Shown: piece by piece, positions 1 to 64,000 of the stretch
Layout of the letters: the number at the start of each line of letters is the position of its first letter
How positions within the stretch are numbered: position 1 is the first letter of the stretch
Origin: Aminobacter ciceronei
GTDB lineage: Bacteria; Pseudomonadota; Alphaproteobacteria; Rhizobiales; Rhizobiaceae
Length of the DNA: 64,000 bases
NCBI RefSeq assembly: GCF_014138625.1
Contig: NZ_JACJHY010000003.1
Location: 186,001-250,000 of the forward strand
Reading direction: 5' to 3'
Translations under genes and position numbers: made by a program
The notes under the pieces: model-generated
What the model was told of the DNA's origin: nothing
The model's input: only the letters and a program-made list of their open reading frames with translations
Databases searched by the model: none

Positions 1-933
1 GACGATTTCGCCGAGCCAGCGCGAGATGACAGGCGCCGTGCACACCGAATGCGGCTCGATTGTCCGCAGCGACGACGAGTTGCTCATGTTCATCGACAGC
101 TTGACGTTTGCCGCCTCGGTGCGGTCGGTATTGAGCAGCGTCCGGATCGACTGGCTCGCAACGTAACGGTCGCCGGCGATGCCGGCGAAATGCGCCGTGC
201 CATCGGCAAGCCATGGCTCAAGCAGCGTCTCCCGCAGCGACTGCCACTGCCAGGGATGCAGCGGCAGCAGGCAGTAGTCCGCCCAGCCAAGGCCGAGGCG
301 CGCGCGCTCGCGGTCGAGCTGCGCACAAACGTCCGCCCCAAGCTCGGCGATCCAGAACGCGCCTTCATCCCCAGGCAAGCGCTGGCTCACCTCTGTGCGC
401 TTCATCAGCAGCCAGGCGAGCTGGAAGCTGTTGCCGGCTTCGGGGCCGAAATCGCGATGGTCGCTTTCGCTGAACCCCGTCCGCGCCTTGAAGCATGGGT
501 GATAGGCGTGGCCCTCGTGCAGGGCGCCTTCCAGCGCGGCGAAGGCCAGGTCGCGACGCGGACCACTGTGCAGGTTGCGCTCGTTCCAACTGCAATGCGC
601 CACCGTGCTGTGCAGCTCGCTGAGCAGCCGGCGCCGGTCTTCCACCGAGGCCGGCAGGCTCGCGACCAGCTCGTCGAGTGTCGCCGGTTGCCAGAAGCCG
701 TCGCGGCCCTCGCTCTCGACCGAGCCGGCCGAAAGGCGGATCCGGCCGAAAGCGCCTGCCATGCCCGAGCAGCGAAACCGCTTGGCGCCATCCGACCAGG
801 TGAAGACGAGCTGTGCGCCGTCGCCGGTTACACCAGCCACGACGAGCCCCTCATACAGCACCGCCTCGACCAATTGCCTGACCACGCGCTCATCGGGGCG
901 GCCGGGCAGGTCAAGAGGCAAGGGCACTGCCAT
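1..933 (-). CDS. IucA/IucC-family siderophore synthetase, C-terminus off the window
   Basis: NRPS-independent siderophore (NIS) synthetase: ATP-dependent coupling of a carboxylic acid such as citrate to an amine or hydroxylamine. The frame is open from the ATG at 933 to base 1 (311 codons) and is cut by the window edge. Family motifs visible in the translation are HPCFKARTGF, LHPWQWQ, SQSIRTL, KLSMNMSNSSSLRTIEPHSVC and APVISRWLGE. The start overlaps the end of the upstream NIS gene by 23 bp in another reading frame, so the two are probably translationally coupled. Rhizobactin-type operons also carry two IucA/IucC proteins (RhbC, RhbF), but the exact product cannot be read from sequence. Confidence 0.88.
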   Translation of the reverse strand, partial: MAVPLPLDLPGRPDERVVRQLVEAVLYEGLVVAGVTGDGAQLVFTWSDGAKRFRCSGMAGAFGRIRLSAGSVESEGRDGFWQPATLDELVASLPASVEDRRRLLSELHSTVAHCSWNERNLHSGPRRDLAFAALEGALHEGHAYHPCFKARTGFSESDHRDFGPEAGNSFQLAWLLMKRTEVSQRLPGDEGAFWIAELGADVCAQLDRERARLGLGWADYCLLPLHPWQWQSLRETLLEPWLADGTAHFAGIAGDRYVASQSIRTLLNTDRTEAANVKLSMNMSNSSSLRTIEPHSVCTAPVISRWLGEIV

Positions 934-2692
934 CTCCGTGATAGAGGCCCGCAATGGCCGCGAAGAGGGGGTTGGGCTGGCGGGCATAGAGCGAGCGCTC
1001 GTTGCTTGTCTGCAGCTCGTCGACATCGAACAGCCGCGTCATCAGATTGGCCTTGAACGCTACCGTCGGGCGGTCGAGTACGCCGCGGACGAATTCGCGG
1101 CCGACGCCCGATGTCGTTCGCGACAGCACCTCCAGCCGGTCCCGCAGCATGTTCAGCAGGACCTCCTCTTCGACCAGGCCGTCATGGCCCATGCGGGCGA
1201 TGACCGAGAAGATCTGGTTGACGATCAGGTAGTAGGCGAAGCGGTCCTGGATATCGCGGTCGTCGTAGTAGAGCGAGGCGATCTCCGCCGCCTCCGGCAC
1301 ATGCTGGCTGAGGCGAGCGCGGTGGCGTTTCGAGAGGTAGAAGCCCTGATTGTCGCGATAATAACCCGTGCTCGGATAGCCCTGGCTGATGTCGATCAGG
1401 CTGTTCTGCTGGTGCGCTTCGAGTGCCAGGCCGAAATCGTCATAGAGGCAGACCAGCGGGTCGAGCGCGCAGTCGAGATAGCGCTGGAACCAGTAGCGGC
1501 AGATCAGCTCGGGATGCGTGCCGTCTCTTAGGCCGATATTGTAGATGATGCGTTCGAGCCGCGACCATTCACCCGGCAGCGGCTCGGCGGTCAGTGCTGC
1601 GATGGTGATCTTGCCATTGCCCTTGCAGGCGACAAACGGGTTTTCGCGCAGGATCACCTCGAACCCGCTTTCGCCGCGACCGGGCAGGTCGAGCGTGATG
1701 TAGACCGGATCGGAAATGATTCTGAAGCGGCCGTCGCCGCCGCCGATGCCTGCCCGCTGCACGAGCTTGGCCATGGCAACGCCGGCCTCCAGCTCCTTGC
1801 GGCTGTTGACCCTGAGCGAATTGGTGATCCGCACCGGCAGCGAGAACTTCAGCATCCATGGCAGATCTTTGTTGTAAACCGTGCGCACGGAGGACGTAGC
1901 GGTGAATGCCGGGCCGGCCGGACCGATGAGGCGCAGCTTGCCCGATGCCTGCAGGGCGCGGATGCCGTCGTCGAGCAAGAGCGCTTCGGCCTGCAGCGGA
2001 TGCATCGGCAGCAGCATCTCACCACGCCGCGTCTCGATCTCGCCGGGACCTGCCAGCGACGCGACGATCTCGGGCGCGGATTGGCTGGCCGCGGACTTGT
2101 GGCTGACGATGGAGGCGTCGGCGGCGAAATAGACGAGCTGGAAATTGCCGCGCAGCTCAGGCGCATAGCTCGGCTCCTGCCAGGAGGTCATGCCTTGCCG
2201 GCTCTTCGGCGTCGGGTGCAGCGAGTGGCCGAACACCAGCGACTGTTCGGCTGCGATGAAGCTGTCGTCGTCATCGTCGACGCGATGTGCCTCGATGTAG
2301 CGCAGCGTCTGCTGGTAGCTCTGCAGCGCCCGCCCGAGCAGTTCGAGTTCGCAGCCGCGCATCGCATCGCCGCGCTCGTCATGCAGCTGCCTGTAGGCCT
2401 CCTGCAACAAAAGCTGGAGTGCGGCGAAAGGCTCGACATTGCGCCAGCCGCCTTCCGTCGCCCGGCGCTGCCAGACCTGTCCGAAGCGGTGCGGGCCGCA
2501 GAGCGAGTGCGACCGAAGCTCGGCGAGCAGCACCAGCTGCTGTGCTGCCAGAACCAGTTCGATGCAGTCGATGGGGTCTTCCGGTCCGACCCTGTGCTGG
2601 GTCACCCTGCCGGGCGAGATTTCGCGGACATAGCAGTTGGCGAAATTCTGGAACGTCGCGTGTTCGGCAACCTGCCGCTGCGTGAGCTTCAT
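911..2692 (-). CDS. IucA/IucC-family siderophore synthetase
   Basis: Complete 593-residue NIS synthetase. The ATP-grasp-like N-terminal motif HPTPKSRQGM lies near residues 159-168. The central KFSLPVRITNSLR block is near 285-300, with ENPFVACKGNG after it and the C-terminal FerR-like region (HQQNSLIDI, GFYLSKRHRA) following. It is the first of two adjacent synthetases and lies downstream of a DUF2218 gene and a TonB-dependent receptor on the same strand, so it should help make a hydroxamate/citrate-type siderophore. Other parts of a full pathway (amine monooxygenase, acyltransferase, decarboxylase) are not in the window and may lie beyond the left edge. No strong Shine-Dalgarno sequence is seen before the ATG. 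Confidence 0.9.
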   Translation of the reverse strand: MKLTQRQVAEHATFQNFANCYVREISPGRVTQHRVGPEDPIDCIELVLAAQQLVLLAELRSHSLCGPHRFGQVWQRRATEGGWRNVEPFAALQLLLQEAYRQLHDERGDAMRGCELELLGRALQSYQQTLRYIEAHRVDDDDDSFIAAEQSLVFGHSLHPTPKSRQGMTSWQEPSYAPELRGNFQLVYFAADASIVSHKSAASQSAPEIVASLAGPGEIETRRGEMLLPMHPLQAEALLLDDGIRALQASGKLRLIGPAGPAFTATSSVRTVYNKDLPWMLKFSLPVRITNSLRVNSRKELEAGVAMAKLVQRAGIGGGDGRFRIISDPVYITLDLPGRGESGFEVILRENPFVACKGNGKITIAALTAEPLPGEWSRLERIIYNIGLRDGTHPELICRYWFQRYLDCALDPLVCLYDDFGLALEAHQQNSLIDISQGYPSTGYYRDNQGFYLSKRHRARLSQHVPEAAEIASLYYDDRDIQDRFAYYLIVNQIFSVIARMGHDGLVEEEVLLNMLRDRLEVLSRTTSGVGREFVRGVLDRPTVAFKANLMTRLFDVDELQTSNERSLYARQPNPLFAAIAGLYHGDGSALAS

Positions 2693-2784
2693 CTGTCGTC
2701 ACCACATGGTTTGACCGATAGAGTCCCTTGCAGCAGCTGGGTATCTGACGGATTTTCTCGGGAACGTAGGCGCTGCCTGGCGCC

Positions 2785-3069
2785 TCAGGCACTCCACGCG
2801 ATGCTGCGTTCCGGCTCGCGGAAGGCGAAGCGGACGAGGTGGTCGTCGATGACGGCCTTGGTCCGCGCCAACTGATCGGCGTCGGGCGCATCCACTTCGA
2901 TCGCTAGGCCAGTGACATCGGCCTTCATCACGGCATGGCCGAACGGGAAATGGCATTCGCCATGTCCGTCGCCATGGCTCACCTCGATCTTATGGGCAAA
3001 ATGCTTGCACAGCTGGGTCAGGTACTTCACGCCATGCGCAGTCTCGAACCGTCCTGTCGATTGGAACAT
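2785..3069 (-). CDS. DUF2218 domain protein
   Basis: Small 94-residue cytoplasmic protein. The N-terminal block TGRFETAHGVKYLTQLCKHFAHK, the middle block GECHFPFGHAVM and a C-terminal DHLVRFAFRE match what I know of the DUF2218 family. That family is repeatedly found beside siderophore synthesis and TonB-dependent receptor genes, but its biochemical role is not established. A good Shine-Dalgarno sequence (GGAGAG) precedes the ATG. The gene sits between the receptor and the first NIS synthetase on the same strand, which fits an iron-linked accessory role. Several His and Cys residues (SHGDGHGECH) could bind metal; that is inference. Confidence 0.8.
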   Translation of the reverse strand: MFQSTGRFETAHGVKYLTQLCKHFAHKIEVSHGDGHGECHFPFGHAVMKADVTGLAIEVDAPDADQLARTKAVIDDHLVRFAFREPERSIAWSA

Positions 3070-3128
3070 GATCTCTCCGTCCGTGCTTCAGTTGAAATGG
3101 CCACGGACAACGCCCGTGGCCATCAGGG

Positions 3129-5435
3129 TCAGAACTTGGCCGTCGCGCTCAGCCGGAATGATCGGCCCGGCTCCAGCAACGGCTTCACATCGTTGAACTC
3201 CTGGCCGTAGGTCGCGCGGCTGGCATAGTTCTCGTCGAACAGGTTCTTCACCTCGCCGCGGAACGTCAGGTTCGGATGCGACTCCGGCTGGTACTCGACG
3301 AAGACGTTGACCACCTCGTGCCCCTCGATCCGCTTCGAGCCCTTCGGCAACTTGTCGTAGTCAAGGGCGATCTCGACGTCGCCGCCAACGGTTACGCCCC
3401 AGTCGTCGAAACGGTGTACGGCGGCGAGCGTGAAAATCTGGCCGACCGGGGTCGCTAGGTAGTTGCCGAGGTAAGAATCCGCCGGTCCACCGTCGATGGT
3501 CACGTCGATGTTGACATATTTGACGCTGAGATTCCCTGCACCCCAGTCATAACCACCGCCGAGCGAGAAGCCCTGTGAGCGGACATCATGTGCCTCGATG
3601 GCTCGTCCGGGAGCCCAGTAGGCGGTGCGCGCGTCGTAGATGTCGGTACGAAAGATGCCGCCCTCAAGGGTGAAGCCTTCATAGGTCGCGACCAGTCCTG
3701 CGGTGAAGTTGTCCGATGTCACCGGCTTCGGACCGTCGCCGTAGTTCCACTTCGGATTGAAGTTGAAATTCTCGGCCAGCGGCACCCCGGCCCAGATATG
3801 CGAATATCCGGCCTTGGCAGTGAGGAATTCGGGAACGAGGTCATATTCGCCCGAGATGTTGCCACTCAGACCGGCATTGGTCCATTCCTGTCCCGTCGTT
3901 CCCTCGAACCACTGGTTGTCGCCGCGTGTGCCGAATGACAGCCGCGCCCGCTCCCATGGCTCCAGCCGGGCCTGAGCGTAGAGGCCGACATTGCTGGCAT
4001 GCTCGGTGGACGAATCTTCCTTGGCGTCCAGATCGGCGGTGTCCTTGTAGAAATCGAAGCCGGCGGTGATGCTGCCCATGTCGAGCGCGAAGCGATTTTC
4101 TGCCTTGCCGTTAAGGCTCTCGGTCTTGCCGATACCGGTATAAGTGGCTGAAACGGTGCTCGGTGCCACGGGCCTCGGATAGATGAGCGTCTCCACGGTC
4201 GCGCTCGTGTAGGCGATCACCACTTTCGGATCCCACCATCCTTCGGGAGAATCGTCAGTGAACGTGAAGACGGTGCTGCTGCGGTCTAGCGTATAGTCGC
4301 GGATCTTCGGCTCCCAGTACTTGGGAGGATCGAGTTCGCCCATGTTGGCGCGGAACGGCCGGGGGGCGTCGTCGCGCAGCTGTTCGTGGCTCAGCTCGAA
4401 GCGATAGCCGTTTTCCGCCTGGTAGGCGACCTTGCCGATGCCGCTCAACAGATTGGCGCTGGTCCCGCCGACCTCACTGCCATTGCCGGCGGTGTAGTTG
4501 TCGCCCTTGGCGAAGTTCAGATAGCCGAAGAACTCCAAGCCGTCCTTCATGCCATATGCGGCGAGACCGACAGTCGAGGTCTCGCTGTTGAAGTCGTAGG
4601 TGCCGGTGACCAGGCCGCCGAGGCTCTTGCCCGGCTCGAGCAGGTCGCGCGCGTCCTTGGTCTCGTAGGCGATCGAGCCGCCGAGCGCGCCGGGGCCGGC
4701 ATCGGCCGGGGCTACACCCGCGTCGATGCTGACGGCTTTGAGCAGTGAGGGGTCGATCAGGTTGGTCGCGTTGTGGTGGAAGACCTTGTTGTTCTGGCGG
4801 GCTCCGTCGACAGTAACTGCAAGATTGGTCTCTTCGATGCCTTGCACATAGACCTTTTGCGACATCGGAAGTGAGCTGCCGACCGCGACCTTGGGTTCGT
4901 TGGCGAACACTTCCTGCAGATCGGCAGGCGCCTTCTGCGCCAGATCCGCGGTGTTGATCTGCACATTGTTGACGCTGCCGCCGGAGCCCAGCGTGGTCAC
5001 GTCGATGGTGTCGAGAACCACAGCGCCATTGGCCGAGACGCTAAGCCCGCCCGTAGCCGCGCTGGCGGAGGCCGACTGGACCGAAACCGTATTGGGCCCG
5101 GTGAAGCGGTAGTTGAGGCCACTGCCCGCGAGCAGGCGCTGCAGCGCCTGTTCCGGCGACAAGTTACCCGAGACGGCAGGGGCGGCTGCCCCTCCGACGT
5201 CAGCGGTTCCGAAGGCGATCTGCAGGCCGGTCTGCGCCGCCAGCTGCCTCAACGACTGGCCGAGCGACTGTGCCGGCAGGCTGATGCTCTGCGCGCGCGT
5301 CGCCGATTGTGCATGGGCAACACTCATCGCCGTGCCAGCCGTCAGCATACCGGCGCCAAGCGCCGTGCCCACAAGAAGCCGTGCCAGCAGGCGCCCCGAC
5401 GCCCTGCTGCCAAAATCCATGTTGCCGTTGCCCAT
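3129..5435 (-). CDS. TonB-dependent receptor (heme/hemoglobin type) with STN signalling domain
   Basis: Outer-membrane receptor, 768 residues from the ATG at 5435. That start is preferred over the upstream extension to 5645 because the signal peptide (LLARLLVGTALGAGMLTAG, ending AHAQS) follows directly. Order: signal peptide about 10-45; STN domain about 50-105 (SLPAQSLGQSLRQLAAQTGL, LSPEQALQRLLAGSGL); plug domain about 140-270 (VYVQGIEETNLAVTVDGARQ); then a beta-barrel ending in aromatic Phe (LSATAKF). The RPFRAN segment resembles heme/hemoglobin receptors. The STN domain together with the neighbouring sigma/anti-sigma pair indicates Fec/Has-type transcriptional signalling. It sits among siderophore synthesis genes, so a ferric-siderophore ligand is also possible. 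Confidence 0.85.
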   Translation of the reverse strand: MGNGNMDFGSRASGRLLARLLVGTALGAGMLTAGTAMSVAHAQSATRAQSISLPAQSLGQSLRQLAAQTGLQIAFGTADVGGAAAPAVSGNLSPEQALQRLLAGSGLNYRFTGPNTVSVQSASASAATGGLSVSANGAVVLDTIDVTTLGSGGSVNNVQINTADLAQKAPADLQEVFANEPKVAVGSSLPMSQKVYVQGIEETNLAVTVDGARQNNKVFHHNATNLIDPSLLKAVSIDAGVAPADAGPGALGGSIAYETKDARDLLEPGKSLGGLVTGTYDFNSETSTVGLAAYGMKDGLEFFGYLNFAKGDNYTAGNGSEVGGTSANLLSGIGKVAYQAENGYRFELSHEQLRDDAPRPFRANMGELDPPKYWEPKIRDYTLDRSSTVFTFTDDSPEGWWDPKVVIAYTSATVETLIYPRPVAPSTVSATYTGIGKTESLNGKAENRFALDMGSITAGFDFYKDTADLDAKEDSSTEHASNVGLYAQARLEPWERARLSFGTRGDNQWFEGTTGQEWTNAGLSGNISGEYDLVPEFLTAKAGYSHIWAGVPLAENFNFNPKWNYGDGPKPVTSDNFTAGLVATYEGFTLEGGIFRTDIYDARTAYWAPGRAIEAHDVRSQGFSLGGGYDWGAGNLSVKYVNIDVTIDGGPADSYLGNYLATPVGQIFTLAAVHRFDDWGVTVGGDVEIALDYDKLPKGSKRIEGHEVVNVFVEYQPESHPNLTFRGEVKNLFDENYASRATYGQEFNDVKPLLEPGRSFRLSATAKF

Positions 5436-5565
5436 CGTGCTGGTCCCCAAAGGTCTGGCGCACGCATCCACCGCGCGCCCTCGATGGTGTGACGCGCGAA
5501 CAGGCCAACTGCCTAAAGAGCCAGTTGCGATTTTTCTGAAATAAGTTGGATCGACTTCGTCGGGC

Positions 5566-6537
5566 TCAGGAGATGACGATGACGACGCCCGGAACCCGAT
5601 GCACCGACATCCCTTGCGTCTGGGCCAGGGCCTCGATCGCGTCATGGGCGTCGCGCGTCAGGAACACGGCGCTGACAGGGCTCGCATCATGGGTGTGCGT
5701 AGCGATCACGAGGCGTTCGGGCACGTAGCGACCAAGCTCGCCGATGGCGCTGACGAAGGGCTTGCCCTCGAATACCACGCGGCCGCCACGCCAGGCGAGT
5801 TCGCTCTCGAGATTGACGTCGGCAACTGCGAGCGGCGCCTTGCCAGTGAGGTAGCGCGTCTGCTGGCCGGTGGCGAGCGACACGGTGTTGGCCGCATCGG
5901 CCTTGGCGCCGCCCGAGACGGAAATGCGTCCTGCCGATGCCGTGACCGTCACTTCGTCTGCGATGGAACGAACAGCATAGGTGCCTTCGACGGCATCGCT
6001 GTTGCCACCGAGGGCCGCAACACGGAACGGTGCGCGGGTATCGGGCCTGACCGAGAATTCGACTTCGCCCGAAAGCAGGTTCACCAGCCGCAGGCCCGGT
6101 CGGAAATCGACATCGACGGCGCTGTTGGTGTTGAGCAGCATGGTCGAGCCGTCGGGCAGGGTGGCAGACACTTGTTCGCCCGCGCCGGTTGCGAAGTCCG
6201 ACCGCATCCAGGTCAGGACCCGCGGAGCAGCGACAGCCGCCGCCGAGGCGGCGACGGCGCCGCCAACGAGGAATTTGCGCCGGCTGACGGCCGACCGAGG
6301 CATTGGCATAGCAACCGGGGCGACATCCAGGCCGCTGCCGTCGACATTTTGCAGCAGCTGCCAGAATTCCTTTTCGCGGGCGAAGGCCCGCGCATGCCCC
6401 GGGGACTGGGCCCGCCAGGCGTTGAATCGGTCGAGATCCTGCCGGCTGACATTGCCGGCGCTTAGTCGAACGATCCAGTCGCGCGCATCGAGTGCGATGC
6501 CGCGGTCGATCTCGGATCCGTGTTGCCCTTTGCCCAT
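5566..6537 (-). CDS. FecR-family anti-sigma factor / signal transducer
   Basis: Inner-membrane regulator of 323 residues that relays receptor occupancy to the adjacent ECF sigma factor. The N-terminal FecR_N/DUF4880-like segment (ALDARDWIVRLSAG, RFNAWRAQSPGHARAFA) is at about 15-60. A twin-arginine-like hydrophobic stretch (SRRKFLVGGAVAASAAAVAA) is at about 85-105. The periplasmic FecR domain is at about 115-215 (LPDGSTMLLNTNSAVDVDF, LLSGEVEFSV), and a C-terminal STN-like segment (FEGKPFVSAIGELGRYV) lies near 250-320. The gene lies 130 bp upstream of the receptor and 114 bp downstream of the sigma gene, the usual fecI-fecR-fecA order. Confidence 0.9.
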   Translation of the reverse strand: MGKGQHGSEIDRGIALDARDWIVRLSAGNVSRQDLDRFNAWRAQSPGHARAFAREKEFWQLLQNVDGSGLDVAPVAMPMPRSAVSRRKFLVGGAVAASAAAVAAPRVLTWMRSDFATGAGEQVSATLPDGSTMLLNTNSAVDVDFRPGLRLVNLLSGEVEFSVRPDTRAPFRVAALGGNSDAVEGTYAVRSIADEVTVTASAGRISVSGGAKADAANTVSLATGQQTRYLTGKAPLAVADVNLESELAWRGGRVVFEGKPFVSAIGELGRYVPERLVIATHTHDASPVSAVFLTRDAHDAIEALAQTQGMSVHRVPGVVIVIS

Positions 6538-6651
6538 CGCCAGTCACGCAAGCGGTGCCCATCGGTTCGGGCACACTAACCATCTTGCTATCATAGACAC
6601 GCGAGATGGCACCACGCCTAAGCGTCACGGCAAAATAAATCTTGGAACAGG

Positions 6652-7155
6652 TCAGCCGTTGCTGTCGCGCAGCTCGGCCAGGCGCTCGACGACGCGGCGG
6701 ATATGGTAGTAGACGGCCTCGTCGCTGATGCCGAGCTGGCGGGCGATCTCGCGGTGCGAGACGCCGTTGACCCGGTTCATTAGGAAGATGCGCCGGCTTC
6801 TCTCCGGCATCGTCTGCAATGCCTTGTCGACGGCGCGCAGCATGTCGCGACCCATGACGATGCGTTCGGGCGAGATCTCGTCCACCGACGTCGACAGAAG
6901 CTCATTGACCTCGGCGTCGATCTCGTTGCGCCGCTGCTGTTTGCGGAAGTGCCCGATGGCAGCATTCTTCGCCGCCTGCATGGTGAAGGCGGCGTGGTTG
7001 TCGATGGCGTCGTCATGACGGACGTTGGACAGCCTGATCCACGTGTCCTGAACGATGTCCTCGGAGGTCGCGCTGCAACCGACGCGGCCACGCGTCAGCG
7101 CCTCGATGCGCGGACGCAACGTCGCAAAGCTGGTCATCAGCCTGGTGAGTGTCAT
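6652..7155 (-). CDS. ECF RNA polymerase sigma factor, FecI type
   Basis: Sigma-70 family ECF factor of 167 residues expected to drive the receptor operon. Region 2 carries SEDIVQDTWIRL and the 2.4-like KNAAIGHFRKQQRR. Region 4 carries the helix-turn-helix VNGVSHREIARQLGISDEAVYYHIRR. I chose the ATG at 7155 because GAGTGA stands at the right distance and the length fits FecI proteins. An in-frame ATG at 7230 would add 25 residues without family similarity and has a weak ribosome-binding site. It is followed by fecR and the STN receptor, completing a cell-surface signalling set. Confidence 0.88.
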   Translation of the reverse strand: MTLTRLMTSFATLRPRIEALTRGRVGCSATSEDIVQDTWIRLSNVRHDDAIDNHAAFTMQAAKNAAIGHFRKQQRRNEIDAEVNELLSTSVDEISPERIVMGRDMLRAVDKALQTMPERSRRIFLMNRVNGVSHREIARQLGISDEAVYYHIRRVVERLAELRDSNG

Positions 7156-7526
7156 TTTTTCACTCTTGTTTGCACCAGTTCCGATCGCGCATGCCTGGGG
7201 GGCGGCCGCGACGGACGTTCGATAGGCCATCAAAAAAGTGCCTGCAACCCCAACACCTTAGGGAAAACACGGCACTGCCGGGGTTGCGGGCTAAAACCTT
7301 CCTATTTTTATCATGTTTAGTGTTTGATTCTGCTGAACTAACGGCGGCAGTCGCATCGCGGCCTGCATGAATTGTCGCAGTAAGAAAGTCTTACGGGTGT
7401 AGCAGAAACAACACACGATGCTTGCAGGCGCAAAGTGATCGCCAGCCGACCATGGAAGCCGGACGTGAACCACGAGGCGTTTCGATGAGGGACTGCGCCT
7501 GGCTGCACCTGACAGGGAGGCGCCCG
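7156..7526. other. Intergenic region between tonB and the sigma gene
   Basis: About 370 bp with no convincing gene. It should hold the promoter for the sigma factor on the minus strand. I see an imperfect dyad (TTAGT...ACTAA) at 7317-7341 and AT-rich sequence around 7300-7320, but no RirA-type TGA-N9-TCA site. The end next to tonB contains the weak hairpin listed separately. Confidence 0.5.
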
Positions 7527-7529
7527 TCA
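7510..7529 (-). terminator. Weak hairpin at the tonB stop codon
   Basis: TGACAGG and CCCGTCA can pair (one G-U) around a six-base loop. The stem includes the tonB stop codon and is not followed by a T-run, so terminator function is doubtful. Confidence 0.25.
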
Positions 7530-8429
7530 GCGCTTGAAGTCGATCGGAACAACGATCACTGACGGCACCGCCGGCGGCGGCGCCGGGATCGGCGAGGACC
7601 GGCGCACCAGGCTGACCGCAGCTTCGTCGAGCGCCGGGTCGCCAGACGAATTGATAAGCTTGACCGACAGCACGTCGCCGCCGGAATTGAACGAGAACTG
7701 AACTGCGGCAACGCCCCGGTTGCGCACGTTGCGCGGCTTGTGCCTGTTCAGATGGGCGAAGACGCGTGACTGCCAGCGCGCCGGCGACATTGCCTTGCCG
7801 CTGCCCTGGCCGGGTGCGGGCGCGCGCACGCTGTCGGAGTTCTGCGCCGACTTCTTCGCCGCGGCGCTCTGCTGCGACGGCTTCTTCTCGATCTTGGCTT
7901 CCTTGACCGGCTCGGGCTTCTTCTGCACCGGCTTCTTTTCGCGCACCGGCTTTTCCACCGGCTTCGGCTTCTTGATCTCGGGACGCGGTTCGGGGATCGC
8001 CATCGCCACTTCAGGCAGCGGTGCCTCGACGAGGTCGGGGATCACGTCCTCGATCGGCTCGGCCTCGGTGACTTCTTCCAGAGGCTCCGGCGTCAGCTCC
8101 GCGACCTGCTCGACCGGCTCCGTCACCGGCTCGACTGGATCGGGCGAAATGGTCTCGGTCATTTCCTCGACGTTTTCGGCCGCCGCACTGTCGACCATGT
8201 CGGTCACGTCCTGCTCAACGGCTTCCGGGGCCATTGCCATCGGCGCGAGGTCGATCATCACGGCGGACTGCGCCTGCATGTCTTCCATCATCATTGGCGG
8301 TTGCTGGTTGAGATACCAGGCGCCGGCCATGTGGACGGAAAAGATGACGGCCGCCGCCGTCGACCACAGCAATGCCTCGCTGCGGCTGATGCCGCCGAAG
8401 CTGAACTGGTCATGCGTTGCAGCGCTCAT
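7527..8429 (-). CDS. tonB: Energy transducer TonB
   Basis: TonB couples the inner-membrane proton-driven ExbBD motor to outer-membrane receptors. The 300-residue protein has a single N-terminal membrane anchor (about 20-40, LLWSTAAAVIFSVHMAGAW). A long periplasmic linker follows, first Glu/Pro-rich (PVEPVTEPVEQ) and then Lys/Pro-rich (KKPKPVEKPVREKKP), spanning about 85-190. The globular C-terminal TonB domain is at about 215-300 (WQSRVFAHLNRHK, VQFSFNSGGDVLSVKLINSSGDPALDEAAVSLVRRSSPIP). It is the last gene of exbB-exbD-tonB and overlaps exbD by four bases (ATGA). Being next to the sigma/anti-sigma/receptor genes suggests it serves the local receptor, though it may serve others. Confidence 0.93.
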   Translation of the reverse strand: MSAATHDQFSFGGISRSEALLWSTAAAVIFSVHMAGAWYLNQQPPMMMEDMQAQSAVMIDLAPMAMAPEAVEQDVTDMVDSAAAENVEEMTETISPDPVEPVTEPVEQVAELTPEPLEEVTEAEPIEDVIPDLVEAPLPEVAMAIPEPRPEIKKPKPVEKPVREKKPVQKKPEPVKEAKIEKKPSQQSAAAKKSAQNSDSVRAPAPGQGSGKAMSPARWQSRVFAHLNRHKPRNVRNRGVAAVQFSFNSGGDVLSVKLINSSGDPALDEAAVSLVRRSSPIPAPPPAVPSVIVVPIDFKR

Positions 8430-8887
8430 TGCGCCTGCCCCTCGCTGACCGCAGGCGGAGTGGCCTGCACCTGCTCCAGCCCGACGAGCGCTATCTTGAG
8501 GTAGCCCGCGCCGCGCATCAGGTTCATCACTTCCATCAGCTCGCCATAGTCGACGCCGCGGTCGGCGCGCAGGAAGATGCGGGTTTCCTTGTCGGCCTTG
8601 GCGGCGGTATCGAGCTGCTGCTGGAACGCGGTGCGGGCAACCGCGTCCTGGCCGATCGAGATGCTGAGGTCTTCCTTCAGCGTCACGTAAAGCGGCTCCT
8701 CAGGGCGCGGCGTGGCGGTCGCGGTCGAGGCCGGTAGGTCGACATTGACGTCGACGGTGGCCAGGGGTGCTGCCACCATGAAGATGATCAAGAGCACCAG
8801 CATGACGTCGATGAACGGCGTCACGTTGATCTCGTGGTTTTCCTGGAGATCGTCCTCGTCAACGGATTGTCTGATGCCGCCGGCCAT
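8426..8887 (-). CDS. exbD: TonB-system transport protein ExbD
   Basis: Proton-channel partner of ExbB in the TonB motor, 153 residues. It has a short cytoplasmic N-terminus, a single transmembrane helix at about 22-44 carrying the conserved protonatable aspartate (INVTPFIDVMLVLLIIF), and a periplasmic domain with DLPAS and FLRADRGVDYGELMEVMNLMRGAGY. It overlaps tonB by four bases and lies 11 bp downstream of exbB, so the three genes form one operon. Confidence 0.94.
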   Translation of the reverse strand: MAGGIRQSVDEDDLQENHEINVTPFIDVMLVLLIIFMVAAPLATVDVNVDLPASTATATPRPEEPLYVTLKEDLSISIGQDAVARTAFQQQLDTAAKADKETRIFLRADRGVDYGELMEVMNLMRGAGYLKIALVGLEQVQATPPAVSEGQAQ

Positions 8888-8898
8888 GGTCCCGACTC

Positions 8899-10107
8899 CT
8901 AGACAGCGACGGCGGGCGCGCCACGCCCGTTGCCGCGCATGGCTTCATTGGCCGGCAAGCGCTCACTGCGCTGTGGCTGGCGATCGAGATCGCGGCTGAC
9001 CAGGCGCTGCACGCCAGCCGCGGCGTCGGCCAGGCCCTGGCGGTAACCGGTGATCGAACGCGCGAAGACGTTGTAGATCACCACCGCCGGAATGGCGGCG
9101 ATCAGGCCGACCGCGGTCGCGAGAAGCGCTTCGGCGATGCCGGGAGCGACGACAGCGAGGTTGGTCGTCTGCGATTCCGAGATGCCGATGAACGAGTTCA
9201 TGATGCCCCAGACGGTGCCGAACAGGCCGACGAAGGGTGCCGTCGCGCCGATCGTGGCGAGCACGCCGGTGCCGCGGCTGAGGCGGCGGCCTGCCTGCGC
9301 CTGAATGCGCATCAGCCTCGACTCGACGCGCTCCTTGATGCCGGAGGCGTCGGCATGGCCGAATTCGTGGCCCGACATTTCGAACTCGTCGACGGCGGCG
9401 CGAACAAGCACGCCGCCGATGCCGGCGCGGTCGCCGAGCGTCTGCGAGGCGTCGGCGAGCCTGCGGGCGTGCAGGATACCGCGCAGCGCCTTCTTCAGCC
9501 GCGCCTTGCTTGCGGCGATCTCGAGTGATTTGGCCAGCCACACGGTCCAGGTGATCAGCGAGGCGAAGGCAAGGCCGATCATCACGCCTTTGACCACCCA
9601 GTCGGCGGCCATGAACATGCCCCAGGGCGAGAGGTCGTGCGGCAACAGGCTCTTGGGAACGTCCGTGCCGGCAGGTGCACCGACGGTCGTGTCGATCGGC
9701 GCGGACACAGCAGGCTGCCCGGTTGCAGGCGCCGTGGCCGCCGGTGCGACCGTCGGCTCACCGGCAGCCTGGTCCGGTTGTGGTGCGACGTTGGCGCCCG
9801 GCTGCGGCAGGGCGTTGATACGTGGCTGCGTTGCTTCGGCTGCGAGGGCGGCCGCATTGGGAGCATCGCCGGGCGCTGCTGGCTGGGCGGTCGGCGTGGC
9901 GACGGCTGCCGTCGGATTTGCTGGAGCTGTTGGAGCGCTCGTTGCGGGTGCCGTGGGCTCCACCTCAGCCGGCGCGGTCTGCTGGGCGAAAGCCGCGCCC
10001 GCGCTCAGCGTGATGTACAGCGCCGCTGCCATGATGCGTCCGGACCGATACTGAGCTTGCGACCCGAAAGCCGTCCCGGTGCTTGTGATGCCCCAGATGC
10101 TTCTCAT
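8899..10107 (-). CDS. exbB: TonB-system energizer ExbB
   Basis: Multi-spanning subunit of the ExbBD-TonB motor, 402 residues from the ATG at 10107. GGAG stands 8-11 bases before that ATG; an alternative GTG lies at 10128. It has an N-terminal export-type segment (LYITLSAGAAFAQQ) and a long Ala/Pro-rich extension up to about residue 150, typical of alphaproteobacterial ExbB. The first core helix follows (WVVKGVMIGLAFASLITWTVWL). The MotA/TolQ/ExbB channel domain carries LATIGATAPFVGLFGTVWGIMNSF and EALLATAVGLIAAIPAVVIYN. A RirA-type iron operator lies about 74 bp upstream, so the operon should be derepressed when iron is low. Confidence 0.93.
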   Translation of the reverse strand: MRSIWGITSTGTAFGSQAQYRSGRIMAAALYITLSAGAAFAQQTAPAEVEPTAPATSAPTAPANPTAAVATPTAQPAAPGDAPNAAALAAEATQPRINALPQPGANVAPQPDQAAGEPTVAPAATAPATGQPAVSAPIDTTVGAPAGTDVPKSLLPHDLSPWGMFMAADWVVKGVMIGLAFASLITWTVWLAKSLEIAASKARLKKALRGILHARRLADASQTLGDRAGIGGVLVRAAVDEFEMSGHEFGHADASGIKERVESRLMRIQAQAGRRLSRGTGVLATIGATAPFVGLFGTVWGIMNSFIGISESQTTNLAVVAPGIAEALLATAVGLIAAIPAVVIYNVFARSITGYRQGLADAAAGVQRLVSRDLDRQPQRSERLPANEAMRGNGRGAPAVAV

Positions 10108-10173
10108 GTCCGCAGTCTCCGATCGCACGCAAATGACTCAAAGGCAGGTGTCGTGCCGGGCCTCTAACATTGT

Positions 10174-10188
10174 TGACTTCTTTAATCA
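10174..10188. promoter_or_regulatory. RirA-type iron-responsive operator (IRO box)
   Basis: TGACTTCTTTAATCA matches the rhizobial IRO consensus TGA-N9-TCA bound by the iron-sulfur regulator RirA. It is centred about 74 bp upstream of the exbB start and fits iron-dependent repression of exbB-exbD-tonB. The motif match is read directly; binding is inferred. Confidence 0.6.
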
Positions 10189-10326
10189 AGAAAAGCGCCC
10201 AAGAAACATGAGAATGACACACCAGAATTCATGCGTCGAGGACGAGGCGCGATCGAAAGGGCTGAGGCGCAGGGAAATCGGAGGCTCGGCTGACCGCCTT
10301 CGACGTTCGCACGAGCGCGCTGCGGC

Positions 10327-10348
10327 TTATCAATAAAGTTGGCGATAA
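10327..10348. promoter_or_regulatory. Candidate operator TTATC-N12-GATAA (plus-strand cluster copy)
   Basis: A 22-bp dyad with TTATC and GATAA half-sites separated by 12 bases. It shares 15 of 22 positions, with identical spacing, with the motif at 22342-22363 upstream of the ABC-importer operon. It lies 106 bp before the cupin ATG. It may be the site of the GH3-GntR regulator encoded at the end of the importer operon. Confidence 0.5.
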
Positions 10349-10453
10349 CCCATTTCTGGCCAGCGCCGAGGGCCGTTCGTAAGGTCCGGTCCATCGCAGG
10401 GCCCCGAGGCCCAGACAACAAGATCAGCATTGGCCGGCTAAAGGAGCGCTCCG

Positions 10454-10849
10454 ATGGACATCCGCTCGAGCGATTTCACGCGACCGACACTCGAGCACCA
10501 GGGCACCACGCCGGTGTGGTGGCTGGTGCCGCCGCGCGCGATGCGGGACGCGACGCTGGGCGGCCATCTCGAACTGATCAGCGAGTTCGAGATCCGCGCC
10601 GGCGGTGAGGTCAACACCCACCACCACCCCACCTACGAGTTCTATTTCATGCTCTCCGGCCGGGCGCTGATGACCATCGAGGACGAGACCCGCGAGATCG
10701 GCCCCGGCGACCTGGTCACGATTCCGCCCAATGCGCGGCACTCGATCAAGCCGGCGCACGAGCATAACGGCATCCGGGCGCTGGCCATGGCCTTCGGCGT
10801 CAAGGATGCGCCCGTCGTCGACTATTCGACCGACCCGGAAAGCTACTGA
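10454..10849 (+). CDS. Cupin-domain protein
   Basis: Single-domain cupin of 131 residues. The metal-binding cupin motif 1 is visible as GGEVNTHHHPTYEFYFMLSGRALM (about 50-75) and motif 2 as IGPGDLVTIPPNARHSIKP (about 85-105). Three consecutive His plus a Glu in motif 1 and a His in motif 2 would hold a divalent metal. AAGGAG stands at a good distance before the ATG. It heads a plus-strand run of seven genes, so it may isomerise or modify the pathway's sugar-like substrate. Its reaction cannot be deduced. Confidence 0.85.
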   Translation: MDIRSSDFTRPTLEHQGTTPVWWLVPPRAMRDATLGGHLELISEFEIRAGGEVNTHHHPTYEFYFMLSGRALMTIEDETREIGPGDLVTIPPNARHSIKPAHEHNGIRALAMAFGVKDAPVVDYSTDPESY

Positions 10850-10878
10850 CCCCTTTCATCCAGGCTGCGACCACGACA

Positions 10879-11874
10879 ATGACCATCACCCTCTATGCCG
10901 GGCTCGCCGGCGACACCGATCCCGGCCGCTTCATGAGCTCAGGCCTGCTGCGCAGCCGCGATGGCGGCGCCTGGGAGCGGATCGAGAAAGGCTTTCCCGC
11001 CGTACCGCAGACATTCGCCCTGCTCGCCGATCCCAGACGTCCGGGCGAAGTGTTCGCCGCCGCGCAGGACGGCATCTTCCGCAGCACGAACTATGGCGAC
11101 AGCTGGTCCCGGCTCGACGCGCCGAAGCCGGAGTTCGCAGTGTGGTCGCTGACCCGTCATCCGCATGAGCCGGACACGCTGTTTGCCGGCTACGAGCCGC
11201 CGGCGATCTTCAAGTCGACCGACAATGGCCGCAGCTGGCGTAGCCTCGACGTCTCGGTCGGCTACCCCGACATCACGGCCGGCATGCCAAGGCGCATCAC
11301 CCGCATTGCCGTCGACCCCACCAATGCGGACAGGATCTACGCCAGCATCGAGATCGGCGGCCTGATCATGTCGGAGGACGGCGGCCGCAGCTGGCGCCAG
11401 GCGCTCGACGGGCTCTATGTCGTCGAGGATGCCGTCGACCTGCATTCGGTGCTTGTTGATGCCGAGGGCAAGGTGTCGGTGACGACACGTGTCGGCGCTT
11501 TCCAGAGCCGCGATCACGGCCGCCGCTGGCGCAAGCTGCCGGTGCCGGCACTGCGCGAAAAGGGCTCCTATTGCCGCGTCCTCGGCCAGGGCCCGGCTGA
11601 CACGATCTATCTCGGCGCCGGCAACGATTTCGATGGCGACCTGGGCGACTTCTTCCGTTCTACAGATGGCGGCGCGAGCTTCCAGCGCCTTGATCTCGGC
11701 GCGCCCCTGAAGAGCACCGTCTTTGCCATGGCTGTCGACCCGACCGACCCGAAGCGGCTCGTCTGCTCGGACAAGTTCGGCCAGGTTTTCCTGAGCGACG
11801 ATGCCGGCGACAGCTGGCGTGCGCATCCGCTTCCCCGTGGCATCGGCCATGTCTTTTCCATCGCCATCGGCTGA
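10879..11874 (+). CDS. Seven-bladed Asp-box (BNR) beta-propeller protein
   Basis: 331 residues with seven evenly spaced Asp-box motifs: SRDGGAWERI, STNYGDSWSRL, STDNGRSWRSL, SEDGGRSWRQA, SRDHGRRWRKL, STDGGASFQRL and SDDAGDSWRAH. This pattern predicts a sialidase/VPS10-like seven-bladed propeller. No signal peptide or membrane segment is seen, so it is probably cytoplasmic, unlike most sialidases. The sialidase Arg triad cannot be assigned with confidence, so enzymatic activity is unproven. It lies 29 bp after the cupin gene and 10 bp before the aldolase gene in an apparent operon. Confidence 0.8.
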   Translation: MTITLYAGLAGDTDPGRFMSSGLLRSRDGGAWERIEKGFPAVPQTFALLADPRRPGEVFAAAQDGIFRSTNYGDSWSRLDAPKPEFAVWSLTRHPHEPDTLFAGYEPPAIFKSTDNGRSWRSLDVSVGYPDITAGMPRRITRIAVDPTNADRIYASIEIGGLIMSEDGGRSWRQALDGLYVVEDAVDLHSVLVDAEGKVSVTTRVGAFQSRDHGRRWRKLPVPALREKGSYCRVLGQGPADTIYLGAGNDFDGDLGDFFRSTDGGASFQRLDLGAPLKSTVFAMAVDPTDPKRLVCSDKFGQVFLSDDAGDSWRAHPLPRGIGHVFSIAIG

Positions 11875-11884
11875 GGGGCGCATC

Positions 11885-12577
11885 ATGGCCAATCCGTTCA
11901 AGCAACGCCTTCTGCGGGACGAACCCGTCGTCGTCCTCAACCCCGACCATCCCTCGCCGGCATTGACCGAGTTCCTCGGCCGGCTTGGGATCGACGGCGT
12001 GTTCATCGATTGCGAGCATGGCACGGCCTCGATCCAGACCGTACAGGACATGTGCCGCGCGGCGCGTGCCGCCGGCCTGCAGTCCATCGTCCGGCCGGAA
12101 GCCAATCTCGACCATCTGCTCACGCGTTACCTCGACGCCGGCGCCGGCGGCCTGATCGTGCCGCATGTCGACGATGCCGACGGCGCCCGCAGCATCGTCG
12201 CGGCGGTCCGCCGGGCCCGACCGCAGAACCATGAGGATACCGTCGTGGTGGCGATGATCGAGTCGCTCGAGGCGGTCGCCAACCTCGATGCCATCGTCGC
12301 CGTCGAAGGCGTCGACGCGTTCTTCATGGGCCCCAACGACCTGTCGCATTCGATGGGCCTGAACGGCCAGACCCACCATCCCGACGTCAAGCGCCTCGTC
12401 CTCGATTGCGCCGCCAAAATCCGCGCCGCAGGCAAGGTGCCGGGAACGCTGGTGACGCGCGACACGGTCGCCGCCTTCGTCCGCGGCGGCTGCCGCTTCC
12501 TCTACGAGCATGCCAACAATTTCCTGGTCACCGGAGCCAACGACTTCCGGCACATAATGAAAGAGAGCAACACATGA
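11885..12577 (+). CDS. HpcH/HpaI-family aldolase
   Basis: Class II pyruvate-type aldolase of 230 residues that cleaves or forms 2-keto-3-deoxy acids using a divalent metal. The start at 11885 follows GAGGGG; an earlier in-frame start would run into the propeller gene. Motifs: FIDCEHGTAS, SIVRPEA, DAGAGGLIVPHVDDAD (the metal-site region), MIESLEAVANLDAI and AFFMGPNDLSHSMG. Its stop codon overlaps the next gene's ATG (ATGA). It is a good candidate for the carbon-carbon cleavage step that feeds the pathway product into central metabolism. Confidence 0.88.
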   Translation: MANPFKQRLLRDEPVVVLNPDHPSPALTEFLGRLGIDGVFIDCEHGTASIQTVQDMCRAARAAGLQSIVRPEANLDHLLTRYLDAGAGGLIVPHVDDADGARSIVAAVRRARPQNHEDTVVVAMIESLEAVANLDAIVAVEGVDAFFMGPNDLSHSMGLNGQTHHPDVKRLVLDCAAKIRAAGKVPGTLVTRDTVAAFVRGGCRFLYEHANNFLVTGANDFRHIMKESNT

Positions 12578-12924
12578 GCAAGATTGAACGGCTGCGCCAG
12601 GGCGAGCGCATGTCGCAGATCGTCATCCACGGCGACACGGTCTATCTCGCCGGCCAGACGGCCACCGATCCGGTGCCGTCCGTCGCCGAGCAGACACGGC
12701 AGATCCTCGCCAAGATCGACACCTATCTCACTGAGGCCGGCACCGACAAGTCGAAGATCCTGTCGGCCAACATCTGGCTTACCGACGTGGCCACCTTCGA
12801 GGAGATGAACGCGGTCTGGGACGCCTGGGTCGCCAAAGGCAACACGCCGGCGCGCGCCACCGTCGGATCGCCGCTGGCGCGGCCGAAGAACCTGGTCGAA
12901 ATCGCCGTCATCGCGGCGCGTTGA
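12574..12924 (+). CDS. RidA-family enamine/imine deaminase-like protein
   Basis: 116-residue RidA (YjgF/YER057c/UK114) protein. RidA enzymes hydrolyse reactive enamine/imine intermediates made by amino-acid or amino-sugar enzymes. Motifs: VYLAGQTATDP, QTRQILAKIDTYLTEAGTDKSKIL and NTPARATVGSPLARPKNLVEI. The Arg of PAR, at the usual catalytic position, is present. ATG and the preceding stop overlap (ATGA), so it is coupled to the aldolase gene. This suggests the substrate contains nitrogen, in line with the amidase further down. Confidence 0.88.
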   Translation: MSKIERLRQGERMSQIVIHGDTVYLAGQTATDPVPSVAEQTRQILAKIDTYLTEAGTDKSKILSANIWLTDVATFEEMNAVWDAWVAKGNTPARATVGSPLARPKNLVEIAVIAAR

Positions 12925-12951
12925 GCGCCGCGCCAAACCTCAACTGAAAAC

Positions 12952-12990
12952 CCGGTCCGAACCGGCAAGCGCTTGCTCGACCTGTCGAGC
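12952..12990. promoter_or_regulatory. Cluster of three short palindromes before the oxidoreductase gene
   Basis: Adjacent dyads in the 107-bp gap before the Gfo/Idh/MocA gene: CCGGT-CCGA-ACCGG (12952-12965), the perfect palindrome GCAAGCGCTTGC (12965-12976), and GCTCGA-CCTG-TCGAGC (12975-12990). The central one resembles LacI/GalR-family operators with a CG centre. The set could equally form RNA structure within the operon. Confidence 0.4.
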
Positions 12991-13031
12991 GGGAATGCCG
13001 GCCTGCGGCCAGAGAAAACGGAAGAACTGCC

Positions 13032-14207
13032 ATGTCACGTCAATTGGGAGTGGGGCTCTACGGGGCCGGAAATATTGTCCACGACGGCCATGCGCCGGCC
13101 GTTGCGGCTGGTGTCTCGACCAGGCTCGCCGCGGTTTGCGACATCGATGAGGCGCGCGCCCGGACGCTGGCCGACGCCTATGGCGGCGCCAACATCTACA
13201 CCAGCCTGGACAAGATGCTCGCCGATCCGTCCGTCGACATCGTCATCATGGCCACGCCCAACAACCTGCATCGCCGCGACTTCGAGGCCTGCGCCCGTGC
13301 CGGCAAGCATGTGCTGTGCGAGAAGCCGCTGGCCGTCACCTATCCCGACGCGATCGCTATGGCCAGGATCGCCGAGGAGCACAAGATCGTGCTCAAGACC
13401 GGCTTCAACCAGCGCTACCTCAATCAGATTCGCATGGCCAAACTCGCCATTGAGGCCGGTCTGATCGGCGAAGTGTTCTCCTTCCGCACCGTGTTCTCGG
13501 CGAAATGGGACAACTGGGTCGACGGCTCCAACTTCCGCTGGGATCTCGAACGGTCGGGCGGCGCCACCACCAACGACAACCTGATCCACCGCTTCGACAT
13601 GCTGCGTTACCTGCTCGATGACGACTATGCCGAAGTCGTGGCCGATGTCAGCCACTGCGTCATCCCGCCGGTCGTCGACGACAACGTCCATCTGATGGTC
13701 CGCACCAACAAGGGCGCGCGCGGCTCCTTCATCGCCGACCGCTATTCGCCGGTGCTCGGCGATGCCACCGAACTCTACGGCACCAAGGGCTCGCTGTCGT
13801 TCTGGACCAATGCCGGCTCGCCCTTCTTCGACGTGCCGCTCGCCATCAACACCACGGTGCCGATGAACGAGTTGCCGGAACCGATCAGCAAGGCCGTCTA
13901 CCCCACTGCGCGCTCCAAGCAGAACCGCCATGCCTGGGACGGCTGGCTGTCGATCTGGCCGCCGCGCAACGAATGGGACACCTATGCCGAGCAACTCGCC
14001 GGCATGGCTGAGGAAATCCTCTCCGGCACACGCGACGGCATCGGCGCCACCGGCTTCGACGGCGCCCGCGCCACCGAGCTGGTCCATGCCGCCTACAGCT
14101 CGCAGATTGCCCGCGCCTGGGTGTCGCTGCCTTTGGCCGACGACGCGCCCTTCGCATTTCCCGATTTCGAGGGCCACGGCTACGATGCCAAGGCGGGCCG
14201 GTCATGA
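13032..14207 (+). CDS. Gfo/Idh/MocA-family oxidoreductase
   Basis: NAD(P)-dependent sugar or inositol-type dehydrogenase of 391 residues. The N-terminal Rossmann fold begins GLYGAGNIVHDGHAPAV (about 8-25), followed by ATPNNLHRRDFEAC and the family hallmark LCEKPLAVT (about 95-103). The C-terminal substrate domain has FNQRYLNQIRMAKLAIEAGLIGEV and RSGGATTNDNLIHRFDMLRYL. The family name comes partly from mannopine/rhizopine (moc) catabolism, and the neighbouring isomerase and Pot-like importer fit an opine- or amino-sugar-like substrate; that is inference. Its stop overlaps the next ATG. Confidence 0.9.
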   Translation: MSRQLGVGLYGAGNIVHDGHAPAVAAGVSTRLAAVCDIDEARARTLADAYGGANIYTSLDKMLADPSVDIVIMATPNNLHRRDFEACARAGKHVLCEKPLAVTYPDAIAMARIAEEHKIVLKTGFNQRYLNQIRMAKLAIEAGLIGEVFSFRTVFSAKWDNWVDGSNFRWDLERSGGATTNDNLIHRFDMLRYLLDDDYAEVVADVSHCVIPPVVDDNVHLMVRTNKGARGSFIADRYSPVLGDATELYGTKGSLSFWTNAGSPFFDVPLAINTTVPMNELPEPISKAVYPTARSKQNRHAWDGWLSIWPPRNEWDTYAEQLAGMAEEILSGTRDGIGATGFDGARATELVHAAYSSQIARAWVSLPLADDAPFAFPDFEGHGYDAKAGRS

Positions 14208-15031
14208 TCAGCGCCGGCTTCTACAGCACCTTCCTGCACCAGCTGCCCGTCACTGAGTTGGCGGGCAAGCTGTCGCAGGCCGGCTACAGCTCGGTCGAGC
14301 TCAATGGCGACCTGTGGAGCAACGGCTTCGTGCCGCATGTGACGCCGGCACTCGATGCGGCAGGCCGGGCCGAGGTCGCCCGCGCCATTTCGGCTGCCGG
14401 CATGAACATCTCGGCACTGAGCGCCTGCCTGCATCTCGCCAAGGAGAAACAGGAGGAACGCCGCGCCGGCATCGACTATCTCAAGGCATCGGTAGACCTG
14501 GCGCGCGACATCGGCGCGCCTATGGTCTGGGTCTTTACCGGCCGCGCCTTCGGCGGCATCGACATCGCGACGGCGCGAAAGTACCTGGCCGCCGCCCTGG
14601 AGGAGGTCTGCGACCACGCCAGGGATCGCGGCGTCAAGTTCGGCATCGAAGGCTGCTCGATGCACATCGTCGCCAAGGCCGACGAATATCTCGACCTGTT
14701 CAAGGCGATCCCCGGCTCTGATGTCCGCGTCGCTTTCGATCCGACCCATTTCCAGCTGCGCGGCGAGGATCCGGTCAGGGCGGCGGAGCTGCTGTTCGAC
14801 CGCATCAGCAATCTCCACGTCAAGGATTCGGTCGGCCTCTATCCCGACTTCAAATGCGTGCCGCTCGGCACCGGCGAGGTCGACCTGAAGGCCGTCACCG
14901 ACACCTTGCGGCGCCTTGGCTACGCCGGTTCCGCCTCGGTCGAATATGAATCGCACCTGTTCGGCTGGGAGATCCCGGCTGACGACGTCATCCGCGACAG
15001 CCGCGCCTTCCTGCGCGTGCTCGGCATCTGA
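14204..15031 (+). CDS. Sugar phosphate isomerase/epimerase (xylose-isomerase-like TIM barrel)
   Basis: 275-residue AP_endonuc_2/xylose-isomerase-like barrel of the IolE/IolI/MocC type. Metal-site segments appear in order: GYSSVELNGDLW, GAPMVWVFTGRAFGG, KFGIEGCSMHI, VRVAFDPTHFQLRGEDPV, ISNLHVKDSVGL and SASVEYESHLFGWEIP. The Glu, Asp/His, His and Glu ligands expected of the barrel are present. It overlaps the oxidoreductase gene by four bases. Paired with a Gfo/Idh/MocA enzyme, it probably isomerises or dehydrates a keto-sugar intermediate. Confidence 0.87.
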   Translation: MISAGFYSTFLHQLPVTELAGKLSQAGYSSVELNGDLWSNGFVPHVTPALDAAGRAEVARAISAAGMNISALSACLHLAKEKQEERRAGIDYLKASVDLARDIGAPMVWVFTGRAFGGIDIATARKYLAAALEEVCDHARDRGVKFGIEGCSMHIVAKADEYLDLFKAIPGSDVRVAFDPTHFQLRGEDPVRAAELLFDRISNLHVKDSVGLYPDFKCVPLGTGEVDLKAVTDTLRRLGYAGSASVEYESHLFGWEIPADDVIRDSRAFLRVLGI

Positions 15032-15043
15032 ACGGAGACGCCC

Positions 15044-16513
15044 ATGTCGCGCTCGCCTATCGGGCCGTTCAAGGAGTTCGACGATTACGACGCGCTTGGC
15101 CTTGCCGATCTGGTGCGCCGCCGCGAGGTCAGCTCCCGCGAACTTCTGGAGACGTCGATCGCCCGCATCGAAGCGCTCGACGGGGTGCTGAATGCCGTCG
15201 TCATCCGCTGTTTCGAAAAGGCGCTCGCCCTTGCCGAGACCGCGCCGCCCGCCGGACCCTTTGCCGGCGTGCCCTATCTGGCCAAGGACCTGCATACCTC
15301 ATGGGCCGGCATTCCCTCGACAAACAGCATCTCGTCCTTCGCCGGCACTGTTTCCCAGTCGGATTCGCTGATCACCCAGCGGACCAAGAACGCCGGCTTC
15401 ATCCTGCTCGGCAAGACCAACACGCCGGAATGGGGCTGGTCGCTGACGACAGAGTCGCCGATGCATGGCCCGGCGCGAAACCCCTGGGCCTTCGACAGGA
15501 CACCGGGCGGTTCGAGCGGCGGGGCGGCAGTGGCGGTCGCGGCGGGATATCTTCCGCTCGCCGACGCCGGCGACGGCGCCGGTTCCACCCGTGTACCGGC
15601 GGCGATCAACGGGCTGGTCGGCCTCAAGCCGTCGCGCGGCCGGATTTCGCCGGGACCCGAGGCGACCGACTTCTGGTTCGGCGGCGGACAGTCCTCATGC
15701 GTGTCGAAAACGGTGCGCGACACAGCGGCCATGCTCGACGCCTTGCAGGGCGGTTATCCGGGTGAGCCCTATTACATCAGGGAGCGCCCGTCGTTCCTCG
15801 ACAGCACTGCGCCCTCCAATCGGCGTCTGCGCATCGGCTTCAGCCTCAACAACCCACGTGGCGATGCCAACAGCATCGTCGTCGACGAGGCCGTCTGCGA
15901 TGCGGCGCGGCTCTGTGGCGCGCTCGGGCACGAGGTCGAACCGTTCGATTTCGACTATGATTTCGAGAGCCTGTGGCGTGCCTATACCGGCATGATCCGG
16001 GTCCAGACCGCGGCTCAGTTTGACGATCATGCCCGGGCGCGGGGTGTTCCCAACAAGCCGTCCGACATGTCGGCGACGATCTGGACGACGATCGAACACG
16101 GTCGGGCGACCAGCGCCATCCAGCACAGCCGCGACATCGAGGCGATGCGCCGGCATTCCCGCCACATCGCCACGCTGACCTCGCGCTACGACGTCGTGCT
16201 GCTGCCGGTCCTGCCGCAGGGTACCCGCCCGCTCGGCTATTACGACATGTCCAAGGACATCGACGCCTATGACGCCTCGGCGATGGGCGAGGACACGGTC
16301 TACATGATGCCGTTCAATGTCTCGGGACAGCCGGCACTGTCGCTGCCGCTCGGCATGGACCGTTCGGGCCTGCCACTCGGCGTCCAGCTTGTCGCCCCAC
16401 CGGCCGGTGAAGCCGCGTTGATCGAGCTCGCGGCATCACTTGAACGGGCCCGCCCCTGGTATGATCGGCGCGCGCCGTTCCATGCCGCCAACGGGGTCGG
16501 CGGCAGGTTCTGA
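15044..16513 (+). CDS. Amidase-signature family hydrolase
   Basis: 489-residue amidase with the Ser-cisSer-Lys triad visible. The Lys lies in GVPYLAKDLHTSWAG (about 72-86), the cis-Ser in TPGGSSGGAAVAVAAG, and the nucleophile Ser in GDGAGSTRVPAAINGLVGLKPSRG. The signature is slightly altered (GDGAGSTR where TDGGGSIR is common), as in some 6-aminohexanoate cyclic-dimer-hydrolase-like members. It is the last plus-strand gene of the cluster and converges on the GH3-GntR gene with a 2-bp gap. It presumably releases ammonia or an amine from an amide in the pathway. Confidence 0.9.
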   Translation: MSRSPIGPFKEFDDYDALGLADLVRRREVSSRELLETSIARIEALDGVLNAVVIRCFEKALALAETAPPAGPFAGVPYLAKDLHTSWAGIPSTNSISSFAGTVSQSDSLITQRTKNAGFILLGKTNTPEWGWSLTTESPMHGPARNPWAFDRTPGGSSGGAAVAVAAGYLPLADAGDGAGSTRVPAAINGLVGLKPSRGRISPGPEATDFWFGGGQSSCVSKTVRDTAAMLDALQGGYPGEPYYIRERPSFLDSTAPSNRRLRIGFSLNNPRGDANSIVVDEAVCDAARLCGALGHEVEPFDFDYDFESLWRAYTGMIRVQTAAQFDDHARARGVPNKPSDMSATIWTTIEHGRATSAIQHSRDIEAMRRHSRHIATLTSRYDVVLLPVLPQGTRPLGYYDMSKDIDAYDASAMGEDTVYMMPFNVSGQPALSLPLGMDRSGLPLGVQLVAPPAGEAALIELAASLERARPWYDRRAPFHAANGVGGRF

Positions 16514-16515
16514 AG

Positions 16516-18225
16516 TCAGTGCCGGACGCCGTTCGCCATGTGATGGGCGAACGGCCGGTCGAAATGCGCCGCGCACAATTTGCCCAGGCGCTCGAGGTCC
16601 TGGTCCTCCAGCGCCTTCACCATCTCGTCATGTTCGGCGAGCGACGGCTCGACGAGGGTGTCGGCCATCAGGCTCGCGGCATCGATGCTGCGCATGCCGG
16701 CATCACAATCATGGATCGAGCGGGCAATGAACTCGTTGCCGGTCGCTTCGAGCAACAGATCGTGGAAGGCGCGGTCCTGGACATAAGCCAGCTCGAGATC
16801 GCCGACCGAAATCGCCGAGCGATGGATCTGCCTTGCATGTTCGAGTTTGTTCATCAGCACCGGCGACACCGGCAGGCGAATGCGCTGCACGGCGGCGGCG
16901 ATCAAGAGCTGGCGCACGTCGTGCAGCTTGACCAGGTCGTCCGGTGACAGGTGGCGCACCACCGCACCGCGATAGGGTTCGAGCTTGACCAGCCCGGTGC
17001 GTGCCAGTTCCTGCAGCACGGCACGTGCGACGTGGCGCTTGACGCCGAGGCCGTAGACCAGCTCGTCCTCCATGATCCGCTCCTTGGGCAGGATGCGGCC
17101 GAGCACGATATCGCGCTCGATCTTCTTGGCGACATTGCCGACGATCTCGGACGAGCGCGTCGTACCCGACTGGCGGGCCCGCGCGCCAAGCGGCTTGAGC
17201 AGTTCCTCCAGCTTGCGTGCGGTTTCGGCCAGGTCGATCGCCGAAGGCCGGCGACGCATGCGCTCGGCGCGGTGCAGACGCTCGACCGCATTCTCCGACA
17301 ACGGCATCGCGGCATCGGCGACACGCTGCATCTCGTCCATGTCGCCGCTGCCGTGCAGGATGACGTCGCAGCCGGCCTCCTGCGTCGCGCTGACCTGGGC
17401 ATCGATCGGATGGGTGCGGCTGATGTCCGAGACATCGTCGCTCATCAGCACGCCGTCGAAGCGGATCATGCCGCGGATGATCTCATCGATGACGGTGCGC
17501 GAGGCGGTAGCCGGCGCGTCGCGGTCGATGGCCCGGTAGATGACGTGGGCTGCCATGGCGCAGGGCATGTCCTGCAGCGAGCGGAACGGCACGAAGTCGG
17601 CCGACTGCATCTCGTCGAGCGAGGCGTTGACCACCAGCAGCGCCTCCGACTTGTCCTGCCGGGCGCGGCCATGGCCGAGAATATGCTTGATGACGGGCAG
17701 CACACCGCCGGCCAGCAGCCCCTCGCAGGTGGCGCGGCCGAGAATGCTCGCCATTTCAGGCGTGTCTCCCAGCGCCCGGTCGCCGATCACCAGGTCGCCC
17801 TTGCCGATCGGCAGGTCGAGCACAGGCGCGATGTTGATGTCGATACCGAGGTCGAACAGTTCGGCCGCGACGAGGCGTGCGTTGAGGCGCACGGCATCGA
17901 GTGCCCGCTTGACGTCGGTGCGGGCGATCTGGGCGAACAGCGAGGCCGGCGGGGGCGCGCGCCAGTGCGGTGGCGCCAGCCTGGCGACGCGGCCGCCCTC
18001 CTGGTCGATCAGCACGCGCACGTCGCTGCGGCCAACGCTTTCGCGCAGTTCCGCCACCAAAGTGCGCAGTTGTGCAGGGTCGGCGCAATTGCGCTTGTGC
18101 AGGATGAAGCCCCAGGGCTGGGCGGCGCGGAAGAAGCTGCGTTCGGCAGCGTTCAGGCTGGTGCCCGCGCAGCCGAACACCACGGCCTTCGGTTGGGTTC
18201 GGTCAATTGTCAGCGGCATGGTCAT
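16516..18225 (-). CDS. GH3 (NagZ-like) domain fused to a GntR/FCD transcription regulator
   Basis: 569-residue fusion from the ATG at 18225 (GAGAG upstream; an in-frame TTG at 18246 would add seven residues). Residues about 10-325 are a glycoside hydrolase 3 fold resembling beta-N-acetylglucosaminidase NagZ: GFILHKRNCADPAQ, IDQEGGRVARLAPPHWR, NIAPVLDLP, IKHILGHG, FDGVLMSDD. NagZ-type proteins have Asp-x-His after GHG as acid/base dyad; here it reads Asp-Lys-Ser (about 191-193), while the SDD nucleophile motif remains. Residues about 355-425 are a GntR winged helix (AKKIERDIVLGRILP, KRHVARAVLQELARTGLVKLEPYRGAVV), followed by an FCD-like ligand domain. I read the GH3 part as a sensor. The gene lies 89 bp after the last importer gene. 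Confidence 0.85.
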   Translation of the reverse strand: MTMPLTIDRTQPKAVVFGCAGTSLNAAERSFFRAAQPWGFILHKRNCADPAQLRTLVAELRESVGRSDVRVLIDQEGGRVARLAPPHWRAPPPASLFAQIARTDVKRALDAVRLNARLVAAELFDLGIDINIAPVLDLPIGKGDLVIGDRALGDTPEMASILGRATCEGLLAGGVLPVIKHILGHGRARQDKSEALLVVNASLDEMQSADFVPFRSLQDMPCAMAAHVIYRAIDRDAPATASRTVIDEIIRGMIRFDGVLMSDDVSDISRTHPIDAQVSATQEAGCDVILHGSGDMDEMQRVADAAMPLSENAVERLHRAERMRRRPSAIDLAETARKLEELLKPLGARARQSGTTRSSEIVGNVAKKIERDIVLGRILPKERIMEDELVYGLGVKRHVARAVLQELARTGLVKLEPYRGAVVRHLSPDDLVKLHDVRQLLIAAAVQRIRLPVSPVLMNKLEHARQIHRSAISVGDLELAYVQDRAFHDLLLEATGNEFIARSIHDCDAGMRSIDAASLMADTLVEPSLAEHDEMVKALEDQDLERLGKLCAAHFDRPFAHHMANGVRH

Positions 18226-18335
18226 CACACTCTCGGCGGACTGCACAAGACCGACTTGTCGCCACCACGGCCATCAACTTGGCAGAAAAGCTGTCGGCGC
18301 GGAAGCCGTCAGCGCCCGTGCCCACCGCCTGCCGG

Positions 18336-19136
18336 TCACGACGGCTCCTGCCGCTGGCGCCCGAAGACCACCGTGACGACCATGGCGACAAGCACGATCC
18401 AGATCGTCGAGATCACTGCGGCCTGAGGGTCGACGCGGTCGCGCAGGCCGAGGAACATCACCTTGGTCAGCGTCGTGTTGGCGCCGCCACCGACGAACAT
18501 CGACACGATCACTTCGTCGAGCGATGTCAGGAAGGACAGCAACGCCGCCGACAGCAAGGGAAAACGCATCTGCGGGATGACGACAGAAATCATCGTCCGC
18601 CACCAGCCGGCGCCAAGGCTGCGCGAGGCCTTCTCCTGGGTGAAATCGAAGCGGGCAAAGCCGGCGGACAGGATGACATAGGCGGTCGGAATGGCGATCA
18701 CCGTATGCCCGAGCCAAAGGCCCGGGAACGAGCCGACGAGATGCAGGCGGGCCAGCACGAAGAACAGGCCGATGGCGACGAGGATCGGCGGCACGGTGGC
18801 CGGCATCAGGAGAACGCCATAGAGCGGCAGCCTGGCCCAGCCGAGCGAACGCGTGGTGGCGTAGGCCGCGGCAAAGGCGATCGGCACGGCAACCGCGGCG
18901 GTGACGGTGGCCAGCAGCAGGCTGGTCTTGGTCGCCGGCATCCACAGGTCGGACTGCCAGTACTGCTGCCACCAGCGCAGCGAAAATTCGGTCGGCGGGA
19001 ACTGCAGCAGTTCGGAGGCCGAGAACGACATCGGCACCACGATCAGTGAAGGTGCCAACAGGAAGGTCGCCACCAGCGCGGTGAAAATGCCGATCGCCAG
19101 GCGCAGCGGCCAGGAGACGTCGAAACCGTCAAACAT
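18336..19136 (-). CDS. ABC importer permease, PotC type
   Basis: 266-residue inner-membrane permease of a spermidine/putrescine-like (Pot) ABC importer. Six hydrophobic segments are evident, e.g. LAIGIFTALVATFLLAPSLIVV near the N-terminus and WIVLVAMVVTVVFG near the C-terminus. The cytoplasmic EAA-like loop that docks the ATPase reads ASRSLGAGWWRTMISVVIPQM. It overlaps the preceding permease by eight bases. Pot-type systems take up polyamines, opines or other small cationic compounds; the substrate here is unknown. Confidence 0.88.
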   Translation of the reverse strand: MFDGFDVSWPLRLAIGIFTALVATFLLAPSLIVVPMSFSASELLQFPPTEFSLRWWQQYWQSDLWMPATKTSLLLATVTAAVAVPIAFAAAYATTRSLGWARLPLYGVLLMPATVPPILVAIGLFFVLARLHLVGSFPGLWLGHTVIAIPTAYVILSAGFARFDFTQEKASRSLGAGWWRTMISVVIPQMRFPLLSAALLSFLTSLDEVIVSMFVGGGANTTLTKVMFLGLRDRVDPQAAVISTIWIVLVAMVVTVVFGRQRQEPS

Positions 19137-20049
19137 TGGCGCTGCCTCCGAGGGCCTTGATGCTGCGGCGAAGCAGGAACGTGACGAGGAACACCAGCCC
19201 GACGGACAACAGCAAGAGCACGCCGAGCGCGCTTGCCGCCGGCCAGTCGGACAGCACCGAGACGTTCTGTTCGATGCGGGTCGAAATCATCGGCACGCGG
19301 CCGCCGCCGAGGATGGCGGGGGTGACGTAGAAACCGAGGCTGAGGACGAACACCAGCACAGCACCGGCGAAGATGCCGTTGGCGGCCAGCGGCAGGATCA
19401 CCGCCCGCAGGGTCAGGAGCTTGCTGGCGCCGAGGCTGGCTGCGGCGCGGATGATGTTGTGGTCGATTTGCTTGATCGCGGCATAGACCGGCAGGATGAA
19501 CAGCGGCAGCATCACATGGGTCATGCCGACGATGGTGCCGAAGAAGTTGTTGATCAGCGGCAGCGGCTCCGAGACCAGCCCGGTGTCGATCAGGAAGCTA
19601 TTGACCAGGCCGTTGCGCTGCAACAGCACCGAGAGCGCGTAGGTGCGGACCAGAAGCGCCGTCCAGAACGGCAACATCACCACGAGCAGCAGGATCGAAG
19701 CGAGCCGCTGGCCGGCGCTGGCCATGACCAGCGCGAATGGCGTGCCCAGGAGCATGCAGGTCAGCACCGTCATGCCGCTGACCTGGAAGGTGGTCAGTAC
19801 CGAGCGCGTATAGACCGGAGTGCTCAGGATCCTGAGATAGGTGTCGAGCGACACAGAGCCGTCGGGCCGGGCGATCGATATCCAGAACATCGCCGCCAGC
19901 GGCACGACGATGGCGATGGTGACCAGCAGCACCGCCGGCAGCGCCAGACCGAAGAGGCCGATCTGCGCCAATTTGCGGTCCCGCCGCAAGAGGGCTGAGT
20001 TGTCGAAGGCGCCGTCTGCCGCCGGCAAGGTCATAGCCGGCGCGCTCAT
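19129..20049 (-). CDS. ABC importer permease, PotB type
   Basis: 306-residue permease partner of the importer. Six or seven membrane segments are seen, starting with IGLFGLALPAVLLVTIAIVVPLAAMFWIS. The EAA-like ATPase contact is HNIIRAAASLGASKLLTLRAVILPL. The start overlaps the ATPase gene's stop (ATGA), and the end overlaps the second permease. Order in the operon: binding protein, ATPase, permease, permease, GH3-GntR regulator. Confidence 0.88.
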   Translation of the reverse strand: MSAPAMTLPAADGAFDNSALLRRDRKLAQIGLFGLALPAVLLVTIAIVVPLAAMFWISIARPDGSVSLDTYLRILSTPVYTRSVLTTFQVSGMTVLTCMLLGTPFALVMASAGQRLASILLLVVMLPFWTALLVRTYALSVLLQRNGLVNSFLIDTGLVSEPLPLINNFFGTIVGMTHVMLPLFILPVYAAIKQIDHNIIRAAASLGASKLLTLRAVILPLAANGIFAGAVLVFVLSLGFYVTPAILGGGRVPMISTRIEQNVSVLSDWPAASALGVLLLLSVGLVFLVTFLLRRSIKALGGSANV

Positions 20050-21095
20050 GCGTCGATCACCGGGATCAGCGCATCGCGCCGCACATGCAACTTGAGCGGC
20101 GCACCTTCGGCCAGCGCCTCGAGGTTGAAATTCGCCGCCTCGGCAGCGGCGATGCGCGCCGAGACGGCTCCGCCGTTCGCCAGATCGACGGAGATGAGCC
20201 AGCTGTCGCCCTGGAACACCGAGCGCGTCAGCGTGCCGCTGAGTGATACATGGTCGTGGCCGCTGGCATCGGAAAGCGACAGTCTTTCGGCGCGGATCAT
20301 CAGCTTGCGGCCAGCACCAGTGGCATCCCGCTCCGGGGCAACGAAGCTTTCCACCGCATCGAGTTCGAGAATGTTGGCCTCGCCGAGGAACTCGGCGACA
20401 AAGCGCGACGTCGGCCGATGATACAACGAAGCCGGTGTTCCGAGCTGGCGGATGACACCGTCGCGCATCACGGCAATGCGATCCGACATCGTCAGCGCCT
20501 CGCGCTGGTCGTGCGTGACATAGACGGTGGTCAGCCCTAACCGGTCGTGCAGCTTCCGAATCTCATACTGCATCTGCTCGCGCAGGTTCTTGTCGAGCGC
20601 CGACAGCGGCTCGTCCATCAGCATCAGTCGGGGTTCGAACACCACGGCGCGGGCGAGCGCCACACGCTGCTTCTGCCCGCCGGACAGCGTGGCGATGTCA
20701 CGTTCGGCCATGTTGGCGAGATCGACGATGTCGAGCGCCTTTCTGGCACGTTCGGCAGCCTCTGCGCGGCCGATGCCGCGGACGCGCAGGGGAAACATGA
20801 CGTTGGCAGCAACATTCATGTGCGGAAACAGGGCGTAGTTCTGGAACACCACGCCGATGCCGCGCTTGTTGGCGGGCAGGCGGACAAGGTCGCGTCCATC
20901 GACGGAAATCTGTCCGCGATCAGGCCTGACGAACCCGGCAAGCGCCATCAGAAGCGTGGTCTTGCCGGAGCCCGAGGGGCCGAGAATGCTCAGGAATTCG
21001 CCGCGCCCGACGTCGAGGCCGACGTCGTTGAGGGCGCGGAAGGATCCGTAGGCTTTCGAAAGATTGCGGATTTCGATGAACGCAGCACTTGTCAT
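20046..21095 (-). CDS. ABC importer ATP-binding protein, PotA type
   Basis: 349-residue ATPase powering the Pot-like importer. Walker A is [17 protein letters not shown] (about 37-50), the Q-loop VVFQNYALFPHM, the ABC signature LSGGQKQRVALARA, Walker B RLMLMDEPLSALD, and the H-loop VYVTHDQREALTMSD. A C-terminal TOBE regulatory domain (about 265-345) is present, as in CUT1/Pot ATPases. It starts 30 bp after the binding-protein gene and overlaps the next permease gene. Confidence 0.93.
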   Translation of the reverse strand: MTSAAFIEIRNLSKAYGSFRALNDVGLDVGRGEFLSILGPSGSGKTTLLMALAGFVRPDRGQISVDGRDLVRLPANKRGIGVVFQNYALFPHMNVAANVMFPLRVRGIGRAEAAERARKALDIVDLANMAERDIATLSGGQKQRVALARAVVFEPRLMLMDEPLSALDKNLREQMQYEIRKLHDRLGLTTVYVTHDQREALTMSDRIAVMRDGVIRQLGTPASLYHRPTSRFVAEFLGEANILELDAVESFVAPERDATGAGRKLMIRAERLSLSDASGHDHVSLSGTLTRSVFQGDSWLISVDLANGGAVSARIAAAEAANFNLEALAEGAPLKLHVRRDALIPVIDA

Positions 21096-21125
21096 GTCGC
21101 TTGAGCCGACCTGTTCCTGCCGCGC

Positions 21126-22187
21126 TCAGCGCGACATCATTTCCTGGAAGCCGAGCTGGGCTTCGCCGACATGTTCGACCCACCATTCATTGCGTTGGGC
21201 AAGCTGGTGCGCGGCGTTGTCGGGATAGGTCGGCAGCTTCTTCGAGGCGTCGTCGGGGATGAGGCCGGTCTCGTAGGCACGCTTGTTGGCCGCGCCATAC
21301 TTCACCCCGACCGAAAACTTGGCCTGGGCTTCCGGCTTGGACATCTCGTTGATCATCTTCATCGCTTCGGCGGCATGCGGGGCTCCGACCGGCACCGCCC
21401 AGCAATCCATGCTCATGACGCCCTGGTTGAAGGTGTAGTCGATCTTGGCCCCGTCCTTCTTGGCGGCTTCGAAACGGGCGTTCCAGCCCACCGACATGTC
21501 CACTTCCTTGTCCTTCATCAGCTGCGCGTGCTGGGCACCCGAATTCCACCACACCGCGATGTGCGGACGCAACTGCTCGATCTTGTCGAGCGCGCGCTGC
21601 ATGCCGCCCTCAGATCCCAGCACCTCGTAGACCTTGTCCATCGGCACGCCGTCGGCAAGCAACGCGATCTCGAGTTGCGCCTCGGCGTCGTTGCGCATGG
21701 CGCGGCGGCCCGGGAACTTCTCGACGTCCCAGAAGTCGGCCCAGCTCTGCGGCGCCTGGTCCTTGTAGGCGTCGGTATTCCAGGCCATGACCCAGGAGAA
21801 GATCAGCGCCGAGATGCAGTATTTCTGCGCCGTGCCTTCGATGAAGTCCTTGGAGTCGATGACGCTGTAGTCGAGCGGCATGAACAGGCCCTCGCGGCCG
21901 CCCTTTTCAGCCTGGAAGGCGTTGGTCTGTACGAGGTCGAAGCTCACCGCATTGGCCGCCGCCTGCAGCTTCACCGAGGCATAGGCGTCGTTGATGGTTT
22001 CCTCGCGCACGGTGTTGCCGAGCGTCTTGGCCGCCGGTCCCCACAGGGTCTCGCGGCCGACCTCCTGGATCACGCCGCCGCCGACGGCGACCGTCATCTC
22101 AGCCGCCTGGGCGGCCTGGCCTGCAATGCCCCACGCGGCAAGCAGCGCACAGGCAGAAAGAGAGTTCCTCACATTTTTCCGGATCAT
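21126..22187 (-). CDS. Periplasmic substrate-binding protein of a Pot-like ABC importer
   Basis: 353-residue exported solute-binding protein of the PotD/SBP_bac_8 type. I chose the ATG at 22187, preceded by GGGGA; a Sec signal peptide follows directly (LSACALLAAWGIAGQAAQA, cleavage near AQAAE). The mature protein starts MTVAVGGGVIQEVGRETLWGP. It contains the typical hinge and pocket segments SWVMAWNTDAYKDQAPQSWADFWDVEKFPGRRAM and AVPVGAPHAAEAMKMINEMSKPEAQ. As first gene of the minus-strand operon, it lies 155 bp downstream of the TTATC-N12-GATAA motif. Confidence 0.9.
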   Translation of the reverse strand: MIRKNVRNSLSACALLAAWGIAGQAAQAAEMTVAVGGGVIQEVGRETLWGPAAKTLGNTVREETINDAYASVKLQAAANAVSFDLVQTNAFQAEKGGREGLFMPLDYSVIDSKDFIEGTAQKYCISALIFSWVMAWNTDAYKDQAPQSWADFWDVEKFPGRRAMRNDAEAQLEIALLADGVPMDKVYEVLGSEGGMQRALDKIEQLRPHIAVWWNSGAQHAQLMKDKEVDMSVGWNARFEAAKKDGAKIDYTFNQGVMSMDCWAVPVGAPHAAEAMKMINEMSKPEAQAKFSVGVKYGAANKRAYETGLIPDDASKKLPTYPDNAAHQLAQRNEWWVEHVGEAQLGFQEMMSR

Positions 22188-22341
22188 GGTAATTCCCCAC
22201 GGGGCTGGTTTTCGTCCAGCAGTTTTCTTTTCCCTGAACAGCACTGGAAGGCTTGGTTTGCCCGGTGTTCAGCGCCCTTGGCTATGTCGCCAGGGCCAGG
22301 TCCAGAATTACCGTAGGGCATGTTGGGCAGGTATCCGCGAT

Positions 22342-22363
22342 TTATCGATCCGCTTATCGATAA
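22342..22363. promoter_or_regulatory. Candidate operator TTATC-N12-GATAA (importer copy)
   Basis: Perfect 8-bp arms, TTATCGAT and ATCGATAA, flank CCGCTT. It shares half-sites, spacing and 15 of 22 positions with the motif at 10327-10348 before the plus-strand catabolic genes. It lies 155 bp upstream of the binding-protein ATG. A single regulator of both arms, most simply the GH3-GntR protein, is inferred. Confidence 0.55.
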
Positions 22364-22394
22364 TTTTGTTCTCGCTATTTCCCAAGTCTCGCCG

Positions 22395-22415
22395 GCGGCG
22401 CTTCGCAAGCGCCGC
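22395..22415. terminator. GC-rich stem-loop downstream of tetR
   Basis: GCGGCGCTT and AAGCGCCGC pair perfectly around CGC. There is no T-run on either side, and it is about 310 bp beyond the tetR stop, so it may be a terminator-like or simply a structural element. Confidence 0.3.
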
Positions 22416-22725
22416 GGGCCCGTCACGCCGATGAGGCTCACCGGGGAAGGCTGCGCCGGTCCATCTTGTCGCGACAAGCCAAGGTTAGGGGGCGAAGCCA
22501 TCGCCAGGCTTGCGAGGCCTGCAAGCCGATGTTCCCGCCATAGTTGAGCCGAGGTCTGGTTGCACCAAGAGGGGCGGAAGCCATCGGGTCAGTCATTTCG
22601 GTGGTGGCCCGGAGGCGGCATAGGTCACACCGGACCTCGACGAGCCCTCCGCGCCGGCCTGTCCATGGCCAGACCAAAACGTCTGCCCAAGAACTGGTGC
22701 ATGCTGCGCTAACGAGAACCAGCGT

Positions 22726-23415
22726 TCATCGTATTGGGGCAAGACCATCGAGCAGATAGTCGAGGCCCTTGCGGAAGGCGCCGTCCCAATCGCTGTCCAG
22801 CAACAGGCGGGAGCGTTCGATCGTGGGATAGCGTTCGCTGAGTCCGGCGAGGCGTTGCTGTGCTGCGGCCTGGTCGTCGTCGGTGAGTTCGAAGCTCGCC
22901 CGGGTGATGGTCGAGCCCATCACGTGGTTCCACAGTGACCAGATCGCGACGTTCAGATCTGCATCCGCTACACCTGCTTTGGACAAGGCGTTGGCAAGCA
23001 ATTCCAGGCGACCGAGGATATTCGGGCCGAGTGCCCGGCGCGGCAACAGCGATGCCGACCAGGGATGGCGCAGCATGCTGGCGCGCCAGCCCTCGAGCAC
23101 ATGTACGGCCTCTTGCCGCCACCCCTGGGGTTCGGCCCTGTCGGACGGCGCGCGGTATTCGAGCACCTTGTCGAGCGCAAGGTCGAAAACGTCCTCCTTG
23201 TTGTCGACGTGCCAGTAGAGGCTCATCACCCCTGAGCCGAGACGATCGGCCAACCGTCGCATCGTCAGTCCGTCGATGCCTTGGGTGTCCAGCAGCTCCA
23301 CCGCGGTCGCCACGATGCGTTCCAGAGACAGGGGCGGCTCGCCGCGCGGCTCGCGCGTCGGTCTTGGCGACTTGCCGGGCTGAGGCCGTTTTTTGCCGCT
23401 GCGTTTGCCTGCCAT
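22726..23415 (-). CDS. TetR/AcrR-family transcriptional regulator
   Basis: 229-residue repressor. A basic N-terminal tail precedes the TetR_N helix-turn-helix (about 30-75: LSLERIVATAVELLDTQGIDGLTMRRLADRLGSGVMSLYWHVDNKEDVFDLALD). The C-terminal part resembles the tetracycline-repressor-like C domain (TetR_C family). It is transcribed away from the exported RidA-like gene, and a palindrome overlapping that gene's promoter (23631-23641) is its likely operator. Ligand unknown. Confidence 0.88.
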   Translation of the reverse strand: MAGKRSGKKRPQPGKSPRPTREPRGEPPLSLERIVATAVELLDTQGIDGLTMRRLADRLGSGVMSLYWHVDNKEDVFDLALDKVLEYRAPSDRAEPQGWRQEAVHVLEGWRASMLRHPWSASLLPRRALGPNILGRLELLANALSKAGVADADLNVAIWSLWNHVMGSTITRASFELTDDDQAAAQQRLAGLSERYPTIERSRLLLDSDWDGAFRKGLDYLLDGLAPIR

Positions 23416-23623
23416 CCGTCGTCCCCACTTGCGCCACGATTTCTGAATTCGCTACCGACATTCGTTTTGCAGGCGGACGTCGCAATCGAATGGCCTGAAA
23501 TCAATAAGTTGCCGTCATCACGGCACGGAGTTCTGCCCGTCGCCTGATTTCCAATTCGAGCGAAAACACCGTTCGTGAGCTTCGACTTTGGCAGTCGACG
23601 TCAGGAAAGTCGATGCCCGGCAG

Positions 23624-23653
23624 TTGACTAGTACAATGTACCATAGGACTAAT
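23624..23653 (+). promoter_or_regulatory. Promoter with embedded TetR-type operator
   Basis: TTGACT at 23624-23629 looks like a -35 element. An imperfect -10 lies around 23645-23653. Between them sits the palindrome GTACAATGTAC (23631-23641). A dyad in the spacer is the classic arrangement for TetR-family repression of the RidA-like gene 45 bp downstream. Confidence 0.55.
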
Positions 23654-23697
23654 CGCACGGCCGCCAGTGGCGGGCCGCGGAACCAAAGAGAAAAATC

Positions 23698-24186
23698 ATG
23701 TCACGCAAAATCAAGCATCTGCTTGTCGGAGGCCTAATCACCATGACCATGTCACTTCCCACCGCGACGACGGCCAACGAGAGCGATCTCAGGCTGACAA
23801 TCGTCAACCCCGAGAACCTCTACGACCCGACGCCGAACGGCTACAGCACGGCGGTCATCGTTCCCGCCGGTGCGCGTGTCGCCTACATCTCGGGGCAGGG
23901 CGGCCAGGACGCCACCGGCAGCCTGTCGCCCGACTTCTCCGTTCAGGTGAAGCAGGCCTATGCCAATCTGCGTAGCGCTCTCGACGCTCTCGGCGCAAAG
24001 CCCGACCAGGTCGCCAAGCTCACCGTCTACGTCGTCGACCACGACATGTCGAAGCTCGGCGTGCTGACGGAGAGCGTCAAGGCGATGTTCGGCAACACGC
24101 TACCGGCCCAGACGCTGATCCCCGTCCCCAAACTCGCCGTCGACCCAATGCTGTTCGAGGTCGAGGCTGTCGTCTTGCTGAAATAG
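23698..24186 (+). CDS. Exported RidA-like protein lacking the catalytic Arg
   Basis: 162-residue RidA/YjgF-fold protein with an N-terminal signal-peptide-like segment (KIKHLLVGGLITMTMSLP, probable cleavage near TTANES), unusual for a normally cytoplasmic family. The core reads VAYISGQGGQDATG, QVKQAYANLRSALDALGAKPDQVAKLTVYVVD and FEVEAVVLLK. At the position where enzymatic RidA proteins have PAR, this one has PAQ, so imine deaminase activity is doubtful. It is divergent from tetR, whose product probably controls it. Confidence 0.82.
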   Translation: MSRKIKHLLVGGLITMTMSLPTATTANESDLRLTIVNPENLYDPTPNGYSTAVIVPAGARVAYISGQGGQDATGSLSPDFSVQVKQAYANLRSALDALGAKPDQVAKLTVYVVDHDMSKLGVLTESVKAMFGNTLPAQTLIPVPKLAVDPMLFEVEAVVLLK

Positions 24187-24511
24187 TGGTGGTGGCTCGC
24201 CCGGGGGTGACTGATGCGTCGGCGCACGATGTTTGACCGTCAATCGGGAGGCCGGCCTCACCGGGGGTCGCGCATCCCGTTGAAACTGGAATTTCCAACC
24301 GGAGAAACGTCTGTCCTGGAGAGCAGAATAATAAAATTGACATCGACAGCCAATAAATATAAAACCCGGCTGTCGATATTTGCTTGTTCGATTTTTGTTA
24401 TTGCGCAAAATCGCTGTGCGCCAACGAACATCCCTTCAAATAAAATCGCGATGTAAAACAGCCACGCAATCGCTTGGTTGTCGATGAATATTGCCATGAA
24501 AGGGGTTTGTT
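24187..24511 (+). other. Intergenic region with long cold-shock gene leader
   Basis: About 325 bp, AT-rich for this genome and without a gene. It holds the cold-shock gene promoter and a leader of roughly 140 nt. Long structured leaders are typical of csp mRNAs, whose stability and translation respond to temperature. Confidence 0.5.
24337..24365 (+). promoter_or_regulatory. Sigma-70-type promoter of the cold-shock gene
   Basis: TTGACA at 24337-24342 is a perfect -35 element. TAAAAC (17-bp spacing, 24360-24365) or TATAAA (15-bp spacing, 24358-24363) serves as -10. The predicted transcript has a leader of about 140 nt. Confidence 0.6.
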
Positions 24512-24721
24512 ATGACCACTGGCACAGTGAAATGGTTCAATGCTACCAAGGGCTTCGGCTTCATCCAGCCTGACAACGGCGGTCCGGACGTGTTCGTCCA
24601 CATTTCCGCGGTTGAGCGGGCCGGCATGCGTGAAATCGTCGAAGGCCAGAAGATCGCCTACGAGATGGAGCGTGACAGCAAGTCGGGCAAGATGTCTGCC
24701 GGCCAGTTGCAGGCCGCCTGA
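24512..24721 (+). CDS. Cold-shock protein, CspA family
   Basis: 69-residue single-stranded nucleic-acid-binding OB-fold protein. RNP1 is KGFGFIQP (about 14-21) and RNP2 is VFVHISAV (about 29-36), both intact. It acts as an RNA chaperone; induction by cold or growth phase is typical of the family but not shown here. A ribosome-binding site (AAAGGGG) precedes the ATG, a strong promoter lies upstream and a rho-independent terminator 65 bp downstream, so it is a monocistronic unit. Confidence 0.95.
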   Translation: MTTGTVKWFNATKGFGFIQPDNGGPDVFVHISAVERAGMREIVEGQKIAYEMERDSKSGKMSAGQLQAA

Positions 24722-24786
24722 TCGGTCTTGGTGCCCTTCGGTGACCACGGATGTACTGGCACCGTCACAGGGCGCGATCGACTTAC

Positions 24787-24815
24787 AAAAGCCAGGCAGT
24801 TTGCCTGGCTTTTTT
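24787..24815 (+). terminator. Rho-independent terminator of the cold-shock gene
   Basis: AAAAGCCAGGCA and TGCCTGGCTTTT pair perfectly around GTT, followed by more T residues. It is the clearest terminator in the window. Confidence 0.9.
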
Positions 24816-24861
24816 GTTGGCAGCGTTCAGTCCTCTTTTCGAGAATGTAGGGATAACAAAC

Positions 24862-25086
24862 ATGACTGATTCCCAGAGCAAGGCACGAGAGCAAGCCGAG
24901 TCAGCCTTCGGCAAGACGCAATCGCAATCTCTTGCCCGCAACCGGATCAACTCGGAGATCGACGCGGTCGTTCAGCAGCGCGAGGAAAAGACGCTGCGCT
25001 TGCGCGCTCTGCGGCTGGAAAGGGAAGCCACCGAGCTTGCCGCCGGTCCGTCTACCGTTCGCGAGCGCGCAGCCGGCAAGAAGTAA
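24862..25086 (+). CDS. Small conserved charged protein
   Basis: 74-residue hydrophilic protein (MTDSQSKAREQAESAFGKTQ at the start) that is Arg/Glu-rich and largely helical, with a probable coiled coil (REEKTLRLRALRLEREATEL). The start at 24862 follows AGGGA and lies just past the cold-shock terminator; the longer in-frame extension would overlap that terminator. From memory, similar small proteins occur beside csp genes in other Rhizobiales, but I know of no function. Confidence 0.65.
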   Translation: MTDSQSKAREQAESAFGKTQSQSLARNRINSEIDAVVQQREEKTLRLRALRLEREATELAAGPSTVRERAAGKK

Positions 25087-25371
25087 GAAACAGATATAAG
25101 ATCAACGGCCTAGGTGATCAAAGTTGCTGGCGGAGAGAGCGCCCGCCCAACTAGCGTGCAGCTCAATCCAATACAGTTCAACAACTATTTGATACTCTGT
25201 AGATTTCTACTGCGCCTGTCCTGCGGCGTCCATTGCGATCCGCCGCCATCGCTGATAGTTTGTGGGTCATAATGTGGGGTAACGAGTTGGGCGGAGCGTG
25301 AAAAGCCAGGGGCGACATCCTGGAAAGGCACTAACAGCCGTGCAAGTGAGACAGACGAAGGCAGCAGGCCG
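25087..25371. other. Left junction of the genomic island, no gene seen
   Basis: 285 bp containing the attL-like repeat (25127-25141) and then sequence with no convincing coding frame. It marks the change from chromosome to island. Confidence 0.5.
25127..25141. repeat. attL-like direct repeat of the tRNA-Ser 3' end
   Basis: CTGGCGGAGAGAGCG repeats exactly at 40508-40522, where it covers the last 14 bases of the tRNA-Ser gene, including CCA, plus one base. A tRNA 3'-end fragment at the far side of accessory DNA is the classic footprint of site-specific integration. Confidence 0.85.
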
Positions 25372-25578
25372 TTATGCCGATGGCGCATGGCGCGGGCCGA
25401 GAAATCCCCACACGATACGTGCAGGAACCAGCACGCCGACGACGTAGCCCGCCCAGACGTGCACGGTCATCACGTCTTCCGTCAGGTAGGCAACGAAGAA
25501 CCCAAGGGCAAGGGTCCAATGGGCCATTCGGACGAATGGATCCCAGACTTGTATCTCGGAGGAAGATCGAGTGTGCAT
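25372..25578 (-). pseudogene. Truncated cytochrome b561-type gene (N-terminal fragment)
   Basis: 68 codons matching the start of a di-heme cytochrome b (b561/HupC-like). They include VWDPFVRMAHWTLALGFFVAYLTE (first helix with a heme-type His), HVWAGYVVGVLVPARIVWGFLGPRHA (second helix), then a stop. The usual protein is about 170-230 residues, so the last two helices are missing and the sequence beyond is island-junction DNA. The ATG is 55 bp downstream of a good FNR/FixK box, so it was once an oxygen-regulated gene. Confidence 0.75.
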
Positions 25579-25632
25579 GCTGTCTGCCCCTTGTCGTTGT
25601 CCTCACAACAAGCCAACTCGACTTCCCATGCA

Positions 25633-25646
25633 TTGACCTGGATCAA
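25633..25646. promoter_or_regulatory. FNR/FixK box upstream of the cytochrome b fragment
   Basis: TTGACCTGGATCAA fits the anaerobox consensus TTGA(T/C)-N4-(A/G)TCAA. Its centre is about 61 bp before the ATG at 25578. Activation from -41.5 would give a leader of about 20 nt, the usual class II geometry. Confidence 0.75.
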
Positions 25647-25682
25647 AAGGATGCGGCGTGGGTGGCGCGCGGCCGATTCCTC

Positions 25683-26870
25683 TTACCGGAGCTTGATCCT
25701 ACTCCCGTCGGTAAGGCTGGAGGGCGGATAGACGACGACGATTTCGCCCGGACGAACGCCCTGCGCCACGGCGGCAATGCGAGTCGAGAGGCGCGCAATC
25801 TCTACCTCTCGGAGCTGCGCGCGGCCCCCCTCCACAACGAAGACGCTCCAGGCATCGCCGCGCCGGAACAGTGCTCCGATCGGCACGACGATTGCCTGGT
25901 CGATTTCGTCGACCACGATCCTGACCTCGACACGGTAGCCGTCCCCCAGGCTGGTCCACATCTCCGGCGTCGAGGTTATGTCGACGACGACCCAGACGCG
26001 CTGCTCTTCGACGCCGAGCGCGGAGACTTTGGTGAAGCCGGAGGGCTCGACGCGTCGCACGGCCCCCTGCAAATCGGTGGGACCGCCCCATCGCTCAATG
26101 ATCACCTTGTCGCCCTCCCTGATGCGGGTGGCATCGGTCGTCAGAACGTCAACCGCGATTTCGAGATCTCCAGGATCGGCCAGCTCGACCAATAGGGCGG
26201 CCTGCGCGACAGTGGTCTCACTCTCCTGGAGTATCCTGAGAACCCGACCGTTTATGGGGGAAGATACCGGGAAAGCCTCGCTAGCCTCCGAGTTGCCTGC
26301 GGACGTCAATGCCGCGCGAGCCTGCTCCAGAACATGTGTCGCCGCGTGCCAGCGGCGCTCGGCTGCATAGGCCTGTCTCTCCGCGGAGCGAAACAGGAAC
26401 TCCTCACGCTCCAATTGCGCCGCAGGCGCCACATTCCGCTTGGCGAGCGATCTGGTGCGTTCGAGGTCTGCACTGGCTTGGGCCAGAAGCACTTTGGCCT
26501 GCTCGTGAAGCGATTCCGCCTCCTCGACTGCCGCTTCGGCGGCGCCGACCTGCGCCTCGAGTTCCAGCCGCACGCGAGGATCAAGAAGCGGAGAAACAGG
26601 CGGCGTGATGGTCGCGAGCATCTGCCCCGCCTGCACGGCATCACCCGCCTCGAGCACCAGCCGCTGTAGGCGTCCGGACAGAGGGGCCGACACCAGATAG
26701 CGGTCCCGCACGCGCGTGCGGCCGTCTTCTTCGATCGCGTCCTGGAACTGTGAGGTCTTTACCTCGCCGGTTTCGACAAGGATCGGCTGCGGCATCAGGA
26801 TCCAGTAGAGGCCAAGCGCTGCAAGCGCCAATACCAGTCCGCCGACGATCGAAGTTGTTCGAAGCTTCAT
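25683..26870 (-). CDS. HlyD-family periplasmic adaptor of an ABC export system
   Basis: 395-residue membrane-fusion protein anchored by one N-terminal helix (SIVGGLVLALAALGLYWILM). A biotinyl-lipoyl-like hairpin half follows (VSAPLSGRLQRLVLEAGDAVQAGQMLATI), then a long coiled coil (about 85-195) and the second half (FPVSSPINGRVLRILQESETTVAQAALLVELADP). A C-terminal beta-barrel region follows. The ATG at 26870 lies 2 bp after the permease stop. Adaptors of this kind connect an inner-membrane ABC/FtsX transporter to an outer-membrane channel; no TolC-like gene is in the island. Confidence 0.87.
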   Translation of the reverse strand: MKLRTTSIVGGLVLALAALGLYWILMPQPILVETGEVKTSQFQDAIEEDGRTRVRDRYLVSAPLSGRLQRLVLEAGDAVQAGQMLATITPPVSPLLDPRVRLELEAQVGAAEAAVEEAESLHEQAKVLLAQASADLERTRSLAKRNVAPAAQLEREEFLFRSAERQAYAAERRWHAATHVLEQARAALTSAGNSEASEAFPVSSPINGRVLRILQESETTVAQAALLVELADPGDLEIAVDVLTTDATRIREGDKVIIERWGGPTDLQGAVRRVEPSGFTKVSALGVEEQRVWVVVDITSTPEMWTSLGDGYRVEVRIVVDEIDQAIVVPIGALFRRGDAWSVFVVEGGRAQLREVEIARLSTRIAAVAQGVRPGEIVVVYPPSSLTDGSRIKLR

Positions 26871-26872
26871 AT

Positions 26873-29239
26873 TCAGTCCCGCGCTTTCAGGACTGCCACC
26901 AGATCGAGCGTGTCGATCCGTCGGCGAATCGCAATGAAACTGGAGACAGCTGCACCGATCACCAAAAGCGCCGCTATGGCGTAGCTGCTTGGATCGATCA
27001 CAGCGGGGATCTGAAATGACTCGCTCGCACGCGCTGACGCGATCAACTCGATCAAGTACCATCCAATAAGGAGCCCAGCAGGAACGGCCACAATGAGTTC
27101 CACGGCGAGCTCACCGAAAATGACAGCGGATACCTCACGCCTTGTCAGCCCCACTATTCGGAGGCTAGCCAGTTCCCAGGCGCGCTCCTGCAGGGCGATG
27201 CGGGCGCTGTTATAGACTACCCCTATCGCAATCAGCATTCCAAACCCCGCAAGAATTAGCGCCCCGACCAGCACCATTCCACCGATCGTCTCGTTGAACA
27301 ACGCAAGCCACAGGGCCTTGACGGAGCTTCCCTCGACCTTCGGCATCAATCTTATACTGGACCAGAGCAGTTCGGATTGGCGCGGATCAATCCTGAGGGT
27401 TGCGACATTGCCGACATCACCCTCCCGCATCAAGCGATTGAGTGCCGTGCGCTCCATCGTCACCGATGCCCCAAGGATATCGTCCGATATCTTGCGAACG
27501 GCGGCGTCCCTCACGGTCCGGTTTCCTTCAAGCACTTCGATCGTGACACTGTCGCCCAGGTCGAGATCAAGCTGCCGCGCGATTGTCCGGCTGAGCATGA
27601 TGCCGTCGGAGAGAACGGCAATTGGCTGCAGCGCGCTGTCTCTCGGAATCTTGAGTTCAGAGCCAGATTCCAGCCCCGTGACCGATGTGCGATAGGTTCG
27701 GTGGCCGGCCCGCAATCTGATCGGCACGACTCGCTGGAGCTCAGCTTTCAGCACGCCGGGGATCGCTTGCAGTTCGTAGAGCGCATCCGCCGAGACAGGT
27801 TCCGTAAAGGTAATGAATGCATCGCCACGCTCGATGCGCCCGAAGCTCACATCGATCATGTGGTCGATTGCATCGAACCAATAGAGCCCGAACAGAACCA
27901 GCGGAATGGCCAGAGCGATGCCGACGGTTGTCAAGAGCGTTCTCAACGGCCGTCCGAGGATGGTGCGCGCCGCCATGACATACTGGAGCGGGATTTGCTT
28001 GCTTCCAATAGTCTGCAGCCAACCAAATGTGCGTAGCGCGGGCGGCGTTCCGGGTCGCATGGCTTCGGCGGGAGCAAGCATGGCTATCCGATATACCGCC
28101 GTCGCCGCCGCGAGATTAGCCGCGGCGACGCTGACAAGCATCGCAACAACGAGCAGCCACGGCTCAAGCTGCGCCTCCAGCAACGGAAAACGGAAGAAGG
28201 CGCGATAGGCTCCGACGACTCCAACCGCAAACCAGCGCCCCAGGGCAAGACCTATCGCCGTTCCCAGCAACGCAATGGCGGAAACCAGTTTAAAGTAGTG
28301 AAGCGCAATGGTGAGGTTTCTGAACCCCAGTGCCTTTAGCGAAGCGATCTGTCCCCGCTGCGCCTCGACCATCCTGCCGATGACGACGTTGAGCAGGAAT
28401 GCCGCGATGCCGAAGAAGACCGACGGCATCACCATGCTCAAGGTTTCCTGCTCCGCCAGTTCGTCTTTCAGGAAGCGGTGCGAAGGCTGATCGCTCCGAT
28501 CGTAGGCTCCCGTTCCGCCGTATGGTGCGAGCAAAAGATCGACCTCTTCCAGGACATGCGGCACGCTTGCGTTAGGTGCCAGTGTCATCAACACGTCATT
28601 GAATGCGCCTTGCATGTCGAATGCGCTGGCTACCGCATCCTCACTGGCCCACAGTACGACAAAGTTCCGATCGTCCGGCAGTGGCACGGCGGCGCGTGTT
28701 GCAAAGACGAACTCGGGCGACAGGGCGGAGCCAACCACTCGGAAGTCCTGCAATCGCCCGTTCAGAACCACATCGATGGTGTCACCCGTCCGCATGGCGC
28801 GTGCCTCGGCGTAAGCCGCGTTGACGATTATCTCCTCCGGATGCAGCGGATCGGGCCAACGTCCCTGCACGAGATGGAGGCGATTGAGCAACGGCTGCCC
28901 CGAGGCTGGAAGCGAGATAACGCGCCCCGAGATCGGGAGGTTTGTGTCCTCACGGATTACGCGCACTGCCTTCGCGACGCGCGGTTCCACAATGCCGACG
29001 CCGTCAATTTCGCGCAGCCGGTCGACGATGACGAGCGGCGCGCGCGTAATGCTCGCAAAAACGTCGGCGAACCGTTCATTGCGGTAGTGCGCCTCCATGG
29101 CGCCTACCAGCGCCAGGTAGTTCGACAGGGACATTACAAAGACGGCGACGCCGGCGGCAACGAGCAGCGCGATGCTGAGGACCTGAAGCCGCATCGACCA
29201 AAGATCGCGCAGGACCTTGATATCGAGCACGTTCACCAC
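26873..29239 (-). CDS. ABC transporter permease with two FtsX domains
   Basis: 788-residue MacB/LolC-like permease. An N-terminal helix ([25 protein letters not shown]) is followed by a large periplasmic domain, three helices (about 265-400), a second periplasmic domain and three final helices. FtsX-type cytoplasmic loops read [16 protein letters not shown] and [19 protein letters not shown]. It starts with GTG and overlaps the ATPase stop codon (GTGGTGA). With the LolD-like ATPase and the HlyD adaptor it forms a tripartite export or mechanotransmission complex. Substrate unknown. Confidence 0.88.
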
Positions 29240-29982
29240 GTCACGTCCTCGGCCCGTATTCGTTTCGGATTCGGTTCCTCCTTGACGATGCGCCCACCGC
29301 TTAATCGCAACACGCGATCAGCCATCCCAGCAATTGCGGAGTTGTGGGTGATGACCGCGGTCGTCGTGCTTAGTTCCGCGTTGACCTTTGCGATTGCTGC
29401 AAGAACCAGTCGGCCGGTATCTACGTCGAGCGCGCCGGTCGGTTCATCACAAAGCAGGATGTCCGGCCGTTTCACGATAGCGCGGGCCACCGCAACGCGC
29501 TGCTGCTCGCCGCCCGAAAGTTGCGAGGGAAAGTGACCGGCGCGATGCGTCAGCCCAACGAGTTCAAGCGCCTCGGCTGGCCTCATAGGGTTGCTGGCGA
29601 TTTGCGCGACCAGCCGCACGTTCTCTTCAACGGTGAGGCTCGGTATCAGGTTGTAGAATTGAAACACGAACCCGACATGCTCGCGCCGGTAGGTCGTGAG
29701 TTCATCGTCGCCGGCGCCGGTCAGTTCGTGGTCCCGCCAGGTCGCCGTTCCTGACGTTGGAGCATCCAGCCCGCCGAGAATATTGAGTAAGGTCGATTTG
29801 CCTGAGCCGGAGGGCCCAAGAAGAACGATGAATTCGCCTTGCCGGATATCGAGATTGACATCCTTCAGCGCTACGACTTGCGCATCGCCTGATCCATAGA
29901 CTTTGGTCAACCCCCTGGCCACGAACACGGGGGCCTGAGGTTGTGTCGCTGGATTCGTTGCCTCTCGTTCACGGACTTGCAT
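29233..29982 (-). CDS. ABC transporter ATP-binding protein, LolD/MacB type
   Basis: 249-residue ATPase from the ATG at 29982, preceded by GGAG at five bases. An upstream in-frame ATG at 30024 is possible. Walker A is [20 protein letters not shown], the Q-loop [13 protein letters not shown], the signature [17 protein letters not shown] and Walker [13 protein letters not shown]. The H-loop is AVITHN. It is the first gene of the exporter operon, 65 bp downstream of the centre of a perfect FNR/FixK box, so expression is probably triggered by low oxygen. Confidence 0.92.
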
Positions 29983-30040
29983 GCAGGCTCCGGTCTCCGC
30001 CGAGATTGCAGAAGTCCTACACATTGCCTCGTCCCGTCCC

Positions 30041-30054
30041 TTGATTCTTATCAA
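30041..30054. promoter_or_regulatory. FNR/FixK box upstream of the ABC exporter operon
   Basis: TTGATTCTTATCAA is a perfect TTGAT-N4-ATCAA palindrome. Its centre lies about 65 bp before the ATPase ATG at 29982, so activation from -41.5 would give a leader of about 24 nt. Confidence 0.8.
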
Positions 30055-30182
30055 ATTTGGAACGTGGTAAGGAAATTCAGTCCCACTGAGTATGTGGCCG
30101 ACATCCCGTTCGTGCTGCTTCAGAGTCCTGACAGCATGGCGGAAACTACACGGTCGCGCCCACAATGTATTCTGGTGTGGGT

Positions 30183-30884
30183 CTAGCCGACACTCACTCC
30201 GAAGACCGCACCGACCGCGGCGGTGACGCCCATGGCAAGCGCACCCCAGAAAGTAACGCGGACCGCCCCCCGCATCACGCCCGCTCCTCCGGCCGTGGCG
30301 CCGAGGCCACCAAGGATGGCAAGCGCAACCGCGGTGGTTCCGGCTACGAGTACACTGGTTCTCTCAACGGGGGAGGCGAGCGCGACCAGCACCGGAATGA
30401 CCGCGCCCGCCGCGAAGGTCAGGGCCGATACGACAGCTGCCTGCACGGGACGGGCGGCGACCGTTTCGGAAATGCCGAGTTCGTCGCGGGCGTGCGCCCC
30501 CAACGCATCTCGCTCGGTCAGCTGGACTGCGACCCGCTCGGCCAGTTCCCTGTCGAGCCCGCGGTCGACATAGATCCGCGTCAGCTCTTCCAGCTCGGCC
30601 TTTGGCGTTTCTGCAAGCTCCCGCCGTTCCCGGGTGAGATCGGCGTTCTCGGCGTCGGTCTGGGAACTCACCGAGACATACTCACCCGCCGCCATGGACA
30701 TCGCTCCGGCCACAAGGCCAGCAAGGCCGGCGATGAGGATTTCGATCGAGCCAGATCCGGCAGCTGCAACACCCACCACGAGGCTCGACGTGGACACAAT
30801 GCCATCGTTAGCGCCGAGCACGGCCGCACGCAGCCAGCCGATGCGGTGGACCATGTGGACTTCGGAGTGCGAAAGGCGGCTCAT
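30183..30884 (-). CDS. VIT1/CCC1-family transporter (Fe2+/Mn2+ type)
   Basis: 233-residue member of the vacuolar-iron-transporter family, which moves Fe2+ or Mn2+ out of the cytoplasm. The hallmark first helix is [26 protein letters not shown], and the second reads [27 protein letters not shown] charged cytoplasmic metal-binding region follows (about 85-150), then three C-terminal helices. The ATG at 30884 overlaps the ATPase stop (ATGA); the longer in-frame extension would lie inside the ATPase gene. It pairs logically with the metal-pumping ATPase and the reductase upstream. Confidence 0.9.
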
Positions 30885-32785
30885 GTCTGGTTTCCTTGCA
30901 ATAGGGTCGGCTGGTGTCCGGTGGCGGTAGACCTGGGTGACCATGTCTCTGCCGGAGAGATGCGAAGCGCACGGAGCGCGTTGAGGATCACGGCCACGTC
31001 GATCGCCTCCTGAATGAGCGCCCCTTGGACGGGCGTGAGGTAGCCCAGCGCCGCCGCGACCATGCCCATCACCGACAAGCCTATGCCTGCGACCACGCTT
31101 TCCAGCGCGATGCGGCGCGCGCCGCGGGCTATCTCGATCCCGGGTGCGAGCCTGTCGACGCGGTCAACCAACAGGACCACGTCGGCTGCCTCGGCAGAGG
31201 CGGCCGCACCACGCGCGCCCATGGCGACGCCCACATCGGCCGCGGCGAGAGCCGGAGCGTCGTTTACGCCGTCGCCCACCATCATGACCGGGCCGCGCTT
31301 GCGTTCGGTGAGCACCAGCAGAACCTTCTGGTCGGGCGTGAGACCGGCACGGATACCGTTGAGACCGAGGCCCTCGGTCACGCGCTCGGCCACCTCCTGG
31401 CGGTCGCCTGTCGCCAGCAGGATCCGACCTATCCCCTGACGACGCAACCTGGCCAGCATGTCATGCGTCCCCTCGCGAAGTGGGTCTGCCATAACCAGAT
31501 GGCCCGCCAGCCGCCCGTCGACCCCAACAGCCACAAGGACCGACCCGGCGGCGAGTGCCGGATGCTCCACTGCAGCCTCGCCAACACGGCCGGTGACAAA
31601 CCCGTGCCCGCCGACGACAACGGACCTGGCGTCGACTTGTCCTGTCAGCCCTTCGCCGGGAGCTTCGGCCACGTTCGTCGGAACCGGGAGCGACAGGCCG
31701 CGCTCCCGTGCCGCGGCGACGATCGCCTGCGCCACCGGGTGTTTCGTGGCCTGGTCGAGTCCCGCGGCGAGCCGGAGGACCTCGTCAGGATCCGTTCCGT
31801 CATGGCTGTCGATCGTCACGATCTGCGGCCTGCCGTCCGTCAGCGTGCCGGTCTTGTCGAGGATGAGCGTCTGCGTCCTGGCCATTGCCTCCAGAGGACC
31901 CGCGCCCTTGATCAGCACGCCGAAGTGCGCCGCCCGCGAAAGGCCCGCCACAAGCGCCACCGGAACCGCCAGGATCAGCGGGCATGGCGTGGCCACCACG
32001 AGGACCGCGACTGCCCGGATAGGGTCACCAGTGAACCACCATGCGGCGAAGGCTATGGCGACCGTGACCAGCAGGAAGCCGAGCGACCAGCGATCGGCCA
32101 GCCGCGACATGGGCGCCTTCGACCGCTGGGCTTCTTCCACGAGCCGTACGATGCCCGCATATGTGCTGTCCTTTGCAGGACGCGTCGCGACGAGGTCGAA
32201 CGCTTCGCCTGCGTTTGTGGAACCGCTCATCGCATCGCCTCCGTTCTGCGCACGGATCGGGAGGGATTCGCCCGTCAGGGCGGACGTGTCGAGGAAGGCA
32301 GAGGCGGACGCCACCGTGCCGTCGACCGGGACAACGTCGCCCTGACGGATAAGCAGGCGGTCGCCGGGCATGATGTCGTCGAGCGGAACTTCTTCCAGGC
32401 TGCCGTTCTGATGCCGGGTCGCAGTGCGTGGCACACGCGCAAGCAGGTCGCGCATCTCGCGGCGCGCCCGCCCTTCCGCAAAGCTTTCGAGAAAGGTTCC
32501 ACCGGAATACATGAGCGCCACGACGGCCGCCGCCAGAGTTTCTCCGAAGAGGAGCGCGGCCGACATCGAAAGTGCGGCGACGATGTCCAGCCCAATTTCG
32601 CCACACCACAGGCTGCGTAGGATCTCCACGAGCAGCGCGCCGAGCACGGGGAGCACGCCCACAAGCCAGACCGTCGAGGCCAAGTCTGGCCGTCCGCTGA
32701 AGTAGAGGGCAAGCCCACCCAAGAGCCCGCCCACGGCAGCCAGCAACAGCGCGGTCTTCAACCGGTCTCCGTTCGAATGCTCCAT
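30881..32785 (-). CDS. P1B-type heavy-metal-transporting ATPase
   Basis: 634-residue P-type ATPase without an N-terminal heavy-metal-associated domain. Motifs in order: TGESLP, the membrane metal-site motif ATPCPLILAVPVAL, the phosphorylation site ILDKTGTLTDG, the nucleotide-domain motif KHPVA (HP signature) and the hinge VGDGVNDAPALAAADVG. TPCP rather than CPC or SPC in the sixth-helix motif suggests a P1B-5-like subgroup, linked to iron/nickel; that assignment is tentative. The ATG at 32785 lies four bases after the apbE stop, and it overlaps the VIT gene. Confidence 0.88.
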   Translation of the reverse strand: MEHSNGDRLKTALLLAAVGGLLGGLALYFSGRPDLASTVWLVGVLPVLGALLVEILRSLWCGEIGLDIVAALSMSAALLFGETLAAAVVALMYSGGTFLESFAEGRARREMRDLLARVPRTATRHQNGSLEEVPLDDIMPGDRLLIRQGDVVPVDGTVASASAFLDTSALTGESLPIRAQNGGDAMSGSTNAGEAFDLVATRPAKDSTYAGIVRLVEEAQRSKAPMSRLADRWSLGFLLVTVAIAFAAWWFTGDPIRAVAVLVVATPCPLILAVPVALVAGLSRAAHFGVLIKGAGPLEAMARTQTLILDKTGTLTDGRPQIVTIDSHDGTDPDEVLRLAAGLDQATKHPVAQAIVAAARERGLSLPVPTNVAEAPGEGLTGQVDARSVVVGGHGFVTGRVGEAAVEHPALAAGSVLVAVGVDGRLAGHLVMADPLREGTHDMLARLRRQGIGRILLATGDRQEVAERVTEGLGLNGIRAGLTPDQKVLLVLTERKRGPVMMVGDGVNDAPALAAADVGVAMGARGAAASAEAADVVLLVDRVDRLAPGIEIARGARRIALESVVAGIGLSVMGMVAAALGYLTPVQGALIQEAIDVAVILNALRALRISPAETWSPRSTATGHQPTLLQGNQT

Positions 32786-32789
32786 ACAA

Positions 32790-33767
32790 TCAGCCCTCTG
32801 CGTTTCCGGTCGGCAGTTGTTCGTCCCCGAATACCCGCCCGACGCGGCATGCGTCGATGCTATCTCCTTCGCCCCGAAGCAGGAACAGCGCATCGATCCC
32901 GACCTTCCGCGCCAGTTCCCCGCCCTTGCCGGGGCCGAGCACCATCAGGGCCGTCGCCCAGGCGTCGGCGGCGGCACAGGACGGGGCAAGCACCGTGACC
33001 GAGGCAGGCGCTTCCAGAAGCGGTGCGCCCCGGCGTGGATCCACGGTATGCGAGAGCCGCCGTCCCTGCACCTCGACCCAATGCCGATAGTCGCCCGAGG
33101 TCGCCACGGCGCAGTCCTGCAGGGACAGGACCGAATGCGGTGCCCGCCGGTCCGGGTCGGGCAGTTCCACGGCGACCGTCCAGGTCTCGCCGTCCGGCCT
33201 CAGTCCCATGGCCCGCATCTCGCCGTCGATGCCCACCAGCGCATCGCGGATGCCAAGTCTGCCGAGCGTCTCGGCCAACCGGTCTACTCCGAAGCCTTTG
33301 GCGATGCCGTCGAGGTCGAGCGCGAGCTGGGCGTGCTTCCGCACGCTCCCGTCGCCCAGCTCGATCGCCTCATGCGCGGGAACACGGCGCGCCGTCATGG
33401 CCGTACTGATGAGGCCGGGGGCAGCGGCGGCCGGGCCGAAGCCCCAGGCAGAGACGGCATCGCCAACTCCAATGTCAAAAGCGCCGTCGGATGCCTTGCC
33501 GACCGCCAGCGCCAGCCTCAGAACTTCCATCATCATGGCCGGAACAGGCACCCGTTCTCCCACGGGCGCACGGTTGAGCCGCATCAGGTCGCTGTCGGGC
33601 TTCCATGTCGACATCTGCGCGTCGACCTCGTTGACCGCCGTCTGGAGGGCTTTGCGGGCGGCTTCGGCATCGAACCCTGGTGGCGCGAAGAAGAGAGCCG
33701 ACCAGCGCGTGCCCATGGTCGGCCCGTTGAGCGCGTGGCGCACGAACTCAGTAGACGTCTTCGACAT
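32790..33767 (-). CDS. apbE: FAD:protein FMN transferase (ApbE family)
   Basis: 325-residue flavin transferase that attaches FMN from FAD to Thr/Ser of an acceptor protein. Motifs: GPTMGTRWSALF, DLDGIAKGFGVDRLAETL, ATSGDYRHW, LSHTVDPRRGAPL and the metal-site ADAWATALMVLG. ApbE proteins are usually exported lipoproteins, but no signal peptide or lipobox is visible here, so this one seems cytoplasmic. It overlaps the reductase gene by 20 bp. The most likely local acceptor is the DUF2271 protein, which has a matching TGAS motif. Confidence 0.9.
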   Translation of the reverse strand: MSKTSTEFVRHALNGPTMGTRWSALFFAPPGFDAEAARKALQTAVNEVDAQMSTWKPDSDLMRLNRAPVGERVPVPAMMMEVLRLALAVGKASDGAFDIGVGDAVSAWGFGPAAAAPGLISTAMTARRVPAHEAIELGDGSVRKHAQLALDLDGIAKGFGVDRLAETLGRLGIRDALVGIDGEMRAMGLRPDGETWTVAVELPDPDRRAPHSVLSLQDCAVATSGDYRHWVEVQGRRLSHTVDPRRGAPLLEAPASVTVLAPSCAAADAWATALMVLGPGKGGELARKVGIDALFLLRGEGDSIDACRVGRVFGDEQLPTGNAEG

Positions 33768-35955
33768 AGCGTCCCTCCGCCTTGAGCATCGCTGGCGACA
33801 TGCCGAGGGGCTCCAGCATCCGTGCCATCGCCTCGGCGACCCCTGCCGCCATGTCCCGGCCGCCGCAGACCATCACACGCGCGCCGTTGCGGATCGCGCC
33901 GAGGACCTGCCGGTGTTCGGAAGCGAGAGCATCCTGCACGTAGTGGGGCCGGATGCCGCGCGAAACCGCGGTGGATAGGCGCGAGAGCCTGCCTTCGACC
34001 GCCCAGGCTTCCAGTTCCTCACGGTACAGGAAGTCGCTTTCCGGATGACGCATGCCGAAGAACAGGTGAATCGGCCTGCGCCCGCTGTTGGCCCTGATGA
34101 AGCCCGCCAGCGGTCCAAGCCCCGTGCCCGCTCCGACGAGGATCAGCGGAGCACGGTCCGTGCCCGCATGGAAGGCCGGGTTGCGGTGGAGGAAGGCAGC
34201 AAGCGTGTCGCCCGGTTCGAGTGCCATCAGCGCGCCTGAACACAGGCCCCCGACATGCTTGCGCACCACGATCTCGACGAAGCCGTCGCCGCTACCCGAT
34301 GCCAGCGAATAGAAGCGCGGATTGGTCGAGCCCTCCGGCACGACGCCGAGGAGGTCTCCCGCCTCGAACCTGGCGAATCCTTTCCGCGTGAGCCGCTGCC
34401 AGAGGGACAGGCGTGGTACCGCGAAACGCAGGATCGCCGTGGGCGCCTGGACGTCCTGGCCGTAGTTGCGCCGCGAGGTGAGCCTGAGGGAAGTTGTCTC
34501 GGGGCGGACGGGCCGATGGTCGAGTTCCAGTTCAATTGCCAGCGCCTCGCCGAGCGCACGCCCCCATCGCGCGAACTCCTGGGGCGACTGGCGGTCCACC
34601 GTGTCCAGCGGAAGCAGCGTCGGCCATCCCTTCGCCTTCGCCGCCGCCTCGACTGCTTGGGCGTAGCCACAGAAGGCCGGGAAGCCGCGGTCACCGAAGC
34701 CTAGCACCGCCAGCGGCGCTGAGGGGGCGACGGACAGCCTGGCCAGGCGGTCGAGGAACCCCTTCGCTGACGCCGGGGCATCGCCGTCGCCATAGGTCGC
34801 AGCGAGGACCACGTAGCGGCGAGCAGCGGGGGTCCGCGCCGGATCGAAGGCCGACATTGGCGCGACGTGAACCGGATGCCCGGCCCGAGTGAGCGCATCG
34901 TGCAGCGTCGCTGCAAAGCCCCAGGTGCTGCCGCCCTCGCTCCCAACCAGTATGACCGTCTCGCCGCGCGACGCCGGGACGTTGCCGCGGATGCGCGGTC
35001 GCCCGCGGCGTCCTGCCAGCCATATGACGGCGCCCGTAGCGCCCACCACAGGAACCGCGAGCGCCATCAGTCCGAGCAGCAGGCCGAGCACCGCGGCACC
35101 CTGTCCGGTATGCAGCATGTAGATTGTTTCGGAGGCACGCTCCCAGCCACTCAGGTTGGACCAGCCCAGCGTCGCTCCCGTCCCTTGGTCAAGGTACCCC
35201 GTGCCGAGGTCGGTCTTGAGCGTGAAGACGTCGCTCGCATCGCCTGGATAGGGGAAGCTGAGTTCGCGCAGGCTGGAGACGGGGGTTGAGACGAGCATGG
35301 GCATCCCGGCCAGGGGCATGCCTGTATCCCCGCTCACCGTGGACGGCAAATCCGGGACGACAGCCTGGTCCGGAAGGAACCCGAAGGTCGACGCCGTCAT
35401 CCAGATCGCGGTCGCCGAGGACAGCAGGAGGCCGAGCACGGCCCCGCGCGCGAGCTCGGCATGAATGCGTCCCGTCATCGGCCCCCGCAGCGGGGCAAAC
35501 CACCGCCTCCAGCCTCCGGCGCGGCGGGCGACGAGCATCGTTCCCGAGACGGCAAGGACGAGCATGGCTACCGCCCCGGCAGCCGAGACGAAGCGGCCGG
35601 CGTCGTCCATGAACAGCGAGCGGTGCAGGTTCGTCAGCCAGCGTTCGACCGGGTTCGCGTCGGCAGAGGCGACACCCGCCCCCGTGGCAGGATCGACCAC
35701 CGCCGAACCCGGCGTTCCGTTGTCGAACCAGTAGGCCGTGATGCGTCCCGAGGGGGAGCGTTTAATCTGCTCCACCCCCGGATAGACGACATGGATGCGG
35801 GTCGCGAGATCGGCAACGCTCATCGTAGCTTCAGCCTGCGGCGCGCCCAGCCGCTCCGCCGCTGGGAAGACCGAAAGGGCGGCCCCGCTGAGCGCGAGCA
35901 GGCAGACCAGGGCCAGAGCCACAAGCCCAGGCCAGCGGTGAAGAGCTCGGATCAT
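33748..35955 (-). CDS. PepSY-flavodoxin-FNR membrane flavoreductase
   Basis: 735 residues in three parts. Residues about 1-370 are a PepSY-associated membrane region with four hydrophobic segments (PGLVALALVCLLALSGAALS; FVSAAGAVAMLVLAVSGTML; LGLLLGLMALAVPVVGATGAVIW) and a periplasmic PepSY loop. A flavodoxin domain is at about 380-520 (VILVGSEGGSTWGFAATL, VVLAATYGDGDAPASAKGFL). A CysJ-like FAD/NADPH module is at about 550-735 (FYSLASGSGDGFVEIVVRKHVGGLCSGAL, LILVGAGTGLGPLAGFIR, C-terminal GRYVEDVY). It should carry electrons from NAD(P)H through FAD and FMN across the membrane. The ATG at 35955 follows GAGGG and lies 10 bp after the DUF2271 gene. Confidence 0.87.
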   Translation of the reverse strand: MIRALHRWPGLVALALVCLLALSGAALSVFPAAERLGAPQAEATMSVADLATRIHVVYPGVEQIKRSPSGRITAYWFDNGTPGSAVVDPATGAGVASADANPVERWLTNLHRSLFMDDAGRFVSAAGAVAMLVLAVSGTMLVARRAGGWRRWFAPLRGPMTGRIHAELARGAVLGLLLSSATAIWMTASTFGFLPDQAVVPDLPSTVSGDTGMPLAGMPMLVSTPVSSLRELSFPYPGDASDVFTLKTDLGTGYLDQGTGATLGWSNLSGWERASETIYMLHTGQGAAVLGLLLGLMALAVPVVGATGAVIWLAGRRGRPRIRGNVPASRGETVILVGSEGGSTWGFAATLHDALTRAGHPVHVAPMSAFDPARTPAARRYVVLAATYGDGDAPASAKGFLDRLARLSVAPSAPLAVLGFGDRGFPAFCGYAQAVEAAAKAKGWPTLLPLDTVDRQSPQEFARWGRALGEALAIELELDHRPVRPETTSLRLTSRRNYGQDVQAPTAILRFAVPRLSLWQRLTRKGFARFEAGDLLGVVPEGSTNPRFYSLASGSGDGFVEIVVRKHVGGLCSGALMALEPGDTLAAFLHRNPAFHAGTDRAPLILVGAGTGLGPLAGFIRANSGRRPIHLFFGMRHPESDFLYREELEAWAVEGRLSRLSTAVSRGIRPHYVQDALASEHRQVLGAIRNGARVMVCGGRDMAAGVAEAMARMLEPLGMSPAMLKAEGRYVEDVY

Positions 35956-35965
35956 GCGTCCGCCC

Positions 35966-36436
35966 TCACATGCCGTAGCCAAAGCTGGCGACGTAGCGTC
36001 GGCCCTTGACGGACTGGCCGGCGCCCTTGGACGTGAGCGGCACCGCGACTTCGTTGGGGCTGTCGCGCATGTCCTCGACCGCGGCATCGATGTGCAGCGT
36101 GTAGCCGGCGTCGAAAAGCGCGTCAGCCAGGTCGAGTGTGATCTCGAGCTTGCGACCGGCCCCCACACTGGCCCCCGTTATGCCGTTGATCTCGGCGATG
36201 TTGCCGCGCGTCGCGCGGTACCAGTCGCTGAGATGCTCGTAGTATTTGGACTTGCCCCCCGCCATCCAGAGGGTGCCGGCATAGGCGCCCTTTGGATCGG
36301 TGACATAGATGGCGAGATAGGCTCCATCGCCGCCGTAGTTGTTCAGGGTGGTCGTCAGCGTCACCGGCCGCGCCATCGCTATGCCGGGAAGGGTGAGTGC
36401 GGTGGTGAGCGCCAGGGCGGCGAATATCGTTCTCAT
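35966..36436 (-). CDS. DUF2271 secreted protein with flavinylation-type motif
   Basis: 156-residue exported protein (signal peptide to about residue 22, IFAALALTTALTLPGIAMA). The body fits DUF2271: YVTDPKGAYAGTLWMAGG, KSKYYEHLSDWYRAT, ITLDLADALFDAGYTLHIDAAVEDMRD. Residues 84-90 read NGITGAS, matching the ApbE target pattern (D/N)-x-x-(S/T)-G-A-(S/T), so Ser90 is a predicted FMN attachment site. With apbE and the PepSY reductase two and one genes downstream, it is probably the periplasmic flavin-bearing electron acceptor. Confidence 0.8.
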   Translation of the reverse strand: MRTIFAALALTTALTLPGIAMARPVTLTTTLNNYGGDGAYLAIYVTDPKGAYAGTLWMAGGKSKYYEHLSDWYRATRGNIAEINGITGASVGAGRKLEITLDLADALFDAGYTLHIDAAVEDMRDSPNEVAVPLTSKGAGQSVKGRRYVASFGYGM

Positions 36437-36476
36437 GACGAAGTCTCCAGGATTCGCGGGAAAGGTGGCGGGTGGC

Positions 36477-36869
36477 TCAGTTCACCTTGACCTTCGGCGC
36501 TGCGCCGCTGCCGAACAGGCCGTTGTTCGGCGGGGCAACTGTGCCCGCCCGAGCGGGTCCGACCGCGGCACCGCCCCGGTATCCGTCGTCATCATCGTCA
36601 TCATCGTCGCTGTCGTCGTCGTCATCGCCTTCGTGATGACCGTCGTCATCGTCGTCATCGTCGCCACGGCCGAGGCGGGGGCCATGATCCCGGTCAAGGC
36701 GGCCGTCATCGCTGGCGAACAGCAGGTTGGCGCCCTCATCGGAAGCGTCCTCGACGGTCTCGCGAGATGCGTGAGGCCGCGCTGCGTCATGCATGGCGCT
36801 CCACGCCGGAATGCCAGCGCCCACGGCCAGCGCAGTCGATGCGAACAGGATGGTGAATGTCTTCTTCAT
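36477..36869 (-). CDS. Secreted Asp-rich acidic protein
   Basis: 130-residue protein with a Sec signal peptide (TILFASTALAVGAGIPAWSA). The middle, about residues 70-95, is almost solid aspartate with a His-His-Glu in it and runs of up to eight Asp. The C-terminus (APPNNGLFGSGAAPKVKVN) looks ordered and conserved-type. Such an acidic tract would bind Ca2+, Fe or other cations at low affinity. It lies 40 bp upstream of the DUF2271 gene on the same strand, so it is probably a periplasmic part of the same module. Function unknown. Confidence 0.65.
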   Translation of the reverse strand: MKKTFTILFASTALAVGAGIPAWSAMHDAARPHASRETVEDASDEGANLLFASDDGRLDRDHGPRLGRGDDDDDDDGHHEGDDDDDSDDDDDDDDGYRGGAAVGPARAGTVAPPNNGLFGSGAAPKVKVN

Positions 36870-37024
36870 GGCAGAGTCTCCTTTTCTGATGGTTTCGTTC
36901 TGAAGGCCTCGCCTGATCCCTTCCTGACGGAAACGGAGTTTCTGCTTCAGCTTGCCGTCAGGAATCTAAAGGCCCCGTCGCAATGGCGAGGCCTCGGAAA
37001 GCACCTGCTTGTCCGGACGAGGGA

Positions 37025-37696
37025 TCAGACGATATCGCCAGGACCAGCAGGTCTCTTCCGGCCCGCAACCAGGGCGCAGGCAAGGTTCTCCCGGTGGCGG
37101 AACGTCGCGAGCGCCATGCCCCCGAGGTGCAAGGTGACAAGGGGCAACATGGCGTTCGCCAGCGTCTTGGGGATCTCCTTGAGTGGCCCTTTGGCCTCGC
37201 CTTCCGCGTCGACGGCTCCCTGGCCAAGCCCTCGCCGTCGTCATCGTCCGCAAGCACCGGGGCCACGAACTGCAGCAGGTGGGTTGCGGCTGCGGCGCGG
37301 GCCGGCTCTTCCATGAGCCATCCTGTGAAGGCCGTTCCGGACAACGTCACGAGCAGTGTGATGATCATGGCCGCGCCTGCCGGGTTGTGGCCCAGGTAGC
37401 GCACCTCTCGTCCCTGGCGACATGGGCGACTTAGGTGAGCATGGCGGCGGGACTCCGGACGAACTGACCGAAACGGGCGTAGCGGCTCCCGACAAAACCC
37501 CACACGATTGCGAAAGTGATGCGGAACAGCGCCGCTACCACTTAGCCCGCGAACTCGTGAACCGGCTGTATCTCCTCGGCGGTGAGCCAAGCCGTGGCGA
37601 AGGCACCGACCAGTGGAAGATGCGGACAAGCGGTCCCATACCCCGACCCGGTGGGCGGGGTTCTGTGCGACACCGTCGCGGGCGATGGCAGGTCAT
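37025..37696 (-). pseudogene. Cytochrome b561-type gene destroyed by frameshifts and stops
   Basis: Remains of a di-heme cytochrome b are readable in pieces on the minus strand: VWD then PLVRIFHW, GAFATAWLTAEEIQPVHEFAG, RITFAIVWGFVGSRYARFGQFVR, VRYLGHNPAGAAMIITLLVTLSGTAFTGWLMEE, and NAMLPLVTLHLGGMALATFRHRENL. They lie in different frames. I count frameshifts near 37632, 37608, 37406 and 37218, plus in-frame TAA codons at 37542-37544 and 37431-37433. The old start overlaps the PepSY stop (ATGA). An intact copy would have passed electrons in the PepSY/DUF2271 system. Confidence 0.85.
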
Positions 37697-38004
37697 TGAT
37701 CGTTATTGTGGGTTTTTCCCTCGCGACGCCGATCGCCGTCCCTGTGTTCGATTTCCAGTATCTCGAGGGTTGCCGGATGAACTGTCGCTTCGATCTGTTG
37801 CCCCCTGAGATCGGTACCGTCGATCTCGTAACAGCCGTCATCGATCTTGATCCGTCGCACCGTCCAGCCTTGCTGCGCCGCCAGGGCGGCAACGGCCTCC
37901 CTCGGCTTCCAGTCGGCCATCGGCACGAAGCACTCGTCATCGGCCATCGCGCTGCCGACCGGGAAGGCCGCGACGAATGCGAGAATTGTCAGGACGAGCC
38001 GCAT
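37693..38004 (-). CDS. Small exported PepSY-like protein
   Basis: 103-residue secreted protein with a signal peptide (LVLTILAFVAAFPVGSAMA) and one PepSY-like unit (REAVAALAAQQGWTVRRIKIDDGCYEIDGTD, IEATVHPATLEILEIEHRD). Two Cys residues in the mature part could form a disulfide. PepSY units of this kind are common beside cytochrome b and two-component genes and are thought to be inhibitory or sensing domains. It is the first gene of the minus-strand redox group and is divergent from the response regulator, with 142 bp between. Confidence 0.8.
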   Translation of the reverse strand: MRLVLTILAFVAAFPVGSAMADDECFVPMADWKPREAVAALAAQQGWTVRRIKIDDGCYEIDGTDLRGQQIEATVHPATLEILEIEHRDGDRRREGKTHNNDQ

Positions 38005-38146
38005 GGCGAATTACTCCGTTCACCTGGATTTGCGCTGAACCTGCAGGGCCAACCTTACGGCACCCTGAAGTTAGCCCTCTATTCGCTTCAGCAACCCGTC
38101 AGGAAAATCTGATAGTAGAGGCAACGGCAGCGGAACAGGTGTGAAT

Positions 38147-38806
38147 ATGCGAATCCTGCTTGTAGAGGACGACGCCGTGCTGGGCGCCGCCGTGCGCGAC
38201 CAAATCGCTGGGGACGGCCATTCGGTCGACTGGGTCACCAGGTTAGACGGGGCACGCGACGTGATGGCGAGCGCGGGCTATGACCTCATCCTGCTCGACC
38301 TCATGCTGCCCGACGGAAGGGGCATCGTCTTCCTCAAGACGCTGAGGAATTCGGGGGACGTCACGCCCATCATCATCCTCACCGCGCTCGACCAGGTCTC
38401 CGACAGGATCGAGGGCCTAAAGGCCGGAGCGGACGACTATCTCGTGAAGCCTTTCGACCTCGATGAACTTTCCGCCCGCATCGGCTCCGTCGCCCGCCGC
38501 TATTCGGGCAACCCGAACCCTATCATCCGGCATGGTGCGCTCAATATCGACCTCGCGCGGCGGAGCGTGCTCCGGGAGGGCAAGCCCGTTCAGCTTACCT
38601 CGCGCGAATGGGCACTGCTGGAGGCCTTCCTGACGCGTCCCGGCCAGCTCCTGTCTAAGCCGCAGCTGGAGGAGAAGCTCTACGACTTCGACGTCGAGAT
38701 CGAGAGCAACACGATCGAGGTCCATGTGAGCCGCCTTCGGAAGAAGCTGGGCACCAACCTCATCGAGACCGAGCGCGGCCTCGGCTATAGGCTTGCGCGG
38801 GCATGA
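38147..38806 (+). CDS. OmpR-family response regulator
   Basis: 219-residue two-component regulator (QseB/PmrA-like). The receiver domain has acidic pocket VEDD (about 6-9), phospho-acceptor Asp51 (ILLDLMLPDG), and Thr/Lys switch residues in IILTALDQ and DDYLVKPFDLDEL. A winged-helix DNA-binding domain (about 125-217) ends in IEVHVSRLRKKLGTNLIETERGLGYRL. The ATG at 38147 is preferred over a GTG six bases earlier. It is divergent from the PepSY-redox genes and overlaps the histidine kinase, so it most likely controls the adjacent module. Confidence 0.93.
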   Translation: MRILLVEDDAVLGAAVRDQIAGDGHSVDWVTRLDGARDVMASAGYDLILLDLMLPDGRGIVFLKTLRNSGDVTPIIILTALDQVSDRIEGLKAGADDYLVKPFDLDELSARIGSVARRYSGNPNPIIRHGALNIDLARRSVLREGKPVQLTSREWALLEAFLTRPGQLLSKPQLEEKLYDFDVEIESNTIEVHVSRLRKKLGTNLIETERGLGYRLARA

Positions 38807-40155
38807 GGGGGGCGCGAAGCCTCCAGGGTAGGCTCCTTCTGTCGCTCGGAGCAGTCCTGCTCGTGGTCTGGATCGCCGCAGCCTGGGCAACCGCCGTCCT
38901 GCTGAGGCACGAGATCGAAGAAGTCTTCGATTCCTCCCTGCAGGAAACCGCGCAGCGCCTGCTTCCGCTTGCCGTCCTTGACATCGTCGGGCGCGAGGAT
39001 GGTGACACTGCCAGCCAGAGACTCGGAGCGATCCGAAGCCATGACGAGCTTTTCACCTACGTGGTCCGCGACGACAAGGGCAAGGTCCTGCTCCGGTCAC
39101 ACGCGGCCGACCTCTCCACCTTCCCGCCATATACAGGAGCGGGCTTCGGCCGGACCGCAACGCACCGCCTCTACAGCGAAGAAGCTCTGCAGGGCACGAT
39201 CCGCATCACGGTTGCGAAGTCGCTGGCACATCAGGACGCGGTTATCCGCGAAATGCAGATGGGCCTCGGCTTGCCCGTCCTGCTAGTGATTCCCACCGCG
39301 TTTGCGGCTGTCGCCTTCGCGGTGAGACAGAGCACCCGTTCGCTGCGGGCCTTCCGGGACCAGTTGGAGACCCGCAGCGAGAAAGACCTCGCCCCGGTTG
39401 CCTCCGGCGACCTGCCGAGCGAGGTCGCCCCGATGGCGGCTAGCATGAACGCACTGATCGAGAGGCTTCGAGCAGCGTTCGAGGCGGAGCGCAGCCTTAC
39501 CGCCAACACTGCCCACGAACTCAGGACACCGCTCGCCGGAGCGATCGCCCAGGCCCAGCGCATCCGAAAGGAAACCGCCGAGCCTCAGACGGCCCAGCGC
39601 GGAGCCGACATCGAGGCGACGTTGAAGCGGCTGACGGCGCGCGCCGAGCGGCTCATGCAACTGGCGCGGGCGGAGGGGGGACGGCTGAACCTGGACCGGG
39701 AGTCCGACCTGCGCGATACACTGGACGTCGTGATCGGAGACATGCGCCGGAACGAGTCGACCGGGCGCATCTTGCTCAGGCTGCCCGACACGCCCGTCAT
39801 GTCAGCCGCCGATCCCGACGCGGTCGGAATCCTCTGCCGCAACCTGGTCGAGAACGCGCTGCGCCACGGAAGCCGGTCTTCCCCCGTCGAAGTGGCCCTT
39901 TCCTCCAACGGCCTTATGACGGTGTCCAACGACGGCCCCGTCGTGCCCGCTGAGACACTGGCGAGGCTAGCGGACCGCTTCGAGCGCAGCGGCGCGGCGG
40001 GCCGCGGGAACGGTATCGGCCTGTCCATCGTCTCGACCATCGCAGACCGCATGGGTGGCGCGCTGACGCTCAGGTCGCCGCGCCCAGGCTGCCAGACCGG
40101 ATTCGAGGCAAGCGTCCCGCTCGCGAGCGCAGGTACTGCCGAGACAAGGACCTGA
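38803..40155 (+). CDS. Two-component sensor histidine kinase
   Basis: 450-residue inner-membrane kinase. The first membrane helix is LLLSLGAVLLVVWIAAAWATAVLL (about 10-33). A periplasmic sensor of about 120 residues follows, then the second helix LGLPVLLVIPTAFAAVAFAV. The H-box is ANTAHELRTPLAGAIAQAQRI with the phospho-accepting His. The ATP domain has NLVENALRHG (N-box) and GNGIGLSIVSTIADRMGG (G-box). It overlaps the response regulator by four bases (ATGA). Signal unknown; metals, redox state or flavin are plausible given the neighbours. Confidence 0.93.
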   Translation: MRGARSLQGRLLLSLGAVLLVVWIAAAWATAVLLRHEIEEVFDSSLQETAQRLLPLAVLDIVGREDGDTASQRLGAIRSHDELFTYVVRDDKGKVLLRSHAADLSTFPPYTGAGFGRTATHRLYSEEALQGTIRITVAKSLAHQDAVIREMQMGLGLPVLLVIPTAFAAVAFAVRQSTRSLRAFRDQLETRSEKDLAPVASGDLPSEVAPMAASMNALIERLRAAFEAERSLTANTAHELRTPLAGAIAQAQRIRKETAEPQTAQRGADIEATLKRLTARAERLMQLARAEGGRLNLDRESDLRDTLDVVIGDMRRNESTGRILLRLPDTPVMSAADPDAVGILCRNLVENALRHGSRSSPVEVALSSNGLMTVSNDGPVVPAETLARLADRFERSGAAGRGNGIGLSIVSTIADRMGGALTLRSPRPGCQTGFEASVPLASAGTAETRT

Positions 40156-40508
40156 ACTGAAGTTCATCCGGCCGCAACACGTCGAAAGAAACCGAAAATC
40201 CTGCATCGTATCCGCCGGTGGAACCGAGAGCTTCGAGGCAATAAACCCACGGCGCGATCCGGGCCGATGGTCCGCGACCTTCAGCGAGGGCGCCGGTAGT
40301 GTCCGCTTTCGGGCAACGGCAAAGCTTATTTCTGCGGCCGAGATTAGGCGCAAAGCTGTCTTTCGATTTTCGCGTGCGATCCGCTCCAAGTTGAATTGGG
40401 ACGTCCGGAGCGATCCAGTGCAATCCTGAAATAATGTGGGATAATGTGTGGGATGGTTATCAGGATGTTCAGAAAAATACAACAAAAACAAATGACTTCG
40501 TGAAAGTC
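40156..40508. other. Right end of the island, no gene seen
   Basis: About 350 bp between the kinase and the tRNA. Integrase genes often sit here, but no coding frame with recognisable similarity is present. Confidence 0.5.
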
Positions 40509-40522
40509 TGGCGGAGAGAGCG
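40508..40522. repeat. attR-like repeat inside the tRNA-Ser 3' end
   Basis: Exact copy of the 25127-25141 sequence. It covers the CCA end and acceptor/T-arm edge of the tRNA-Ser gene, so the tRNA stays complete on this side. Confidence 0.85.
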
Positions 40523-40598
40523 GGATTCGAACCCGCGTTACGGTCTCCCGTAAACACACTTTCCAGGCGTGCGCCTTCAACCACTCGGCCACCTCTCC
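40509..40598 (-). tRNA. tRNA-Ser(GGA)
   Basis: 90-nt class II tRNA with encoded CCA. The 5' acceptor strand GGAGAGG pairs with TCTCTCC (one G-U), and the discriminator base is G. The D-arm region is GGCCGAGTGGTTGAAGGC. The anticodon stem CACGC/GTGTG closes the loop CTGGAAA with anticodon GGA. A long variable arm (TACGGGAGACCGTA) and the T-loop GTTCGAATC follow. Its 3' end is the integration site of the island. Confidence 0.95.
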
Positions 40599-40945
40599 GC
40601 ATGCGCGCTGTGCGCCGGCTGGTTATGCCGGGCCGGTTGGGAGTGCGCGCATCTCCTTGGCGTCGGCTCGTCGAGCCGTCATTCGGGTGCAGCCAACCTG
40701 CCGGGCACCCATCGCCTGCCACCGAACACATTAGCGTCCGGCTGCGGGGCTCATCTAGTCGATCCTGCGCCGCTTGCCAAGCGCTGACGTGGCAAATGTT
40801 ATCAGGCAAAACGATCGTCGTGCTGCGCAGCGCCGGCAAAGCCACCATCCGCAGCGGCGAGGCGCCTTGCTGGCACCGTCGCCGCCCTTATTGCAAGTGC
40901 CTGGCGCTCTGTCACAAACTGCTTTGAAGGGCAGGGGGAGATTCG
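40599..40945. other. Intergenic region upstream of the membrane protein gene
   Basis: About 345 bp with no recognisable gene or strong promoter motif. It includes the tRNA-Ser promoter on the minus strand. Confidence 0.4.
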
Positions 40946-41659
40946 ATGTCGTCAGAGAGCGAACCGTCCGGCTGGGACATCTGGCGCTGGCTGCCGGTGG
41001 CCTGGCTGTGCCTCGTCATGGCGCTCAGCGCGCGCGGCATCGACGCCAGCTTCGCCATCATGCTGGATTTCTCGATGCCGTCGGCAGTGCTGGGGCTGAT
41101 CTATGTCTCGGTCGCCTTCAGCGCGGTGACGATCGGCTGGGGCATCTACCTGCTCGTGCTCGCCTACAATCGCGATCGCAGGTTCCGGCGCGCCTTCACC
41201 ATCTGGCAATGGGCGATCATCGCCTTCCTCGTCCTCAAGCAGGTCTATATTCTTGTCATGCCGAATTTCGCCTTTGGCCTCGTCGGTCTTGCCTGGGACG
41301 GCGGCGAGGTCGCCATCGGCCTTGCCATGATCTGGCTGGTCGGCCGACAGGACCAGCCACAAGCCTTGTTGAGCAGTGGCCCGCACAAGCGGCCGCGTCT
41401 GCTGGTTTCGATCGTCGCCGCCATCCTCGGCGTCATCGTCGGTGCAGCAGTTGGCGCGGGTGTCGGGCTCGCGCTGGGCACGGGCATTTCCGAAGCCACC
41501 GATATGAGCTGCTTCGAGGGCGCCTGCGGCTATTTCGTCGTGCTGATCGGCCTCGGCGGCCTGCTGGTCGGCGCGGTTGCCGGCGGCATCTTCGCCGTCT
41601 GGCGGGCCAATCGCCGCAAGTCGAAGCCGCCAGTCCCGCCGCAAACGTCTGTCAATTAG
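40946..41659 (+). CDS. Multi-pass membrane protein of unknown function
   Basis: 237 residues with about six hydrophobic segments, e.g. LPVAWLCLVMALSARGI, VLGLIYVSVAFSAVTIGWGIYLLVLAY, WAIIAFLVLKQVYIL, LLVSIVAAILGVIVGAAVGAGVGLALG and YFVVLIGLGGLLVGAVAGGIFAVW. A Lys/Arg-rich tail follows. I do not recognise the family with confidence; the N-terminal half weakly recalls DUF2569-type proteins. AGGGGG precedes the ATG. It lies upstream of another small membrane protein and msrA on the same strand, without clear functional meaning. Confidence 0.7.
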   Translation: MSSESEPSGWDIWRWLPVAWLCLVMALSARGIDASFAIMLDFSMPSAVLGLIYVSVAFSAVTIGWGIYLLVLAYNRDRRFRRAFTIWQWAIIAFLVLKQVYILVMPNFAFGLVGLAWDGGEVAIGLAMIWLVGRQDQPQALLSSGPHKRPRLLVSIVAAILGVIVGAAVGAGVGLALGTGISEATDMSCFEGACGYFVVLIGLGGLLVGAVAGGIFAVWRANRRKSKPPVPPQTSVN

Positions 41660-41729
41660 CCGTGTCTTCGATTGCACCCACCGGCGGCGCGGCCTATTTC
41701 TCGTTCATAACCGATATCCAGGACCGCCG

Positions 41730-42050
41730 ATGATCCGCTTCGTGTTCCGTCTTGCCGCCGCAATAGCGCTTTCGGTCGCCGTCATCATGGCCGTGCTCGA
41801 CGCCACCCGCACCGTCGCCGTGTCACGGCTGGTGATGACGCCGCTCGATACCAGTTGGTCGACGGCCTCGCCCGATACCCTCGCCGCGACCGAGACATTC
41901 GTCCGTGACAAGACCGGCCCGGCTGTCTGGGACAGCGTCGTCGTGCCGGTGCTCAACCAGCCGGGCTTCGCGGTCTTTGCCGTGCTCGCCTTCCTGCTCT
42001 ACGCAATCGGCCACCGGCGCCGCGCCGGCCGCTTCACCGGCGAGGTCTGA
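41730..42050 (+). CDS. Small conserved membrane protein
   Basis: 106-residue protein with two membrane segments (FRLAAAIALSVAVIMAVLDAT near the start; FAVFAVLAFLLYAIGHRR at the end) and a periplasmic middle (SRLVMTPLDTSWSTASPDTL). AGGA precedes the ATG at 41730. As I recall, a similar protein is common upstream of msrA in Rhizobiales. No function known to me. Confidence 0.72.
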   Translation: MIRFVFRLAAAIALSVAVIMAVLDATRTVAVSRLVMTPLDTSWSTASPDTLAATETFVRDKTGPAVWDSVVVPVLNQPGFAVFAVLAFLLYAIGHRRRAGRFTGEV

Positions 42051-42095
42051 CGCGACGCCAGCAAGCTTCAGCGCAACGACGAGGAGGGAAGGCAG

Positions 42096-42761
42096 ATGTT
42101 TTTCCTGAGCGACATGCTGAACAAGAAGCTCAAGCTGCCGACGTCTGGCGAAGCGCTGCCCGGCCGCGCGCGGGCGATTCCGACCGCATCGAAGCACTAC
42201 GTCTCCAGGCGCCCGCTCAAGGGGCCATATCCCGAAGGCTTCGAGCAGGCGCTGTTCGGCCTCGGCTGCTTCTGGGGTGCGGAGCGCCTGTTCTGGCAGA
42301 TCCCCGGCGTGTGGGTGACGGCAGTCGGCTATGCCGGCGGGCTGACGCCCAATCCGACATATCAGGAGACCTGCACCGGCCTTACCGGTCATGCCGAAGT
42401 CGTGCTGGTGGTCTACGACCCCGCACAGGTCAGCTACGGCGAGTTGCTGAAGATCTTCTGGGAGGCGCACGATCCGACCCAGGGTATGCGCCAGGGCAAC
42501 GACGTCGGCACCACCTACCGTTCGGCGATCTACACCTTCTCCGACAGCCAGCAGGCCGAGGCGGTTGCCTCGCGCGATGCCTATCAGGCAGCGCTCAAGG
42601 CTGCCGGTCGCGAAAAGATCACCACCGAGATCGCCGCAGTGCCTCAGTTCTACTTCGCCGAAGACGATCACCAGCAATACCTTGCCAAGAATCCCTATGG
42701 CTATTGTGGCCTCAAGGGCACCGGCGTTGCTTGCGCGATCCCCGACAAGGCGGCCGTTTAG
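42096..42761 (+). CDS. msrA: Peptide-methionine (S)-S-oxide reductase
   Basis: 221-residue MsrA, which reduces methionine-S-sulfoxide in oxidised proteins with thioredoxin. The active-site motif is [13 protein letters not shown], followed by [34 protein letters not shown] and [24 protein letters not shown]-terminal resolving-Cys segment is [12 protein letters not shown]. An N-terminal extension of about 45 residues ([14 protein letters not shown]) is typical of rhizobial and plant-type MsrA. A GAGG ribosome-binding site is present. Confidence 0.95.
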
Positions 42762-42955
42762 ACATTCGTTTCAGGCGCCATTTGCGATGCCTGTGCATTT
42801 TTCCAAAAGGTCAAGATTCCGCGTGAATTTTGTCTTGGCCCGTGCAAGATATGGCCATGCGCGGGGGGAGAGATCCTCGCCATGGGCCGTGCGGCAGCCG
42901 GAGGAACGGCTCGCGCGGCGATTGCAAAAAAGACAACCGACAGGGTGTGGATCAC

Positions 42956-43945
42956 ATGAAACGTATCGTCCTCGGCCTTCTGGCGGCCACCGCCATGTGC
43001 CTTCCGGCGCTCGCCGCTGATGTTCAGCCGGCGCTGCTCTACGATCTCGGTGGCAAGTTCGACAAGTCGTTCAACGAAGCGTCCTACAACGGCGCCGAGA
43101 AGTTCAAGGCCGAAACCGGCATTCCTTATGTCGAGTTCGAAGTCTCCAACGCCTCGCAGCGCGACCAGGCCCTGCGCCGCTTCGCCGAGGATGGCCGCAA
43201 CCCGATCGTCATGGCAGGCTTTGCCTGGTCCGAGGCGCTCGCCAAGGTCGCTGCCGACTATCCGGACCTCAAGTTCGCCATCATCGACATGGTCGTCGAA
43301 AAGCCCAATGTGAAGTCGATCGTGTTCAAGGAGCATGAAGGCTCCTACCTCGTCGGCGTCATGGCAGCCCTTGCCTCGCAGTCCAAGAAGGTCGGCTTCG
43401 TCGGCGGCATGGACGTTCCGCTGATCCGCAAGTTCGGCTGCGGTTATGTCGGCGGCGCCAAGGCTGCCGGTGCGACCGAAGTCATCCAGAACATGACCGG
43501 CGACACGCCTGCCGCCTGGAACGACCCGACCAAGGGTGGCGAAATCACCAAGACCCAGATCTCGCAGGGCGCTGACGTGATCTACGCCGCGGCCGGCGGC
43601 ACCGGCGTCGGCGTGCTCCAGGCTGCTGCTGACGGCGGCAAGCTCGGCATCGGCGTCGATTCCAACCAGAACGGCCTGCAGCCGGGCAAGGTGCTGACCT
43701 CGATGCTCAAGCGCGTCGACGTCGCCGTCTACAACGCCTTCATGGATGCCAAGAACGACAAGTTCGAAGGCGGCATCAACAATCTCGGCCTCAAGGAAGG
43801 TGGCGTCGACTACGCCATGGACGATAACAACAAGGCGCTCGTCACCGACGAGATGAAGGCAGCCGTCGAAAAGGCCAAAGCCGACATCATCGCCGGCACC
43901 ATCCAGGTGCATGACTACACCTCGGACGACAAGTGCCCCTATTGA
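42956..43945 (+). CDS. BMP-family nucleoside-binding protein of an ABC importer
   Basis: 329-residue periplasmic binding protein of the BmpA/PnrA family, known for purine nucleoside binding. The start at 42956 gives a normal signal peptide (VLGLLAATAMCLPALAA); a typical lipobox is absent. Family motifs: LLYDLGGKFDKSFNEASYNGAEKF, IDMVVEKPNVKSIVFKEHEGSYLVG, KVGFVGGMDVPLIRKFGCGYVGG, DVIYAAAGGTGVGVLQAA and GVDSNQNGLQPGKVLTSMLKRVD. The ATPase and permease genes follow after a VOC gene and slyX; a strong hairpin ends this gene's transcript. Confidence 0.92.
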   Translation: MKRIVLGLLAATAMCLPALAADVQPALLYDLGGKFDKSFNEASYNGAEKFKAETGIPYVEFEVSNASQRDQALRRFAEDGRNPIVMAGFAWSEALAKVAADYPDLKFAIIDMVVEKPNVKSIVFKEHEGSYLVGVMAALASQSKKVGFVGGMDVPLIRKFGCGYVGGAKAAGATEVIQNMTGDTPAAWNDPTKGGEITKTQISQGADVIYAAAGGTGVGVLQAAADGGKLGIGVDSNQNGLQPGKVLTSMLKRVDVAVYNAFMDAKNDKFEGGINNLGLKEGGVDYAMDDNNKALVTDEMKAAVEKAKADIIAGTIQVHDYTSDDKCPY

Positions 43946-43964
43946 TCCCTGCCTGAATGAAACG

Positions 43965-43990
43965 CGCCGCCGGATCCTGGTCCGGCGGCG
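43965..43990 (+). terminator. Strong hairpin after the BMP-family gene
   Basis: CGCCGCCGGA and TCCGGCGGCG pair perfectly around TCCTGG, 20 bp after the stop. There is no T-run, so it may be an intrinsic terminator of the weak type or a 3' stabilising hairpin that raises binding-protein mRNA over the transporter mRNA. Confidence 0.55.
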
Positions 43991-44026
43991 TCGATCATTG
44001 TGGGCCAGTCCTCGGGACGGCAATCG

Positions 44027-44398
44027 ATGTTCACGGTTACCGGAATTGGTGGCTTCTTCTTTCGCGCCAAGAATCCTCAGGCACTCGCTGCCTGGTACGA
44101 ACAGCACCTCGGCATTTCAGACATCTCGCGCGCTGTCTGGCAGCAGCAGGCGGGGCCGACGATCCTTTCGCCTTTCAGTCGCGACACCGAGTATTTCGGC
44201 CGTCCAGAGCAGCAATGGCTGATCAACCTGCGCGTCGATGACCTCGATGCCGCGATGGCCGAGCTGAAGGCAGCCGGCATCGCGGTGGAAACGCGGGCGG
44301 AGTGGGACTCCGAGGTCGGCCGGTTCTGCCGGATTCACGATCCTGAGGGCAATCCGATCGAGCTGTGGCAGCCATCCGAAGCGGCTGGTCTGGCCTGA
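44027..44398 (+). CDS. VOC-family (glyoxalase/bleomycin-resistance fold) protein
   Basis: 123 residues from the ATG at 44027, which gives the usual N-terminus FTVTGIGGFFFRAKNPQALAAWYEQHLGI. The rest has the paired beta-alpha-beta modules of the vicinal-oxygen-chelate fold (WLINLRVDDLDAAMAELKAAGI) and a C-terminal IHDPEGNPIELWQP with the metal-ligand-type Glu. Substrate unknown. It sits between the nucleoside-binding protein and slyX without a clear pathway link. Confidence 0.85.
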   Translation: MFTVTGIGGFFFRAKNPQALAAWYEQHLGISDISRAVWQQQAGPTILSPFSRDTEYFGRPEQQWLINLRVDDLDAAMAELKAAGIAVETRAEWDSEVGRFCRIHDPEGNPIELWQPSEAAGLA

Positions 44399-44418
44399 GG
44401 CTTGGCTCTGGCGCGGCG

Positions 44419-44628
44419 TCACCAGTGGGGCGGCTTGGTCACCGGCGTGTCGGGTGACGTCTGCTCCTCGAGCACCAGGAAGCGCTCGGTGAGGGCGTCG
44501 AGCTTCTTCTGCATCCGCTCGATGGCCTTCCACTGTTCGGCGATCTGGCCGGAAAGCTCCTCGATCGTATGCTCCTGCTCAGCGGCGCGTATTTCGAGCG
44601 TCGTCAGCCGGTCATCGGGCGTGGTCAT
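44419..44628 (-). CDS. slyX: SlyX-family small coiled-coil protein
   Basis: 69 residues, mostly one amphipathic coiled coil (RLTTLEIRAAEQEHTIEELS, WKAIERMQKKLDALTERFLVLEEQ) with the C-terminal PPHW typical of SlyX. Function unknown; SlyX is a widespread cytoplasmic protein. GAGGA lies upstream of the start. It is on the opposite strand to the nucleoside transporter genes around it. Confidence 0.88.
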   Translation of the reverse strand: MTTPDDRLTTLEIRAAEQEHTIEELSGQIAEQWKAIERMQKKLDALTERFLVLEEQTSPDTPVTKPPHW

Positions 44629-44809
44629 GGTCGATCCTCATTGGGGCGATCCTCATTGGGCCGTCATATCGGTCGTTGCCTCGAAATCGACCGCGGAGCG
44701 GTCAATTCCTTGGGGTCACCAGGCGAGCCGATTGGCAGGGCAGTATCGGCGTGCTAGCTCTTTCGGCAAGCCATAACAAGAACATAAGAACCTGAGGTGG
44801 GACGGTCGT

Positions 44810-46342
44810 ATGGCGGAAGCAGCTATCGAACTGATCGGCATCAACAAGAGTTTTGGTGCTGTCCGCGCCAACCGCGACATCGCGCTCGAGATACCGCGCG
44901 GGACGATCCACGGCATCATTGGAGAAAACGGCGCGGGCAAGTCGACGCTGATGTCGATCCTCTACGGCTTCTATCAGGCCGACAGCGGCGAAATCCGCGT
45001 CAACGGCAAGCCGGCCAGCATCAAGACACCCAACGATGCCATCGCCGCCGGCATTGGCATGGTGCATCAGCACTTCATGCTGGTCGAGAATTTCTCGGTG
45101 CTGGAAAACGTCATTCTCGGTGCAGAAGGCGAGGCGCTGCTCAACAAGTCCATCGCCAAGGCGCGCTCCGAGCTGCGCCGGCTGGAACAGGAATACGGCC
45201 TCGAGGTCGATCCAGATGCGATCATCGAGGAACTGCCTGTCGGCCTGCAGCAGCGCGTCGAAATCCTCAAGGCACTGTATCGGGGTGCTGAAATCCTCAT
45301 CCTCGACGAGCCCACCGGCGTGCTCACCCCGGCTGAAGCCGACCACCTGTTCCGCATCCTCCAGCAGCTCAAGGAACAGGGCAAGACGGTGGTGCTGATC
45401 ACCCACAAACTGCGCGAGATCATGGCCATCACCGACAACGTCTCGGTGATGCGCCAGGGCACGATGGTCGCCACACGCAAGACCAGGGAAACCACCGTCG
45501 AGGAGCTGGCCGAGCTGATGGTTGGCCGCCGCGTGCTGTTGCGCGTCGAAAAGGGCGAGGCCAAGCCCGGCGCCGTCAAGCTTTCGGTCAAGAACCTGAC
45601 GGTCAAGGATTCGCGCGGCGTCACCATGGTCGACGACGTATCCTTCGACATCCGCGCCGGCGAGATCGTCGGCATCGCCGGTGTCGCCGGCAACGGCCAG
45701 TCGGAACTGATGGAAGCCGTTTCCGGCATCCGCAAGGCGGTCTCGGGGACGGTCATGCTCGACGGCAAGCCGATTGATCTGACCGGCCAGGCCGACCCCG
45801 GCGAATTGCGCGACCGCGGCCTCGCCCATGTGCCGGAGGATCGGCATCATGTCGGCCTGGTGCTTGCTTTCGACGAAAGCGAGAACTCGATCCTCGGCTA
45901 TCACGACAAGCCGCAATATCTCAAAGGACCGTTCCTCAATCTCGACGCGATCCAGAAGGACGCGCAGGAAAAGATCGAGAAATACGACATCCGCCCGGCC
46001 AATCCTCGGCTCAAGACCGCCAATTTCTCCGGCGGCAACCAGCAGAAGATCGTGCTCGCGCGCGAGATCGAACAGGACCCCGGGGTGCTGATCGTCGGCC
46101 AACCGACCCGCGGCGTCGATGTCGGCGCCATCGAATTCATCCACAAGCGCCTGATCGCCATGCGCGACCAGGGCAAGGCGGTTCTGCTGGTCTCGGTCGA
46201 GCTCGACGAGATCCGCTCGCTCTCCGACCGCATCCTGGTGATGTTCGCCGGCCGCGTCGTCGGCGAACGCGGACCCGAAACCGGCGAAGGCGAGCTGGGG
46301 CTTCTGATGGCAGGCGTCGAACACAAGGAGGCCGCCGAATGA
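44810..46342 (+). CDS. Nucleoside ABC importer ATP-binding protein (two ATPase domains)
   Basis: 510-residue fused ATPase of the BMP-type (NupB/RbsA-like) importer. Domain 1 has Walker A GENGAGKSTLMSILYG, signature-type LPVGLQQRVEILKAL and Walker B ILILDEPTGVL. Domain 2 has the degenerate Walker A GVAGNGQSELMEA typical of this class, then FSGGNQQKIVLAREI and GVLIVGQPTRGVD. It overlaps the first permease by four bases. Together with the two permeases and the BMP protein it should import nucleosides that the salvage enzymes downstream then degrade. Confidence 0.93.
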   Translation: MAEAAIELIGINKSFGAVRANRDIALEIPRGTIHGIIGENGAGKSTLMSILYGFYQADSGEIRVNGKPASIKTPNDAIAAGIGMVHQHFMLVENFSVLENVILGAEGEALLNKSIAKARSELRRLEQEYGLEVDPDAIIEELPVGLQQRVEILKALYRGAEILILDEPTGVLTPAEADHLFRILQQLKEQGKTVVLITHKLREIMAITDNVSVMRQGTMVATRKTRETTVEELAELMVGRRVLLRVEKGEAKPGAVKLSVKNLTVKDSRGVTMVDDVSFDIRAGEIVGIAGVAGNGQSELMEAVSGIRKAVSGTVMLDGKPIDLTGQADPGELRDRGLAHVPEDRHHVGLVLAFDESENSILGYHDKPQYLKGPFLNLDAIQKDAQEKIEKYDIRPANPRLKTANFSGGNQQKIVLAREIEQDPGVLIVGQPTRGVDVGAIEFIHKRLIAMRDQGKAVLLVSVELDEIRSLSDRILVMFAGRVVGERGPETGEGELGLLMAGVEHKEAAE

Positions 46343-47481
46343 GCACGCCTTACGCAAAACTCCCGGCCTGGGCCGACTACGGGCTCATTCCACTGATCAA
46401 CCTGCTCGTCGCGTTCGTCGTCGCTGGCCTCGTCGTGCTGCTTGTCGGCGAAAACCCGCTGCGCGCCGCCGTCATCCTTGTCGAAGGTGCCTTCGGCAGC
46501 GGCCAGGGCCTCGCCTACACGCTGTTCTACGCCACCAACTTCATCTTCACCGGCCTGGCCGTCGCGGTCGCTTTCCATTGCGGCCTGTTCAACATCGGCG
46601 GCGAGGGCCAAGCCTATATCGCCGGCCTCGGCATCGCCATCGTCGTCCTTGCCTTCGACAGCACGCTGCCCTGGTGGGTCGTCTTTCCGATGGCGATCAT
46701 CGCCTCGGCACTGTTCGGCGCGTTGTGGGCGCTGATTCCGGCCTATCTCCAGGCCAAGCGCGGCTCGCACATCGTCATCACCACCATCATGTTCAACTTC
46801 ATCGCCGCCTCGGTGATGGTCTACATGCTCGTCAACGTGCTGAAGCCGGCCGGCTCGATGGCGCCGCAGACGCGCCAGTTCGTCGAAGGCGGGCAATTGC
46901 CCAAGCTCGGCTGGCTGCTCGCCGAATTCGGCCTCACCGTCCGGCCCTCGGCGCCGCTCAACGTCTCGTTCCTGTTGGCGCTGGTCATGGCCTTCCTGGT
47001 CTGGGTGCTGATCTGGCGCACCAAGCTCGGCTACGAGATCCGCACCTTCGGCTTCAGCTCGAAGGCGGCGCGCTACGCCGGCATCTCGGAAACCCGCATC
47101 ATCATCGTCACCATGCTGATTTCGGGCGCGCTCGCCGGCATGATGGCGCTCAACCCGATCATGGGCGACCAGCACAATGTGCCGCTCGATTTCGTCTCCG
47201 GCGCCGGCTTCGTCGGCATCGCGGTGGCGCTGATGGGCCGATCGCATCCGGCCGGCATCGTGCCGGCGGCGGTCCTGTTCGGCATGCTCTACCAGGGCGG
47301 TGCCGAACTGGCCTTCGAGATGCCGAACATCTCCCGCGACATGATCGTCATCATCCAGGGCCTGGTGATCCTGTTTGCCGGCGCGCTCGAGCACATGTTC
47401 CGCCCGGCCATCCAGGGCATCTTCGCGAGCTTCAGCCCGCGATCCGTCGGCATCACGGCGACCAAAGGGGAGCGCGCCTGA
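46339..47481 (+). CDS. Nucleoside ABC importer permease 1
   Basis: 380-residue permease of the BMP-associated family with about ten hydrophobic segments. Characteristic stretches are NFIFTGLAVAVAFHCGLFNIGGEGQAYIAGLG, GALWALIPAYLQAKRGSHIVITTIMFNFIA and GYEIRTFGFSSKAARYAGIS, followed by GFVGIAVALMGRSHPAGIVPAAVLFG. It overlaps the ATPase and is followed 1 bp later by the second permease. Confidence 0.92.
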   Translation: MSTPYAKLPAWADYGLIPLINLLVAFVVAGLVVLLVGENPLRAAVILVEGAFGSGQGLAYTLFYATNFIFTGLAVAVAFHCGLFNIGGEGQAYIAGLGIAIVVLAFDSTLPWWVVFPMAIIASALFGALWALIPAYLQAKRGSHIVITTIMFNFIAASVMVYMLVNVLKPAGSMAPQTRQFVEGGQLPKLGWLLAEFGLTVRPSAPLNVSFLLALVMAFLVWVLIWRTKLGYEIRTFGFSSKAARYAGISETRIIIVTMLISGALAGMMALNPIMGDQHNVPLDFVSGAGFVGIAVALMGRSHPAGIVPAAVLFGMLYQGGAELAFEMPNISRDMIVIIQGLVILFAGALEHMFRPAIQGIFASFSPRSVGITATKGERA

Positions 47482-47482
47482 C

Positions 47483-48454
47483 ATGGAATTCATCGACGCG
47501 CTCATCAACATCCTGAACTCGACAATCCGTGTTTCGGTGCCGCTGCTGCTCGCCTGCCTGGCCGGCCTCTATTCGGAACGCGCCGGCGTTTTCGACATCG
47601 GCCTTGAAGGCAAGATGCTGGCCGGCGCCTTCGCCGGCGCGGCGGCCGCAGCCGTCTTCGCCTCGGCGTGGATCGGCCTGCTGATCGCCGTCCTGGTGTC
47701 GGTCGGCATGGCCTTGGTCCATGGCTTTGCCTCGATCACCCATCGCGGCAACCAGATCGTCTCTGGCGTCGCGATCAACTTCATCGCTGCCGGTTCGACG
47801 ATCATCCTCGGTCAGGCCTGGTTCCAGCAGGGCGGGCGCACGCCCTCGCTGCCGCCGGAAGGCCGCTTCGGCGCAGTCAACCTGCCTTTCGCCGATGCGT
47901 TGCGCGACGTGCCTGTCGTCGGCCAGCCCTATTCCGGCCTGCTGTCGGGCCATTCGCTGCTGACCTATGTCGCTTTCCTCGCCGTGCCGTTCACCTGGTG
48001 GGTGCTGTTCCGCACTCGCTTCGGCCTGCGCCTGCGCGCCGTCGGCGAGAACCCGGCGGCCGTGGACACCGCCGGCATCTCGGTTGCCTGGCTGCGCTAT
48101 CGTGCCGTCATCTGCACCGGCATCCTGACAGGCCTTGCCGGCTCCTACATGGCGCTCGCCCAGAATGCCGGCTTCGTCAAGGACATGACGGCCGGCCGCG
48201 GCTACATCGCGCTCGCTGCGCTGATCTTCGCCAAATGGAAACCGGTGCCGGCCATGTTCGCCTGCCTGTTGTTCGGTTTCCTCGACGCGCTGTCGATCCG
48301 CCTGCAGGGGTCTCCCCTGCCGATCATCGGCAAAGTGCCGGTTCAGCTGATGCAGGCACTGCCCTACATCCTTACCGTCATCCTGCTTGCCGGCTTCATC
48401 GGCAAGGCCATCCCGCCTCGCGCCGGCGGCGTGCCCTATGTGAAGGAGCGCTGA
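47483..48454 (+). CDS. Nucleoside ABC importer permease 2
   Basis: 323-residue permease paired with the preceding one. Segments: VPLLLACLAGLYSERAGVFDIGLEGKMLAGAF, VSVGMALVHGFASITHRGNQIVSGVAINFIAAG, FGLRLRAVGENPAAVDTAGISVAWLRY and YIALAALIFAKWKPVPAMFACLLFGFLDALSIRLQ. The ATG at 47483 starts just after the first permease's stop; the upstream in-frame extension would overlap that gene. A purine/pyrimidine salvage group follows immediately. Confidence 0.92.
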   Translation: MEFIDALINILNSTIRVSVPLLLACLAGLYSERAGVFDIGLEGKMLAGAFAGAAAAAVFASAWIGLLIAVLVSVGMALVHGFASITHRGNQIVSGVAINFIAAGSTIILGQAWFQQGGRTPSLPPEGRFGAVNLPFADALRDVPVVGQPYSGLLSGHSLLTYVAFLAVPFTWWVLFRTRFGLRLRAVGENPAAVDTAGISVAWLRYRAVICTGILTGLAGSYMALAQNAGFVKDMTAGRGYIALAALIFAKWKPVPAMFACLLFGFLDALSIRLQGSPLPIIGKVPVQLMQALPYILTVILLAGFIGKAIPPRAGGVPYVKER

Positions 48455-48456
48455 TC

Positions 48457-48849
48457 TTGTCCCACGATCTGTTCCAGGCGGCGACCGCCGCCATGGCCAA
48501 GGCTTATGCGCCCTATTCGAAGTTTCCGGTTGGCGCGGCACTGCGCACCGAAGATGGACGCATCTTTGCCGGCGCCAACATCGAGGTTGCGTCCTATCCC
48601 GAGGGCTGGTGCGCCGAGACCACCGCACTTGGCCACTACATCATGGGCGGCGGCGGCAAGATCACCGAGATCGCCGTCGTTGCCGAGCGCATGGCCCGCA
48701 TCACACCCTGCGGCGGCTGCCGCCAGCGCCTGGCCGAATTCACCGGTCCGGACACCAAACTCTATCTCTGCGACGATGCCGGCATCGTCGAAACTGTCAC
48801 CATGGGCCAGATGCTGCCCTACGGGTTCCAGGGGGAGATCCTGAAATGA
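48457..48849 (+). CDS. cdd: Cytidine deaminase
   Basis: 130-residue zinc enzyme converting cytidine and deoxycytidine to uridine forms. The substrate motif is YAPYSKFPVGAAL. The active site reads ANIEVASYPEGWCAETTAL (Cys ligand with catalytic Glu), then RITPCGGCRQRLAEF (two Cys ligands). The best start is a TTG at 48457, eight bases after AAGGAG; the first ATG would cut off the N-terminal helix. It overlaps the next gene by four bases (ATGA). Confidence 0.92.
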   Translation: MSHDLFQAATAAMAKAYAPYSKFPVGAALRTEDGRIFAGANIEVASYPEGWCAETTALGHYIMGGGGKITEIAVVAERMARITPCGGCRQRLAEFTGPDTKLYLCDDAGIVETVTMGQMLPYGFQGEILK

Positions 48850-49652
48850 AGGAAGCCGTCGATCGTCTCGTCGAGCAGCTCGACGGTCTTGCGCCGGCGA
48901 CCGCCATGGTGCTGGGTTCCGGCCTTGGCGGCCTCGTCGACGAGGTCGAAGACGCCATCCGCATCCCTTACGCCGCCTTGCCCGGTTTCCCCCGAAGCGG
49001 CGTGACCGGCCATGCCGGAGAGCTCGTTGCCGGCCTGTTCGGTGGCCAGCCGGTCATCATGATGGCCGGCCGCGCGCATTATTACGAGCATGGCGATGCC
49101 TCGGTCATGCGTCCGGCGCTCGAGACGCTCGCCGGCATCGGTGTCACCCAGCTCGTGCTGACCAATGCCGCCGGCTCCGTCGACCCCGGCATGCTGCCCG
49201 GCTCGATCATGCTGATCGAGGACCACATCAATTTCGCCGGCGCCAATCCGCTGTTCGGCGAGCCGACCGACCGCCGCTTCGTCGGCATGACCGAGGCCTA
49301 TGATGCCGGTCTGCGCAAGGCGTTCGAGACCGCCGCCGCGGCAGCAAGCATCGACCTGCACAAGGGCGTCTACATGTGGTTCTCCGGCCCGTCCTTCGAG
49401 ACGCCGGCCGAGATTCGCATGGCCCGCATGTTCGGCGCCAATGCGGTCGGCATGTCAACGGTGCCGGAAGCGATCATCGCCCGCTTCCTCGGCCTCAAGG
49501 TGCTCGCCTGCTCGGTCATCACCAACCTCGCCGCCGGCATGACCGGGGCCGAGCTGTCGCATCGCGAAACCAAGGACATGGCCCCCATCGGCGGCGGCCG
49601 CCTCGCCACCGTCCTGCGCAAGATGTTCGAGAAGGGCCCGATCGATGGCTGA
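48846..49652 (+). CDS. Purine-nucleoside phosphorylase
   Basis: 268-residue class II-type phosphorylase that splits inosine, guanosine or deoxy forms with phosphate. Motifs: AMVLGSGLGGLVDEVE (phosphate site), GVTGHAGELVAG, MAGRAHYYEHGDASVMRPALETLAGIGVTQLVLTNAAGSV, and YMWFSGPSFETPAEIRMARMFGANAVGMSTVPEAIIA with the base-binding region. It overlaps cdd by four bases and precedes deoA. Substrate preference (inosine/guanosine or xanthosine) cannot be fixed from sequence. Confidence 0.92.
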   Translation: MKEAVDRLVEQLDGLAPATAMVLGSGLGGLVDEVEDAIRIPYAALPGFPRSGVTGHAGELVAGLFGGQPVIMMAGRAHYYEHGDASVMRPALETLAGIGVTQLVLTNAAGSVDPGMLPGSIMLIEDHINFAGANPLFGEPTDRRFVGMTEAYDAGLRKAFETAAAAASIDLHKGVYMWFSGPSFETPAEIRMARMFGANAVGMSTVPEAIIARFLGLKVLACSVITNLAAGMTGAELSHRETKDMAPIGGGRLATVLRKMFEKGPIDG

Positions 49653-49715
49653 GGGCAGGGCGGCGACCGCGGAGAACGCCGAGCGCCAAGCTTCGCCGGC
49701 CGCGAGCGCCATCTG

Positions 49716-51035
49716 ATGCTCCCGCAGGAAATCATCCGCCGCAAGCGCGACGGCAAGGCTCTCGCCCCGGCCGAAATCGCCGCCTTCGTTGGCGGCATCA
49801 CCTCTGGCGCCGTCTCGGAAGGCCAGATCGCGGCTTTCGGCATGGCCGTCTTCTTCAACGGCATGAGTCGCGACGAGGCGGTGGCGCTGACCACGGCCAT
49901 GCGTGATTCCGGCGATGTGCTCGACTGGTCCGACCTGCCGGGTCCCGCCACCGACAAGCACTCCACCGGCGGTGTCGGCGACAATGTCTCGCTCATGCTG
50001 GCGCCCATCGTTGCCGCCTGCGGCGCCTATGTGCCGATGATTTCGGGCCGCGGCCTCGGCCACACCGGCGGCACGCTCGACAAGATGGATTCGATCCCGG
50101 GCTACGCCAGCCAGCCCGACCTTGCGCTGTTGCGGCGCACGGTGCGCGAAGCCGGCTGCGCCATCATCGGCCAGACATCAGACCTCGCGCCTGCCGACAA
50201 GCGTTTCTACAGCATTCGCGACGTCACCGCGACGGTCGAATCGGTGCCGCTCATCACCGCTTCGATCCTGTCCAAGAAGCTTGCTGCCGGCCTCGGCTCG
50301 CTGGTGCTCGACGTCAAGATCGGTAACGGCGCCTTCATGGAAAGCGCGCGCGACGCCTCGGCACTGGCCACCAGCCTCGTCGAGGTCGCCAATGGCGCGG
50401 GTCTCAGGACCACAGCCCTAATCACCGGCATGAACGAGCCGCTGGCCTCCGCCGCCGGCAACGCGGTCGAGGTCCGGAACGCCGTCGATTTCCTCACCGG
50501 CCGCTTCCGCGACCCGCGCCTCGAAGAGGTCACGCTGGCGCTCGCCGCCGACATGCTGCTGTCAGCCGGCCGGGCGAGCTCGCAGCGCGAGGGGCTTCAG
50601 CAGGCACGCACGGCGCTCGAAGACGGCACCGCCGCCGACATCTTCGGCCGCATGGTTTTTGTGCTCGGCGGCCCCGTGGATTTCGTGACGAACGCGGCCA
50701 AATATCTGCCCAAGGCAGATGTGGAACTGGTGGTGAAAGCCCCGCGCGGCGGCTTCGTCTCGGCAATCGCAACCCGTGACATCGGCCTTGCGGTCGTCGC
50801 CCTGGGCGGCGGCCGCACCCGGCCCGAGGACAACGTCGACCATGCCGTCGGCATTACCGGGCTGCTTCCTGTCGGTGCCGAAGTGAGGGCCGGTGAGGCG
50901 CTCGCCCGCATCCATGCCCGCAGCCCGCTTGCAGCGGAGACGGCTGCCGCTTCGGTGCTTGCCTGCTACACGCTGGATGAAGCCAGGCCAGTGGCGGCGA
51001 AGGTGGTCGCCAGACGCATTGCGCCGCGCAGCTAG
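49716..51035 (+). CDS. deoA: Thymidine phosphorylase
   Basis: 439-residue pyrimidine-nucleoside phosphorylase making thymine plus deoxyribose-1-phosphate. Motifs: IIRRKRDGKALAPAEIAAFVGGI, TDKHSTGGVGDNVSLMLAPIVAACG (family signature with phosphate ligands), ISGRGLGHTGGTLDKMDSIPG and KKLAAGLGSLVLDVKIGNGAFM. It is the last gene of the import/salvage run, 63 bp after the purine phosphorylase, and converges on an MFS gene. Confidence 0.94.
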   Translation: MLPQEIIRRKRDGKALAPAEIAAFVGGITSGAVSEGQIAAFGMAVFFNGMSRDEAVALTTAMRDSGDVLDWSDLPGPATDKHSTGGVGDNVSLMLAPIVAACGAYVPMISGRGLGHTGGTLDKMDSIPGYASQPDLALLRRTVREAGCAIIGQTSDLAPADKRFYSIRDVTATVESVPLITASILSKKLAAGLGSLVLDVKIGNGAFMESARDASALATSLVEVANGAGLRTTALITGMNEPLASAAGNAVEVRNAVDFLTGRFRDPRLEEVTLALAADMLLSAGRASSQREGLQQARTALEDGTAADIFGRMVFVLGGPVDFVTNAAKYLPKADVELVVKAPRGGFVSAIATRDIGLAVVALGGGRTRPEDNVDHAVGITGLLPVGAEVRAGEALARIHARSPLAAETAAASVLACYTLDEARPVAAKVVARRIAPRS

Positions 51036-51068
51036 TAAACCACGCGGCGCAAGTCACATCCCTTGAGG

Positions 51069-52283
51069 TCAGCTTGCGTGCTTCCTGCCGAAGCAGGCAA
51101 CGGCGATTGCAGCCAGCAGGGTCGCGGCACCGCTGTAGATGAAGGCACTGTTGACGCCTGCAGTGTCGACCAGCACGCCGCCGAACACCGCACCCAGCGC
51201 GATCGCCACCTGGAAGGTCGCGACCATCAGGCCGCCGGCACTTTCAGCCTGGTCGGGCGCTGCGCGTACCATCCAGGTCTGCACGCCCACCGGCACCGCG
51301 CCGAAGGCAAAGCCCCACGCGGCGATGGCGACGCCCGCGATCCCGGCCGACGAACCCGCCAACAGCAGCGCCAGTGCCGAGATGGCGATGAGCAACGGAG
51401 CCAACGTCACCGCCGACCGCAGGCTGCGTTCGGCCATGAAACCGCCGGCGAGATTGCCGAAGAAGCCGCCAATGCCGAAGGCCAGCAGCACCAGCGATAT
51501 GGTCTCGATGCCGAGTGCCGGCACCTGCTCGAGGAAGGCTCGGAAATAGGTGAAGCCGGCGAAATGGCCGGACGCGGTCAGGATGACCAGCAGCAGCCCC
51601 ACGCGGATCATCGGGTTGCGGGAGACGTCACGCAGGGCACCGAAGCTGGCGATGCTGATGGGCGGAAGCTTGGGCAGCGTGGCGAACTGCACGATCAGCG
51701 TGACCAAACCGACGCCGGCAGCGATGATGAAGGCGCTGCGCCAACCCCAGACGTCGCCGACATAGGCGCCCACGGGGGCGGCGCAGACGGTCGCCACCGA
51801 AACGCCGGTCAGGATGATCGACATGGCGCGCAGCAGCACCTCGCTGGGCACCAGCCGCATCGCGATGGCCGCCGACATCGACCAGAAGCCGCCGAGTGCC
51901 ACGCCCAGGAGCACACGCGCGAACAAAAGCGACGGCAGTGACCAGGCGGTTGCCGCGAGCAGGCTCGACACGACCAGCAACAGCGACAATCCGATCATCA
52001 CATGCCGTCGGTCGATCTTCCTTGTCGCGATAGCCATTGTCGGCGCGGCGATCGCGGCGATGACGGCAGTCGCCGTCACCGCTTGTCCGGCGGTGCCTTC
52101 GGTGATGCCGAGATCCTGCGCCAGCGGCGTCAGCAGGCTGGCCGGCAGGAATTCCGCTGTCACAAGGCCGAACACGCCGAGCGACAACGACAGAACGGCG
52201 CCCCACAGGGGTTCCGCGCGCTCCTCGGCCTTCGCTTTCTGGATCGGAATGCCGTCCAGCGTTGCGGTTACGATATCGTTCAT
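51069..52283 (-). CDS. MFS efflux transporter (AraJ/YdhP-like DHA1 type)
   Basis: 404-residue 12-helix transporter. The start at 52283 gives the normal short N-terminus before the first helix (LWGAVLSLSLGVFGLVTAEFLPASLL). The loop 2-3 region reads RKIDRRHVMIGLSLLLV, then VLLGVALGGFWSMSAAIAMRLVP and GDVWGWRSAFIIAAGVG. It probably exports drugs or sugars/metabolites in antiport with protons. It is divergent from an AraC regulator whose ATG is 76 bp away, which is the likely controller. Confidence 0.87.
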   Translation of the reverse strand: MNDIVTATLDGIPIQKAKAEERAEPLWGAVLSLSLGVFGLVTAEFLPASLLTPLAQDLGITEGTAGQAVTATAVIAAIAAPTMAIATRKIDRRHVMIGLSLLLVVSSLLAATAWSLPSLLFARVLLGVALGGFWSMSAAIAMRLVPSEVLLRAMSIILTGVSVATVCAAPVGAYVGDVWGWRSAFIIAAGVGLVTLIVQFATLPKLPPISIASFGALRDVSRNPMIRVGLLLVILTASGHFAGFTYFRAFLEQVPALGIETISLVLLAFGIGGFFGNLAGGFMAERSLRSAVTLAPLLIAISALALLLAGSSAGIAGVAIAAWGFAFGAVPVGVQTWMVRAAPDQAESAGGLMVATFQVAIALGAVFGGVLVDTAGVNSAFIYSGAATLLAAIAVACFGRKHAS

Positions 52284-52358
52284 TTGGGAGGCTCTCCGAT
52301 TGCAGTGCGGTGCAACATGGGGGTGACGATTTGGCGTTTCCATGCTAGATACGCCAGT

Positions 52359-53315
52359 ATGAATGATCGTTCGTCCAAACTTGCCGCCGACCCGCTGACC
52401 GATATCCTCAGGGGTTTGCGCCTCGAAGGCGTCGAATATGGCCGCTGGGAACTGAAGGAGCCGTGGAACATCGAATTCCCGGCCCAGGCAACGGCACGCT
52501 TCTACTTCGTCGGACAGAAGGCGTGCTGGCTGCGCCAACCCTCGGGCGAATGGGTCGAGCTTCGCTGCGGCGACGCCGTGCTCCTGCCGCGCGGCGTGGC
52601 CCATGTGATCTCCAGCGAGCCAGGCGCAAAATCGTCGCCGATCAATGGCTACGAGATCAAGCAGATCTGCGAGAAGGTCTTCTGTCTTTCGACCGAGGGC
52701 TGCCGGCCGGGCACGCTGCTGTTCTGCGGCAGCATGTATTTCAACCTCGACGGCCTGCACCCGCTGCTCGGCATGATGCCTGACGTCATGCGCACGACCG
52801 AACTCGAGGCGCATGACCCCGGTATCACTCACATGCTCGAAACCATGGCCCGCGAGGTCAAGCTCGAGCGCGTCGGTTCCGCCGGCATCGTCGCCCGGCT
52901 CGCCGACGTGCTCGCCGCCATCATCATTCGTTCATGGGTCGAGCGCGGCTGCGGCGATTCCAGCGGCTGGATCGCCGCGGTCAGGGATCCCAAGATCGGC
53001 AAGGTGCTGGCCGCGATCCATCTCGAACCGAGCCACAACTGGACGGTCGAGGCGCTGGCTCGGATGATGGGCGCATCGCGCTCCGGCTTCGCCGACCGCT
53101 TCGCGGCGATCGTCGGCGAAACGCCGGCGCGCTACGTCACTCAGGTCAGGATGCACCAGGCGCGGCAGTGGCTGGTCCGCGACCGCCTGCGCATCTCGGT
53201 CGTGGCGTCACGGCTGGGCTACGATTCGGAAGCTGCCTTCAGCCGCGCCTTCAAGCGCGTTATCGGCCATCCGCCCGGCCACTTCAGGACTGCGGATCAG
53301 CAAACCGCGGCCTGA
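52359..53315 (+). CDS. AraC-family regulator with N-terminal cupin_6 domain
   Basis: 318 residues. The N-terminal cupin-type sensing domain (about 15-190) includes FYFVGQKACWLRQPSGEWVELRCGDAVLLPRGVAHVI. The C-terminal AraC DNA-binding domain (about 215-310) has HNWTVEALARMMGASRSGFADRFAAIVGETPARYVTQVRMHQA and ISVVASRLGYDSEAAFSRAFKRVIGHPPGHFR, i.e. both helix-turn-helix units. It is divergent from the MFS gene, which it probably activates. Ligand unknown. Confidence 0.9.
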   Translation: MNDRSSKLAADPLTDILRGLRLEGVEYGRWELKEPWNIEFPAQATARFYFVGQKACWLRQPSGEWVELRCGDAVLLPRGVAHVISSEPGAKSSPINGYEIKQICEKVFCLSTEGCRPGTLLFCGSMYFNLDGLHPLLGMMPDVMRTTELEAHDPGITHMLETMAREVKLERVGSAGIVARLADVLAAIIIRSWVERGCGDSSGWIAAVRDPKIGKVLAAIHLEPSHNWTVEALARMMGASRSGFADRFAAIVGETPARYVTQVRMHQARQWLVRDRLRISVVASRLGYDSEAAFSRAFKRVIGHPPGHFRTADQQTAA

Positions 53316-53318
53316 GTC

Positions 53319-53861
53319 TCACTGCACCAGAAGCAGCGCGCCATTTTCGACCTGGTACTTCTTGAGTCGCGACAGGAAGCTCATTCCGATCAGCGTGCCG
53401 TCGAGGGCCTTGTCCTCGAGCACCACCACCGGCACGTCGTCGACGCTGATCCGGCCGATCTGCAGTCGGTCGATGCGCGAAAGCGCTGCGCGCGCAGCAC
53501 CATTTGCAGTGTTGACCTGCTGGGTGAAATCCCCCGGCGCGACTTTCACCCCGGCCTTGCGCGCGGTCGAAACGTTGATCGCCACCAGCGTCGCCCCGGT
53601 GTCGACCATTGCGTCGACCGAGCGACCGTTGATCTTGAAGCTTGCCGTGAAATGGCCGCGCATGTCGGCGTCGATCTTGACGCTGCGTCCGGCGGTGGAG
53701 GCAGTCGCAGCACTGGGTTCGACGGGCTTGGGCGCCGGCGTAATGGTGCCCGTCGCCATCTCGGTCAAAGCCTTGAACTTCTCACCGTCCTTGTCCCACA
53801 GCATGGGCACCGACGCGGATGCGCCGGCACAGACACCGAATATGATGAGCTTACGCAGCAT
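53319..53861 (-). CDS. Retropepsin-like aspartic protease (clan AA, TIGR02281 type)
   Basis: 180-residue protein with an N-terminal export or anchor segment (KLIIFGVCAGASASVPML) and a linker. One retropepsin-like domain (about 75-180) carries the catalytic MVDTGATLVAINVSTARKAGV and a C-terminal LDGTLIGMSFLSRLKKYQV. A single Asp-Thr-Gly means it should act as a dimer. Such periplasmic proteases are widespread in Alphaproteobacteria; targets are unknown. It converges on the AraC gene and lies downstream of upp. Confidence 0.85.
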   Translation of the reverse strand: MLRKLIIFGVCAGASASVPMLWDKDGEKFKALTEMATGTITPAPKPVEPSAATASTAGRSVKIDADMRGHFTASFKINGRSVDAMVDTGATLVAINVSTARKAGVKVAPGDFTQQVNTANGAARAALSRIDRLQIGRISVDDVPVVVLEDKALDGTLIGMSFLSRLKKYQVENGALLLVQ

Positions 53862-53961
53862 GTGACGCCCTGATTTGAGGCGTCACGATAGTCCGGACAA
53901 GGTGATCGTGGCTTTAACGCAGCCATCCCGATGTCAAAGGCGGTAAACCGTGGGTTAAGGC

Positions 53962-54588
53962 CTATTTGGTGCCGTACATACGGTCGCCGGCGTCGCCGAG
54001 GCCGGGGATGATGTAGCCCCGCTCGTTGAGCTCGCGGTCGATCGAGGCGGTGAACACCGGAACATCCGGGTGCGCCTTGGTGAAGCGCTCGATGCCTTCG
54101 GGCGAGGCCAGCAGGCACAGGAAGCGCAGGTTGGTGGCGCCACGGCCCTTCAGCTTGTCGATCGCCGCGATCGCTGAATTGGCGGTGGCCAGCATCGGGT
54201 CGACGACGATCACCAGGCGGTCGCCGAGGTCGCTTGGCGCCTTGAAGAAATACTCTACCGCCTCCAGCGTCTCGTGGTCGCGATAAAGCCCGACATGGGC
54301 GACGCGGGCTGCCGGCACCAGGTCGAGCAGGCCTTCGAGCAGGCCATTGCCGGCGCGCAGCACCGAGGCGAACACCAGCTTCTTGCCTTCGAGCGTCGGC
54401 GCCTCCATCGTCTCGATCGGCGTTTCGATCATTTTGGTGGTCAGTTCGAGGTCGCGCGTCACCTCGTAGCCGAGCAGCAGGGAGATCTCGCGCAGCAGCC
54501 GCCGAAAGCCGGCCGTCGAGGTTTCCTTGTCGCGCATGATGGTCAGCTTGTGCTGCACAAGCGGATGGTCGACGACGGTCACGGTCAT
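53962..54588 (-). CDS. upp: Uracil phosphoribosyltransferase
   Basis: 208-residue enzyme making UMP from uracil and PRPP. Motifs: [51 protein letters not shown], the PRPP loop [17 protein letters not shown], and the C-terminal uracil-binding region [18 protein letters not shown]. It lies 102 bp downstream of add on the same strand, so the two salvage genes may be co-transcribed. It also takes up uracil produced by cdd and pyrimidine phosphorolysis. Confidence 0.95.
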
Positions 54589-54690
54589 GGCTTACGCTCC
54601 TGAAACTCGGGTAATTCAGGCCATTCTATCGGCTGGCGCGCCGCCGACCAATGTCGCGCCAGCCTTGAACCACAGTTTTGTCGGCCAAAT

Positions 54691-55665
54691 TCAGCGTTTA
54701 TGGCCGTCGAGACGGGCAAGAAGTGCTGCTTTGGTCTTCCTGTCGACGAAAGCGGCCTCGATCGCCGTGCGGGTCGTCGCCATCAGCGCCTTGTCGTCCA
54801 TGCCGAAATGCTCAGTGGCAATGTCATATTCGCGCTTCAGGCTGGTCCAGAAATAGGGCGGATCGTCGGAGCTCAGCGTCACCTTGCAACCAGCCGCCCG
54901 GAACTTGGGGAAGGGGTGGTCGGCAAAGCTGTCGAACACCTTGAGCGCGATGTTCGACCCCGGGCAGACTTCCAGCACGATGCCTTCGTCGGCGATGCGT
55001 TTGACCAGATCGGGGTTTTCGATTGCGCGTACGCCATGGCCGATGCGCGATGGCTTGATGTGGTCGAGCGCCTGCGCCACGCTCTCCCAGCCCAGCAGTT
55101 CGCCGGCATGGATGGTGATGCCGAGGCCGGCCTCGCGGGCGATCTCGAAGGCGCGCACATAATCCTCGAACTCGCCCATACGCTCGTCGCCGGCGACGCC
55201 GAAGCCGGTCACCAGTGGATGGTTGCACCTGGCGGCAAAGCGTGCCGCCGCCTCGATCGATTCGACACCGACATGGCGCACGCCGGTGACGATCATCCGG
55301 CCCTCGATGCCTGTCTTGGCCTTGGCCCGCAGCATGCCTTCGCCGAGCGCGTCGGTATAGGCCTTGGGCGACAGCCCGGCTTTGATGGCATGGTCGGGCG
55401 AAGTGAACACTTCCGAATAGATCGCGCCGTCACGGGCGAGGCTGGTCAGGTAGTGTTCTGAAAGCCGGGCGTAGTCCTCTTCGGTGCGGAAAAGGTCGGC
55501 GGCGAAGTCGTAGGCCGCAAGGAACGAGGTGAAGTCGTTCCAGACGAAGGAGCCGTTCTGGATGAAGGGTGAGACGTCCTTGCCGTATTTCTGCGCCTGG
55601 CGGACGACGAGTTCGGGTGCCGCCGCACCTTCTATGTGGCAGTGCAGCTCGGCTTTCAAAGGCAT
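54691..55665 (-). CDS. add: Adenosine deaminase
   Basis: 324-residue zinc hydrolase converting adenosine to inosine. The ATG at 55665 follows AAGGA. Motifs: [17 protein letters not shown] (first His pair; canonical HLDG/HLEG reads HIEG here), [22 protein letters not shown], and the catalytic [10 protein letters not shown]. It extends the nucleoside salvage set; inosine formed can be used by the purine phosphorylase encoded about 5 kb away. Confidence 0.92.
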
Positions 55666-55775
55666 TCCTTGTTCCTTGTGTTGTCGGCGCGGGCGCGGCC
55701 TAAAACCGCGCCTCAAACAATAGCGCCCGCTGGTGTGATCGGCTATGGTCCCGCCGGATTTGATTGGACAACAAA

Positions 55776-56552
55776 ATGTCAGAACAACGGACGACGGCTG
55801 TCGGCGGCATGGAAACCTCCTACGGTTTCCGCAATGTGGGAGCTGGCGACAAGCAGGGCCTGGTCAACGAGGTCTTCCACAAGGTCGCCGACCGCTATGA
55901 CGTGATGAACGACCTGATGTCGGGCGGCCTGCACCGTATCTGGAAAGACGCAATGGTTGCCTGGCTCAACCCGCCCAGGCGTCCGGGTTGGAAGGTGCTC
56001 GACGTTGCCGGCGGCACCGGTGACATCGCCTTCCGCATCGTCGACGCCTCGCATGGCAACGCGCATGCCACCGTGCTCGACATCAACGGCTCGATGCTTG
56101 GCGTCGGCCGCGAGCGCGCCGAAAAGCGCGGCCTTGCCGACAAGACGGATTTCGTCGAGGCAAACGCCGAGGAACTGCCCTTCGCCGACGAGACCTTCGA
56201 CGCCTACACCATCGCTTTCGGCATCCGCAACGTGCCGCGCATCGATGTGGCGCTGTCGGAAGCCTGGCGCGTGCTGAAGCCGGGCGGGCGCCTTTTGATC
56301 CTCGAATTCTCCGAGGTCGAGATGCCCTTGCTCGACAAGATCTACGAAGCCTGGTCGTTCAATGCCATTCCGCGCATCGGCCAGGCCGTGACAGGCGACG
56401 GCGAGCCCTACGCCTATCTCGTCGAATCGATCCGCAAGTTTCCCAACCAGCAGAACTTTGCCGCAATGATCACCCGCGCCGGCTTCGACCGCGTCACCTT
56501 CCGCAACTACACCGGCGGCATCGCAGCACTGCACTCGGGCTGGAAGCTTTGA
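55776..56552 (+). CDS. ubiE: Bifunctional demethylmenaquinone/ubiquinone C-methyltransferase
   Basis: 258-residue SAM-dependent methyltransferase of ubiquinone synthesis. Motifs: [30 protein letters not shown] (SAM motif I), [29 protein letters not shown] and [26 protein letters not shown], with the C-terminal [16 protein letters not shown]. The ATG at 55776 is preferred over an earlier TTG. It precedes ubiB by 13 bp, the usual ubiE-ubiB pair. Confidence 0.95.
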
Positions 56553-56565
56553 CGGACGGCGCGCG

Positions 56566-58140
56566 ATGAGCAGTCTCGGAGCGTCGTTCCGGCTCGCGCG
56601 TGCGGGCTGGGTGCTTGTGCGTGAAGGCGTGGTCGCGGCGTTGCCCGGCGACCAGCTCGAGGGCCTGCCGAAGATCGGCTGGCAGGTGGCGCGCCTGCTG
56701 ACCCGGCGCCGCGCCCGCAAGAGCGTGCGCAGCGATCGCCTTGCCAAGGCGGTCGCCCGCCTTGGTCCGTCCTACGTCAAGCTCGGCCAGTTCCTGGCGA
56801 CCCGCCCTGACGTCGTCGGCGACGACATCGCGCTCGACCTGGCGTTGCTCCAGGACAGCATGGCGACCTTCCCGATGTCGGAAGCCGTCGAGGCGATCGA
56901 AGGTTCTCTCGGCCGCAAGGTCTCCGATCTCTATCTCAGCATCGGCGCGCCGATTGCCGCCGCGTCCATCGCCCAGGTCCACCCGGCCGAAGTTGCGACG
57001 CCGGAAGGCCCGCGCAAGGTCGCCGTCAAGGTCATCCGCCCCGGCGTGCGCCGCCGCTTCTTCCAGGATCTCGAAAGCTACTTCCTGGCAGCCCGGCTGC
57101 AGGAGCGTTTCGTTCCGTCGAGCCGCCGCCTGCGTCCGGTCGAGATCACCGAGACGATGGCCCAGACAACCAAGATCGAGATGGACTTCCGCCTTGAGGC
57201 GGCGGCCTATTCCGAACTTGGCGAAAACACCAGGGATGATCCCGGCTTCCGCGTGCCGTCTGTCGACTGGGAGCGCACCGGCCGCGACGTGCTCACCATG
57301 GAGTGGATCGACGGCGTCAAGCTCAACGACATCGAAGGGCTGCGCGCCGCAGGCTTCGATCTCCAGGCGATCGCCGCGACGCTGGTACAGTCGTTCCTGC
57401 GGCATACGCTGCGCGACGGCTTCTTCCATGCCGACATGCACCCCGGCAACATGTTCGTCGACGCCAATGGCGACATCGTTGCCGTCGATCTCGGCATCTC
57501 CGGCCGTCTCGGCAAGAAGGAGCAGCGCTTCCTTGCCGAGATCCTCTACGGCTTCATCACCCGCAACTACATGCGTGTCGCCGAAGTGCATTTCGAGGCC
57601 GGCTATGTGCCGCGCCACCACAATGTCGCGGCCTTCGCCCAGGCGATCCGCGCCATCGGCGAGCCGATCCACGGCCAGCCGGCCGAAACCATCTCGATGG
57701 CCAAGCTCTTGACCCTTTTGTTCGAGGTCACCGAGCTGTTCGATATGGAGACGCGGCCCGAACTGGTGCTGCTGCAGAAGACCATGGTCGTCGTCGAGGG
57801 TGTTGCCCGCACGTTGGACCCGGCCTTCAACATGTGGAAGACGGCCGAACCCGTGGTCGGCAACTGGATCGCTGGAAATCTCGGCCCGCGCGGCCTGATG
57901 ATCGATGCCCGTGACGGTCTTGGCGCGCTTCTGTCGCTGGCCCGCCAAGCCCCCGACCTCTCCGCCCGCGCCGAAAGGCTGTCGCGCGAGATCGACGCCA
58001 TGGCCGAAAACGGCCTGCGCTTCGATGCCGCGACCGCGCGCGCCATCGGCAAGGCCGAAGCGCGCCACACCCGCTCCGGTCGCATTGCGCTGTGGGTCAT
58101 TGCGCTGACGCTGGTCTACATCGCCTGGCAACTGCTCTGA
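56566..58140 (+). CDS. ubiB: Ubiquinone biosynthesis ABC1/UbiB-family atypical kinase
   Basis: 524-residue UbiB/ADCK-type protein needed for ubiquinone synthesis, membrane-attached. The family KxGQ motif is YVKLGQFLATRPD. The Ala-rich loop is AAASIAQVHPAEV, the ATP Lys is in KVAVKVIRPG, the catalytic segment is HADMHPGNMFVD, and the metal motif is VDLGISGRLG. A C-terminal hydrophobic anchor (IALWVIALTLVYIAWQLL) ends the protein. It is transcribed with ubiE. Confidence 0.94.
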   Translation: MSSLGASFRLARAGWVLVREGVVAALPGDQLEGLPKIGWQVARLLTRRRARKSVRSDRLAKAVARLGPSYVKLGQFLATRPDVVGDDIALDLALLQDSMATFPMSEAVEAIEGSLGRKVSDLYLSIGAPIAAASIAQVHPAEVATPEGPRKVAVKVIRPGVRRRFFQDLESYFLAARLQERFVPSSRRLRPVEITETMAQTTKIEMDFRLEAAAYSELGENTRDDPGFRVPSVDWERTGRDVLTMEWIDGVKLNDIEGLRAAGFDLQAIAATLVQSFLRHTLRDGFFHADMHPGNMFVDANGDIVAVDLGISGRLGKKEQRFLAEILYGFITRNYMRVAEVHFEAGYVPRHHNVAAFAQAIRAIGEPIHGQPAETISMAKLLTLLFEVTELFDMETRPELVLLQKTMVVVEGVARTLDPAFNMWKTAEPVVGNWIAGNLGPRGLMIDARDGLGALLSLARQAPDLSARAERLSREIDAMAENGLRFDAATARAIGKAEARHTRSGRIALWVIALTLVYIAWQLL

Positions 58141-58145
58141 TCGGA

Positions 58146-58177
58146 CAATGCCGGCATTGCTGGCAGTGCCGGCATTG
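58146..58177 (+). terminator. Hairpin after ubiB
   Basis: CAATGCCGGCA and TGCCGGCATTG pair perfectly around a ten-base loop, starting five bases after the ubiB stop. There is no T-run, so it is a terminator-like or 3'-end-protecting hairpin. Confidence 0.5.
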
Positions 58178-58213
58178 AATGCGCCCCCCGTCGGCGCTAC
58201 TTTTGCGTCAGAC

Positions 58214-58372
58214 GCGCATCGCCGCTTCGGGAAGGGTTCGAGCCATGCGGTCAATCTCAACTTCGGCGACTGCTGTACTCGGCTGCTCGCCAAAACCCGG
58301 AACGTGCCGCCGCTTTTCAAGGGCGATGATTTCATCCATACCGACATCGTGCCGGCGCTGAAGCCGGCTTGA
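58214..58372 (+). pseudogene. C-terminal remnant of a VapC-type PIN-domain toxin
   Basis: About 50 codons read RRFGKGSSHAVNLNFGDC then LLAKTRNVPPLFKGDDFIHTDI. This matches the end of VapC ribonucleases, including the NFGDC acidic site and the FKGDDF segment. The N-terminal two-thirds, with the other catalytic Asp residues, and the VapB antitoxin are absent, so this is a dead fragment. It ends ten bases before coaBC. Confidence 0.65.
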
Positions 58373-58381
58373 GGGCCAAGC

Positions 58382-59599
58382 ATGTTCCTTTCCGGCAAGC
58401 GCATCCTGCTTATCATCGGCGGCGGCATCGCGGCCTACAAGTCGCTCGACCTGATCCGTCGGTTGCGCGAGCGCGGCGCATCCGTCCGGGCGGTCATGAC
58501 CTCTGCCGCCCAGGAGTTCATCACGCCTCTGTCGGTTGGCGCACTCACCGCCGACCACGTCTTCACCGATCTCTTCGACCGCCAGGACGAGCAGGATGTC
58601 GGCCACATCAGGCTGGCGCGCGAGGCCGACCTGATCGTCGTTGCCCCGGCCACCGCCGACCTGATGGCCAAGCTCGCCAACGGCCATGCCTCCGACCTCG
58701 CCTCTGCCGTGCTGCTTGCCGCCGACAAGAAGGTACTGTTTGCGCCGGCCATGAACCCGCGCATGTGGTCGAATCCGGCGACGCGCCGCAACCGCGCCAC
58801 GCTGGAAAAGGACGGCATCCATTTCATCGGCCCGATGAAAGGCGAGATGGCCGAAAGCAACGAGGCAGGCGAGGGCCGCATGGCCGAGCCGTTGCAGATC
58901 GTCGGAGCGGTCGAGGAACTGCTCGACATCAGGCCGAAGCCGCTGTCGGGCCGCAAGATCATCATCACCTCAGGCCCGACGCACGAGCCCATCGATCCCG
59001 TGCGCTACATCGCCAACCGCTCGTCGGGCAAGCAGGGTCATGCGCTCGCCGCCTCGCTCGCCCGGCTCGGCGCCGATGTGCGCCTCGTCTCCGGCCCGGT
59101 GACCATTCCAGATCCTGCCGGTGTGAAGACGGTGCATGTCGAAAGCGCGCGCGAGATGCGCGATGCGGTCGAACAACTGCTACCGGCCGATGCTGCCATC
59201 TTTGTCGCCGCCGTCGCCGACTGGCGCACAGCCGCCTCTGCCGATGAGAAGATCAAGAAGGTGGCGGGCGAGGGGCCGCCGGCGCTGCAGATGGTCGAGA
59301 ACCCCGACATTCTCGCCGGCGTCGGCCACCACGCCAAGCGTCCCTATCTGGTCATAGGTTTCGCTGCCGAGACCCAGGACGTTCTCAAAAATGCCCAGGC
59401 CAAGCTGGCCAGGAAGGGCGCCGACTTCATCGTCGCCAACGATGTCAGCCACGAAGGCGGCGTCATGGGTGGCGACCGCAACCGGGTTAAGATCGTGAGC
59501 AAGGCGGGCGTCGACGAATGGCCTGATTTGCCCAAGGAAGAGGTCGCCGAGCGGCTCGCCCAACTGATCGCCGAAAGGCTCGGGACAGTCACGGTCTGA
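58382..59599 (+). CDS. coaBC: Bifunctional phosphopantothenoylcysteine decarboxylase/phosphopantothenate-cysteine ligase
   Basis: 405-residue CoA-synthesis enzyme. The CoaC (flavin-dependent decarboxylase) half, residues about 1-185, has IIGGGIAAYKSLDLIRRL, APATADLMAKLANGHASD and the PAMNPRMW motif. The CoaB ligase half, about 190-405, has KIIITSGPTHEPIDPVRYIANRSSGKQGHALA, AAVADWR and ADFIVANDVSHEG (the acyl-cytidylate Asn motif). It lies just after the VapC remnant. Confidence 0.95.
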   Translation: MFLSGKRILLIIGGGIAAYKSLDLIRRLRERGASVRAVMTSAAQEFITPLSVGALTADHVFTDLFDRQDEQDVGHIRLAREADLIVVAPATADLMAKLANGHASDLASAVLLAADKKVLFAPAMNPRMWSNPATRRNRATLEKDGIHFIGPMKGEMAESNEAGEGRMAEPLQIVGAVEELLDIRPKPLSGRKIIITSGPTHEPIDPVRYIANRSSGKQGHALAASLARLGADVRLVSGPVTIPDPAGVKTVHVESAREMRDAVEQLLPADAAIFVAAVADWRTAASADEKIKKVAGEGPPALQMVENPDILAGVGHHAKRPYLVIGFAAETQDVLKNAQAKLARKGADFIVANDVSHEGGVMGGDRNRVKIVSKAGVDEWPDLPKEEVAERLAQLIAERLGTVTV

Positions 59600-59725
59600 G
59601 CCCCGGCGATCTTTTCGCTGACGGGTCTGCGCCGGCTGCAACAGAGTGTTCACCGGATGGATGCTTGGCCACCCCGCACGCGCATGCGAGGTGAGGGTCG
59701 ACCACCATCCGGAGTTCTCCAAGAC

Positions 59726-60331
59726 ATGAAGCTTTTCTACATGCCCGGCGCCTGTTCGCTGGCCCCGCACATCGTCGCCAACGAAGTCGGCATCGACCTC
59801 GAACTCGTCAAGGTCGACGGCAAGACCAAGACCACTGAAACCCAGCAGGACTTCCTTGCCACCAATCCCAACGGCTATGTGCCGGCGCTGGTGCTCGGCG
59901 ATGGCGAGCTGATGACCGAATCCTCCGTCCTGGTGCAGTACCTCGCTGACCAGAAGCCCGAGAGCGGCCTGATGCCCAAGGCCGGCGACATGGCGCGCTA
60001 CCGTGTTCAGCAGTGGCTGGCCTTCGTCGCCACCGAACTGCACAAGGTCTTCGGCGCCTTCTTCAAGCCCAACACGCCCGAGGCCACCAAGGAGATCAAC
60101 CGCGAGCTGCTCGCCAGGCGCCTGGCCTATGTCGACGGCAAGCTCGACGGCCGCGCCTATCTGATGGGCGATGCCTTCACTGCGGCTGACGCCTATCTCT
60201 GGACGATCCTCGGCTGGGCCAAGCATGTCGGCATCGATCTGTCTTCCTTTGCCAACATCCAGCGCTATCTCGGCACCGTGGCTGCCCGCCCGGCCGTGCA
60301 GAAGGCCCTGCGCGCCGAAGGCCTGGCCTGA
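59726..60331 (+). CDS. Glutathione S-transferase, beta-class-like
   Basis: 201-residue GST. The ATG at 59726 gives the standard N-terminus MKLFYMPGACSLAPHIVANEVG; CSLAP carries the Cys used by bacterial beta-class GSTs. The thioredoxin-like domain continues with NPNGYVPALVLGDGELMTESSVLVQYLAD, the glutathione-binding Glu-Ser pair. A helical C-domain (GDAFTAADAYLWTILGWA) follows. It probably conjugates or peroxidises electrophiles. It is separate from the kdp genes that follow 277 bp later. Confidence 0.92.
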   Translation: MKLFYMPGACSLAPHIVANEVGIDLELVKVDGKTKTTETQQDFLATNPNGYVPALVLGDGELMTESSVLVQYLADQKPESGLMPKAGDMARYRVQQWLAFVATELHKVFGAFFKPNTPEATKEINRELLARRLAYVDGKLDGRAYLMGDAFTAADAYLWTILGWAKHVGIDLSSFANIQRYLGTVAARPAVQKALRAEGLA

Positions 60332-60608
60332 TCTCCGGCTCCAGCAACTGCCGCCGCTGTTGAACCGGCAATTGCCGACTTGATTATTGACGGCCTCGAG
60401 GCTCACGCCTTGGGGTCGTTTTCTTTATGGCATTCCTATTTCTTTGTCCGCCCCGCTCTCTCGAACCTTAATGTGGTTCGGAGCCATATTCCTTTGCGAA
60501 ATCCAGACCCGGCCAACGTCGTCAGCATGCCTGACGCCGTCGTTTGGCGCGTGGGGATGGTCCTTACGCCCTCGGCTTAAGGTTTCAACGGAACAGGAGT
60601 TTTCGAAG
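60332..60608 (+). other. Leader region upstream of the kdp operon
   Basis: About 277 bp without a convincing gene; a perfect palindrome (CGGCAATTGCCG) lies at 60366-60377. It should contain the kdp promoter, normally controlled by KdpDE in this family; no KdpE site can be named from sequence alone. Confidence 0.4.
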
Positions 60609-60689
60609 ATGGACATCTTCGTTCTCGCCATAGGCGTGGTCTTCTTCGCCTTGTGCTTCGCCTACGTCAAAGCCTGCGACATCCTCTGA
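60609..60689 (+). CDS. 26-residue membrane peptide at the head of the kdp operon
   Basis: Tiny ORF (MDIFVLAIGVVFFALCF at the start, ending KACDIL) with AGGAG upstream and a single hydrophobic helix. It ends 11 bp before kdpF and has a ribosome-binding site, so it is probably translated. It is not KdpF itself; I recall similar short peptides before kdpF in related bacteria. It may be a second small Kdp accessory subunit or a leader peptide. Confidence 0.55.
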   Translation: MDIFVLAIGVVFFALCFAYVKACDIL

Positions 60690-60700
60690 AGGAACGCCAA

Positions 60701-60790
60701 ATGTTGCTCGAATACATCCTCGGCGGCGCAGTGACCGTGTTCCTGCTTGCCTATCTGACCTACGCGCTCATCCGCCCCGAACGGTTCTGA
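60701..60790 (+). CDS. kdpF: K+-transporting ATPase small subunit KdpF
   Basis: 29-residue single-helix subunit ([19 protein letters not shown] at the start, ending RPERF) that stabilises the KdpABC potassium pump. The sequence pattern EYIxGG...YLxYALxRPE(K/R)F is characteristic. AAGGA precedes the ATG, and kdpA follows after 31 bp. Confidence 0.88.
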
Positions 60791-60821
60791 CCGCTCAGCG
60801 CTCGCACGGAAAGCTTCTCAA

Positions 60822-62525
60822 ATGACCATCAATGGCTGGATACAGATCGCCGCATTCTGCGCGGTCATCATTCTGCTCGTGAAGCCGCTCGGCGGCTACA
60901 TGACCCGCGTCTTTACTGGCGAGCGCACGTTCTTGTCGCCGCTGCTCGGCCCGGTTGAGCGCGTGCTCTACCGGCTTGCCGGCACCAGCGAGCGCGAGGA
61001 CCAGCACTGGACTGGCTATGCCGCCGCCATGCTGTCTTTCAACATCGCCGGCTTCCTGCTGCTTTATGCGATGCAGAGGTTCCAGGGCGCGCTGCCCTTC
61101 AACCCGGCAGCCATGGGTGCTGTGCCGCCCGAGCTCGCCTTCAACACTGCCGTCAGCTTCATGACCAACACCAACTGGCAGAACTACGGCGGCGAAAGCA
61201 CGATGTCCTATCTCGTGCAAATGGCCGGCCTGACGGTGCAGAACTTCGTCTCGGCCGCCACCGGCATCGCCATCGGTATGGCGCTGATCCGCGGTTTCGC
61301 CCGCGCCTCGGGCAAGTCGATCGGCAACTTCTGGGTCGATCTGACGCGCACCACGCTCTACGTGCTTTTGCCGCTCTGCATCGTGCTCACGCTCGCTTAT
61401 GTCTGGCTCGGCGTGCCGCAGACGGTCGGTTCCTACATCGCTGCCACCACCGTCGAGGGAGCTCAGCAGACCATCGCTGTGGGACCAGTCGCCTCGCAGC
61501 TCGCCATCAAGATGCTCGGCACCAATGGCGGCGGCTTCTTCAACGCCAACTCCGCACATCCGTTCGAAAACCCTAACGCTATCTCCAACTTTATCCAGAT
61601 GGTCTCGATCTTCGCGCTGGGTGCTGCACTCACCAACGTTTTCGGACGCATGGTCGGCAACCAGCGCCAGGGCTGGGCGATCTTCGCCACCATGGGCATC
61701 CTGTTTGTCGCCGGCGTCGCCATCACCTACTGGGCCGAGGCTGCCGGCAACCCGCTGGTGCACGCGCTGGGCATCGACGGCGGCAACATGGAAGGCAAGG
61801 AAGCCCGCTTCGGCATCGTCCTGTCGTCGCTCTTCGCCGTCATCACTACGGCTGCCTCCTGCGGTGCGGTCAACGCCATGCACGGCTCGTTCACAGCCCT
61901 CGGCGGCATGATCCCGCTGATCAACATGGAACTCGGCGAGGTCATCGTCGGCGGCGTCGGCGCCGGCTTCTACGGTATCCTGATGTTCGTCGTCATTGCC
62001 ATCTTCGTCGCCGGCCTGATGGTCGGCCGCACGCCGGAATATCTCGGCAAGAAGATCGAGGCCAAGGAAATCAAGATGGCCGTGCTTGCCATCCTGTGCC
62101 TGCCGCTCGCCATGCTCGGCTTCACGGCCATCGCCGTGCTGTTGCCGAGTGCCGTGGCTTCAGTCGGCACGCCGGGTCCGCACGGCTTCTCCGAGATCCT
62201 CTACGCCTACACCTCGGGCGCGGCCAACAACGGCTCGGCCTTCGGCGGTCTCACCGGCAACACGCCCTGGTACAACATAACAATTGGTCTCGCCATGCTG
62301 ATGGGCCGCTTCCTGGTCATCATACCGGCACTCGCCATCGCCGGTTCGCTGGTCACCAAGAAGACGGTTCCCGCTTCCGCTGGCACCTTCCCCACCGACA
62401 GCCCGCTGTTCGTCGGCCTGCTTGCCGGCGTCATTCTGATTGTCGGCGGCCTGACCTTCTTCCCGGCGCTCGCCGTCGGCCCGATCGTCGAGCACCTCGC
62501 CATGATCGTCGGCCAGACGTTCTGA
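60822..62525 (+). CDS. kdpA: K+-transporting ATPase subunit KdpA
   Basis: 567-residue potassium-binding channel-like subunit of the high-affinity Kdp pump, with about ten membrane helices. It starts [37 protein letters not shown]. Selectivity-filter-like segments are [60 protein letters not shown] and [20 protein letters not shown], so all four loops are present. It is followed 37 bp later by kdpB. Confidence 0.96.
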
Positions 62526-62562
62526 TGCAGCGCCGCAAAACCAAACGACTGGAGTCTCTCAC

Positions 62563-64000
62563 ATGAGTGCCCACAAATCTGCGAGCCTGCTCGACGCTCG
62601 CATCATCCTTCCCGCCATAGGCGACGCGTTCAGGAAGCTCGACCCACGCAGCCTGGCCAAGAACCCTGTCATGTTCGTCGTCGCCGTGGTCACGGCGCTG
62701 ACATCAGTGCTGTTCATCAAGGACCTGGTCACGGGTGCGGGCGGGCTCGGCTTCTCGTTCCAGATCATCCTGTGGCTCTGGTTCACCGTGCTGTTCGCCA
62801 ACTTCGCCGAGGCTGTCGCCGAAGGCCGCGGCAAGGCCCAGGCAGACTCGCTGCGCAAGGCGCGCACCGAAACCCAGGCCAAGCTGCTCGAGGGCGAAAG
62901 CCGCACCGCCTACAAGATGGTGCCGGGCACCAGCTTGAAGGTCGGCCAGGTCGTCCTGGTCGAGGCCGGCGACATCATCCCCTCCGATGGCGAAATCATC
63001 GAAGGTGTCGCTTCGGTCAACGAAGCCGCGATAACAGGCGAGTCCGCGCCCGTCATTCGTGAATCCGGTGGCGACCGTTCGGCCGTGACAGGCGGCACCC
63101 AGGTGCTGTCGGACTGGATCCGCGTGCGTATCACGGCGGCCGCCGGCTCGACCTTCCTCGACCGCATGATCTCGCTGGTCGAGGGCGCCGAGCGCCAGAA
63201 GACGCCGAACGAAATTGCGCTCAACATCCTGCTTGCCGGCATGACGCTGATCTTCGTGCTCGCCGTCGCCACCATCCCGAGCTTCGCTACCTATGCCGGC
63301 GGCTACATTCCGGTCATCGTGCTTGTCGCGCTGTTCGTGACGCTGATCCCGACCACCATCGGCGCGTTGCTGTCGGCCATCGGCATTGCCGGCATGGACC
63401 GTCTAGTGCGCTTCAACGTGCTCGCCATGTCGGGCCGCGCCGTCGAGGCCGCCGGCGACGTCGACACGCTTTTGCTCGACAAGACCGGCACCATCACCCT
63501 CGGCAACCGCCAGGCCACAGAGTTCCGTCCGGTCAAGGGTGTAACCGAGCAGGAGCTCGCCGACGCGGCCCAGCTTGCCTCGCTCGCCGACGAAACGCCG
63601 GAAGGCCGCTCGATCGTCGTGCTCGCCAAGGAACGCTATGGCATCCGTGCCCGCGACATGGGCTCGCTGCATGCCCATTTCGTGCCCTTCACTGCTCAGA
63701 GCCGGATGAGCGGCGTCGATTTCGACGGCTCTTCCATCCGCAAAGGCGCCGTCGACTCGGTGCTCAACCATGTCAAGTCGGGCGCCGCCTCGGCCTCGGG
63801 CGCACGGGTCGATGCCGAAGCCGTGCGTGGCATCCAGGCCATCTCCGACGAAATCGGCAAGCTCGGTGGCACCCCGCTCGCGGTTGTCCGCGATGCCCGC
63901 CTTCTCGGCGTCATCTACCTCAAGGATATCGTCAAGGGCGGCATCAAGGAACGCTTCACCGAGCTGCGCCGGATGGGCATCCGCACCGTCATGATAACAG
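62563..64000 (+). CDS. kdpB: K+-transporting P-type ATPase subunit KdpB, cut by the right edge
   Basis: Catalytic subunit of the Kdp pump. 479 codons are visible and the C-terminus lies beyond the window; full-length KdpB is about 680-700 residues. Motifs: [58 protein letters not shown] (phosphorylated Asp), and [21 protein letters not shown] of the nucleotide domain. GGAGTC precedes the ATG. It should be followed by kdpC and kdpDE. Confidence 0.96.

Follow-up and report, generated by a model that had tools for sequence, protein, structure and literature searches.

A GntR/FCD regulator fused to a NagZ-type GH3 domain lacking the catalytic histidine, a candidate sugar-responsive transcription factor of Aminobacter

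At positions 16516 to 18225 on the minus strand of the 64-kb window (the whole stretch of DNA that was analysed), ORF reading gives a single unbroken frame of 569 aa. The original prediction of a one-frame fusion between an enzyme domain and a regulator was upheld, as GH3, GntR and FCD all lie above their Pfam gathering scores. They are the only Pfam domains in the protein, and GNAT is absent. The NagZ-type GH3 domain covers aa 1-312 (17290..18225, minus strand), with PF00933 matched at aa 39-312 (134.8 bits against a curated score of 27). It is followed by a GntR winged-helix DNA-binding domain at aa 364-423 (16957..17136, minus strand; PF00392, 36.9 bits) and an FCD domain at aa 434-556 (16558..16926, minus strand; PF07729, 55.8 bits). 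A winged helix and then an FCD domain is, by Pfam, the layout of the FCD subfamily of the GntR family. For the GH3 part, the best NCBIfam model is NF003740 (beta-N-acetylhexosaminidase), which scores 198 bits and thus falls below its cut-off of 207, and the solved structures closest by sequence are the bacterial beta-hexosaminidases 5g5u and 5g1m. Starting instead from a GTG at 18246 would lengthen the protein by seven residues. Because a 2-bp indel lies immediately 5' of the ATG at 18225 in both other fusion-bearing species, this ATG is favoured as the start, and an ATG at 18219 may be an alternative.

The FCD domain carries the four residues, three His and an Asp, of a metal site that occurs in part of the subfamily. 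In the FCD alignment the three His columns are invariant, and the Asp lies four residues ahead of the first His. Metal ligands of FCD domains, three His and one Asp or Asn, have been described (PMC7797058). With these residues in place, the FCD domain may act as a second sensor.

The genes of an ABC importer point toward the fusion gene from its upstream side. These minus-strand genes encode a substrate-binding protein (21126..22187; PF13416, with PotD as the best NCBIfam model, far below cut-off), an ATPase (20046..21095; profile searches), permease 1 (19129..20049; named by eye and by its place) and permease 2 (18336..19136; profile searches), the last ending 110 bp short of the start of the fusion gene. 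The importer resembles polyamine-type PotD/PotA systems, with scores below the curated cut-offs. From the other side, plus-strand catabolic genes at 10454-16513 converge on the fusion gene. They begin with a small protein, cupin-like by eye (10454..10849), followed by a BNR-repeat/YCF48-like protein (10879..11874; Pfam), an HpcH/HpaI-type aldolase (11885..12577; profile searches, start picked by eye), a RidA-like protein (12574..12924; below the NCBIfam cut-off), a Gfo/Idh/MocA dehydrogenase (13032..14207; best NCBIfam model IolG, below cut-off), a sugar isomerase/epimerase-like TIM barrel (14204..15031; PF01261) and an amidase (15044..16513; PF01425). On plasmids, only distant relatives of the Gfo/Idh protein were found (<60% identity). 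Just past the importer operon, at 22726-24186 of the window, lie genes for a TetR-type regulator and a RidA-like protein (signal peptide by eye), which are also conserved in the two other species with the fusion. A role in anti-phage defence was ruled out, PADLOC giving no match.

Relatives of the importer are found near an IolG/IolD-like set in genome G105 (all below curated cut-offs), near MR/MLE and GMC genes in G265 and G208, and near an aldehyde dehydrogenase gene in G106. No single substrate of the pathway follows from these neighbours.

Alignment of upstream regions from the three species with the fusion revealed a candidate operator before each operon. One is the palindrome TTATCGATAA, found ahead of the importer operon (22354..22363, no strand assigned), and the other is TTATCAATAA, which differs from it by one base and stands before the catabolic operon (10327..10336, plus strand); both sites are present in all three species. 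As a perfect palindrome, TTATCGATAA occurs in a single copy in the 6.77-Mb genome, before the binding-protein gene. The pattern TTATCNATAA has two sites in the window, one before each operon, and 0 in 100 shuffles, the window sites having been spotted first and tested afterwards. Across the 6.77-Mb genome it has six sites, compared with 2 for a reversed control pattern. One of the other four genomic sites was inspected; it falls within an open reading frame whose product, by eye, is an ABC permease.

Among the free-standing relatives found for the GntR half, the nearest belong to the same family (up to 39% identity), with those of other families and classes at 30-37%. The region from -300 to +30 of their own genes was searched for the palindrome in 34 such relatives, one of which had 13 upstream bases only. 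An exact copy was present in 4 of the 34 and a copy with at most one mismatch in 13, which are not 13 independent events because the 34 include near-copies (e.g., L067/L068 and L117/L119); 21 were without it. Each of 19 control palindromes of the same letters was found in at most one relative. No copy of the palindrome occurred in roughly 193 kb of sequence from 50 NagZ loci, some of which were included twice, or in the importer locus of G105 (L140). For the nearest relative found, that of G106 (39%), the one-mismatch site ATATCGATAA stands 25 bp ahead of the gene, and a homologous importer is encoded about 4.5 kb away (binding protein 47%, ATPase 54%). Since a near-unique palindrome is shared by both operons and also stands upstream of GntR relatives, the fusion protein most likely controls the importer and catabolic operons, as these predicted sites suggest. 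The proposal that it regulates the adjacent importer and pathway is thus supported.

The motif KHILGHGRARQDKSE was found in the GH3 domain, and its D-K-S aligns with the D-S-H of 5g1m, the NagZ of P. aeruginosa. In a GH3 acetylglucosaminidase, the Asp-His dyad provides the acid/base (PMC4680927). The first reading of the sequence had Asp-Lys-Ser in place of Asp-x-His and a retained SDD nucleophile motif, and both observations hold: the fusion has D191-K192-S193, with Ser at a place that is His in each of the 45 free-standing NagZs aligned, and SDD is at residues 262-264. The same loss of His was found in the fused orthologues of all three carrier species. The alignment was built from GH3 genes of the fetched loci, with fusion copies, duplicates and a distant group at about 30% identity removed (L025, L054-L058, L089 and L092, all D-S-H). 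The GH3 domain of the fusion is about 39-53% identical to the 45 aligned proteins.

Of the 78 positions that at least 95% of these NagZs share, the fusion retains 66 and alters 12 (F43H, C132I, P183L, H193S, P197L, L206M, G255R, M267D, A269S, L270R, G272H and C292G). Three of the changes fall in the catalytic loop and four (M267D, A269S, L270R and G272H) right after SDD, which could mean that the pocket has been reshaped or serves another use. The sugar-contact residues D74, R150, K180 and H181 are retained, as judged by motif position alone against the residues named for Ngs1 (see below). A fold model of the fusion protein, built from five rows, is weak (mean pLDDT 59.1) and therefore unfit for judging the pocket. 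To annotate a gene of this kind simply as NagZ would be misleading. Among other GH3 proteins encountered, NagZ homologues on four IMG/VR contigs have the dyad as D-S-H (L128) or N-S-H (L129-L131). A diverged GH3 (39%) on a plasmid of Rhizobium sp. N731 (L125:7028-8035), which sits between ABC importer genes and thiamine genes, has D-S-H but SDC for SDD.

The fusion is intact in three of ten genomes of the genus Aminobacter, namely the host (G000), G002 and G001, with the same full-length frame at 99% identity in G002 and 96% in G001. A full-length copy at 96% in A. anthyllidis (NZ_JAFLWW010000006) was taken as the same record as G001. Gene order around the fusion is the same in all three species. 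A sequencing or assembly fusion of two genes was ruled out by the presence of the same full-length frame in three species.

Further searches covered 394 genomes of the family with a full-length query (E<=1e-88, best three or fewer candidates per genome). Among the candidates scored, 24 genomes matched, with whole-length matches in G000 and G002 only. With the GntR half as query, 394 genomes of the family, 385 of the class and 398 of the phylum were searched (best seven or fewer candidates per genome), and the matches listed outside Aminobacter were mostly of single-regulator length, some being longer (up to 642 aa from stop to stop). No GH3 was detected by tblastn (E<=1e-3) beside the GntR relatives in 42 fetched loci, nor in nine longer-frame cases fetched later, in eight of which the GntR half was found again. 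As a positive control, the same GH3 query detected GH3 in all three fusion loci. No plasmid record had 80% of the query covered in one place, and six exact 8-residue peptides searched against contigs of 84,980 species returned one full-length copy. In the samples searched, from which very divergent fusions would escape, no fused homologue was found outside Aminobacter.

Selection on each part of the fusion was estimated as dN/dS by the Nei-Gojobori method, with the host compared to G002 and to G001. The values were 0.000 and 0.028 for GH3, 0.000 and 0.000 for GntR (no amino-acid change among the three species), 0.088 and 0.133 for FCD, and 0.000 and 0.084 for the linker. Ten neighbouring genes, a set that excludes the TetR gene and both RidA-like genes, gave 0.040-0.174, and GH3 is below each of the ten. 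The GH3 domain is therefore under strong purifying selection despite its missing acid/base His. As this inactive-looking domain is more constrained than all ten neighbours computed, a decaying remnant is unlikely.

It is proposed with a probability of roughly 0.6 that the fusion is a one-component regulator, in which the GntR domain would bind TTATCGATAA-type palindromes while a retired GH3 domain would hold a sugar-like ligand and signal to the GntR-FCD part. The targets of the GntR helix would be the palindrome ahead of the importer operon and the one ahead of the convergent catabolic operon. The importer operon would run on into the gene of its own regulator, with which it is probably co-transcribed. 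Without its acid/base His, the GH3 domain would hold the ligand uncut and relay the signal to the GntR-FCD part, a role as ligand sensor that is plausible from the protein sequence. FCD domains dimerise, and they are able to sense ligands on their own; the one in the fusion would form the dimer, and a metal as well as a further ligand may bind to it. Relief of repression by a ligand is common in FCD regulators, and the same direction of control is presumed here.

The expected ligand is an N-acyl-amino-sugar-like or aminocyclitol-like compound taken up by the adjacent importer, or its product. A polyhydroxylated compound that bears an amide or amine group would match the encoded enzymes (Gfo/Idh, isomerase, amidase, RidA and aldolase). 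Since the importer relative of G105 lies near IolG/IolD-like genes, a cyclitol or amino-cyclitol seems no less plausible than an amino sugar. Charged residues newly present close to the motifs (K192, D267 and R270) would argue against plain GlcNAc.

The proposed sensing by GH3 has to be weighed against the possibility that FCD alone senses, as in ordinary FCD regulators, with GH3 as an appendage for oligomerisation or stability. The three His and Asp of the metal site would suit such a protein, as would the GH3-less relative (39%) near a homologous importer. However, FCD is less constrained than GH3 in both comparisons, and 66 of 78 near-invariant NagZ positions are kept, sugar contacts included. 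Mere bulk would not need these conserved positions, and this explanation is regarded as unlikely, at somewhat better than one chance in five.

Alternatively, the protein could still be both an enzyme and a regulator: its nucleophile is kept, and it might act on a substrate whose leaving group is good, or use another acid/base. Retention of SDD and of the dyad Asp is compatible with this, as is the strong purifying selection. The replacement of the dyad His by Ser, of two conserved Pro nearby and of the Met after SDD speaks against it, and a like loss in Ngs1 came with no detectable activity (PMC5063960). Residual catalysis appears quite improbable.

In the GH3 tree, the fusion is placed apart from the Aminobacter NagZ; its branch is long (1.24) and falls among further NagZs of Alphaproteobacteria, where its position is weak; bootstrap support is not settled and its values are rough. 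The housekeeping nagZ, which lies between a SPOR gene and scpA, is reduced to a C-terminal remnant of 165-183 bp in G000, G001, G002, G004 and G007 (L111-L115), the remnant of G000 being visible only at a laxer search setting, and is retained in G005 and G006. Each of the five genomes with a remnant carries another GH3 with intact D-S-H and SDD. The one in G000 is found at C3:17743, near a 1027-aa gene that by eye encodes an RND pump. In G004 and G007 the fusion is absent and nagZ is eroded as in the fusion hosts. The fusion thus cannot be taken simply as a substitute for nagZ. That it is the relocated housekeeping nagZ of its hosts, reporting on cell-wall recycling, would agree with the erosion of nagZ in all three but is very improbable, given the equal erosion without a fusion in G004 and G007, the intact D-S-H of the other GH3s, the catabolic look of the neighbouring genes and the separate grouping in the tree, which speaks against this origin, albeit with rough bootstrap values.

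If regulation by a retired GH3 domain is confirmed, the same enzyme fold would have become a sugar sensor on two occasions, once in fungi and once in bacteria, with the same residue lost and the grip on the sugar kept. It would also be a new kind of sensor domain for GntR, a large family of bacterial regulators. The chances are about even that the fusion is a bacterial transcription factor which reads a sugar through a retired NagZ, independently of Ngs1, and perhaps integrates a sugar at GH3 with a metal-bound acid at FCD. What makes the protein interesting is its parallel with Ngs1, together with the possible new GntR sensor domain; a narrow distribution of three species tempers this interest. 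No bacterial GH3-GntR regulator was found in the titles and abstract openings of the literature searched. With a predicted operator in hand, the DNA-binding and sensing halves are both directly testable.

Among known systems, NagZ (NF003740; 5g1m) shares the GH3 domain with the fusion. Unlike NagZ, the fusion lacks the dyad His, falls below the NF003740 cut-off and is joined to a regulator. MocR proteins consist of a GntR helix fused to an aminotransferase fold, and thus also link a GntR helix to an enzyme-derived domain; however, the enzyme fold and the position of the helix are different and there is no FCD. In G265, a MocR-type protein (L141:12686-14164) is encoded at a distance of one gene from a homologous importer, so that another GntR-enzyme fusion occupies a comparable place. 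The VanR-type FCD regulator Atu1419 (PDB 6z74) has the 10-bp palindromic operator ATGTATACAT (PMC7797058). It shares with the fusion the GntR helix, an FCD with metal ligands and the format of a short 10-bp palindrome, which in the fusion is a candidate, whereas the fusion has an additional N-terminal GH3 and a different operator sequence.

The closest parallel in function may be Ngs1 of Candida albicans, a NagZ-like GH3 protein in which the dyad His is Leu and hydrolase activity was not detected (PMC5063960). Ngs1 senses GlcNAc and acts through histone acetylation, its GH3 being fused to a GNAT domain, and D74, R145 and K175-H176 are required for GlcNAc signalling (PMC5063960). A NagZ-like GH3, a lost dyad His, retained GlcNAc-contact residues and a partner in gene control are common to both proteins. 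Ngs1 is eukaryotic, with a His to Leu change and a GNAT partner unrelated to GntR, whereas the fusion is bacterial, with a His to Ser change. The fusion would thus work like an Ngs1-type GH3 pseudoenzyme sensor without being a member of that group.
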